Positions 1 to 39,284 of a stretch of DNA of 39,284 nt are shown in pieces. Each line of letters begins with the position of its first letter. Positions within the stretch are counted from its first letter, which is position 1. The DNA lies in assembly GCA_028698525.1 (NCBI GenBank), contig JAQVDB010000014.1:1-39284 (forward strand), read 5' to 3'. The notes beneath the pieces are model-generated. The model was not told the origin of the DNA and did not search any database. It saw only the letters and a program-made list of their open reading frames with translations. This DNA comes from Clostridia bacterium (GTDB lineage: Bacteria > Bacillota > Clostridia > JAQVDB01). A program made the translations under genes and the position numbers.

Positions 1-19
1 ATCTTTTCTGGGTTAATTG

Positions 20-49
20 TTGACATACAAGACGGCAATATCTTATAAT
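20..49 (+). promoter_or_regulatory. Sigma-A-type promoter of thrS
   Basis: A perfect -35 TTGACA (20-25) and a perfect -10 TATAAT (44-49) are separated by 18 bp. Transcription would start near 56, just before the T-box leader, which fits control by premature termination rather than by initiation. Confidence 0.85.
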
Positions 50-55
50 ATTGTA

Positions 56-303
56 AATATATATTTTATAGGTGATGAAGGAGACGAGTAAACCAGCTAT
101 ACTGCTGACAGAGAGGAAATGCCATGGCTGTAAGCATTTCTCGGTTATTCTGGTTGAACACCGCTCCTGAACTATTGCCCGAAGAACTCTTATGTTTTGT
201 AAGGCTATCGTTTACTGCGTTAAAGTTAAAAGAGTAAAAAATTGGGTGGAACCGCAGGGAAACACTCTTGCCCCGATGTATTATGGCAGGGAGTGTTTTT
301 TTA
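56..303 (+). ncRNA. T-box leader (tRNA-Thr sensing) of thrS
   Basis: This untranslated leader senses uncharged tRNA and controls read-through into thrS. The T-box core TGGGTGGAACCGC is at 243-255. It is followed by an intrinsic terminator hairpin (arms about 261-272 and 285-297) ending in a run of T at 296-302. In the Stem I region the triplet ACC (160-162), a threonine codon, is followed by GCTCCTGAAC. The Phe T-box in this window has TTC at the same place before the same ten bases, so ACC is the likely specifier. The class and ligand are well supported; the exact stem boundaries are inferred by eye. Confidence 0.93.
261..303 (+). terminator. Conditional terminator of the thrS T-box
   Basis: Left arm AACACTC (261-267) pairs with GAGTGTT (291-297), and the inner TTGCC/GGCAG segments extend the stem. 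A run of seven T follows. In the family, the T-box bulge pairs with the tRNA acceptor end to prevent this hairpin forming. Confidence 0.88.
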
Positions 304-327
304 TTTCTAAAGGAGGTTGTTATATAA

Positions 328-2235
328 ATGATTAATATCAGCTTAAAAGATGGGTCTATATTAAAATATGATAAACCTGTAACTATAATGGAAGTTGCAA
401 AGAGCATAGGAGAAGGATTGGCACGGGCGGCACTTGCAGGTAATGTGGATGGTGTTTTGAGGGATTTAGATTATTTGATTGAAGATGATGTAAGAGTTAA
501 TATTATTACATTTTCCGATGATGACGGCAAAAAGGTATATAGGCATACTACTTCTCATATACTTGCACAAGCGGTTAAAAGAATTTTTCCTGACGCAAAG
601 CTGGCTATCGGACCTGCTATAGAAAACGGGTTTTATTATGATTTCGATGTGGAAAAACCCTTTACACCTGAAGACTTGGAAAAAATAGAAAAAGAGATGA
701 AAAATATAATAAAGGAAAAATATCCGATAGAACGGTTGACAATGCCGAGAGAACAAGCGATAAAATTCATGCAAGAGGCGGACGAGCCTTATAAGGTAGA
801 ATTGATTCAAGATCTTGATGAGGACGCGGTTATTTCTTTTTATAAACAGGGGGAGTTCGTAGATTTATGTTCTGGTCCTCATCTGCCCAGCACTGGCAGG
901 ATAAAGGCTTTTAAACTTACAAGTATAGCCGGCGCCTACTGGAGGGGCAGTGAAAGCAATAAGATGCTTCAAAGAATATATGGTACTTCGTTTGATAGTA
1001 AAAAAGATTTGAATAAGCACTTGAAAAGGATGGAAGAAGCCAAGAAGAGAGACCATAGGAAGTTAGGTAAAGAATTGGATCTTTTTAGTATTCATGATGA
1101 GGGTCCAGGTTTTCCGTTTTTTCATCCTAAGGGAATGATTATCAGAAATGAATTGGAGAATTTTTGGAGAAAAGAGCATATAAAGAGGGGATATCAAGAA
1201 ATTAAGACCCCCATCATTTTAAACCGTGATCTATGGGTAAGATCAGGGCATTGGGATCATTATAAGGAAAATATGTATTTTACCAAAATAGATCAACAGG
1301 ATTATGCTATAAAGCCTATGAATTGTCCCGGCAGCATGATACTTTATAAAAGAAAAATTTATAGTTATAGAGATCTACCTCTCAGGATTGGTGAGCTAGG
1401 ATTAGTACACAGGCATGAATTATCAGGAGCATTACACGGGTTGATGAGGGTTAGAAATTTTACTCAGGATGATGCGCATATATTTATGCTTCCATCTCAA
1501 ATAAAACAGGAAATTATCGGAGTAATCGAATTGATCGATTATATGTACAATATTTTTGGATTTAAATATTTTGTTGAACTTTCCACAAAGCCGGAAAAAG
1601 CTATGGGAACCGATGAACAATGGGAGATGGCTACAGATGCTTTAGTGGAAGCATTACAAGATAAGGGTTTGAATTTTAACATAAATGAAGGCGATGGGGC
1701 ATTCTACGGACCCAAAATTGACTTTCACTTACAGGATTGTTTAGGAAGAACCTGGCAGTGCGGCACTATACAACTTGATTTCCAAATGCCTGAAAGATTT
1801 GATCTGACATATATAGGGCAAGATGGAGAAAAGCATAGGCCTGTAATGATACACAGGGTTATTTTCGGGAGCATAGAGAGATTTATAGGAATCTTGACCG
1901 AACATTTTGCAGGAGCTTTTCCTATATGGCTAGCACCGGTACAGGTAAAATTAATTTCTGTCACTGATAGAAGCAACGACTATATAGATAAAATATATGA
2001 TAATTTGATAGACAAACAAGTAAGAGTGGAAAAAGATACAAGAAACGAAAAAATAGGATATAAGATCAGAGAAGCTCAACTGGAAAAGATCCCTTATATG
2101 TTAATAATAGGAGATAAAGAGCTAGAAAGCAATACTGTGGCAGTGAGATCCAGAAAAGACGGGGATTTAGGTGCTAGAAAATTAGAGGATTTTATAGATG
2201 ATTTGCTAGATCAAATAAAAAGCAAAACATATTAA
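328..2235 (+). CDS. thrS: Threonyl-tRNA synthetase
   Basis: Class II aminoacyl-tRNA synthetase of 635 aa, full length for the bacterial enzyme; it charges tRNA-Thr with threonine in the cytoplasm. Domain order is complete: an N-terminal TGS domain (about 1-60), the second additional (editing) domain with His73 and His77 in HTTSH and Cys181 in CSGPH, the class II catalytic core including MNCPGSM and HRHELSGALHGLMRVR, and a C-terminal anticodon-binding domain after FPIWLAPVQ. The editing residues that clear Ser-tRNA-Thr are all present. ATG 328 follows AAAGGAGGTTG at 309-319. The T-box upstream gives tRNA-Thr control. As in many bacteria, infC-rpmI-rplT lies just downstream, here with its own promoter. 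Confidence 0.98.
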   Translation: MINISLKDGSILKYDKPVTIMEVAKSIGEGLARAALAGNVDGVLRDLDYLIEDDVRVNIITFSDDDGKKVYRHTTSHILAQAVKRIFPDAKLAIGPAIENGFYYDFDVEKPFTPEDLEKIEKEMKNIIKEKYPIERLTMPREQAIKFMQEADEPYKVELIQDLDEDAVISFYKQGEFVDLCSGPHLPSTGRIKAFKLTSIAGAYWRGSESNKMLQRIYGTSFDSKKDLNKHLKRMEEAKKRDHRKLGKELDLFSIHDEGPGFPFFHPKGMIIRNELENFWRKEHIKRGYQEIKTPIILNRDLWVRSGHWDHYKENMYFTKIDQQDYAIKPMNCPGSMILYKRKIYSYRDLPLRIGELGLVHRHELSGALHGLMRVRNFTQDDAHIFMLPSQIKQEIIGVIELIDYMYNIFGFKYFVELSTKPEKAMGTDEQWEMATDALVEALQDKGLNFNINEGDGAFYGPKIDFHLQDCLGRTWQCGTIQLDFQMPERFDLTYIGQDGEKHRPVMIHRVIFGSIERFIGILTEHFAGAFPIWLAPVQVKLISVTDRSNDYIDKIYDNLIDKQVRVEKDTRNEKIGYKIREAQLEKIPYMLIIGDKELESNTVAVRSRKDGDLGARKLEDFIDDLLDQIKSKTY

Positions 2236-2245
2236 ACATAACTAT

Positions 2246-2274
2246 TTGACATCGGCCTGTAATTATGCTATCAT
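2246..2274 (+). promoter_or_regulatory. Promoter of the infC-rpmI-rplT operon
   Basis: -35 TTGACA (2246-2251) and -10 TATCAT (2269-2274) have the ideal 17 bp spacer. It starts 11 bp after the thrS stop codon, so the ribosomal operon can be transcribed separately from thrS, with a start near 2281. Confidence 0.75.
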
Positions 2275-2280
2275 TAAAAA

Positions 2281-2411
2281 TGTTAAAATCAAGAAGAAGC
2301 TATCCACTTCTCACCTTTCAGCTTCGCTAGGAAGGTTAATAATGACACTAAAAATGTTTTGTTTGTCTTATAAATAAAAAAGTGGGTAGTTTACCCGCTT
2401 TTATTTTTTTG
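2281..2411 (+). ncRNA. L20-type leader / attenuator of infC-rpmI-rplT
   Basis: The leader can fold in two mutually exclusive ways. A terminator hairpin at 2378-2402 (AAAAGTGGGTA / TACCCGCTTTT, loop GTT) is followed by a T run. The upstream segment CTATCCACTT (2300-2309) is complementary, with one G-U pair, to AAGTGGGTAG (2380-2389), the left arm of that terminator, so it can act as an antiterminator. Between them is a local hairpin (ACCTT / AAGGT, about 2313-2336). Position and design match the Firmicutes L20 leader, in which ribosomal protein L20 represses its own operon by promoting termination. Assignment to that family is by layout, not by a covariance search. Confidence 0.75.
2378..2411 (+). 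terminator. Conditional terminator in the infC leader
   Basis: AAAAGTGGGTA (2378-2388), loop GTT and TACCCGCTTTT (2392-2402) are followed by ATTTTTTT (2403-2410). It lies 74 bp before infC, so it acts as an attenuator rather than as the end of thrS alone. Confidence 0.85.
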
Positions 2412-2484
2412 TAAAGTTTTTATGTGTTTTTGCTATATAAGCAGTTAATGAATAGCTGCTTTAAAATTCCGGAGGTGAGTCAAT

Positions 2485-2997
2485 ATTAGCAAAGATTTTA
2501 GAGTTAATGAAGGGATAAGGGAAAGCAAGGTAAGGGTGGTAGATGAGGACGGGAAACAGCTAGGGGTATTGACATTAGACGAGGCATTAGAAATTGCATA
2601 TAGAAAAAAGCTGGATCTTGTAGAGGTCGCACCAAATGCAAGGCCCAAGGTATGTAGGATTATGGATTTTGGGAAATATAAGTTTGAGTTGACCAAAAAA
2701 GAGAAAGAAGCTAAAAAGAAGCAAAAGGTTATAAATATCAAAGAGATTAGGCTTTCCCCTACAATTGAGGAGCATGACCTTAAAGTTAAGGCTAATAATG
2801 CATTAAGATTTTTAAAATCTGGAGATAAGGTTAAAGTTACCATAAGATTTAGAGGCAGGGAAATGGCGCATATGGAAATAGGTAAGAAAGTTATGCAGGA
2901 TTTTACAAATTTGCTTGCCGATACATGCCAAATTGAAAAGAGGCCCAAAACTGAGGGTAGAAATATGATTATGGTATTAGCACCTAAACAATTATAA
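2485..2997 (+). CDS. infC: Translation initiation factor IF-3 (AUU start)
   Basis: IF-3 binds the 30S subunit, prevents premature 50S joining and proofreads the start codon. The conserved N-terminus [22 protein letters not shown] is encoded upstream of any ATG or GTG start that would keep it, beginning at ATT 2485-2487. A TGA stop at 2476-2478 in the same frame leaves only AAT, GTC and ATT as possible first codons. The Shine-Dalgarno GGAGGTGAG (2471-2479) is correctly spaced for ATT. The protein is then 170 aa, normal for the family, with the N-terminal domain, basic linker ([11 protein letters not shown]) and C-terminal domain all present. A later in-frame GTG at 2536 would delete 17 conserved residues. 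A rare start codon is the known basis of infC autoregulation in other bacteria. First gene of infC-rpmI-rplT. Confidence 0.96.
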
Positions 2998-3020
2998 TAA
3001 CACAGGAAGGAGCACTGATC

Positions 3021-3218
3021 ATGCCAAAAATGAAGACCCATAGAGGAGCTGCTAAAAGATTTAAATTGACTAAAAGTGGCAAAATCAAAAGAGCTAAAGC
3101 TTATAAAAGTCATATATTGACTAAAAAATCATCAAAAAGAAAAAGAAACCTAAGGAAACCGGGTTTTGTAAGTAAAAATGAATCGGATGTAATAAAGAAA
3201 TTGATTCCATATAAATAG
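3021..3218 (+). CDS. rpmI: 50S ribosomal protein L35
   Basis: Small, strongly basic 65 aa protein with the family signature [15 protein letters not shown] at the N-terminus and full normal length. It is a structural protein of the 50S subunit. It starts 24 bp after infC with AGGAAGGAG upstream, inside the conserved infC-rpmI-rplT operon, so it shares the leader attenuator. Confidence 0.98.
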
Positions 3219-3246
3219 TTAAAGTACTGAAAAGGAGGCGACAGTC

Positions 3247-3606
3247 ATGGCAAGAGTTAAAAAAGCGGTTAACGCAAGAAAGAAGCATAAAAAGATATTA
3301 CGTCTTGCAAAAGGATATTATGGTGCTAGTAGTAAACAGTTTAGACCTGCAAATCAGGCTGTAATGAAGTCTTTATCATATGCTTATACAGGACGAAAAT
3401 TAAGAAAGAGAGATTTTAGAAAGCTATGGATTGCAAGGATTAACGCTGCTTCAAGGAGCAACGGTTTATCCTATTCAAAATTTATAAATGGTCTCAAATT
3501 GGCTGGTATAGAAATAAACAGAAAAATGCTTGCAGAACTTGCTATAAATGATGATAAAGCTTTTTCAGAATTAGTAGATATTGCAAAACAGAAAATCGAG
3601 GCATAA
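3247..3606 (+). CDS. rplT: 50S ribosomal protein L20
   Basis: 119 aa with the typical start [16 protein letters not shown], a long basic N-terminal extension and a globular C-terminal half (about 60-119). L20 is needed early in 50S assembly by binding 23S rRNA. In Firmicutes it is also the repressor that acts on the operon leader, for which a candidate target is present at 2281-2411. AAAGGAGGCGA precedes the ATG. It is the last gene of the operon and is followed by a strong terminator. Confidence 0.98.
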
Positions 3607-3618
3607 CAAAATTAAATT

Positions 3619-3670
3619 AAAATATTTATAAAAGGGAAAAGGTTGATCTTTTCCCTTTTATAAATATTTT
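3619..3670 (+). terminator. Terminator after rplT
   Basis: A long hairpin has a 22 bp perfect stem (3619-3640 with 3649-3670) and an eight-base loop. The stem is GGGAAAA/TTTTCCC near the loop and A/T-rich outside, and the right arm itself ends in T-rich sequence. It closes the infC-rpmI-rplT operon. Confidence 0.88.
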
Positions 3671-3686
3671 AAAAATTCTACCATAA

Positions 3687-3695
3687 TGGTATAAT
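3687..3695 (+). promoter_or_regulatory. Extended -10 promoter candidate for ktrBA
   Basis: TGG followed by TATAAT (3690-3695) forms an extended -10 element (TGN-TATAAT). No good -35 is seen 17 bp upstream, where the rplT terminator lies, which is common for extended -10 promoters. No c-di-AMP (ydaO-type) riboswitch fits in the roughly 50 bases before the gene. Confidence 0.5.
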
Positions 3696-3750
3696 AATAT
3701 AAAAATATTTTATTGGGATACTTTTGCAGTGCAGCTGGGAGTTGAGCATT

Positions 3751-5097
3751 TTGGTAAATAGAACTGATAAGATAAATTTAACACCTGCACAAGTGCTTGC
3801 TTTGGGTTTTATGATACTTATTATTTCAGGAGGTATATTGCTTAACCTTCCAATATCATCCAAAGACGGAAATAGTGTTGGTTTTCTAAATGCATTATTT
3901 ACTGCCACTTCAGCAGTATGTGTTACCGGTCTTGTGGTTGTGGATACTGCCACACATTGGACACTTTTTGGACAAATTATCATAATCATACTGATTCAAA
4001 TAGGTGGGTTAGGTTTTATGGCCCTGACCACCCTTTTTGCATTGATAGTGGGTAAAAAGATCACCTTGAGGGAGAGGCTGGTAATGCAAGAGGCATTAAA
4101 TCAATTTTCTATTGAAGGAGTGGTTAGGTTAACTAAAAATTTGTTAATTGTGACTCTTTTAATAGAGGGAATGGGTGCTTTATTGCTTTCTACAAGGTTT
4201 GTATACTATTATGGACCTGTGAAAGGGATATATTATAGTGTATTTCATTCAATTTCAGCATTTTGCAATGCAGGTTTTGATTTGGTAGGGGGATTTAGAA
4301 GTTTAACTCCATTTTTTAACGATGTAGTAATAAATATAGTTATAATGTCCCTAATAGTTGTAGGAGGATTAGGTTTTACTGTACTTGTAAATATTGCTAC
4401 AAAGAGACAGTTTGATAAATTTTCATTGCATACAAAGCTTGTTATATATGTTACTGGATTTTTTATCGCTTTAGGATTTATAGTGTTCATGTTGCTTGAA
4501 TACTCAAATCCTGGAACATTAAGAGGTATGCCTTTTCAAGAAAAGGTATTAGCTTCTCTTTTTCAATCTGTGACACCTAGAACAGCTGGATTTAATACAA
4601 TACCTATAGATAACCTGACTAATGCTTCAAAGTTTTTTACTATCATACTCATGTTTATAGGTGGTTCACCTGCTTCTACTGCAGGAGGTATAAAAACTGT
4701 CACTTTTGCAGTTGTGATATTGTCAGTATGGGCAAATATTAAAGGAAGGGAAGACGTTGAAATCTTTCAAAAGAGAGTTAAGAGACAGATTGTATCCCGT
4801 GCATTAGTAGTTACAGTATTAGCATTATTATTGGTAATTGTAGTTACCATGATATTGTCCATTACAGAAAAGGCTGAATTCTTAAATATACTTTTTGAAG
4901 TTGCTTCTGCTTTTGGTACTGTAGGATTATCTGCCGGGATAACTACTGAATTATCAACTGCAGGCAAGATAATAATAATGATAACCATGTTTAGCGGAAG
5001 AGTTGGACCGCTTACGATAGTTACAGCACTTGCAAAGCGACAGGCAAAGAATAAAGCACCTATAAAATACCCGGAAGATAGGGTAATTGTAGGGTAA
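3751..5097 (+). CDS. ktrB: Potassium uptake protein, membrane subunit (KtrB/TrkH family)
   Basis: Potassium-translocating membrane subunit of a Ktr system. The four pore-loop repeats of the superfamily are visible with their central glycines: SAVCVTGLVV, SAFCNAGFDL, TPRTAGFNTI and SAFGTVGLSA. About eight to ten hydrophobic segments span the protein. The start is chosen as TTG 3751 (MVNRTDKINLTPAQ), because GGGAG at 3737-3741 is spaced nine bases from it; an in-frame TTG at 3724 would put that ribosome binding site inside the gene. The resulting 448 aa is close to known KtrB lengths. The cytoplasmic gating subunit gene ktrA follows 18 bp downstream, making a two-gene operon. Confidence 0.93.
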   Translation: MVNRTDKINLTPAQVLALGFMILIISGGILLNLPISSKDGNSVGFLNALFTATSAVCVTGLVVVDTATHWTLFGQIIIIILIQIGGLGFMALTTLFALIVGKKITLRERLVMQEALNQFSIEGVVRLTKNLLIVTLLIEGMGALLLSTRFVYYYGPVKGIYYSVFHSISAFCNAGFDLVGGFRSLTPFFNDVVINIVIMSLIVVGGLGFTVLVNIATKRQFDKFSLHTKLVIYVTGFFIALGFIVFMLLEYSNPGTLRGMPFQEKVLASLFQSVTPRTAGFNTIPIDNLTNASKFFTIILMFIGGSPASTAGGIKTVTFAVVILSVWANIKGREDVEIFQKRVKRQIVSRALVVTVLALLLVIVVTMILSITEKAEFLNILFEVASAFGTVGLSAGITTELSTAGKIIIMITMFSGRVGPLTIVTALAKRQAKNKAPIKYPEDRVIVG

Positions 5098-5115
5098 GAA
5101 AGGTGATAAACGGGA

Positions 5116-5763
5116 ATGAAACAATTTGTAGTGATAGGATTGGGTAGATTTGGTTCCAGCGTAGCTAGAACTTTATATGCATTAGGACATGATGTGCTTG
5201 CAATAGATAAAGATGAAGAACTTATCCAGGACATATCAGATTCAGTGACCCATGCTGTACAGGCTGATGCTACTGATGAGAATGCTTTAAAATCTTTAGG
5301 GATAAGAAATTTTGATGTTGCTGTAATAACTATTGGATCTGATATTCAAGCTAGCATTATGATAACATTGCTTGCTAAAGAGTTAGGTGTAAAATATGTA
5401 ATAACAAAGGCACAAAATGAATTGCATGCGAAGGTATTATATAAAATTGGGGTGGATAGGGTTGTATTTCCTGAGCGAGATATGGGCGTCAGGGTTGCAC
5501 ATAATTTAGTTTCTTCAAATATACTTGATTATATAGAACTGGATCCAGATTTCAGCATTATTGAGATTACTGCAATATCCAGATGGATAGGGAAAACACT
5601 GGAAGAACTTGACATGAGAGCCAGGTATGGTGTTAATGTGCTAGCGATTAAACAAGGAAACGATATAAACATCTCCCCAAGAGGGGATGATTTGATACAA
5701 GAAAATGATATTTTAGTGGTTGTAGGTTCAAATGAAGATATAAAAAGGTTAGAAAACAAATAA
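5116..5763 (+). CDS. ktrA: Potassium uptake regulator, RCK subunit (KtrA/TrkA family)
   Basis: Cytoplasmic gating ring protein of the Ktr system, 215 aa. The N-terminal RCK domain begins with a Rossmann nucleotide-binding loop, GLGRFGSSVARTL (about residues 8-20), with the acidic AIDKDEE after the second strand. A C-terminal RCK_C domain (about 135-215) follows; in relatives this lobe binds c-di-AMP and the N-domain binds ATP/ADP or NAD(H). ATG 5116 follows AAAGGTGAT. It sits directly behind ktrB, consistent with a dedicated KtrAB pair. Confidence 0.94.
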   Translation: MKQFVVIGLGRFGSSVARTLYALGHDVLAIDKDEELIQDISDSVTHAVQADATDENALKSLGIRNFDVAVITIGSDIQASIMITLLAKELGVKYVITKAQNELHAKVLYKIGVDRVVFPERDMGVRVAHNLVSSNILDYIELDPDFSIIEITAISRWIGKTLEELDMRARYGVNVLAIKQGNDINISPRGDDLIQENDILVVVGSNEDIKRLENK

Positions 5764-5777
5764 AACGGAGTGGTGCA

Positions 5778-6596
5778 TTGGTTTTGGATGATTGTATAAC
5801 TAGCATGAAAAATCCTTTAATAAAGAGAATACGATCTCTGAATATAAAAAAATATAGAGATCAATATAACCGATTTATAATTGAAGGTACAAAAATTGTA
5901 GATGAATTTATAGATAGCGGTGCATCTATAGATCAGGTGCTTTATTCGGACAAAGTCTTTTCGATGAGCTATGGAGATCAACTCATCGAAAAACTCGAAG
6001 ATAATAAGATAGAGAATATTAAAGTGGATGATAATATATTAAAGCAGCTTTGCAATACTAAAACTCCTCAAGGCATATTGGCAGTGGTTAAAAAAATCGA
6101 ATATCAATTATGTGATGTTATAGATAAAGCCGAATTACTGATAATAATTGATGGGGTGCAGGATCCAGGTAACCTAGGTACGATAATAAGAACGGCAGAT
6201 GCAGTAAACGTGGATGGCATAATTGTTTCTCAAGATACAGTGGATGTTTATAATGACAAGACGATAAGATCAACTATGGGTTCGATATTGAGGGTTCCAG
6301 TAGTAAAATGTAGTAATCTCGGCGGATGTATTCAAAAACTGAGAGGTGATAATTTTTTTATTTGTGCAGCAGATGTAAATGCCACTAGTTATTATTTTGA
6401 TATAATTTATCCCGATAAGACGGCATTGTTGATAGGAAATGAATCGAGAGGTATAGATGATGGGGTTTTGGCTGTTTCTGATAAAAGCGTAAAGATTCCA
6501 ATGCCAGGTGGGAGCGAATCTTTGAATGTATCGATAGCGACTGCGGTAATATTGTACGAGGTATTAAGACAGAGAATATCTGTTTCTCTTGAATAA
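5778..6596 (+). CDS. SpoU-family (TrmH/RlmB-like) RNA 2'-O-methyltransferase, YsgA-like
   Basis: SAM-dependent RNA ribose methyltransferase of the knotted SPOUT class, 272 aa. An N-terminal substrate-binding domain (SMKNPLIKRIRSLNIKKYRD..., about 1-100) precedes the SpoU catalytic domain with its three motifs: DGVQDPGNLGTIIRTADA, then LLIGNESRGID, then IPMPGGSESLNVSIATAV. The start is TTG 5778 with CGGAG seven bases upstream. The target (23S rRNA or tRNA nucleotide) cannot be read from the sequence. Its position just before pheST matches ysgA in Bacillus. It starts 15 bp after ktrA and could be read from the ktr promoter. The pheS promoter -35 overlaps its stop codon. Confidence 0.9.
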   Translation: MVLDDCITSMKNPLIKRIRSLNIKKYRDQYNRFIIEGTKIVDEFIDSGASIDQVLYSDKVFSMSYGDQLIEKLEDNKIENIKVDDNILKQLCNTKTPQGILAVVKKIEYQLCDVIDKAELLIIIDGVQDPGNLGTIIRTADAVNVDGIIVSQDTVDVYNDKTIRSTMGSILRVPVVKCSNLGGCIQKLRGDNFFICAADVNATSYYFDIIYPDKTALLIGNESRGIDDGVLAVSDKSVKIPMPGGSESLNVSIATAVILYEVLRQRISVSLE

Positions 6597-6617
6597 AATA
6601 TTCTACTGTGCTATAAT
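6589..6617 (+). promoter_or_regulatory. Promoter of pheST
   Basis: -35 TTGAAT (6589-6594) and -10 TATAAT (6612-6617) are separated by 17 bp. The -35 box overlaps the last codon and stop of the upstream methyltransferase gene. The predicted start near 6624 lies just before the T-box leader. Confidence 0.75.
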
Positions 6618-6623
6618 CTTTTA

Positions 6624-6876
6624 AAACACAAGTAAATATTTCTAAGGTGATGATGGAGAGAGTACGTTGATGTTTGCTAAAAAGAGATGGGGTGTCACTG
6701 GCTGGGAGCATCCCTTTAGTGAGTTAACGGAAGTTCGCTCCTGAACAGCGGATTGAAATTAGAGTAGGTCTAGCCGGCTTTGCCGTTATCTGATAGAGGT
6801 GGTTTTGATACAACTTGGGTGGTATCGCGGAGAATGTAGCTTCGTCCCATTATTCATTATGGACGAAGCTTTTTTA
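6624..6876 (+). ncRNA. T-box leader (tRNA-Phe sensing) of pheST
   Basis: Second tRNA-sensing leader in the window. The T-box core TGGGTGGTATCGCGG is at 6816-6830 and is followed by a terminator (6838-6875). In Stem I the triplet TTC (6734-6736), a phenylalanine codon, precedes GCTCCTGAAC, exactly the bases that follow ACC in the thrS leader. An AGAGAG segment near the 5' base of Stem I (about 6655) also fits the family. Uncharged tRNA-Phe is the inferred ligand, and both synthetase subunit genes are downstream. Confidence 0.93.
6838..6875 (+). terminator. Conditional terminator of the pheST T-box
   Basis: A perfect 10 bp stem, AGCTTCGTCC (6838-6847) with GGACGAAGCT (6861-6870), is followed by a T run to 6875. 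It sits directly after the T-box core, as required for tRNA-controlled antitermination. Confidence 0.9.
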
Positions 6877-6915
6877 ATTAATAAAAACAATTTTAACTGG
6901 AAGGAGTAGCGTGAA

Positions 6916-7935
6916 ATGCTTGAGAAGTTAAAAGATATCAGAATGCGTGCGAGAGAAGAGATACGATCTTGTACGGATATAGAACAATTGAATGATAAAA
7001 GAGTCAAATATCTTGGTAAAAAAGGTAAGCTAACGCAGGTATTGAGGGGTATGGGTGATTTGCCTGCAGATCAGCGCCCAGTCATTGGAAGAATGGCAAA
7101 TGAAATAAGGACTGCAGTAGAAGAAGAGTTAAACAGTGCAAATGAACGCATACAAAAGAACATGCAAAAAATAAGACTGGAAAAAGAGCGAATTGACGTT
7201 ACTATGCCTGGTAAGTCTATGCCAAACGGCGGTTTACATCCATTAAGTATTGTGCTGGAGGAAATACAGAATGTATTCATTGGATTAGGGTTTAAGATTG
7301 CAGAAGGACCGGAAGTTGAGCATGATTTCTATAATTTTGAGGCTTTGAATATACCCAAAGATCATCCTGCTAGGGATACTCAGGATACATTTTATATAAC
7401 AGATAATTTTTTATTGAGAACTCAGACTTCACCTGTGCAAATACGGGTAATGAAAGAACAGAAGCCGCCAATAAAGATTATTTCTCCTGGGCGTGTATAT
7501 CGTTCAGACAGTGTGGATGCAACTCATTCACCCATGTTCCATCAGATTGAAGGATTGGTAGTAGATAAAGGCGTTACAATGGGTGACCTCAAGGGTGTAT
7601 TGGGTTTGTTTGCAAAAGAATTATATGGTTCAGATATAAAGATGAGATTTAGACCACATCACTTTCCATTTACAGAGCCCAGCGCTGAAATGGATATAAG
7701 CTGTGTTGTATGTAAAGGCAAAGGATGCAAGGCATGTGGAAATAGCGGCTGGCTAGAAATACTGGGAGCAGGAATGGTTCATCCTAGAGTATTAGAGATA
7801 TGTGATATAAATCCTGACCATTATAGCGGATTTGCCTTTGGAATGGGACTTGATAGAATAACTACTCAAAAATATGGTATAGATGATTTAAGGTTATTAT
7901 TTGAAAATGATGTTAGATTTTTGGAACAATTTTAA
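6916..7935 (+). CDS. pheS: Phenylalanyl-tRNA synthetase alpha subunit
   Basis: Catalytic subunit of the alpha2-beta2 PheRS, 339 aa, full length. An N-terminal coiled-coil arm (about 1-85), which contacts tRNA-Phe, precedes the class II core. Visible signatures are the motif 2 region [24 protein letters not shown], the [14 protein letters not shown] segment, a [17 protein letters not shown] stretch and motif 3 [20 protein letters not shown]. The four cysteines in the third stretch suggest a bound metal, an inference only. ATG 6916 follows AAGGAG with nine bases of spacing. pheT starts 15 bp downstream. Confidence 0.98.
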
Positions 7936-7950
7936 TAAGGAGGAAAACAG

Positions 7951-10344
7951 ATGCTTGTACCAATCAGTTGGCTTAAAGAATATGTAGATATAGATGGAAT
8001 ATCCCCGGATGTATTAGCTGAAAAACTGACCATGACCGGTTCAAATGTAGAGAGTGTAGACGAGATGGGAGCGGAAATAAGTAATGTTGTTACAGGTAAA
8101 ATTCTCTCTATAGAAAAACATCCCAATGCAGATAAACTTGTTGTGACCAAGGTAGACGTTGGGAATAATGTATTGCAAATTGTAACAGGGGCGGATAATA
8201 TAAGGCAAGGAGATATAGTCCCTATAGCTTTACACGGTTCCACTCTTCCGGGTGGAGTCAAAATCAAAAAAGGGAAGCTAAGGGGTGAGCAATCTGAGGG
8301 GATGATGTGCTCTATACAAGAATTGGGGCTGGATCCGGAGGATTATCCCGAAGCTGTGCAGCACGGGATAATGATAATAGAGGATAAATGTGATTTAGGA
8401 ATGGATATAAGAGAGATACTGGGTTTAAATGAAACCATAATAGATTTTGAGATTACTTCAAACAGGCCGGATTGTTTGAGCATGATAGGGATGGCTAGAG
8501 AAGTGGCCGCCACCTTTGATAGGTCTTTAAAGTTGCCTGAAATAAATATAAATGAGACTCAAGATAATATTCAAAACTATATCGAAATAACTGTAGAGGA
8601 CGGCGAGTTATGCCCTAGGTATGCCGCAAGGTTGATAAAGAATATAAATATAGCGCCTTCTCCCAAGTGGTTAAAGAGGAGACTATTGGCTGCAGGGGTA
8701 AGACCGATTAACAATATAGTTGACATAACCAATTATGTAATGCTTGAATATGGGCAACCTTTACACGCTTTTGATTTTGAAAAGCTTTCTCAAAGACAGA
8801 TTATTGTGAGAAGGGCAAAAGAGGGCGAAAGATTTAAGACCCTGGATGATAAAATGAGGACATTGAATTCAGATATGCTGGTGATAGCTGACGGGGAAAC
8901 ACCTTTGGCATTAGCTGGAATTATGGGAGGCGAGGATTCCCAAGTTACAGATGATACAAAAGTTATATTATTGGAATCTGCTAATTTTGCAGGTCCGATA
9001 ATAAGAAGAGCATCAAAGAAATTAGGATTGCGTACAGAGGCATCAGCCAGATTTGAAAAAGGTTTGGATGAAGAAAATGTAATCAATGCATTGAATCGAG
9101 CTGCACAGCTTATTGATGAGATGGGGGCAGGAGAGGTGGTATCGGGAATCATCGATTGCTATAAAAAGCCTGCTATTGACAGAGAGCTCAAATTAAACAC
9201 ATCCAAAATCAATAGATTGCTGGGTACTGATATAGGGCAAAAGGAAATGATAGATATTTTCAGGAGAATTGGTTTTGAAATAGTTTTATCTGAGGATATT
9301 AAAATAAAAATACCATCCTATAGGAAAGATATAAAAAATGATGCTGATTTGGCTGAGGAAGTTGCCAGAATATATGGATATGACAAGATAAAACCCACCA
9401 TGTTAAGAAGCGAAACTACCTTGGGTGGTAAAAATATGTTTCAAAGGATAATAGATGCTGTAAAAGGAATGATGGTAAATCAAGGTTTCTATGAAACAGC
9501 AACATTCTCGTTTTATGGACCTAATGTTTTTGACAAGATTATGTTGCCTGATGATAGTAAATTGAGAAAAGCTGTTAGAATAAAGAACCCTATGGGTGAA
9601 GATCAGAGCATAATGAGAACTACATTGATACCCAGTATGATGAATGTTTTATCTTTGAATTACAGCAGGAGAGTTGAAAGGGCATGTTTATTTGAATTAA
9701 ACAGTGTATATATAGCAGAACAGCTTCCTATATCAGAATTGCCTGATGAAAAAAAGATGTTATGTATTGGTGCATATGGTGAAGACATTGATTTTTTTAA
9801 TATAAAAGGAATTTGTGAACTTTTAGTTGATGAATTAGGTCTTAAAAAAATCGTTAAAATTGATAGGGGACATCATCCTTCCTTCCATCCGGGCCGATGT
9901 GCAAATATCTTGATAAAAGACGAGATAGCAGGTGTTATCGGTGAGGTTCATCCTGAGGTGGCCGATAATTACGAAATAGATAAAAGAGTATATATAGCCG
10001 AGATAGACTTTAGGCTGATGCAAGAAAATGCCGATTTAAATAAAAAATATAAGCCATTACCTAAATATCCCTCTGTGGACAGAGATATAGCTGTTATCGT
10101 CCAAGAGGATGTGCCAGTAAAGCAGATTCAGGATATAATATTGAAATATGGTGGAGGAAAAATAGATCAAATAGATTTATTTGATGTATACAAAGGAAAG
10201 CAAATTGAAGAGAATAATAAGAGTGTTGCATTTTCGATAAAATATAGAGATGAAAACAAGACGTTGACAGATGATGAAGTAAGTGGCATTCACAATAAAA
10301 TAATAGAAAGACTTAAACAGGAAATCAATGCTCGATTAAGATGA
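7951..10344 (+). CDS. pheT: Phenylalanyl-tRNA synthetase beta subunit
   Basis: Beta subunit of PheRS, 797 aa, full bacterial length. Domains in order: N-terminal tRNA-binding OB-fold (about 40-150, with HPNADKLVVTKVDVG), B3/B4 editing domain (about 210-385), B5 domain (about 405-475), the catalytic-like core, and a C-terminal ferredoxin-fold anticodon-binding (FDX-ACB) domain starting near KYKPLPKYPSVDRDIAV. It hydrolyses mischarged Tyr-tRNA-Phe and binds the anticodon. A strong GGAGG precedes ATG 7951. Expression follows pheS under the T-box. Confidence 0.98.
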   Translation: MLVPISWLKEYVDIDGISPDVLAEKLTMTGSNVESVDEMGAEISNVVTGKILSIEKHPNADKLVVTKVDVGNNVLQIVTGADNIRQGDIVPIALHGSTLPGGVKIKKGKLRGEQSEGMMCSIQELGLDPEDYPEAVQHGIMIIEDKCDLGMDIREILGLNETIIDFEITSNRPDCLSMIGMAREVAATFDRSLKLPEININETQDNIQNYIEITVEDGELCPRYAARLIKNINIAPSPKWLKRRLLAAGVRPINNIVDITNYVMLEYGQPLHAFDFEKLSQRQIIVRRAKEGERFKTLDDKMRTLNSDMLVIADGETPLALAGIMGGEDSQVTDDTKVILLESANFAGPIIRRASKKLGLRTEASARFEKGLDEENVINALNRAAQLIDEMGAGEVVSGIIDCYKKPAIDRELKLNTSKINRLLGTDIGQKEMIDIFRRIGFEIVLSEDIKIKIPSYRKDIKNDADLAEEVARIYGYDKIKPTMLRSETTLGGKNMFQRIIDAVKGMMVNQGFYETATFSFYGPNVFDKIMLPDDSKLRKAVRIKNPMGEDQSIMRTTLIPSMMNVLSLNYSRRVERACLFELNSVYIAEQLPISELPDEKKMLCIGAYGEDIDFFNIKGICELLVDELGLKKIVKIDRGHHPSFHPGRCANILIKDEIAGVIGEVHPEVADNYEIDKRVYIAEIDFRLMQENADLNKKYKPLPKYPSVDRDIAVIVQEDVPVKQIQDIILKYGGGKIDQIDLFDVYKGKQIEENNKSVAFSIKYRDENKTLTDDEVSGIHNKIIERLKQEINARLR

Positions 10345-10358
10345 GTTAATCTGGTTGT

Positions 10359-10418
10359 AAAGATAATGTACTTAATACTATAATTCGTTTTCAATAAAGT
10401 ATAAGTACATTATCTTTT
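10359..10418. terminator. Bidirectional terminator between pheT and the spoVB-like gene
   Basis: A 16 bp inverted repeat, AAAGATAATGTACTTA (10359-10374) with TAAGTACATTATCTTT (10402-10417), serves two converging genes. The right arm contains the stop codon of the minus-strand gene (10410-10412). The stem is AT-rich and the following T run is short, so efficiency is uncertain. Confidence 0.65.
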
Positions 10419-11951
10419 AAAGTCCTTTATTTTTGGCATTATTTTTAGTATATATGCAGTTGCTGAAAAGAAAACAGTTCCGATCACACAACATATTGCC
10501 ATTGCTAGCAATATGTTTATTTTTGTATTTTTAAGTATAGGATATATGTTGTTTATCGAGTATATAGCAGGCAGAGTACATAGAAAAGGCTTAATTAACC
10601 AATTAATGGTTTTGATTTTTGTTTTTGTTATTTTATATACCCATATTCCATTTAACGTCATAGATACAGCTGAATCTAGTGTGAATCCAAGGATAAAACC
10701 ATTTATTTTGAAATAGGGGTTGGATACTAAAAAATATGTACAAAATAATTGAATGGCTGCTCCGATAATAAAGTTTAGGGTGACAATCTTTTGTTTACCT
10801 ATTCCGTTTAATATGCTGGAAAAATTATGGTATATGCATAAAAAGGGAATGGAAAAGCTCATATAGAAAATCATTTCCCCTACGTTTTTTTGAGCAAAGA
10901 TCACTTCTCCTAAATCTTTTGAAAAACTAAATATCAATGAAAATACTAAAAATCCTACCAGTGATGTTAACAGGGTGGCTTTAGAAGTTTTGGTTTTTAT
11001 AGCTTCCCAGTCTTTTAATTCCAAGGATTCAGATAGATTTGGTATGATTATGACTGCAAGAGCAGATGTTACAGTGAATGGTAGAAAAACTATGGGCATA
11101 GCCATGCCTGTGAGTTTTCCAAATTGAGATATGGCCTGATTAGACGTGTATCCTGCCAGCTGAAGTCTTTGAGGGATCAATATTATATTGAGTGCTTGTA
11201 TTAGACTGCTTACTATTCTGGTAATTGTTATTGGGATAGAGATACTGAACAACCGTTTCAGCAAGTTTTTTGAATCCCGTATAGATACAGATATTTTTTT
11301 ACAGAAATCGCTTATATACGTTTTATATTTTGTTCTTAAAACTAAAAGTCCGAACAGCTCACCAATAACCATTCCTAAGGCAGCTAGAGATGCAGCGTAT
11401 TCTATTTTTAAGGGGGGCAGAAAGTAAAGAACTGACATAACAAGTGCTATTCTAGTCAATTGTTCTATCACTTCCCCTGAAGCGGGAGGTACAACGTCGT
11501 GTATCCCATAAAAGAATCCCCTGTGTACTGATGAAACACTTACTATAAATATGCATGGAAAGATGGCAATTATGACCGGATAGCTTTTAGGGTCTCTTAA
11601 AATAGAATTGGATATAAAGCTTGCATTTAATGCAAATGCAAGACTCAATATAAAAGATATGATGGATACAACGATTGTAATTATTCTCATGGAATATAGC
11701 ATATTAAATGTATCCTTTTTTGCATTATGTTCTGCTACTATTCTTGAGATAGCTATGGGAATTCCACTGGTTGTAAGCGTTATGATTAACATGTATATAG
11801 GGAAAACCAGTTGAAATAAGCCTATAGCCTGGGGGCCTATCTTTCTTGAAAGTATTATTTTATAGATGAATCCTAGAATTCTGACCAGTATGTTTGCACA
11901 CGTCAATATAAATGCATTATATAGCAATGATTTTTTTTTGATTTCAATCAT
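10410..11951 (-). CDS. SpoVB-like flippase (polysaccharide/lipid II exporter, MOP superfamily)
   Basis: Integral membrane protein of 513 aa with about 14 hydrophobic segments. It begins with a positive cytoplasmic stub and the family pattern SLLYNAFILTCANILVRILGFIYKIILSRKIGPQAIGLFQLVFP. SpoVB and the related YtgP/MurJ-like proteins move undecaprenyl-linked peptidoglycan precursors across the membrane; SpoVB acts in spore cortex formation. Length and N-terminus fit SpoVB best, but a vegetative paralogue cannot be excluded. The chosen ATG at 11951 has AAGGA almost touching it (about one base of spacing), so the true start is less certain than for neighbours. It is transcribed alone, converging on pheT. 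Confidence 0.85.
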   Translation of the reverse strand: MIEIKKKSLLYNAFILTCANILVRILGFIYKIILSRKIGPQAIGLFQLVFPIYMLIITLTTSGIPIAISRIVAEHNAKKDTFNMLYSMRIITIVVSIISFILSLAFALNASFISNSILRDPKSYPVIIAIFPCIFIVSVSSVHRGFFYGIHDVVPPASGEVIEQLTRIALVMSVLYFLPPLKIEYAASLAALGMVIGELFGLLVLRTKYKTYISDFCKKISVSIRDSKNLLKRLFSISIPITITRIVSSLIQALNIILIPQRLQLAGYTSNQAISQFGKLTGMAMPIVFLPFTVTSALAVIIIPNLSESLELKDWEAIKTKTSKATLLTSLVGFLVFSLIFSFSKDLGEVIFAQKNVGEMIFYMSFSIPFLCIYHNFSSILNGIGKQKIVTLNFIIGAAIQLFCTYFLVSNPYFKINGFILGFTLDSAVSMTLNGIWVYKITKTKIKTINWLIKPFLCTLPAIYSINNIYPILKNTKINILLAMAICCVIGTVFFSATAYILKIMPKIKDFKR

Positions 11952-12134
11952 TCCTTATCTATTTGAAGTTAAACAATGACTTAATCAATAAATATTCATG
12001 AGATTAAACAAATATTATTCAAATTAATTTTTATTTTAGGGCAAAACAGGATAAGTCGACTTTGAAATTAAATGAGTGATGGTTTTATATATTTTGACAA
12101 AAGATAGATAAAAAATGTTTTTATTAGATGAATA

Positions 12135-12163
12135 TTGTCTAAATTTAGGAAATGTTATATAAT
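12135..12163 (+). promoter_or_regulatory. Promoter candidate of zapA
   Basis: -35 TTGTCT (12135-12140) and -10 TATAAT (12158-12163) have a 17 bp spacer, 30 bp before the zapA start codon. Confidence 0.55.
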
Positions 12164-12193
12164 AAATGTTAGAATAATAAGAGGGATGGTTCT

Positions 12194-12565
12194 ATGGAAA
12201 AACAAACCAGAACTACAGTTAAAATAATGGGAAGGGAATATGCTATAAAAGCTGCTGAAAGTGAAGAATATATTCATAAGGTAGCTATTAATGTCAATAA
12301 CACTATGCAAAAGATAGCTGACAAAAACCAAAAGTTAAGCACCTCAATGATAAATGTGCTTACTGCTATCAATATTGCAGACCAGTTATTGAAGACACAA
12401 CAAGAGCTTGAACAATTACAAAATAAGTATGAGTCTGCTTGTAAAGAAATTGATGATTTAAAAGGTAGACTAAAAGAGATAAACAATAAGATTATAAAGA
12501 GTTCAGTAGATGCCAAAAAATATAAGAAGGATTTTTATGGTAAATTACTGGATATAAATAAATAA
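12194..12565 (+). CDS. zapA: Cell division protein ZapA
   Basis: Small cytoplasmic FtsZ-associated protein, 123 aa. The N-terminal ZapA domain (TTVKIMGREYAIKAAESEEYIHKVAINVNNTM) is followed by a long helix that is coiled-coil-like after about residue 70 (LKTQQELEQLQNKYESACKEIDDLKGRLKEI). In the family it forms dimers and tetramers and cross-links FtsZ filaments at the Z ring. ATG 12194 follows GAGGGATGG. It lies upstream of mutS2, as in Bacillus, where the zapA homologue is near mutSB. Here a terminator and a separate promoter lie between them. Confidence 0.92.
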   Translation: MEKQTRTTVKIMGREYAIKAAESEEYIHKVAINVNNTMQKIADKNQKLSTSMINVLTAINIADQLLKTQQELEQLQNKYESACKEIDDLKGRLKEINNKIIKSSVDAKKYKKDFYGKLLDINK

Positions 12566-12578
12566 CCCCCTTTATTGT

Positions 12579-12607
12579 ATAGCAGCTTTGGCTGCTATTA
12601 TTTTTTT
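12579..12607 (+). terminator. Terminator after zapA
   Basis: ATAGCAGC (12579-12586), loop TTTG and GCTGCTAT (12591-12598) are followed by a T-rich run (12599-12607). It separates zapA from mutS2, at least in part. Confidence 0.85.
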
Positions 12608-12611
12608 GATG

Positions 12612-12640
12612 TTGGAACCAATTATGATATAAGTTATAAT
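12612..12640 (+). promoter_or_regulatory. Promoter candidate of mutS2
   Basis: -35 TTGGAA (12612-12617) and a perfect -10 TATAAT (12635-12640) are 17 bp apart, directly after the zapA terminator. Confidence 0.6.
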
Positions 12641-12674
12641 TAATTTATATAACGATTGCAGGAGGAGAAATTTT

Positions 12675-15059
12675 TTGAATTTAAAAACGTTAAAAGCATT
12701 AGAATATGACAAGATAATTAAAAAATTATATGACTTGACAACTAGTCAGATGGGTAAGGATGCGATAGAAGGATTGATGCCTAGCTGCGATCCGGGAAAA
12801 ATAAAACACATGCTAGAAGAAACGGAAGAAGCTTACAATATAATCAATGTTGAGGGAATGCCTCCTTTAAATGGTTTTAATGATATACGAAAAGAGCTAA
12901 AAATGGCTGAAGTAGGGTCCACATTGAATGCTGAACAGTTATTATCTATAAGGAGTATTTTGAAGATTTGTAGAGATCTAAAAAGATTTAAATTGATGCT
13001 CCAGAAAAGAAAGTTAGAGTATAGCAAAATATTCCGGCAGATAGAAAGCTTATTTGATCTGAAACAAGTTGAAGATAGTATATGTGATTGCATAGGTAGT
13101 GATGGGTCTGTTTTGGATTCAGCCAGTGCCCAATTAAGGACTATCAGGAAAAGCATAAATATATACAACAATAGAATAAGGGATAATTTAAATTCGATAA
13201 TACATTCATCTAGGTATCAATCAGTTTTACAGGAACCGATAATTACAATTAGAAACAACCGCTATGTTGTGCCTTTAAAGAGCCAATGCAGGGGAGCTAT
13301 AAAGGGAATAGTGCACGATCAGTCTGCCAGCGGTGTTACTGTATTTATAGAGCCTTCTTCTGTTGTTGAGGCAAACAACAAATTAAATCAATTGTATACA
13401 GATGAAAAAAGAGAAATAGAAAAGATTCTTTCACAGCTGACATATACGATTAAGGATAATAATGATTTGATATATAGCAATATTAGAATACTGCAGCAGT
13501 TGGATGTAATATTTGCTAAAGCAAATTTAGCAATAGATATGGATGCTGTGAAACCTGTCTTAAACACTAAAATGTATATAGAGCTGAAAGATGCTAGGCA
13601 TCCCTTGATACCAAAAGAAGAAGTAGTTCCTATCGACATAGAGCTGGGAAACAGATTTTTTATTTTGCTTATCACAGGACCCAATACGGGGGGAAAGACA
13701 GTTGCATTAAAGACATTAGGGCTTTTGGTGCTTATGGCTCAATCTGGTTTGTTCATTCCTGCAAAACAAGGTTCTCAGATTTCAGTTTTTAACAAAGTTT
13801 TTGCTGATATAGGTGATGAGCAGAGCATAGAGCAAAGTCTCAGCACTTTTTCAGCCCATATGAAAAACATAAAAAGAATAATAGAGGATGTAGATCAATT
13901 TTCACTTGTATTATTGGATGAATTGGGGGCAGGTACAGACCCTGATGAAGGTTCAGCCTTAGCCATGGCTATATTGGATTATCTTTATCAGAAACAGGCA
14001 CGGACGGTTGCTACTACTCATTATAGTGAATTAAAGAAATATGCTCTATCAAAAAAGGGAATAGAAAATGCTGCTGTTGAATTTGATATAAATACTTTGA
14101 GTCCGACGTATAGGCTTATTATCGGAGTAGCAGGAAAGAGCAATGCTTTTGATATTTCTGAAAAACTAGGGTTAGATAAAAAAATAGTTCAAAATGCAAG
14201 AGATTTAATATCATCTGATAAAATTAGATTTGAAGATATTTTAGCATCACTGGAAAAAAACAGAATAGAATCAGAGACCCACTTAGACAGTGCTGTTAGA
14301 TTTAAGCAAGATGTGAAACAACTCAAAGAGGATTATAAAATAAAGGTTGATCAAATAGAGCAACAGAAAAATCGTATAATTCAACAGGCAAAACAAGAAG
14401 CGAGAAAGATTTTATTGGATGCCAAGGAAAAATCCGATGATATTATCAAAGATTTAAAAAGGATACAATATGATGCTGCAAAAGGAGAGGAATCTATAAA
14501 TAAACAGATTGAACAAAAAAGAAGACATTTAAACGATAAAATAAAATTGATAAATACTGAAATTATGAAGGATACTTTTGCTCCAAGTCAGGCAGTACAT
14601 TCTCCTCAAAACATAAAAAAAGGAGATAGTGTATATCTTTTAAACATTCAAAAGAAAGGGATTGCTTTGAGTGATCCTGATCCTGACGGGGAGCTGACTG
14701 TGCAAGTAGGAATTTTAAAGGTAAAGGTAAAACTTGAAGAGGTTAAGAAAATAAAAGATGAGCAGCAGGAGTATACAGAAAAAGTATTGTCTGTGAACTT
14801 GAATAAAGATAGGAAAGTTTCCAATCAGATAGATTTGAGGGGCAAGCAACTTGAAGAGGCTTTAGCAGATGTGGACAAATTCTTAGATGAATGTATTTTG
14901 GCTGGATTGTCTGAGGTTATGATAATACACGGGAAAGGCACAGGGGTATTGAGAGCTGGGATAAGACACAATATAAAGAAACATCCCCATGTAAAAAAAT
15001 TCAGATCGGGCAAATATGGTGAAGGTGAATCTGGTGTAACAGTTGTAACTTTAAAATAA
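12675..15059 (+). CDS. mutS2: MutS2 family ATPase/endonuclease
   Basis: 794 aa, full length for MutS2. The MutS-type core and clamp (about 1-310) precede an ABC-type ATPase with Walker A GPNTGGKTVALKTLGL, Walker B LVLLDELGAGTDPDEGS and the H-loop TTHYSELK. A long charged coiled coil (about 510-640) leads to a C-terminal Smr domain (about 715-794) with DLRGKQLEEAL and HGKGTGVLR. The Smr domain is a nuclease in relatives. Family roles are suppression of homologous recombination and, in Bacillus, splitting of collided ribosomes. The start is TTG 12675, seven bases after GGAGGAG; no ATG is nearby. Confidence 0.95.
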   Translation: MNLKTLKALEYDKIIKKLYDLTTSQMGKDAIEGLMPSCDPGKIKHMLEETEEAYNIINVEGMPPLNGFNDIRKELKMAEVGSTLNAEQLLSIRSILKICRDLKRFKLMLQKRKLEYSKIFRQIESLFDLKQVEDSICDCIGSDGSVLDSASAQLRTIRKSINIYNNRIRDNLNSIIHSSRYQSVLQEPIITIRNNRYVVPLKSQCRGAIKGIVHDQSASGVTVFIEPSSVVEANNKLNQLYTDEKREIEKILSQLTYTIKDNNDLIYSNIRILQQLDVIFAKANLAIDMDAVKPVLNTKMYIELKDARHPLIPKEEVVPIDIELGNRFFILLITGPNTGGKTVALKTLGLLVLMAQSGLFIPAKQGSQISVFNKVFADIGDEQSIEQSLSTFSAHMKNIKRIIEDVDQFSLVLLDELGAGTDPDEGSALAMAILDYLYQKQARTVATTHYSELKKYALSKKGIENAAVEFDINTLSPTYRLIIGVAGKSNAFDISEKLGLDKKIVQNARDLISSDKIRFEDILASLEKNRIESETHLDSAVRFKQDVKQLKEDYKIKVDQIEQQKNRIIQQAKQEARKILLDAKEKSDDIIKDLKRIQYDAAKGEESINKQIEQKRRHLNDKIKLINTEIMKDTFAPSQAVHSPQNIKKGDSVYLLNIQKKGIALSDPDPDGELTVQVGILKVKVKLEEVKKIKDEQQEYTEKVLSVNLNKDRKVSNQIDLRGKQLEEALADVDKFLDECILAGLSEVMIIHGKGTGVLRAGIRHNIKKHPHVKKFRSGKYGEGESGVTVVTLK

Positions 15060-15097
15060 GATATAAAAAATCCGGTATATACCGGATTTTTTATATC
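15060..15097. terminator. Bidirectional terminator between mutS2 and the chemoreceptor gene
   Basis: A perfect palindrome is centred on CCGGTATATACCGG, with outer arms GATATAAAAAAT / ATTTTTTATATC. T runs follow the GC core on both strands, so both converging genes can use it. It overlaps the stop codon of the minus-strand gene at 15091. Confidence 0.9.
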
Positions 15098-17235
15098 TTG
15101 AATTTGCTTATTGATTTTTTTAACGATTCGGCTGCATCGTTCAGTTTTTGGGCTTCATTTGATAATTCTTCGATAGCAGCTAGTTGCTGCTGGGTTGAAG
15201 CAGATACTTCTTGGGTTGAAGCAGCAGTCTGCTGTGATACAGCAGAAATATTTTGTATAGACAATACAGCTTGGTCCTTATCATTTTCCATACTCATTAT
15301 AGCGGAATGTATAATTTCAATTCTTGTTACCAGATCTTCCATATGTTCAGAAATTTTATCCAATGTTTCAGTTGCGTTTGAGACTGCTTGAATTTGAGCT
15401 TTTACTACTTCATTAGCCGATTCAGCTGTTTGCACAGTATCATCTGTTTTTTGTTGTATGTTCTTTATTATCCTTGCTATCTCTTTAGTTGAGTCTTGTG
15501 ATTGCTCTGCTAATTTCCTTATCTCTGAAGCTACAACAGCAAACCCTCTACCAGATTCCCCTGCTTTTGCAGCTTCAATTGCGGCATTCAAGGCCAGCAG
15601 ATTGGTCTGATCAGATATGGTATTTATGGTTCCTATTATTTTGTCTATTTCAATAGAACGTCTGCTCAATTCATTTATATCCATTGTAATGGCTTTAGTT
15701 ATTTTTGATGTATCGTCAGATTTTGATTCGAGTATTTTAATTATATCAAGACCTGTTTTTGTAAGAGTCTTTGTATCATCGGCAACCTTACTCATGGTTT
15801 TTGCATTTGCAGTTATTTCATTTACTTTTTCAGCTAGGGTGTCCATATTTTTGACGCCGGTTTCAGCATCCATTGCTTGTTCTGAAGCACCTTTTGCTAT
15901 TTCTTGAACAGCATGCGAAACCTGATCAGAGATAGCTGCTGTTTCCTGAGAAGTAGATGCTAAGGATGATGCAGATTGAGATACAGTTGTGGTTGCATTT
16001 GCAATATCACCTATCAAAATCCTTATGCTTTTGAGCATATTGTTGAAGCTGTTTGCCAGCTTACCTACTTCATCTTTTCTCTTTCTTGATATGCTCTGGT
16101 TTAGATCGCCTTTTTCAGCTTTAGCCATAATTTTAGATAGTGTAATAAGGTCTTTTGTGAATGCAATAGATACAAAAAACGCCAACACTATGCCGAAGAG
16201 ACAACATATTATTATAAGGGTGATAGATTTGCTTCTTATATCTCTAGCAGGGGCAAGCAGTTCATCTGTTTCAACATTTCCAATGAGAGTCCATTCATTA
16301 CCCTGTCCAAACTTAAAATATGTACACATATACTCTTTATCATTTTTATAAAAAGTAAAAGAGCCGTTATCCTTTTTAGCTTTGGCTATTGTTTCAAAAT
16401 ATTCATGTGATGATATGTCGTCATCTTTTTTCAACTCACCGTTTACGTTAGATATAACCTTTCTGTCAGGGGTGGCTAATGATATTTGTCCGGTGTTTCC
16501 TATATCAAAATTTTTGATGAGGTCGTAAATATTTGAAACAGAGATATTTATTTTGAGAACACCATAACTTCCTTTATCGAATGATATTGATTTCAACATC
16601 CTTACTTGGCTTATTACATCCCTATCACCACTGCTTTTAAAGATATCCTCGTTGCTTCCTATCCAAGAGGCTTTTCCATCATCTTCTACCGCATTTTTGT
16701 ACCAATCACTGTTTACTATTTCATCAAAATTATCTAGATTGAACAGATTCATGCTTGGAGCACCTACTGTAGTATTTTTATCGTTAACAATATAAATACT
16801 ATCGATGAACTTTGAATTTGATACTATATTATTCAGCTCATCCTCTATATTCTTTCTTGCATTCATCTTATCGTAATCGTTAGTTTCTTTGGAATTTAAT
16901 ATTTTCAGGCTTTCTTGTAATGTTTTGTCTGTAAATATTTTCATAGATTCCTGGTCAATATTTGAGATAATAAAACCTAGGTATTGTTCTGCCATTTCCA
17001 TAGATTCTATGGTGTAATTAGAGACTGATTCTTTTATGGTCTTTGCGGTGTTTGAATAATTTATAGTGCTGCTTATCACTAAAGGAGCAATGATTAAGAC
17101 TAGAAAACAGATTATCAGCTTCATTCTTATACTAGTAGTATCAAGGAGTTCAGCCCAAAATTTTTTGCTCTTTAGTTTATTTTGTGGTTTTTTTAGTTTA
17201 TCTTTTGTTTTTTGTTTTGTAGGTTCTTTTTGCAT
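15091..17235 (-). CDS. Methyl-accepting chemotaxis protein
   Basis: Transmembrane chemoreceptor, 714 aa. A basic cytoplasmic N-tail (1-35, Lys-rich) leads to TM1 (about 37-57), an extracellular dCache-like sensing region (about 58-335), TM2 (about 337-359), HAMP (about 360-412) and a cytoplasmic signalling domain. The hairpin tip is clear: [49 protein letters not shown]. Glutamine/glutamate-rich heptads flanking the tip are candidate methylation sites. It would signal to CheA/CheW, which are not encoded here. The ligand is unknown. ATG 17235 follows GGAGG. The 30-plus Lys-rich residues before TM1 are longer than usual. It is transcribed alone. Confidence 0.95.
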
Positions 17236-17258
17236 ATTTTAGCCTCCAGTATAAAAAT

Positions 17259-17288
17259 ATTATGTCAAAAAATACATTTTTATGACAA
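17259..17288 (-). promoter_or_regulatory. Promoter candidate of the chemoreceptor gene
   Basis: On the minus strand, -35 TTGTCA (17283-17288) and -10 CATAAT (17259-17264) have an 18 bp spacer close to the gene. This is a sigma-A-like match; I saw no sigma-D (flagellar) promoter pattern, TAAA with GCCGATAT, in the gap. Confidence 0.4.
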
Positions 17289-17525
17289 CATATAAGTATA
17301 TTCTACACTAATTACCTTATTCCTCTAAAAACCAAACATAACATACTATAGTACTATAAAAACAAAATCAATAGGACTAAAGGCCTCATGAAGTGTGTTA
17401 TGATATAAAATAAAATGATGTTTTTTTTATGTCTTTTTTGTGATAAATTTTAAGTAAGTGTATGGGATTAATTAGTTTATTTTAGCGAAGACATTGTAAA
17501 CGGACAGAGGGAGGAGTGAAAGGGA

Positions 17526-18959
17526 TTGTTTAAGAGTATTTTTAATAGATTGATAGCAACTTATTTGATCATTATAATAGTTACTTTGATATTTTTAGGA
17601 TTTTTACTTTCACAGCTTTTTGAAAATTATTATTTTAATAAAAAACAGGAGCAATTGATCACAGAAGGCAGTGAACTGAATGATCTTGTGAATCAATATT
17701 CTGCAGGTCTTATAAGTGAACAGAGATTGAATTTTGAATTGCAGGTTATAGATAGATTTTTAAATGCCAGGATATGGTTTGTCGATAAGTTTGGGTATGT
17801 ATGGACAGAATCCAGTACAATCGATAAAAAACATCAAGAAGGGCAAAAGCTGACTAAAGATGAGATAATAAATGTTTTGCAAGGTAATATAGTAAAAAAG
17901 ACAGGTAAGTTTGGAGATAGGTTTGAGGTTCCCATGCTCACCATTGGTATGCCTATATACGTTAAGGGCAGAGTTACCGGAGCTATATTTTTACATTCAC
18001 CTATATATGAAATAAAAAACACACTCAACAATGTATACAGATTGATATGGATTGCTGCCTTGGTTTCAATAATACTGGCTTTTTTGCTTATTTATTCTAC
18101 ATCTAAAAGAATATCTATGCCGCTAAAAAAAATGAGCAGCATTTCCCGAGCCATGGCTGAAGGAGACTTTTCGAAAAGGGTAGATATAAATTCTCCTGAT
18201 GAAATCGGGGAGCTCTCTAATGCTTTTAATAATATGGCAATGTCTCTAGAAAATTTGGAAAATATGAGGCGTGACTTTGTAGCCAGCGTGTCTCATGAGT
18301 TGAAGTCACCTATAGCTTCTATAAGAGGATTTGTTCAGGCGATAAGAGACGGGACTATAGAACACCAAGAACAAGAGGAATATTTAAATATTGTAATAGA
18401 AGAAACAAATAGGCTTACTAGGCTGATAAATCAATTATTGGATCTTTCTAATATTGAAACGGGTTATTTTGTATTAGAAAATTCGGTTTTCGATATTAAT
18501 GAAGTTATTAGAAGGGTAATAATTAAATATGAGCAAAGAATAAAAGAAAAACAAATAGATCTAAAGGTAATGCTTTCTAAAAATGATAAACTAGTAAAAG
18601 GGGATGAGGATAGGATAGAACAGGTAGTATCTAATCTGATGGATAATGCAATTAAATATACTGGCATGGGTGGGGAAGTCCGTGTAGCTACTCAAGCCAG
18701 AGAACATAAAATATTTACTCATATAGAGGATAGCGGTATGGGAATAGCACAAGAAGATCTGCCATATATATTTGAACGTTTTTATAAAGTGGATAATTCC
18801 AGATCTGAAAGTAGTGGTTTTGGATTAGGGCTCTCGATTGTCAAAAAGATAATTGAACAGCATGAGGGCGGGCAGATATACGCAAGGAGTGAAAAAGGAA
18901 AAGGAACTGAGTTTATCTTTTATTTACCTCTTTATTATAATAAAGATACAAGTTCATAA
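17526..18959 (+). CDS. Orphan sensor histidine kinase
   Basis: Membrane histidine kinase, 477 aa. TM1 (about 8-30), an extracellular sensor region of about 135 residues (31-167, PDC/Cache-like by size), TM2 (about 172-192), HAMP (about 193-245), HisKA with the phosphoacceptor His257 in SVSHELKSP, and HATPase_c with the N box (Asn370, Asn374 in NLMDNAIKY), G1 DSGMGI (403-408) and G2 GFGLGL (431-436). All catalytic motifs are intact. The start is TTG 17526 after GGGAGGAG. No response regulator gene flanks it; the next gene, 56 bp downstream, is an HtrA protease. The partner regulator must be elsewhere. The htrA neighbour suggests envelope-stress sensing, as with CssS in Bacillus, which is an inference. 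Confidence 0.93.
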   Translation: MFKSIFNRLIATYLIIIIVTLIFLGFLLSQLFENYYFNKKQEQLITEGSELNDLVNQYSAGLISEQRLNFELQVIDRFLNARIWFVDKFGYVWTESSTIDKKHQEGQKLTKDEIINVLQGNIVKKTGKFGDRFEVPMLTIGMPIYVKGRVTGAIFLHSPIYEIKNTLNNVYRLIWIAALVSIILAFLLIYSTSKRISMPLKKMSSISRAMAEGDFSKRVDINSPDEIGELSNAFNNMAMSLENLENMRRDFVASVSHELKSPIASIRGFVQAIRDGTIEHQEQEEYLNIVIEETNRLTRLINQLLDLSNIETGYFVLENSVFDINEVIRRVIIKYEQRIKEKQIDLKVMLSKNDKLVKGDEDRIEQVVSNLMDNAIKYTGMGGEVRVATQAREHKIFTHIEDSGMGIAQEDLPYIFERFYKVDNSRSESSGFGLGLSIVKKIIEQHEGGQIYARSEKGKGTEFIFYLPLYYNKDTSS

Positions 18960-19015
18960 TTTGGTCATAATTACATTTTATAATAAAAATAAAACAATTG
19001 GGAGGTTTGATATAT

Positions 19016-20197
19016 ATGGACGAGTTTTATGAATATGATTATGATTCTAAAAATAAAAAAGATGGTATTGGGAAATATATATTGGTAGCGGTAATAAGTG
19101 CAGTTATAACTTGTTTGCTTTTGTTTTATATCGGGTCATCTTTCGGTTTTATTTCCATGGAGCAGTCGGATAAAACTGATTCTGAGGATGGGCAGGAACA
19201 AGAACAGATTATTGGTGAAGATTCGGAAGTTTTCACGCAAGAGAATACTACTAATATAGGTTCGGATACTCCTATAATAGACATCGCTAAAAATGTGGGT
19301 TCAGCTGTGGTAGGGATAGTGAATAAAATGGAAATAACCAGAGGTTTTTTTGAAAACGAAATTTCTGAAGGGAGCGGTTCAGGAATAATAATAAGCGATG
19401 ACGGATATATTGTAACTAATAATCATGTGATAGAAAATGCTTCGGAACTTGTAGTAATACTCCCTGGAGGGGAAAAGGTGAATGCTGATTTGGTAGGAAA
19501 AGACTCTAAGACAGACCTTGCGGTGATTAAGATTAATAAGAAAAATTTACCTGCCGCTAAACTGGGAGACTCAGATAGATTGCAAGTAGGCGAAACAGTA
19601 GTTGCTATAGGAAATCCACTGGGGAGTGAACTAGCAGGATCAGTTACTTCAGGTATAATCAGCTCTACTCAAAGGGATCTTGTGATAGATGGAAAGCAGT
19701 TGAATCTAATACAGACTGATGCTGCAATAAATCCGGGTAACAGTGGTGGGGCGCTGGTTAACTTAAATGGCGAAGTTATAGGGATAAATACTGCCAAGCA
19801 GCAAGGCGTAGGTATTGAGGGGATAGGATTTGCCATACCTATTAATGATGCAAAGCCTGTTATTCAACAATTGATTGAAAACGGTTATGTAAGCAGACCC
19901 GCATTGGGAATTGTAATGGCTGAGATAAATGAAAAGGATGCAAAAGAATATAATGTGCCTGTTGGAATAGGTGTCAGTCAGGTGATGATAAACGGGCCTG
20001 CAGACAAGGCGGGAATTGTTCCGGGAGATATAATATTGGAGGTAGAAGGGCAGGAAGTGAAGAAACTGGATGAAATGCAAAAACAGCTTGAAAAATTCAA
20101 ATCAGGGGATGCAGTTAACATGGTTGTTTGGAGAGATGGAAAAGAATATAATATTTCTGTTAAATTAGGAGAGTACAGTAAAGTATTCAGCGAGTGA
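19016..20197 (+). CDS. htrA: HtrA/DegP-family serine protease, membrane-anchored
   Basis: Extracytoplasmic quality-control protease, 393 aa. A short acidic, tyrosine-rich cytoplasmic N-tail (1-19) precedes one TM anchor (about 20-45), an acidic low-complexity linker (about 46-85), a trypsin-like domain (about 88-280) and one PDZ domain (about 290-385). The catalytic triad is complete: His137 (TNNHV), Asp167 (TDLAV), Ser243 (PGNSGGAL). ATG 19016 is preferred over an in-frame TTG at 18998 because GGGAGG (19000-19005) lies between them, ten bases before the ATG. The gene follows a histidine kinase gene and probably forms a stress-response unit with it. Confidence 0.94.
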   Translation: MDEFYEYDYDSKNKKDGIGKYILVAVISAVITCLLLFYIGSSFGFISMEQSDKTDSEDGQEQEQIIGEDSEVFTQENTTNIGSDTPIIDIAKNVGSAVVGIVNKMEITRGFFENEISEGSGSGIIISDDGYIVTNNHVIENASELVVILPGGEKVNADLVGKDSKTDLAVIKINKKNLPAAKLGDSDRLQVGETVVAIGNPLGSELAGSVTSGIISSTQRDLVIDGKQLNLIQTDAAINPGNSGGALVNLNGEVIGINTAKQQGVGIEGIGFAIPINDAKPVIQQLIENGYVSRPALGIVMAEINEKDAKEYNVPVGIGVSQVMINGPADKAGIVPGDIILEVEGQEVKKLDEMQKQLEKFKSGDAVNMVVWRDGKEYNISVKLGEYSKVFSE

Positions 20198-20210
20198 ACT
20201 AAACTGGAGT

Positions 20211-20245
20211 GTGGGCAACTGCCTATACTCCAGTTTATTATTATA
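20211..20245 (+). terminator. Terminator after htrA
   Basis: AAACTGGAGT (20211-20220) pairs with ACTCCAGTTT (20227-20236) around a six-base loop. The T content after the stem is modest (TTTATTATTATA). Confidence 0.7.
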
Positions 20246-20339
20246 GATAAGCTTCGTATAAGATATTTACATACTAAGTAGAGGATAAAATATAGTATAA
20301 TATATTAATAGTATTCTAAAATAATTGGGGGTCTATTCA

Positions 20340-21977
20340 ATGCAATTATCTTTTTTAGGAGCAGCTAGGCAGGTTACAGGTTCTTGTTGTTTACTTGAAG
20401 CAGATAAATTTAGGATACTGATTGACTGTGGTCTCTTTCAGGGCGGTAAATCGGAGGAGCGGTTGAACAGATTGGATTTTAGGTTTAATCCAAGTGAAAT
20501 AGATTGTTTGGTTTTGACCCATGCGCACATAGATCACTCGGGAAGGATTCCAAAGCTGATCAAAGACGGATTTAGAGGTCGAATTATATGCACTAAGGCG
20601 ACGGCAGATTTATTGGAGATAATGTTGAAGGATAGTGCTCATATACAGGAAAAGGAGGCGGAATGGCAAAACAGAAAAAATATGCGGGCAGGCAGGCCAC
20701 TAATTGAGCCTTTATATACTGTAGCTGACGCTGAAGATTCATTAAGACATATAGATGCTTATCTCTACGATCAAATGGTTGATTTGAACGAAAGTATTAG
20801 AATAAGATTTAATGATGCAGGACATATATTGGGTTCTTCAATAGTAGAAATATGGATTAATGAAGGACAAGTCAGCACTAAACTTGTATTTTCAGGTGAT
20901 ATAGGAAACTGGGATAGACCCATATTAAAAGATCCTTCTGTGATAGATGACGCAGATTATATTATAATGGAAACAACTTATGGAGATAGAGTTCATGATA
21001 ATTTAAAAACTGATACGAGAAAACTTGTAAAAATAATAAACAATACAGTTAAAAGAGGCGGTAATGTAGTAATACCATCATTCGCAATAGGCAGAACACA
21101 GGAAATTATCTACGAACTTAATAAGTTTTATGAGCAGTATGAAAAAGTGGAAGTAGATTACTTTCTAAAAGCCCATGTGTATATTGATAGTCCTTTAGCC
21201 GTTTCTGCTACTGATATTTTTAAAAGAAATAGTGATTGTTTCGATGAAGAAGCTAATCATTATATAATGAACGGTGATAATCCACTTGAATTTGAGAATT
21301 TGCATTTAATTAAGGATGTGCAAGAGTCTATATGGCTGAACAAAGATAAGCAAAGCAAGATTATTATATCTGCTAGCGGGATGTGTGATGCTGGAAGGAT
21401 AAAACATCACTTAAAACACAACTTATGGAGAGAGGATTCCAGTATTGTTTTTGTAGGATATCAAGCACAAGGAACACTTGGAAGAGATATAAAAGATGGA
21501 GCAAAAAATGTAAAGATATTCGGGGAGGATATTGCTGTCAATGCTGATATTTATTCTTTAGAAGGCTTTTCTGCTCACGCTGACAGAAATGGTTTATTAA
21601 AGTGGGTAAAAGCCTTTAAAAATAAGCCTAAAAAGGTATTTTTAGTTCATGGTGAAGAGGAGGCAACAATCAAGTTTAAAGAGCGGCTTGTTGAGGAAAC
21701 AGATTTTGATGTTGTAGTTCCTGAACTAGGTTCAACATACCGTATTGATGGTGATGGCAGTTTTGATTATAAAGAGAAATTGATGGATGACTCACTTGAA
21801 CATTTGATACAAATTACATGCAATGTTGATGAATTGAAGTATGATTTTTATAGAGCCTTAAGCAAGCTGGATGAAAAGATAAAAAACAAGCAGCGGCTTG
21901 ATAATGTAGACAGCATAATCAATAAAATGATACAGCTGAAAAAAGATATAAATAACTTAAGCAATTTACTAAATTGA
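20340..21977 (+). CDS. Metallo-beta-lactamase / beta-CASP family ribonuclease-like protein
   Basis: 545 aa protein of the CPSF73/RNase J-related beta-CASP group. Metal-binding motif HAHIDH is present, followed by the later motifs DAGHILGS and FSGDIGN. The beta-CASP insertion has its acidic motif (METTYGDR) and the histidine-containing ISASGMCDAGRIKHHL, and the C-terminal RMMBL segment reads EGFSAHADRNGLLKWV. All catalytic residues seem intact, so it is probably an RNA endo/exonuclease. It is not RNase J itself, which has a different architecture and a C-terminal dimerisation domain. A C-terminal helical tail of about 70 residues (SLEHLIQITCNVDELKYD... to the end) looks coiled-coil. ATG 20340 follows GGGGGT; an in-frame TTG at 20325 lies before that ribosome binding site. 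Confidence 0.9.
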   Translation: MQLSFLGAARQVTGSCCLLEADKFRILIDCGLFQGGKSEERLNRLDFRFNPSEIDCLVLTHAHIDHSGRIPKLIKDGFRGRIICTKATADLLEIMLKDSAHIQEKEAEWQNRKNMRAGRPLIEPLYTVADAEDSLRHIDAYLYDQMVDLNESIRIRFNDAGHILGSSIVEIWINEGQVSTKLVFSGDIGNWDRPILKDPSVIDDADYIIMETTYGDRVHDNLKTDTRKLVKIINNTVKRGGNVVIPSFAIGRTQEIIYELNKFYEQYEKVEVDYFLKAHVYIDSPLAVSATDIFKRNSDCFDEEANHYIMNGDNPLEFENLHLIKDVQESIWLNKDKQSKIIISASGMCDAGRIKHHLKHNLWREDSSIVFVGYQAQGTLGRDIKDGAKNVKIFGEDIAVNADIYSLEGFSAHADRNGLLKWVKAFKNKPKKVFLVHGEEEATIKFKERLVEETDFDVVVPELGSTYRIDGDGSFDYKEKLMDDSLEHLIQITCNVDELKYDFYRALSKLDEKIKNKQRLDNVDSIINKMIQLKKDINNLSNLLN

Positions 21978-22037
21978 TATAGAGGTTAAAACAAGTAAGT
22001 GCAAGATTAACCTTTATTCGCCTGGAGGGGAAGCAAT

Positions 22038-24671
22038 GTGAATAAAGCTAAAAAAGCTGTTATGTTTACCGGTATATTTATTATAGTTGCAATTGCCATA
22101 TTTGTCAGCATTGCAGGCATAATAGCTGATTTTAAATGGCTGGTTAAGTTGGGCTATGAAGTTGTTTTTTGGACAGATCTTAAAGCAAAAACTATACTGT
22201 GGGCAGTTTGTTTTGTCGTATTTTTTATATTGACTTATATAAATTTTATTTATGTGAAAAAGAACACAGAAGATAGACTAGAACAAGACAATCCGTGGAA
22301 TAAAATAACCAGGGTAGGAGTTCCCGTGATTTCATTATTGGTATCTGTAGTTGTTGGCTTTATAGTTTCAAGAAATCTGTGGGTGCAATATCTTGAATAC
22401 TTTAATGCTACAAACTTTCAAATCAGTGATCCATTATTTGCAAAAGATATATCCTACTATATTTTTAAAAGGCCGTTTTTATACAATGTACTGAATGTTA
22501 TACTCATATATATGTTTTTTCTGACGGTTTTTATAGGTTTAATTTATTTTATAAAAGGTGTTTTGGTTGACCAAAGATATCCTAAAATACATCTATCCAT
22601 CCTTGTGAGCATAATTCTTGCTCTGCTTGCAATATCTTATAAATTTAGAATAGAAGGATTGTTATTTTCCACAAAGGGAAAGGTATTCGGGGCAGGCTAT
22701 ACAGATGTGTTTTTAACTTTAAACTATTATAAAGTGCAGATAGTCGTGATTGTCATTGCTATAGTGTTGACCATTTATATGGCGGTTAAAGGAAAGGTAG
22801 GGAGACATATTTTTTCTGGGATTATACTTTACTTTTCTGTTGCTATATTGGGTTCTGTTGCAGTTTTTATAGTGCAACAATATGTAGTTTTACCAAATGA
22901 ACTCTCTAAAGAGTCCAAGTTTATTGAGTATAATATAGATTATACAAAGAAAGCTTTTGGATTGGACAATATAAAAGAAATAGAGTTTCCTGACAATGAT
23001 ACTTTGGATAGGGACATGGTAAAACGTAACCAGGATGCTATAAATAATATTCGGATCAATGATTATAAAGCAGCCCTTGCAGCGTATAATCAATTGCAGG
23101 GTATAAGAAAGTATTACAGGTTTACAGACATCGATGTAGATAGATACCATATCGATGGGGAAAAAACTCAAGTTTTCATATCCGCTAGGGAACTAGATAA
23201 AAATCAGATAAATAATACTCATGTAAATAATGTATACAAATTTACCCATGGAATGGGTGTATCGGTAAGTTCGGTCAATGAGGTTACTTCTGAAGGTCAG
23301 CCTAATTTTATTGTAAGAGATATCCCACCTCAAAGTATTGTGAAAGAATTGAATGTAGAACAGCCGAGAATATATTATGGTGAACTTACAGATGATTATG
23401 TGGTGGTCAATGCCGGAATAAAGGAGTTTGATTATCCTTCTGGTGATAAAAATGTTGAGAATATTTACGATGGTGATGGAGGAATTCCCCTCAAAGGAAT
23501 AAATAGATTGATATATGGGTTGGACAGGAGAAGTTTTAAACTTTTTATATCGTCATATGTAACTTCGGATAGCAAGATAATGCTGCACAGGAATATTCGT
23601 AAAAGGGTCAATAGAATTGCCCCATTCATAGAGGTTGATGAAGATCCGTATATAATAATTGCAGACGGGAAATTATACTGGATAATTGATGGATACACTA
23701 CATCGGATCAATATCCATATTCCCAACCTATTATAAGGGAAAATGACTATATCAATTATATTAGAAATTCTGTAAAAGTAGTGGTTGATGCATACAATGG
23801 TGATGTGGATTTTTATATCAGCGATGTAGATGACCCTATAATAAACACTTATAGCAATATATACCCGGGATTATTCAAGCAGATGGAACAGATGCCAGAA
23901 GAAATAAAGGCCCATATAAGATATCCTGAATATTATTTTAATATACAGACTGCTAGATATAATAAGTATCATATGAATGATATAACAGTATTCTATAATG
24001 AAGAAGATGTATGGAGGTTTGCACTTGAAAAATATTGGAATGAGAAGGTAGAAGTACAGCCCTATTATATGATGGTAAATTTACCCGGCCAAGATGATGT
24101 AGAGTTTGTACTTGCCAGGTCGTTTACGCCTGTTAATAAAGATAATGCAATCGCATTGATGATGGCCAGGAACGATGGAGATAATTATGGACAATTATGT
24201 GCATACAAATTTCCAAAGCAAAAAAAAGTATATGGTCCCCTTCAGGTAGAAGCCAGAATAGATCAGGATACAAATATAAGCAGTCAATTATCGTTGTGGG
24301 ATCAGAGAGGATCAGATGTGATAAGAGGGAATATGCTCATGATACCGATTGAAGATACTGTATTATATGTAGAACCCCTTTATATACAGTCAGATGCGGG
24401 TAACTCGCTCCCTGAAGTAAAGAGGATTATAGTTTCTTATAAGGATAGAATAGCTATGGAAAAAGATTTAAAGACAGCCCTTGAAAAGGTTCTGGTAACA
24501 ACAGCTGAAATGGATCAAGACAAAGCAGAACAGGAAACGGTGGAAGAGTTAATCAAAAAAGCTGCAAATACATTGGAAGAGATAAAGTCTTCATCAGGGC
24601 AGGGGGAATGGGCAGAGTTTGGTCAAAAACTTGAGGAATTAGAAAGGATTATCAAGCAATTAAATGAGTAG
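22038..24671 (+). CDS. UPF0182 family large membrane protein
   Basis: 877 aa protein of the UPF0182 (COG1615) family, of unknown function. The N-terminal third has about seven membrane segments (near 8-30, 50-70, 92-112, 155-177, 190-208, 232-252, 262-284). A large, presumably extracytoplasmic region (about 290-820) follows, with typical family stretches such as RPFLYN, YGELTDDYVVVN and KEFDYPSGDKN. A Glu/Lys-rich C-terminal coiled coil (about 820-877) ends the protein. The start is GTG 22038, preceded by GGAGGGG. An ATG two bases upstream (22036) is followed at once by TGA in its own frame, an overlapping start-stop pair. The gene lies 60 bp after the beta-CASP gene and probably shares its transcript. 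Confidence 0.88.
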   Translation: MNKAKKAVMFTGIFIIVAIAIFVSIAGIIADFKWLVKLGYEVVFWTDLKAKTILWAVCFVVFFILTYINFIYVKKNTEDRLEQDNPWNKITRVGVPVISLLVSVVVGFIVSRNLWVQYLEYFNATNFQISDPLFAKDISYYIFKRPFLYNVLNVILIYMFFLTVFIGLIYFIKGVLVDQRYPKIHLSILVSIILALLAISYKFRIEGLLFSTKGKVFGAGYTDVFLTLNYYKVQIVVIVIAIVLTIYMAVKGKVGRHIFSGIILYFSVAILGSVAVFIVQQYVVLPNELSKESKFIEYNIDYTKKAFGLDNIKEIEFPDNDTLDRDMVKRNQDAINNIRINDYKAALAAYNQLQGIRKYYRFTDIDVDRYHIDGEKTQVFISARELDKNQINNTHVNNVYKFTHGMGVSVSSVNEVTSEGQPNFIVRDIPPQSIVKELNVEQPRIYYGELTDDYVVVNAGIKEFDYPSGDKNVENIYDGDGGIPLKGINRLIYGLDRRSFKLFISSYVTSDSKIMLHRNIRKRVNRIAPFIEVDEDPYIIIADGKLYWIIDGYTTSDQYPYSQPIIRENDYINYIRNSVKVVVDAYNGDVDFYISDVDDPIINTYSNIYPGLFKQMEQMPEEIKAHIRYPEYYFNIQTARYNKYHMNDITVFYNEEDVWRFALEKYWNEKVEVQPYYMMVNLPGQDDVEFVLARSFTPVNKDNAIALMMARNDGDNYGQLCAYKFPKQKKVYGPLQVEARIDQDTNISSQLSLWDQRGSDVIRGNMLMIPIEDTVLYVEPLYIQSDAGNSLPEVKRIIVSYKDRIAMEKDLKTALEKVLVTTAEMDQDKAEQETVEELIKKAANTLEEIKSSSGQGEWAEFGQKLEELERIIKQLNE

Positions 24672-24678
24672 ATTGATG

Positions 24679-24717
24679 ATAGCACAGATGATTATTAAAT
24701 CATCTGTGCTATTTTTC
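24679..24717 (+). terminator. Terminator after the UPF0182 gene
   Basis: A perfect 15 bp stem, ATAGCACAGATGATT (24679-24693) with AATCATCTGTGCTAT (24698-24712), is followed by TTTTCGTT. It ends the transcript that includes the beta-CASP gene. Confidence 0.88.
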
Positions 24718-24810
24718 GTTATGTTTAAATATATTTAAATATAGAGACTATTGTATTTAACAATTAAAGAATAGCAGTAAGTTAAGATTATCCATAAGGA
24801 GGTGTTGGAT

Positions 24811-25368
24811 TTGCTGTTTATTACTATAAATAAGAAAAAACTAAAAACAATAAAGTACATAGTATTTATCGTAATACTTCTTATTTTAGCGATGGTTATA
24901 ATAAAGTTGTTAAGCGGAGATAAACCTGCTACAAACGATAATATAGAATATGCACATTACAGCAATGATGATGTTAAAATAAAGTTTGAGTATCCTGATG
25001 ATTGGGAAGTGGACATAAAGGATATAGCTGGGGATGAAATCCTGTTTCATATAGGATTTCATTCCCCTGACGATAGAGGAAATGGATTTATCCAGATATG
25101 GGCTAAATGCGATTATGATACTTTAATATCATATATTGAGGGCAATTCTGTGGATAACAAAATAGTTTTGATGGAAAAGAAAAAAATAAATTTAGATGGA
25201 AATAAAGGTTATATGTATTTTTATAAAAAGAATGAGAATATGGCAAAAGATGCTTTGTTTTCTAAGGGGGAGAAAGTTATCAGAGTTTTTATGTCAGTCA
25301 GGGAGGATTGGGATGAAAAACATAATATGATTTTCAACCATATTCTAGATACACTATCAATTGGTTGA
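24811..25368 (+). CDS. Membrane-anchored protein with a PsbP-like extracellular domain
   Basis: 185 aa, exact family not recognised. A short basic N-terminus (INKKKLKTIKY) precedes one hydrophobic anchor (about 16-36) and an extracellular domain. That domain begins YSNDDVKIKFEYPDDWEVDI, which resembles the start of PsbP-like lipid- or surface-associated domains in Gram-positive bacteria, and contains YMYFYKK and VFMSVREDWDEKHNMIFNHILDTL near the end, again PsbP-like. The chosen start, TTG 24811, is eight bases after AAGGAGG (24796-24802); an upstream in-frame GTG at 24802 overlaps that site. It is flanked by a terminator upstream and by dut 114 bp downstream. The role is unknown. Confidence 0.7.
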   Translation: MLFITINKKKLKTIKYIVFIVILLILAMVIIKLLSGDKPATNDNIEYAHYSNDDVKIKFEYPDDWEVDIKDIAGDEILFHIGFHSPDDRGNGFIQIWAKCDYDTLISYIEGNSVDNKIVLMEKKKINLDGNKGYMYFYKKNENMAKDALFSKGEKVIRVFMSVREDWDEKHNMIFNHILDTLSIG

Positions 25369-25482
25369 CTAGTTAGAAGGCCACGGGAAATTATATTAGA
25401 CTCAATGGACAAATTCATTATAAATTTTGTAATAAATTTATGTTAAAATAAGTAGTACAATTAATTGAAGGAGGATCATAAA

Positions 25483-25923
25483 ATGGAGGTAGTAAGAATA
25501 AAGATAAAAAATACAGGTGACTTGCCATTGCCTCAATATCAAACCATAAATTCTTCAGGGATGGATCTCATGGCTGATATTCATGAACCTATTACAATTA
25601 AACCGGGAGAGAGGACATTGATACCCACAGGTTTGTTTATAGAATTAAAAGAAGGATATGAGGCACAGATAAGGGCTAGAAGTGGACTTGCTATCAAATA
25701 TGGAATTACACTTTTGAATGGAGTAGGTACTATAGATGCAGATTATAGAGGAGAAATAAAGGTAATACTTATTAATTTAGGACAAGCTGATTATACTATT
25801 AAAAGAGGAGATAGGATAGCTCAATTGGTTGTAAGTCGGTTTATAAAGGTGGAATGGCAATTATCCGATGCAATAGAAGAGTCTAGGAGAGGATGCGGAG
25901 GGTTTGGGCATACCGGAGTTTAA
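25483..25923 (+). CDS. dut: Deoxyuridine 5'-triphosphate nucleotidohydrolase (dUTPase)
   Basis: Trimeric all-beta dUTPase, 146 aa, which splits dUTP to dUMP and pyrophosphate, keeping uracil out of DNA and feeding thymidylate synthesis. The five motifs are visible in order: SSGMDLMAD, IRARSGLA, NGVGTIDADYRGEI, RGDRIAQLVV and a C-terminal RRGCGGFGHTGV arm. The last motif usually reads RGxGGFGSTG; here His replaces Ser, a mild deviation in the loop that closes on the nucleotide. ATG 25483 follows AAGGAGG; an in-frame TTG lies before that site. capA-like follows after 28 bp. Confidence 0.96.
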   Translation: MEVVRIKIKNTGDLPLPQYQTINSSGMDLMADIHEPITIKPGERTLIPTGLFIELKEGYEAQIRARSGLAIKYGITLLNGVGTIDADYRGEIKVILINLGQADYTIKRGDRIAQLVVSRFIKVEWQLSDAIEESRRGCGGFGHTGV

Positions 25924-25951
25924 TTTTTTTATTTAAGGAGAGATAATAACC

Positions 25952-27214
25952 ATGAAGAAAAAGGTTTTTTGCTCTATATTAATTTTTGTCATTGTTATGC
26001 TTTGTTTTACTGCTTGTGCTGACATATTGGATTACGGTGAAAAGAATACACAAGACCTGCCGGGCAAGCCTGAACAAAAAGAAGATATAAAAGAGCAAGG
26101 TGAAGAAGTCCCGGAACAAGAAACGGAAGAACAGCCTGAACCTACAAGGATAGAAAAGGCAAAAATAACAGCAGTAGGTGACATAATGATGCATAACACT
26201 CAGATATGGGCAGGACATGATAAATCCACTGATAGTTATAATTTTGATCATTTTTTTGAAGATATAAAAGAATATATAAATTCATCCGACCTTGCCATTG
26301 CAAATTTAGAGACTACTTTGGCAGGTAAGGATAGAGAATATACAGGATATCCCATGTTTAATGCCCCTGAACAATTGGCAGATGCATTAAAAGAAGCGGG
26401 ATTTGATGTAATCACTACTGCTAATAATCATTCCCTTGATAGAAGGGAATATGGGGTTGTTAAAACGATAGACCATCTTGAAAGAGCAGGTTTAAAGCAT
26501 ACGGGTACTTATAGAACAGAGCAAGAGTACGATAATATATTGATTACTGATGTAAATGGAATAAAAATTAGTATTTTGTCATATACCTATGGTACAAATG
26601 GTATACCATTGGAAAAACCTTATCTTGTCAATTTAATTGATATGAATAAGATAAAAAGTGATGTAGATAAAGCAAAAACTTTGGGAAGCGATCTGATAAT
26701 TTCCTGTATGCATTTTGGGGATGAATATCAAAGGCAGCCAAGTGATCAGCAGAAGCAGATAGTGGATAGTCTCTTCGGTATGGGGGTGGATATCGTACTG
26801 GGAAGTCATCCTCATGTTTTGCAACCCATGGAAATTAGAGAGGTAACCGACCAGAAGGGAAGGAACAAAAAAGTATTTGCAATCTATTCGTTGGGGAATT
26901 TTATATCGGCGCAGAATAAGCAATTCAGAGATAGTGGTATTATTTTAAATATACAGGTGGAAAAGAATTTTAATGATGATGTAACGGAAGTAAAGTCTGT
27001 AGATTATATTCCTACTTGGGTAAATGTTTATAACGCTGGTGGAGCAAAGAAATATAGGGTGGTTGCTGTACAGAAAGCTATAAATGATTATGAGGCAGGC
27101 AGTGATAGCCTTTTGAATAAAACAGACTATAATAGATTAAAGGCTGTTTGGGATGAGAGCACACAGCATATGGATAGGCCAGAACAAAAAATAGCTACAA
27201 AGAATATAGAATGA
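25952..27214 (+). CDS. CapA-family lipoprotein (poly-gamma-glutamate synthesis-type metallophosphatase)
   Basis: 420 aa exported lipoprotein. The signal peptide ends in FTAC (Cys22), a lipobox with Phe rather than Leu at -3. A charged, Glu/Pro-rich linker (about 23-68) precedes the CapA domain: KITAVGDIMMHNTQIW, NLETTLAGKD, FDVITTANNHSLDRREYG, DLIISCMHFGDEYQRQP, LGSHPHVLQPMEI and YSLGNFISAQNK. These are the calcineurin-like metal-binding elements of PgsA/CapA. In relatives CapA acts with CapB/CapC; none are seen here, so poly-glutamate synthesis is not implied. The start is ATG 25952 after AAGGAGAG. Its last codons form one arm of an inverted repeat shared with the converging gene. Confidence 0.88.
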   Translation: MKKKVFCSILIFVIVMLCFTACADILDYGEKNTQDLPGKPEQKEDIKEQGEEVPEQETEEQPEPTRIEKAKITAVGDIMMHNTQIWAGHDKSTDSYNFDHFFEDIKEYINSSDLAIANLETTLAGKDREYTGYPMFNAPEQLADALKEAGFDVITTANNHSLDRREYGVVKTIDHLERAGLKHTGTYRTEQEYDNILITDVNGIKISILSYTYGTNGIPLEKPYLVNLIDMNKIKSDVDKAKTLGSDLIISCMHFGDEYQRQPSDQQKQIVDSLFGMGVDIVLGSHPHVLQPMEIREVTDQKGRNKKVFAIYSLGNFISAQNKQFRDSGIILNIQVEKNFNDDVTEVKSVDYIPTWVNVYNAGGAKKYRVVAVQKAINDYEAGSDSLLNKTDYNRLKAVWDESTQHMDRPEQKIATKNIE

Positions 27215-27242
27215 GTTTTTTTATTCTATATTCTCTGTAGCT
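27193..27242. repeat. 20 bp inverted repeat across both gene ends of a convergent pair
   Basis: Left arm 27193-27212 and right arm 27223-27242 are complementary at 19 of 20 positions, with a ten-base spacer (GAGTTTTTTT). The left arm encodes the C-terminus of the CapA-like protein (ATKNIE) and the right arm that of the minus-strand protein (ATENIE). On the + strand the T run lies in the loop, not after the stem, so it does not look like a standard intrinsic terminator. Confidence 0.85.
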
Positions 27243-27805
27243 TTGGGTATGCTAAAAGAAATAATTGTAGCAAAAAAGACCAGTCCGGATATCCAGAATA
27301 GCCAATAAAAAATATTAGAATATGCGAATCTTATAACACATTGATTTATAAAAAGGCCTTTGAGGGTAAAAAGAAGATTTACTTTTATGCCTTTAGAGTT
27401 TTGGAGATTTTGAATAAAGTTTGATAAACAAAATTTCATCAGCAATAGATTTGCTGCTGCCGATAGTCCACTGACTAGAAGTATTAAATATCTTGTTTTT
27501 TTATGGATATCACTTATTATTATTGAATAAGTATTACACAACACTATAAAGGATAACATAAAGGCTAGTAAATTAATGAATGCTATAATTACTGCAATTA
27601 GTGGATTACCGGTTTGATATGTAGCAAGGTCAGTGGTAAAAAGGGCAGTTAATTTAGTTATAATAATAAAACACAATATTATAGAACCTAAAATAAAAAA
27701 ATTCAGCTGGTCTTTTAATACAAATTTAACAAATGATAAAATATCTTCTGAAAGAAATTTGTATTTTGGAGTGTGGGATGGTACACTGTTCAAATTTTTA
27801 TCCAT
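27221..27805 (-). CDS. Unknown four-TM membrane protein
   Basis: 194 aa, family not recognised. A hydrophilic N-terminal stretch (1-34) precedes about four hydrophobic segments (near 35-56, 68-92, 105-127 and 163-185), with short charged links (DIHKKTR at about 99-105, QNSKGIKVN at about 135-143). No catalytic or binding motif is evident. ATG 27805 is preceded by GAAGGGAG, a good ribosome binding site, which supports a real gene rather than a chance frame. It converges on the CapA-like gene, and its C-terminal codons form the right arm of the inverted repeat described here. Confidence 0.75.
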   Translation of the reverse strand: MDKNLNSVPSHTPKYKFLSEDILSFVKFVLKDQLNFFILGSIILCFIIITKLTALFTTDLATYQTGNPLIAVIIAFINLLAFMLSFIVLCNTYSIIISDIHKKTRYLILLVSGLSAAANLLLMKFCLSNFIQNLQNSKGIKVNLLFTLKGLFINQCVIRFAYSNIFYWLFWISGLVFFATIISFSIPKATENIE

Positions 27806-27976
27806 AGTTATCTCCCTTCAACAGAACTATATTAACATAATAATATAAAACAGGATAAAATTCCACATTATTTATAAAAACAATATTTGATTTTAAAATG
27901 ATACATAAGATTTATTTAATATAATTTATAGCAAGCAATTATAAAAAAGCAGGTTTTTGTGATGGCGTTACGAATA

Positions 27977-28004
27977 TTGATTGATGTGTATATAATGATA
28001 TAAT
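27977..28004 (+). promoter_or_regulatory. Promoter candidate of the MTA phosphorylase gene
   Basis: -35 TTGATT (27977-27982) and -10 TATAAT (27999-28004) are 16 bp apart. A second TATAAT at 27991-27996 lies too close to this -35. The rest of the gap, 27806-27976, is AT-rich without an evident riboswitch; I see no SAM-type leader. Confidence 0.5.
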
Positions 28005-28040
28005 AAACTTATGATTTAAATAACAAAAGGAGGATAAAGG

Positions 28041-28826
28041 ATGAATAATAAAAAAGCTGATATTGGTGTTTTTGGAGGTTCAGGATTTTATTCTTTTTTA
28101 GACGAAGTAGACGAGTTTTACATAAATACTCCATATGGCAATCCTAGTTCCAAGATTGCTTTAGCAGATATAAAAGGCAAAAAGGTTGCATTTTTACCTA
28201 GGCATGGCAAGGACCATCAATTTCCTCCCCATATGGTTCCATATAGGGCTAATATATATGCTATGAAAGAGTTGGGTGTAAAGGCGATAATTGCTCCAAC
28301 TGCGTCCGGCAGTCTAAAGCCTGATATTAAGCCTGGTGAATTTGTAGTATGTGACCAATTTGTAGATAGAACATATGATAGGAAATCCACATTTTTTGAT
28401 GGGCCTATAACTAAGCATATAAGTTCTGCTGATCCTTATTGTGAAGAATTGAGGAAAATTGCCATTCAAACAGCTAGAGGGTTAGATATATCAGTTCACG
28501 AAAAAGGTACAGTTGTGGTCGTTCAAGGTCCGAGATTTTCTACAAGGGCAGAAAGCCAATGGTTTACAAAGATGGGCTGGGATGTAGTTAATATGACTCA
28601 ATACCCTGAATGTATACTAGCAAAAGAGATGGGTATCTGTTATGTGAATATTTCATTGATAACAGATTATGATGCAGGGCTTGTAGGGCATGCCGATATA
28701 AAACCCGTTACCGAACAAGAAGTTTATAGGGTATTTAACGAGAATAACGAAAAAGTAAAAAAACTGATTTATACGATGATAGCAAAGATGGATGATGATT
28801 GGAGCTGTAAATGCAGTCAAGCATAA
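28041..28826 (+). CDS. mtnP: S-methyl-5'-thioadenosine phosphorylase
   Basis: 261 aa member of the purine nucleoside phosphorylase family 2 (MTAP-type). It splits methylthioadenosine with phosphate into adenine and methylthioribose-1-phosphate, salvaging the by-product of polyamine synthesis. Signatures are the N-terminal IGVFGGSGFYSFLD, FLPRHGKDHQFPPHMVPYRAN, APTASGSLKPDIKPGEFV, VQGPRFSTRAES and the substrate region NMTQYPECILAKEMGICYVNISLITDYDAG. The asparagine-to-base contacts and the phosphate site seem intact. AAAGGAGGATAAAGG precedes the ATG. A close relative, 6-oxopurine phosphorylase, is possible, as substrate choice in this family depends on a few residues. The gene stands alone. Confidence 0.9.
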   Translation: MNNKKADIGVFGGSGFYSFLDEVDEFYINTPYGNPSSKIALADIKGKKVAFLPRHGKDHQFPPHMVPYRANIYAMKELGVKAIIAPTASGSLKPDIKPGEFVVCDQFVDRTYDRKSTFFDGPITKHISSADPYCEELRKIAIQTARGLDISVHEKGTVVVVQGPRFSTRAESQWFTKMGWDVVNMTQYPECILAKEMGICYVNISLITDYDAGLVGHADIKPVTEQEVYRVFNENNEKVKKLIYTMIAKMDDDWSCKCSQA

Positions 28827-28999
28827 TAAAGGCTTGTAATTTGACAGAATTATATTTTAGTTTTAACATGCATTATTTATAATAATTTACTGTAAAAATG
28901 GGTAAACTTATAATAGTTGGATAAATGAGAAATATGGATGAACCAATGGGTTTAATTAAGAAAAACGATGTTATTCTTTAATAACGGTCTAATTTGTTT

Positions 29000-29029
29000 T
29001 TGAAATCAATGTTAGATTAATGTTACTAT
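29000..29029 (+). promoter_or_regulatory. Promoter candidate of the Nudix-fold gene
   Basis: -35 TTGAAA (29000-29005) and -10 TACTAT (29024-29029) have an 18 bp spacer, followed by GGGGGG and ATG 29062. The remainder of the 28827-29061 gap is AT-rich with nothing recognisable. Confidence 0.45.
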
Positions 29030-29061
29030 AAAATTATAATAAATTAGGGGGGCTGATAGCC

Positions 29062-29478
29062 ATGCTGTTTAGGAATTGTGCCGGTGGGGTGGTATTTTGT
29101 GGAGACAAGGTTTTGATTCTAAAAAATGAAAAAGAAGAATGGGTTTTGCCCAAGGGAGTAATTCGTAACGGTAATCTCTCGAGAGAAGTAGCTTTGCAGC
29201 GCGTCAAGAAAGAAGCTGGCGTAGATGCTAGTATTATTTCATCAGTGGGAGAAACAAGTTACGAATTTTTTTCTGTCACAAGACAGCAACCTGTATGCAA
29301 TCAGATAGTATGGTATTTGATGCACACACCTGATGAAACCTGTGATATAAGTGAAGAAGAAGATTTTTCCGATGGAGGATTTTATCCCATCGAACAGGCA
29401 CTCAAAATGATAACATATAGTCAGGATAAAGCGTTGGTGAGCCTATCCTATAAAAAGTACAAAGAGATCGCGGTGTAG
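29062..29478 (+). CDS. Nudix-fold protein with degenerate Nudix box
   Basis: 138 aa, about the size of a minimal Nudix protein. The fold is clear from CAGGVVF, EWVLPKGVI and the helix that follows. The Nudix box (G-x5-E-x7-R-E-U-x-E-E-x-G-U) lies at residues 32-54 but reads Gly32, Asn38, Gln46-Arg47, Val48, Lys50-Glu51, Gly53-Val54. Four of the five acid or arginine catalytic positions are therefore changed (Asn for Glu, Gln for Arg, Arg for Glu, Lys for Glu), and only one metal-ligand glutamate remains. It probably lacks normal hydrolase activity and may bind a nucleotide or RNA. ATG 29062 follows GGGGGG. A terminator and the yigZ-like gene follow. Confidence 0.82.
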   Translation: MLFRNCAGGVVFCGDKVLILKNEKEEWVLPKGVIRNGNLSREVALQRVKKEAGVDASIISSVGETSYEFFSVTRQQPVCNQIVWYLMHTPDETCDISEEEDFSDGGFYPIEQALKMITYSQDKALVSLSYKKYKEIAV

Positions 29479-29486
29479 ATATATGT

Positions 29487-29533
29487 TAAAAGAAGTAGTC
29501 GTACAATGACTGCTTCTTTTATAAATTTTTTTA
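29487..29533 (+). terminator. Terminator after the Nudix-fold gene
   Basis: AAAAGAAGTAGTC (29488-29500) pairs with GACTGCTTCTTTT (29508-29520) with one mismatch, followed by ATAAATTTTTTTA. It ends eight bases before the ribosome binding site of the next gene. Confidence 0.8.
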
Positions 29534-29551
29534 TCGTTTGGGGGAGGAACT

Positions 29552-30187
29552 TTGAAAAAGGAATTTTATACAGTGGGGAAACGGGATACGGTAGAAATCG
29601 AAGTGAAAAAGTCAAGGTTTATAGCTAATGTAAGCAGTGAGAATACAGAACAAGGAGCTTTAGAATTTATTGATTATATAAAAAACAAACATAAGGATGC
29701 CACTCATAATGTCTACGGTTATTCAATTGGGACTGGTTCAGAGGTTCAAAGATTTGATGATGATGGAGAACCTAGCGGTACAGCAGGCATACCTGTGCTA
29801 GAAGTAATAAAGAATATGCAACTCAAAAATGTTGTAGTAGTAGTCACAAGGTATTTCGGTGGTACTTTATTGGGGGCAGGTGGTCTCATAAGGGCTTATA
29901 GTAAAAGTGCAAAATTAGGCATCGAGAAATGTGGTATTATCAAGAAGGTTCAAGCGCAAAAGATAAACTTTACCACCGATTATTCTTTTTTAGGTAAGGT
30001 GGAAAACTATTTAAAATCCAACGATATATCGATATTTAATATAGATTACAAGGATAGTGTAGCTTTGGAATGTGGAATTAAAAAGGAAATGTTGAAGAAG
30101 GTTATATCCGAGATAAAGGATATTACTAATAATAAAGTATCTATAGAAGTTATAGAGGACATTTATATAGATATTCCAATGGGATAA
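29552..30187 (+). CDS. YigZ/IMPACT (UPF0029) family protein
   Basis: 211 aa. The N-terminal UPF0029 domain carries the family patterns KKSRFIANV, DATHNVYGYSIG, QRFDDDGEPSGTAGIPVLEVI and VVVTRYFGGTLLGAGGLIRAYS. The C-terminal DUF1949-like domain (about 140-205) has a ferredoxin-like layout, similar to EF-G domain IV. The eukaryotic relative IMPACT regulates GCN2; bacterial roles are not established. The start is TTG 29552 with GGGGGAGG just upstream. It is followed by the YebC-family gene 91 bp downstream. Confidence 0.92.
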   Translation: MKKEFYTVGKRDTVEIEVKKSRFIANVSSENTEQGALEFIDYIKNKHKDATHNVYGYSIGTGSEVQRFDDDGEPSGTAGIPVLEVIKNMQLKNVVVVVTRYFGGTLLGAGGLIRAYSKSAKLGIEKCGIIKKVQAQKINFTTDYSFLGKVENYLKSNDISIFNIDYKDSVALECGIKKEMLKKVISEIKDITNNKVSIEVIEDIYIDIPMG

Positions 30188-30212
30188 CAAAGTTGGTTAA
30201 GCATGTTTTGCC

Positions 30213-30242
30213 TTTACATACAAACAAAGATTATGCTATTAT
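30213..30242 (+). promoter_or_regulatory. Promoter candidate of the YebC-family gene
   Basis: -35 TTTACA (30213-30218) and -10 TATTAT (30237-30242) have an 18 bp spacer, 36 bp before the start codon. Confidence 0.45.
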
Positions 30243-30278
30243 AAATTATGTTGTAAATTAATATTTGGGGGTAATATA

Positions 30279-31010
30279 ATGGCTGGACATTCGAAGTGGT
30301 CTAATATAAAACATAAAAAAGCGAAGGAAGACGCAAAAAGGGGAAAGATTTTTACTAAATTAGGAAGAGAAATAGCAGTTTCGGTAAAAGAAGGGGGTAG
30401 TGACCCTGAAACAAATCCTAGATTGAAGGATGTAATAGCCAAAGCGAGAGCAAATAATATGCCTAATGATAATATAGAACGATCTATAAAGAAGGCTGCC
30501 GGGGAATTGGATGATGTCAATTATGAGGAATTTATATATGAGGGTTATGGTCCTGGAGGTGCGGCAGTAATAGTTGAGATAATGACAGATAATAGAAACA
30601 GGACTGCAAGTGATGTAAGATATATATTTGACAAGAACGGAGGCAACTTAGGTGCTACCGGGTGCGTAGCTTGGATGTTTGACAGAAAAGGTGTCATTAT
30701 TATTCAGGACGATAAAGATATAGATGAAGATGATTTGATGCTGATGGCTATTGATGCGGGTGCTGAAGACTTTTCTCATGAAGCAGATATATACGAGATA
30801 TTGACTTCGCCTTCTGATTTTTCAAGTGTAAGAGAAGCATTAGAAAAAGAAGGCCTCAAATTTGAATCAGCACAAATAGAGATGGTTCCCCAAAACATGG
30901 TAAAACTAGAGGAGAATGATGGGAAAAAGATGGAGAAGCTGGTAGATATGTTAGAAGATAATGATGATGTTCAAAACATATACCACAATTGGGAGATTGA
31001 TGAGGCTTAA
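30279..31010 (+). CDS. YebC/TACO1 family protein
   Basis: 243 aa, full family length, with the diagnostic N-terminus [32 protein letters not shown] and the internal [18 protein letters not shown]-like segment ([19 protein letters not shown]). Members were long annotated as transcription regulators (PmpR); more recent work assigns YebC/TACO1 proteins to translation of proline-rich stretches. The three-domain layout is complete and the C-terminus is acidic ([23 protein letters not shown]). ATG 30279 follows GGGGGT. In many bacteria yebC neighbours ruvC; no ruvABC gene is present here. Confidence 0.95.
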
Positions 31011-31038
31011 CAGCCTTATGTAACCAATCTCCTTTTTT
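30992..31038. terminator. Terminator shared by the YebC-family and acyl-CoA ligase genes
   Basis: GGAGATTG (30992-30999) pairs with CAATCTCC (31025-31032), with an inner AGGCT/AGCCT stem, followed on the + strand by TTTTTTGTTTTT. Both stop codons (TAA at 31008-31010 and the minus-strand stop at 31016-31018) lie within the hairpin. The T run favours the + strand. Confidence 0.75.
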
Positions 31039-32683
31039 GTTTTTCCTCTATCACGGTATGTAAAATAGCCTTTTCTCTGAGCTTGAACTTTTGTATCTTT
31101 CCGCTAGCAGTCATAGGGAATTCATCTATAAATTCTATATATTTTGGAACTTTATATCTTGCCATATTTTTTTTGACGAATTTTTTGATTTCAGTTTTTG
31201 TTATACGCTGTTTGCTTTTTAGTTTGATGAAAGCCATTATCTCTTCGCCGTACTTTTCATCAGGAACTCCCACTATTTGTGCTTCTTTTATACATGGATG
31301 AGTATAAAGAAGCTCTTCTATTTCTTTAGGATATATGTTTTCTCCACCTCTTATAATCATATCTTTGATTCTGCCTGTAATAGTACAATAACCGTATTTA
31401 TCCATAAAAGCTAAATCGCCTGTATGAAGCCACCCTTCATCATCTATAACTTTTTTTGTTTCTTGTTCCATTCTATAATATCCTTTCATTACATTGTATC
31501 CCCGTGCACATAGTTCACCTTGGCATCCATGGGGGAGCCTTTTACCTGTATCGGGGTCAACGATTTTAACTTCAATCCCGGGAAGGGGACGCCCTACAGT
31601 ATTTACACGTCTGTCAAAACAATCGTCTATTCTAGTTTGGGTTATGACGGGGGAAGCCTCAGTTTGACCATATGCAATAGTTATCTCTTTCATGTTCATT
31701 GATTTTATCACTTTCTTTAGCACATATGTAGGACATAGTGAACCAGCCATAATTCCTTTGGTCAAGTTACTTAAATCGTACTTGCGAAAACTAGGTTGTT
31801 CAAGGATATTTATAAACATGGTTGGAACGCCATGGAGAGCGGTACATTTTTCATTATCAAGAGTTTGCAGTACTCTAATAGGATTATAATGTTCTAAGGG
31901 AACCATTGTAGCTCCCTTTGTTATACAGGACAAAACGCCCATGACGCAGCCGAAGCAATGAAATAAAGGCACGGGAATACATAATCTATCCTTGCTGTTC
32001 AAGTTCATACAATCTGCAACTGCCATAGCATTGTTTAATAAGTTTTCATGTGTCAACATAACTCCCTTTGGAAATCCGGTTGTACCTGAAGTATATTGAA
32101 TATTGATCACTTGATCAGGCGTTAATGATTCTTTTATTCTATTCAAATATTCATCAGATATTGAATCAGCGGTTTTTAAAATATCTTTCCATCTAAACAT
32201 TCCTTTATGCGAACGCTCCCCTATATATATAACATTTTTAAGTTTTGGAAGTCTATCGCTATTGATATTGCCTGGGGCATTATTTTTTAATTCTGGACAT
32301 AGATGGTATAAAATTTCTATATAATTTGAATCTTTGAACCCGTCGATTGTGATCAAAGTAGAAGAATCGGAGTTGTTTAATATATATTCAAGTTCATACA
32401 TCTTATAGTTAGTGTTTATTGTGACTAATACTGCACCTATTTTAGCGGTAGCTATTTGAGTCAGTATCCATTGGGGATAATTTGTCGCCCAGATAGCAAC
32501 GTGGTCACCGGTTCTGATACCAAGCTTTAAAAAAGATTTTGCAACCAAGTCAGTCATTTTATCCAGTTGTTTATATGTAATCTTAAATTTTGATTCAGGA
32601 TAAATTACAGCCATGTTTTCAGGATATTTACTGCATATTTTATCAAAATATTTCGGAATTGTACTGTTTATCTTTTGAAACAT
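31016..32683 (-). CDS. Acyl-CoA ligase (AMP-dependent synthetase family)
   Basis: 555 aa adenylate-forming enzyme that activates a carboxylic acid with ATP and transfers it to CoA. Core motifs: P-loop YTSGTTGFPKGVMLTH, AYGQTEASPVITQ, GWLHTGDLAFMDKYGYCTITGRIKDMIIRGGENIYPKEIE, and the C-terminal catalytic lysine in PMTASGKIQKFKLRE. Both the large N-domain and mobile C-domain are present. Pattern and length fit medium- or long-chain fatty acyl-CoA ligases (FadD3/YngI-like), but substrate chain length cannot be read. A beta-oxidation cluster is not present nearby. ATG 32683 follows GGGGGG. The gene is divergent from the BofC-like gene and converges on the YebC-family gene. Confidence 0.9.
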   Translation of the reverse strand: MFQKINSTIPKYFDKICSKYPENMAVIYPESKFKITYKQLDKMTDLVAKSFLKLGIRTGDHVAIWATNYPQWILTQIATAKIGAVLVTINTNYKMYELEYILNNSDSSTLITIDGFKDSNYIEILYHLCPELKNNAPGNINSDRLPKLKNVIYIGERSHKGMFRWKDILKTADSISDEYLNRIKESLTPDQVINIQYTSGTTGFPKGVMLTHENLLNNAMAVADCMNLNSKDRLCIPVPLFHCFGCVMGVLSCITKGATMVPLEHYNPIRVLQTLDNEKCTALHGVPTMFINILEQPSFRKYDLSNLTKGIMAGSLCPTYVLKKVIKSMNMKEITIAYGQTEASPVITQTRIDDCFDRRVNTVGRPLPGIEVKIVDPDTGKRLPHGCQGELCARGYNVMKGYYRMEQETKKVIDDEGWLHTGDLAFMDKYGYCTITGRIKDMIIRGGENIYPKEIEELLYTHPCIKEAQIVGVPDEKYGEEIMAFIKLKSKQRITKTEIKKFVKKNMARYKVPKYIEFIDEFPMTASGKIQKFKLREKAILHTVIEEKQKRRLVT

Positions 32684-32875
32684 AATTTTCCCCCCTATAC
32701 AAATTAATACTACAATATAGAACTTGGTACTAACACCTATGACTAGTATTATATTATAAATTATTTAAAAGTCAATGATTTATAATGAATAAACCTATAG
32801 GATTGTATAAAAAATGAAATTTTGGTAATAATATTATTCCGAAGGATTATGGAGGGAGAATATTATGTTTCAAAA
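32673..32875. repeat. 14 bp inverted repeat at divergent start codons
   Basis: ATTATGTTTCAAAA at 32862-32875 (+) recurs exactly on the minus strand at 32673-32686. Each copy holds the ATG of its gene, so both proteins begin Met-Phe-Gln-Lys. It may be chance, since it is short and partly start-site context. Confidence 0.5.
32805..32833 (+). promoter_or_regulatory. Candidate sigma-F/G-type promoter of the BofC-like gene
   Basis: GTATA (32805-32809) and GGTAATAATA (32824-32833) match the forespore sigma-F -35 (GYWTA) and -10 (GGNRANANTW) consensus, with a 14 bp spacer that is one or two short of usual. The matches are weak evidence in AT-rich sequence; the sporulation gene behind them raises the odds. 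Confidence 0.35.
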
Positions 32876-33470
32876 ACATAGAAAAACAAATAAATTAGTA
32901 TATGCGTTGATGTTTGTACTCTTGTTTGCAGGAGGATATTTACTGGGCGGATATTATATGAAAAAGAGTTTAGATTTTGAAGCCGAAGGAAATACAAAGT
33001 TAAATGCCCAAGATGAAACAGCAGAATACGATAGTCAACAGCCAGTTTCCATTAATGAAAAAGAAAAGATTATAAATACATCTACAAAGCTAAAGTTTAT
33101 TAATAAATACGATAAATGCGGGCACCAGGTAGTTGAGGAAAGTCCCTGTGATAATTATTTGATAAACTTGGATGAGGAGGGTTTTAGAAAAATATATAAT
33201 TCATGGAATATAGTTGAATTCTCCAGTAAGGAAGTGGTACTAGAAAAAAACTTTGAACAATATTGTCCAAATCATTACCTAGTAATAGAGAAAGAAGGCA
33301 GTGTAGTAGTTCAGCAAAATATATTGGGGACCGAGGAGATGGAGACAATAAACCAATTGGATGTTTCCATTGATTATCTGCCTTCTGATTTAAGAACGCG
33401 ATTAAAAGAAGGTATTATCCTAGACACTAAAAAAGAATTGTTGCATATGCTTGAAAATTTAGAAAGTTAA
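32865..33470 (+). CDS. BofC C-terminal-domain-like sporulation protein
   Basis: 201 aa, a membrane-anchored protein with a basic N-tail, one TM or signal-anchor segment (about 12-33), an acidic linker and a globular domain (about 70-195). The stretch LKFINKYDKCGHQVVEE, with the later NSWNIVEFSSKEVVLEK and YCPNHYLVIEKEG, resembles BofC C-terminal-domain proteins of Clostridia; BofC in Bacillus is a forespore intermembrane protein that modulates the SpoIVB signalling protease. Cys85, His87, Cys95, Cys134 and His137 form a C-G-H ... C-P-N-H pattern that might bind metal. ATG 32865 follows GGAGGGAG. The assignment is by pattern memory and could be a related DUF. A terminator follows directly. Confidence 0.65.
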   Translation: MFQKHRKTNKLVYALMFVLLFAGGYLLGGYYMKKSLDFEAEGNTKLNAQDETAEYDSQQPVSINEKEKIINTSTKLKFINKYDKCGHQVVEESPCDNYLINLDEEGFRKIYNSWNIVEFSSKEVVLEKNFEQYCPNHYLVIEKEGSVVVQQNILGTEEMETINQLDVSIDYLPSDLRTRLKEGIILDTKKELLHMLENLES

Positions 33471-33497
33471 AAGCCAGAGAATATCTGGCTTTTTTTG
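33469..33497 (+). terminator. Terminator after the BofC-like gene
   Basis: AAAGCCAGA (33470-33478), loop GAATA and TCTGGCTTT (33484-33492) are followed by TTTT. It begins at the stop codon of the upstream gene. Confidence 0.9.
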
Positions 33498-33572
33498 ATA
33501 AAAAGAAGGGTAAACTGGTTTTTTGTAGAACTAGTTAGTAAATAATATATAATATTTAACGGAGTGATATTT

Positions 33573-34277
33573 ATGGATAAAAAAGTAGGACTAATAATTC
33601 CCGCTTTTAATGAACAGCCCCGCATATCGGCGGTGCTAGATGTTGTCACCGATATATCTCTGTTTGAGGATATATTGGTAGTTGATGATGGTTCAGAGGA
33701 TGACACATTTAAAGTTGCAAAAAAATATGACATAAAAGCTATAAGGAATGATGAAAACCTTGGCAAGGGCGCTGCAATGCAAAGAGGATTACAGGAATTG
33801 GAAGGCATGGATTTGTACGTTTTTTTGGATGCTGATCTGATAGGCCTTAAGGAAGACCATATAAAAGCGCTCATATCTCCATTTTTTGAGGATGATGAGA
33901 TGGATATGAGCGTAGGTCAGTTTAAAGATATGAGAAAGAAATCTGTGGATCTAGCACAGAAATATTTTTCTATTTTAAATGGTCAAAGGGCATTAAGCTC
34001 TAAATTTGTTGAAATATTGCCTGATATGTCATGGTCTCGTTTTGGAGTGGAGGTACTGCTTTCAAAATATGCTAATCTGACCGATTCCAAAGTATGTTTT
34101 CCCATACTGGAAGACATAAGCCATTATACAAAAGAGGAAAAGTTCGGGTTTAAAAAAGGTTTCGCATATAGGTTGCAAATGTATAAAGAGGTGATGTATT
34201 CCTTATTTAATCATAAGAAGTATATAGGGTTATCTCCTGAAACCTATGAGGACAGGATGGAAAACTTAAATAGATGA
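33573..34277 (+). CDS. Family 2 glycosyltransferase
   Basis: 234 aa cytoplasmic GT-A fold glycosyltransferase. Nucleotide-sugar motifs are visible: LIIPAFNEQPRI at the N-terminus, VVDDGSEDDT (first Asp motif), NLGKGAAMQRGL, and FLDADLIGL containing the metal-binding DAD. The C-terminal part has no TM segment. Donor and acceptor cannot be read; the glycerate or lipid-linked family members have a similar core, so a role in compatible solute or envelope glycan synthesis is only a possibility. ATG 33573 is chosen over an in-frame GTG at 33564 because GGAG (33561-33564) lies eight bases before it. It stands between a terminator and proB. Confidence 0.85.
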   Translation: MDKKVGLIIPAFNEQPRISAVLDVVTDISLFEDILVVDDGSEDDTFKVAKKYDIKAIRNDENLGKGAAMQRGLQELEGMDLYVFLDADLIGLKEDHIKALISPFFEDDEMDMSVGQFKDMRKKSVDLAQKYFSILNGQRALSSKFVEILPDMSWSRFGVEVLLSKYANLTDSKVCFPILEDISHYTKEEKFGFKKGFAYRLQMYKEVMYSLFNHKKYIGLSPETYEDRMENLNR

Positions 34278-34404
34278 ATTGATTTTATCTAGTCATTACT
34301 ATTTCTGTGTTTGTGCAAAGGTTGTTGATTTTATTTGAATAAAAATATAAAATGTTATAGTAAACTTAATAAAAACAACAAATGAACAATCAGGAGGCGG
34401 AAAC

Positions 34405-35250
34405 TTGGTAAAGGATAGAGAAACTATAAAAAATGCACACAGAATAGTAGTAAAAGTAGGAACATCACTTTTAACATATGATACCGGGAAATTGAATCTT
34501 GCTTGGATTGAAAAGTTGGTAAGAGTGCTTTCAGACTTGCATAATCAAGGAAAAGAAGTCATACTTGTTTCTTCTGGGGCTATAGGCGTAGGCATGGCTA
34601 AGATAGGTATGAGTGCAAAGCCGGATTCTATAAGCGGAAAGCAGGCAATGGCTGCTATAGGCCAAAGTATGCTTATGCATGAATATGATAAAATGTTTAG
34701 CGAGTATGGAAAAGTTACCGCTCAAATATTGATTACAAAAGATGTGTTGATAGAAAAAATAAAGAAAAAGAATGCAAAGAATACTTTTAAAGCCCTTTTA
34801 GATTATGGCGTTATCCCGGTAGTAAATGAAAACGACACAGTTGCGACAGATGAGATTGAGGTGGGTGAAATAGGTGATAACGATACTTTGTCTGCCATTG
34901 TTGCTAAAATAACTGAGGCAGATCTTTTAATATTGCTCACTGATATAGAAGGATTATATACTGATGATCCGAGAAGGAATGCCCATGCAAAGTTGATACA
35001 TGAAGTGTTATCCATAAGTGAGGAGATAGAAAATGGTGCACATGGCGCTGGTACCGATAGGGGTACAGGAGGAATGAGGACAAAGTTGTCCGCTGCTAAA
35101 ATAGTCACATGCAAGGGAATACCTATGGTAATAATCAGTGGGAGAAATCCTAAAAATATTTATAAAGTGATAGATGGCGAAGATATAGGTACAATATTTT
35201 TACCTAAAAAGGAGGATAGAGATGAGCGAAGTGATGCAAAAAGCCAGTAA
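34405..35250 (+). CDS. proB: Glutamate 5-kinase, short form
   Basis: 281 aa kinase that phosphorylates glutamate in the first step of proline synthesis. The amino acid kinase fold shows VVKVGTSLL at the N-terminus, SSGAIGVG, IPVVNENDTV and ADLLILLTDIEGLY, with GAGTDRGTGGMRTKLSAAKI for substrate and feedback binding. It ends near 265-281 without a C-terminal PUA domain, which the 365-residue type has; short forms are common in Clostridia. The start is TTG 34405, seven bases after AGGAGG. Its 3' end overlaps proA by 29 bp, so the two are translationally coupled. Confidence 0.95.
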   Translation: MVKDRETIKNAHRIVVKVGTSLLTYDTGKLNLAWIEKLVRVLSDLHNQGKEVILVSSGAIGVGMAKIGMSAKPDSISGKQAMAAIGQSMLMHEYDKMFSEYGKVTAQILITKDVLIEKIKKKNAKNTFKALLDYGVIPVVNENDTVATDEIEVGEIGDNDTLSAIVAKITEADLLILLTDIEGLYTDDPRRNAHAKLIHEVLSISEEIENGAHGAGTDRGTGGMRTKLSAAKIVTCKGIPMVIISGRNPKNIYKVIDGEDIGTIFLPKKEDRDERSDAKSQ

Positions 35251-36469
35251 GGCAAAGGAAATGGCGTTGGCCTTAGGTTGTATGTCTACCCGTTCAAAGG
35301 ACGATGCTCTTGAGAAAATGGCACATTATTTAGAAGATAATAAAAGAGCGATAATAGAAGCAAATTCAATTGATTTAGAGAATGCATTAAAAAAGGGATT
35401 GAAAGATTCTTTGATAGATAGACTGAAACTGGACGAAAAAAGGATAACTTCTATGGCTGAAGGTTTAAAAGAGTTAAAAAACCTACCTGATCCTGTAGGT
35501 GAAGTGGTAGGCATGTGGAAACGTCCTAATGGCCTTGCTATCGGATTAAAAAGGGTACCATTAGGTGTGGTTGGAATTATCTATGAGGCTCGTCCAAACG
35601 TAACTGTTGATGCGGTAGGACTGTGCATAAAAACAGGTAATTCGGTGATATTGCGTGGAGGGTCAGATGCGATAAATTCAAACAAGGCGATAGTAGATAT
35701 ACTAAAAAAGGCATTAAATGATACAGATCTGTCTGAAGATTGTATCCAGCTGATAGAAGATACGAAAAGAGAGACTGCTGTTGAATTGATGAAGATGAAC
35801 GGAATAATAGATGTGCTGATTCCTAGAGGGGGGGCAGGACTGATTCAGTCAGTTGTCCAAAATTCTCAAGTACCGGTTATACAGACTGGCACAGGGAATT
35901 GTCATATATTTGTAGATGAATTTGCTGATCTAGGTATGGCTTGCAAAATAATAATAAATGCCAAGACTCAAAGGCCGGGAGTATGTAATGCCCAAGAAAG
36001 TCTTTTGGTAGATAAAGCTGTAGCAGATGAGTTTGTTCCCGAAATTGTTGGTAAACTCCAGCAGTCGGGCGTTCAGGTGCGAGGCTGTCAAAAAGTTTGT
36101 GCTTTGTGCAGCAATGTTAAGCAGGCTGTTGAAGAAGATTGGGGTAGAGAATATCTGGATATGATAATATCAGTTAAAGTTGTGGATGGTATTGAACAGG
36201 CGATTGGACACATCAATAAATATGGAACGGGACATTCAGAGGCTATTATAACTGATAGCTATAGCAGAGGGCAAAAGTTCTTAGAGCAAGTAGATGCTGC
36301 TGCTGTCTACATAAATGCATCTACCAGATTTACTGATGGCTTTGAATTCGGATTTGGAGCTGAGATCGGGATAAGCACCCAAAAATTGCATGCCAGAGGA
36401 CCTATGGGCTTGAAGGAGCTCACTACAACCAAATATATAATTTATGGTGATGGTCAGATAAGGGAATAA
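35222..36469 (+). CDS. proA: Gamma-glutamyl phosphate reductase
   Basis: 415 aa NADPH-dependent reductase, second step of proline synthesis, member of the aldehyde dehydrogenase superfamily. The catalytic cysteine is in QRPGVCNAQESLLV. Other signatures are GVVGIIYEARPNVTVDA, VILRGGSDAINSN, VIQTGTGNCHIFVD and DGFEFGFGAEIGISTQKLHARGPMGL. ATG 35222 follows AAGGAGG, which lies inside the end of proB. Nothing unusual in the sequence. Followed by a palindrome with no T run. Confidence 0.97.
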   Translation: MSEVMQKASKAKEMALALGCMSTRSKDDALEKMAHYLEDNKRAIIEANSIDLENALKKGLKDSLIDRLKLDEKRITSMAEGLKELKNLPDPVGEVVGMWKRPNGLAIGLKRVPLGVVGIIYEARPNVTVDAVGLCIKTGNSVILRGGSDAINSNKAIVDILKKALNDTDLSEDCIQLIEDTKRETAVELMKMNGIIDVLIPRGGAGLIQSVVQNSQVPVIQTGTGNCHIFVDEFADLGMACKIIINAKTQRPGVCNAQESLLVDKAVADEFVPEIVGKLQQSGVQVRGCQKVCALCSNVKQAVEEDWGREYLDMIISVKVVDGIEQAIGHINKYGTGHSEAIITDSYSRGQKFLEQVDAAAVYINASTRFTDGFEFGFGAEIGISTQKLHARGPMGLKELTTTKYIIYGDGQIRE

Positions 36470-36516
36470 GCTGTGTCATACTTGCAAATATAGCAGTACC
36501 GAGTGCATATAATAAT

Positions 36517-36543
36517 AACACAAGGGGACAGTCCCCTTGTGTT
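36517..36543. repeat. Perfect 13 bp palindrome, REP-like
   Basis: AACACAAGGGGAC (36517-36529), one-base loop A (36530), and GTCCCCTTGTGTT (36531-36543) form a perfect hairpin. The + strand continues with six A, and the minus strand continues away from its T run, so neither strand has a terminator-like T tract after the stem. GGGGACAGTCCCC cores are known to me as scattered short palindromic repeats in some bacterial genomes; the copy number here is unknown. Confidence 0.65.
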
Positions 36544-36602
36544 AAAAAATGTATTAAAAAATTCTCGGGCTTTATGTCTGAAGGGTAAGATTATATAGCT
36601 TA

Positions 36603-37985
36603 TTACAATTTGATATCTTCTAAAAATTTTATTCCGTTTTGTATGCTAATTTTTACTTGTTCAGGTGCTGGGCCTCCATATACTTCTCTTTGGCTTACGC
36701 ATTGATGTAAATTTATGTGTTGGTATATATCTTGTTCAAAATATGGTGAAAAATTTTTATATTCTTCCAATGTCAGCTTATAAAGATCTAAGTCATTTTT
36801 AATGCAGTATAAGACAAGTTTCCCTATAATTTTGTGTGCATCTCTGAAAGGAACACCTTTCTTTACCAAATAATCTGCAGCATCGGTAGAGTTTGTAAAG
36901 CCTCCTTTAGCTCCGTCTAGCAACCTGTCCTTATTGATCTTTGTTGTTTTAAGCATATCTGTAAAAACGTCTATACACTTTTTGATGGTGTCCACAGTAT
37001 CAAAAAGTGATTCCTTGTCTTCTTGCATATCTTTGTTATAAGCCAGTGGAAGGGATTTCATTGTTGTGAGAAGGGCTATTAGATTTCCATATACTCTACC
37101 TGTTTTACCCCTTATCAATTCTGCCATATCGGGATTTTTTTTCTGAGGCATTATGCTGCTACCCGTGCTAAAGCTATCATCAATTTCGATGAATTTAAAT
37201 TCATCGGTAGACCATATTATCATTTCTTCACAAAATCTGCTCAAGTGCATCATTGTAATAGAAGCCCATGCGGTGAATTCAATTACAAAATCCCTGTCGC
37301 TTACTGAATCAATACTGTTATCCGTTATCTTTTTAAAGCCTAATTTCTGTGCAACAAAATTTCTGTCCAGAGGATAGGTAGTTGCAGCTAAAGCACCGGC
37401 ACCAAGGGGCATTTCATCCATCCTATTATAACAGTCTTTAATCCTAGTAATATCTCTTTTAAACATTTGAAAATAAGCCATCAGGTGATGAGCCAGGGTT
37501 GTGGGTTGGGCTTTTTGCATATGTGTGTAACCAGGCATTATAGTATCAAGATTTTGAGTGGACAAGTCAATCAATGTACTTTCCAGTCTTATCAACTTAT
37601 CAAAAATAATCTGGATCTGGTTTTTTAAATAGAGACGTATATCTAAAGCTACCTGATCATTTCTGCTTCTTCCGGTATGGAGTTTCTTGCCAATATCACC
37701 AATACGTTCTATCAATATCTTTTCTATATTCATATGGATATCTTCAGCTTGGATGTCAAATTTTATATTACCTGATTCAATATCTTCAAGAATTTTATTC
37801 AATTCATCGATTAGCAGTTTTGCTTGGTTTTTAGGTATTATTCCCTGATTGCCCAGCATTTCTGCATGGGCGATACTTCCAAGGATATCTTCCTTATATA
37901 AGCGGCAATCAAAAGAAATTGATGAATGAAAATCATCAATTTCTTTTGAACTCTGTTTCTCGAATCTTCCTCCCCAAAGTTTCAT
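36603..37985 (-). CDS. argH: Argininosuccinate lyase
   Basis: 460 aa homotetrameric lyase of the fumarase superfamily. It splits argininosuccinate into arginine and fumarate, the last step of arginine synthesis. Signatures: N-terminal [33 protein letters not shown] and the family signature [12 protein letters not shown] containing the catalytic serine loop. ATG 37985 is chosen (MKLWGGRF), with GAGGTG eight bases upstream; an in-frame TTG at 37988 would add one residue. It is 15 bp behind argG and shares its promoter and operator. Confidence 0.97.
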
Positions 37986-38000
37986 CAAATGAACACCTCA

Positions 38001-39212
38001 CTATTTATTATGTTTTTGCATCATTAAGGCTCTTACCTTTAATGGGAGACCGAACAGGTTTATGAAGCCCTCAGCATCTTTTTGATCATACACATCGTCT
38101 TCGTCAAAAGTTGCAAAGTCCTGACTATAAAGAGAGTAAGGTGATTTTGCACCGGCTGGAATTATATTACCTTTGTACAGTTTGAGTCGTACAGTACCTG
38201 TTACAGTTTTTTGAGTTACATCTACAAAAGCGGATAGGGCCTCTCTTAACGGTGTATACCAGTTTCCGTCATAGACAAGTTCTGCAAATTTTAATGCTAC
38301 TTGTTCTTTATAATGCATTGTTTGTCTGTCCAAGGTCAAATATTCCAGCTCTCTATGAGCAGCATATAGTATGGTTCCTCCGGGAGTTTCATAAATTCCT
38401 CTGGATTTCATGCCCACCAATCTATTTTCAACAATATCGGAAATTCCTATTCCATTTTTTGCTCCTATTTCATTTAATCGAAGGATAAGGTCTACAGGAC
38501 TGTATTCTTTTCCATCAATTTTTTTAGGTATACCCTGTTCAAAATATATTTCGATATAATCTGGATTGTCCGGGGCCTTTTCAGGAGTGCTGCTGATCAA
38601 AAATACATGTTCTCCAGGTTCATTCCATGGATCTTCTAAGTCTCCCCCTTCATGGCTTAAATGCCATAAATTTTTATCCATACTGTAGGGATGTTTTTTA
38701 GTAACAGGAATAGGAATATTTCTTTCTTTGGCATATTCGATTGCATCAGTTCTAGATTTTATATTCCACATCCTCCAAGGTGCGATTATTTTGATGTTTG
38801 GATTTAATGCTTTGATGGTCAATTCAAATCTTACCTGATCGTTTCCTTTGCCAGTACAGCCGTGGCATATAGCCTGTGCACCTTCCTTTTCGGCAATTTC
38901 AACAAGCCTTTTAGCTATCAGTGGTCGTGCAAAGGAAGTACCTAAAAGATACTTGCCTTCATATACTGCATTGGCTTTTACGGTAGGATATATGAATTCT
39001 GTAACAAACTCGTTTTTAAGGTCCTCAATATATATTTTACTGGCACCTGAATTTATTGCTTTTTGTTCAAGGGGTTCAAGTTCCTCTCCTTGTCCTACGT
39101 CTGCAGCAACTGCGATTACTTCATAATCATAATTTTCCCTGAGCCATGGAATAATTATTGAAGTGTCTAAACCTCCAGAATAAGCTAAAATTACTTTTTC
39201 CTTATCAGCCAT
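38001..39212 (-). CDS. argG: Argininosuccinate synthase
   Basis: 403 aa ATP-dependent ligase that joins citrulline and aspartate into argininosuccinate. The N-type ATP pyrophosphatase loop is [15 protein letters not shown]; other conserved blocks are [53 protein letters not shown] and [19 protein letters not shown] 39212 is preferred over an upstream in-frame ATG-like start at 39233 because AGGAGGT (39219-39225) sits six bases before it. First gene of argG-argH, controlled by the promoter and ARG-box-like site immediately upstream. Confidence 0.97.
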
Positions 39213-39243
39213 ATAAATACCTCCTAATATCAATTACCTAATA

Positions 39244-39272
39244 ATTATATAATAATATGCATAATTATACAA
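39244..39272 (-). promoter_or_regulatory. argGH promoter
   Basis: On the minus strand, -35 TTGTAT (39267-39272) and a perfect -10 TATAAT (39244-39249) have a 17 bp spacer, with the argG start about 30 bp downstream of the -10. Confidence 0.75.
39258..39271. promoter_or_regulatory. ARG-box-like operator (ArgR/AhrC)
   Basis: TGTATAATTATGCA on the minus strand matches 12 of 14 positions of the ArgR/AhrC core TGAATWWWWATTCA. It covers the -35 and half of the spacer of the argGH promoter, the expected place for an arginine-dependent repressor to block RNA polymerase. Confidence 0.6.
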
Positions 39273-39284
39273 CATACATTTTAT

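Follow-up and report, generated by a model that had tools for sequence, protein, structure and literature searches.

Catalytic Nudix hydrolases, which cleave X-linked nucleoside diphosphates in a metal-dependent manner, have the Nudix box consensus GX5EX7REUXEEXGU. In the NrtR regulators, a C-terminal DNA-binding winged-helix domain follows the Nudix domain, and the inactive Nudix proteins that we can name are, to our knowledge, eukaryotic or fused regulators. That inactive Nudix proteins can act as readers is already known: in NUDT21/CFIm25, an inactive Nudix fold has been retained to read a ligand (PMC7705103). The Nudix superfamily also includes a protein of the mitochondrial ribosome, L46 (PMC12210691). 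Among the enzymes, NahA/YvcI cleaves (p)ppGpp, and HflX binds ppGpp (PMC7584652). In the open literature, which leaves most subscription journals uncovered, we found no paper on the Nudix family described below; an article matching both Nudix and YigZ (PMC5989533) was unrelated, as far as its excerpt goes.

A maintained Nudix-fold protein with a degenerate box

We analyzed a stretch of 39,284 nucleotides from a Clostridia bacterium, hereafter the window, which encodes a small Nudix-fold protein. The gene and its signals comprise the following features:

29046..29052, + strand: ribosome binding site AGGGGGG, 9 nt before the ATG (read directly)
29062..29478, + strand: Nudix-fold protein with degenerate box, 138 aa, ATG start (open reading frame, Pfam and AlphaFold)
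29155..29223, + strand: degenerate Nudix box, residues 32-54 (translation and alignment)
29200..29202, + strand: Arg47 codon, at the position of the first REUXEE Glu (118 of 120 family sequences have Arg or Lys here)
29487..29521, + strand: Nudix-yigZ intergenic stem-loop with T run, terminator-like (16-pair stem, fold z -4.9)

Residues 32-54 of the protein read GVIRNGNLSREVALQRVKKEAGV. Here N38, Q46, R47 and K50 replace the E, R, E and E of the consensus and E51 is kept, such that the window protein has no intact GX5EX7REUXEEXGU box. The numbering of these five residues in the original prediction is right against the consensus. When aligned with normal-box relatives, the box helix is ungapped and A44, E51 and G53 line up, and the register of the box is therefore not in doubt. 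Membership in the Nudix superfamily is supported by both profile and predicted fold: Pfam NUDIX (PF00293) matches residues 7-120 (E 1.7e-8, 35 bits, cut-off 21.1), as it matches all 27 family members scanned. The protein also contains the W27-P30-K31-G32 motif common to Ap4A/Ap6A hydrolases. AlphaFold prediction, with the window protein and nine relatives, gave a pLDDT of 94.8 and a pTM of 0.87, and Foldseek and structural alignment revealed an intact predicted fold of the Ap4A-hydrolase type. The best solved match was the Ap6A hydrolase Ndx1 from Thermus (1vc8; Z 22.5, rmsd 1.2, 125 residues), followed by the Ap4A hydrolase of Aquifex, aq_158 (3i7u; Z 22.3, rmsd 1.7, 133 residues), which is also the closest solved sequence (E 4.6e-14). 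The bacterium's own genome holds five Nudix domains over cut-off, the window's included. Two of the other four have a strict normal box; the remaining two, fitting neither the strict nor the relaxed box pattern, were left out of the comparison.

Judged from its sequence, the window gene looks selected. Because synonymous sites were saturated for NG86 dN/dS, we relied on codon-position counts only. Over 414 bases, the gene differs from the closest of the relatives compared (75% identity at the protein level; D38, R46, R47, E50) at 26, 19 and 77 first, second and third codon positions, and this third-position excess argues that the gene is not decayed. A decaying gene might have been suspected, given that erosion of the box has gone further in the window copy than in this closest relative, which keeps R46 and E50, and that extra copies in one taxonomic family (our label f53) have lost even the PKG motif. 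Together with the third-position excess, however, the lack of internal stop codons in any listed match from the class search described below, and the many members from different taxonomic families that share 50-75% identity with the window protein, make decay very improbable. As for the gene signals that had been proposed, a ribosome binding site and a terminator-like stem-loop are present as listed above, whereas the claimed promoter is at chance level, with 9 sigma-70-like matches against a mean of 9.1 in shuffles. Given the strong intrinsic-terminator-like hairpin that separates them, yigZ and the Nudix gene may well be transcribed apart in the window.

Arg or Lys replaces a catalytic Glu in nearly all family members

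A search of 391 genomes of the window's class with the window protein returned some match in 125, with family members and ordinary Nudix proteins mixed. In an alignment, 98 distinct sequences fell into three groups: 73 core members, 8 divergent members and 17 sequences with a normal box. The core members reside in 66 genomes of 19 taxonomic families, and by our count six more genomes of the class have a divergent copy alone. When 398 genomes sampled from the phylum were searched with a profile, 104 gave a match at 1e-12; by our count, 50 of these (own genome included) scored at least 152 bits and the others at most 116. The family is phylum-wide: this search contributed 49 further genomes with family-level matches, 38 of which were fetched with flanks and tallied. 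Duplicate proteins were left out before counting, as were two genomes with a normal box (G391 and G734) from the family tally, while seven extra f53 copies and locus L084 entered the residue statistics and were kept out of the core gene-order tally.

The f53 genomes concerned (L073, L075, L076, L078, L079, L082, L083) carry more degenerate copies with a changed PKG motif. Next to these copies lies a gene for signal peptidase I, and hflX and yigZ are often close by; two of the genomes hold a core copy elsewhere too. A link of the family to sporulation was considered and rejected: Spo0A_C is found in 307 of the 391 genomes, many of them without the family, family-positive f58/g97 genomes (G121, G145, G168, G189, G283) are not among the Spo0A_C matches, and f42 genomes match Spo0A_C weakly.

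The residue statistics set the family apart at position 47. In all 17 normal-box sequences, E38, R46, E47, E50 and E51 are present (each 17/17). By comparison, the 73 core members have Arg (69), Lys (3) or Thr (1) at position 47, and E51 in all 73. In the comparison extended with sequences from the phylum search to 120 distinct family sequences, position 47 is R in 109, K in 9, T in 1, A in 1 and E in none, whereas all 19 non-family Nudix sequences compared, most of them YvcI-like, have E47. The exchange is accompanied by a second one, as Lys80 of the normal-box relatives is Asn in the family. The pair 47/80 is R/N in 109, K/N in 8, T/N in 1, A/T in 1 and K/D in 1 of the 120 family sequences, and E/K in 17 of the 19 non-family ones. 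Further residues are near-invariant in the family, namely R4, C6, N22, T65, E68, S71, R74 and N80, with T65 in 120/120, R4 in 119/120, E68 in 118/120 and R74 in 116/120. The other box positions vary: of the 119 sequences in the family tally, 39 have Glu at position 38, 38 have Arg at position 46 and 50 have Glu at position 50. N38, Q46 and K50 occur in only 11, 11 and 10 of 120 members. Of the four substitutions raised as possibly conserved, then, R47 (or Lys) is a family trait and N38, Q46 and K50 are not. Since the window protein alone among the 120 sequences combines N38, Q46, R47 and K50, it is an extreme case in a family whose members all lack the first Glu of REUXEE. The search for normal-box members in the same family yielded none with Glu at position 47 (0/120), and the proposal of a maintained Nudix-fold protein without most catalytic residues is supported.

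In a tree of 67 sequences, the family together with L187 is split from the normal-box rows by one branch (support 95/89). As the tree is unrooted, loss of Glu is the presumed direction of change. Considering these sequence features, family members probably do not hydrolyze nucleoside diphosphates by the Nudix mechanism, and catalysis would have been lost. The proteins could alternatively be hydrolases with an altered metal site, in which E51, sometimes E50, and E68 bind metal and R47 binds the substrate phosphate. E51 and E68 are each retained in 117 of 119 sequences, a reduced metal site is conceivable because position 50 is still acidic in 55 of 120 members, and the structural neighbours include E. 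coli YmfB (4nfx), whose title refers to an 'atypical hydrolysis mechanism'. Yet the charge at a metal-ligand position is inverted in 118 of 120 members, and with Ile, Lys, Tyr or Leu at position 50 in 44 of 120, the box has no constant second ligand. On balance, we consider such an altered-site hydrolase unlikely.

The Nudix gene lies in a neighbourhood largely conserved within the class

The following genes flank the Nudix gene in the window:

28041-28826: methylthioadenosine phosphorylase gene, upstream of the Nudix gene (profile match)
29552..30187, + strand: yigZ (IMPACT family), TTG start (TIGR00257 over cut-off)
30279..31010, + strand: yebC/TACO1 family gene (profile match)

The YigZ- and YebC-family neighbours named in the original prediction are thus identified by profile, the former by TIGR00257 at 29552 and the latter at 30279, and the order with yigZ proved to be kept in the window's class. 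With loci L002-L010 left out of the gene-order tally, 54 of the 65 genomes whose sequence reaches far enough have yigZ on the same strand within 550 bp downstream, representing 17 of 19 families. The 11 exceptions without a near yigZ belong to f22 (6), f53 (2), f58 (2) and f7 (1, with yigZ 1.9 kb away). In several f42 genomes, the Nudix gene overlaps yigZ (-4 or -8 bp). Also downstream, 41 of 62 genomes of the class have yebC within 3 kb. Upstream, HflX, HPF or SerRS is encoded within 1.6 kb in 32 of 64 genomes and 9 of 19 families; within 800 bp, HflX is found in 13/64 (6 families), HPF in 15/64 (all f7) and SerRS in 2/64 (f84). The window's own genome (97% complete) has one HPF match over cut-off and no HflX match over the family cut-off. 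At f58 loci L063-L066 and L068-L070, a HEAT-repeat protein of ~225 aa is encoded directly upstream of the Nudix gene, and at L194 a gene for a ~225-aa HEAT-repeat protein lies directly upstream of yigZ, with the Nudix gene absent; no NCBIfam match was obtained for this protein.

We compared these arrangements with 20 family-negative genomes, picked by us from different taxonomic families. There, hflX directly precedes yigZ in 8, and 4 have yebC in the 4 kb of downstream sequence covered. The hflX-yigZ neighbourhood, being adjacent in 8 of 20 such genomes, does not need the Nudix protein, and because the group exists in family-negative genomes, the Nudix gene either joined this group or was lost from it. 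The idea of yigZ as a dedicated partner of the Nudix protein is weakened by these data. Moreover, co-occurrence with YigZ is uninformative, as 369 of 391 genomes have YigZ, and the genome counts are not independent, since gene arrangements are inherited.

Outside the class the link is largely gone: 5 of 36 testable genomes have yigZ after the Nudix gene and 5 of 33 have HflX before it, each time in 2 families. Neighbours in other classes include genes for MiaB, spermidine synthase, agmatinase and MadB/MadC-like proteins. In some families YchF (NCBIfam: redox-regulated ATPase YchF) lies upstream; spermidine synthase or agmatinase lies downstream in several, and MiaB downstream in others. In the raw tally, translation-related genes recur as neighbours. 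The polyamine genes downstream in several families of other classes, together with the methylthioadenosine phosphorylase gene upstream in the window, would fit a non-ribosomal role such as one in nucleotide or polyamine metabolism. However, among the clustered neighbourhoods, no more than one besides the window contains the phosphorylase gene, and polyamine genes are absent from the 15 recurrent neighbour clusters examined in the window's class, rendering a non-ribosomal role quite unlikely.

A candidate reader of nucleotides or RNA at the ribosome

Among the near-invariant residues are polar and charged ones that alignment and predicted model place on the strands and the helix lining the pocket of known Nudix enzymes. 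This predicted location speaks against a plain protein-docking scaffold that, like a ribosomal Nudix-fold protein, works without a small ligand. Such a scaffold would agree with neighbouring genes that act on ribosomes and with the placement of mitochondrial ribosomal protein L46 in the Nudix superfamily (PMC12210691), though we regard it as improbable, to the same degree as the altered-site hydrolase. The best reading, which we hold tentatively and stop short of calling probable, is that of a non-hydrolytic Nudix protein that reads a nucleotide or RNA and is linked to ribosome stress or hibernation. The gene order argues with moderate strength for the ribosome link. Weighing against this reading are the hflX-yigZ pairs of family-negative genomes, the rarity of yigZ and HflX as neighbours in other classes, the terminator-like hairpin before yigZ in the window, the lack of an HflX match over cut-off in the window's own genome, and the acid kept at position 50 by part of the family. 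Combining a charge-swapped catalytic residue with a ribosome-gene context, the family suggests a retired enzyme kept for another job.

Mechanistically, R47 would take the place of Mg2+ as a positive charge, and the old pocket may still hold a phosphate-bearing ligand, be it RNA or a nucleotide (Ap4A or an alarmone, for instance), which would not be cleaved. As gene order implies, the protein may work with ribosome stress and hibernation genes, with hflX or hpf upstream and yigZ and yebC downstream, and would probably serve as a ligand-dependent ribosome-associated adaptor. Given that HflX binds ppGpp and NahA/YvcI cleaves (p)ppGpp (PMC7584652), nucleotide or RNA reading at the ribosome is our best guess. 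A more far-reaching version, a dedicated bacterial receptor for stress nucleotides (Ap4A or alarmone) that has Arg for a Mg2+ ligand and controls ribosome splitting or hibernation with HflX/HPF, YigZ and YebC, appears decidedly doubtful.

A free-standing bacterial family in which the charge of a metal ligand is permanently inverted, spread over many taxonomic families, would show how a hydrolase turns into a reader. With it, the hflX-yigZ-yebC gene group gains another uncharacterised candidate. For YigZ itself, we know of no settled bacterial role, and YebC is now a recognized translation factor (PMC12234827). If our reading is true, the name 'NUDIX hydrolase' for these proteins misleads.

Comparison with known Nudix systems

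The family resembles NUDT21/CFIm25 in its inactive-looking Nudix fold, but the latter has its own Pfam family, PF13869, and mitochondrial ribosomal protein L46 likewise belongs to a different one, PF11788. At E 0.001, the 27 scanned family members matched PF00293 only, with no match to PF13869 or PF11788. Unlike NrtR, the window protein has just 138 aa, and a single Nudix domain fills the model. The nearest normal-box sequences in the class are YvcI/NahA-type relatives with ~28-40% identity to the family, presumably NahA orthologues, as judged from their operon and the B. subtilis gene order. They differ from the family in having a normal box in 17/17, which the family lacks, and most lie in operons with YvcK and WhiA; clusters of these two genes occur only beside normal-box loci, and the family is not found in a yvcK-whiA operon. 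Finally, the Ap4A/Ap6A hydrolases (aq_158, 3i7u; Ndx1, 1vc8), which bind dinucleoside polyphosphates and cleave them asymmetrically, share the whole-length fold (Z 22.3-22.5) at 27-29% identity. In contrast to these enzymes, which have Lys or Arg at position 80, the family has Asn there and Arg or Lys for the first Glu of REUXEE, and the resemblance predicted by the model is one of fold only.
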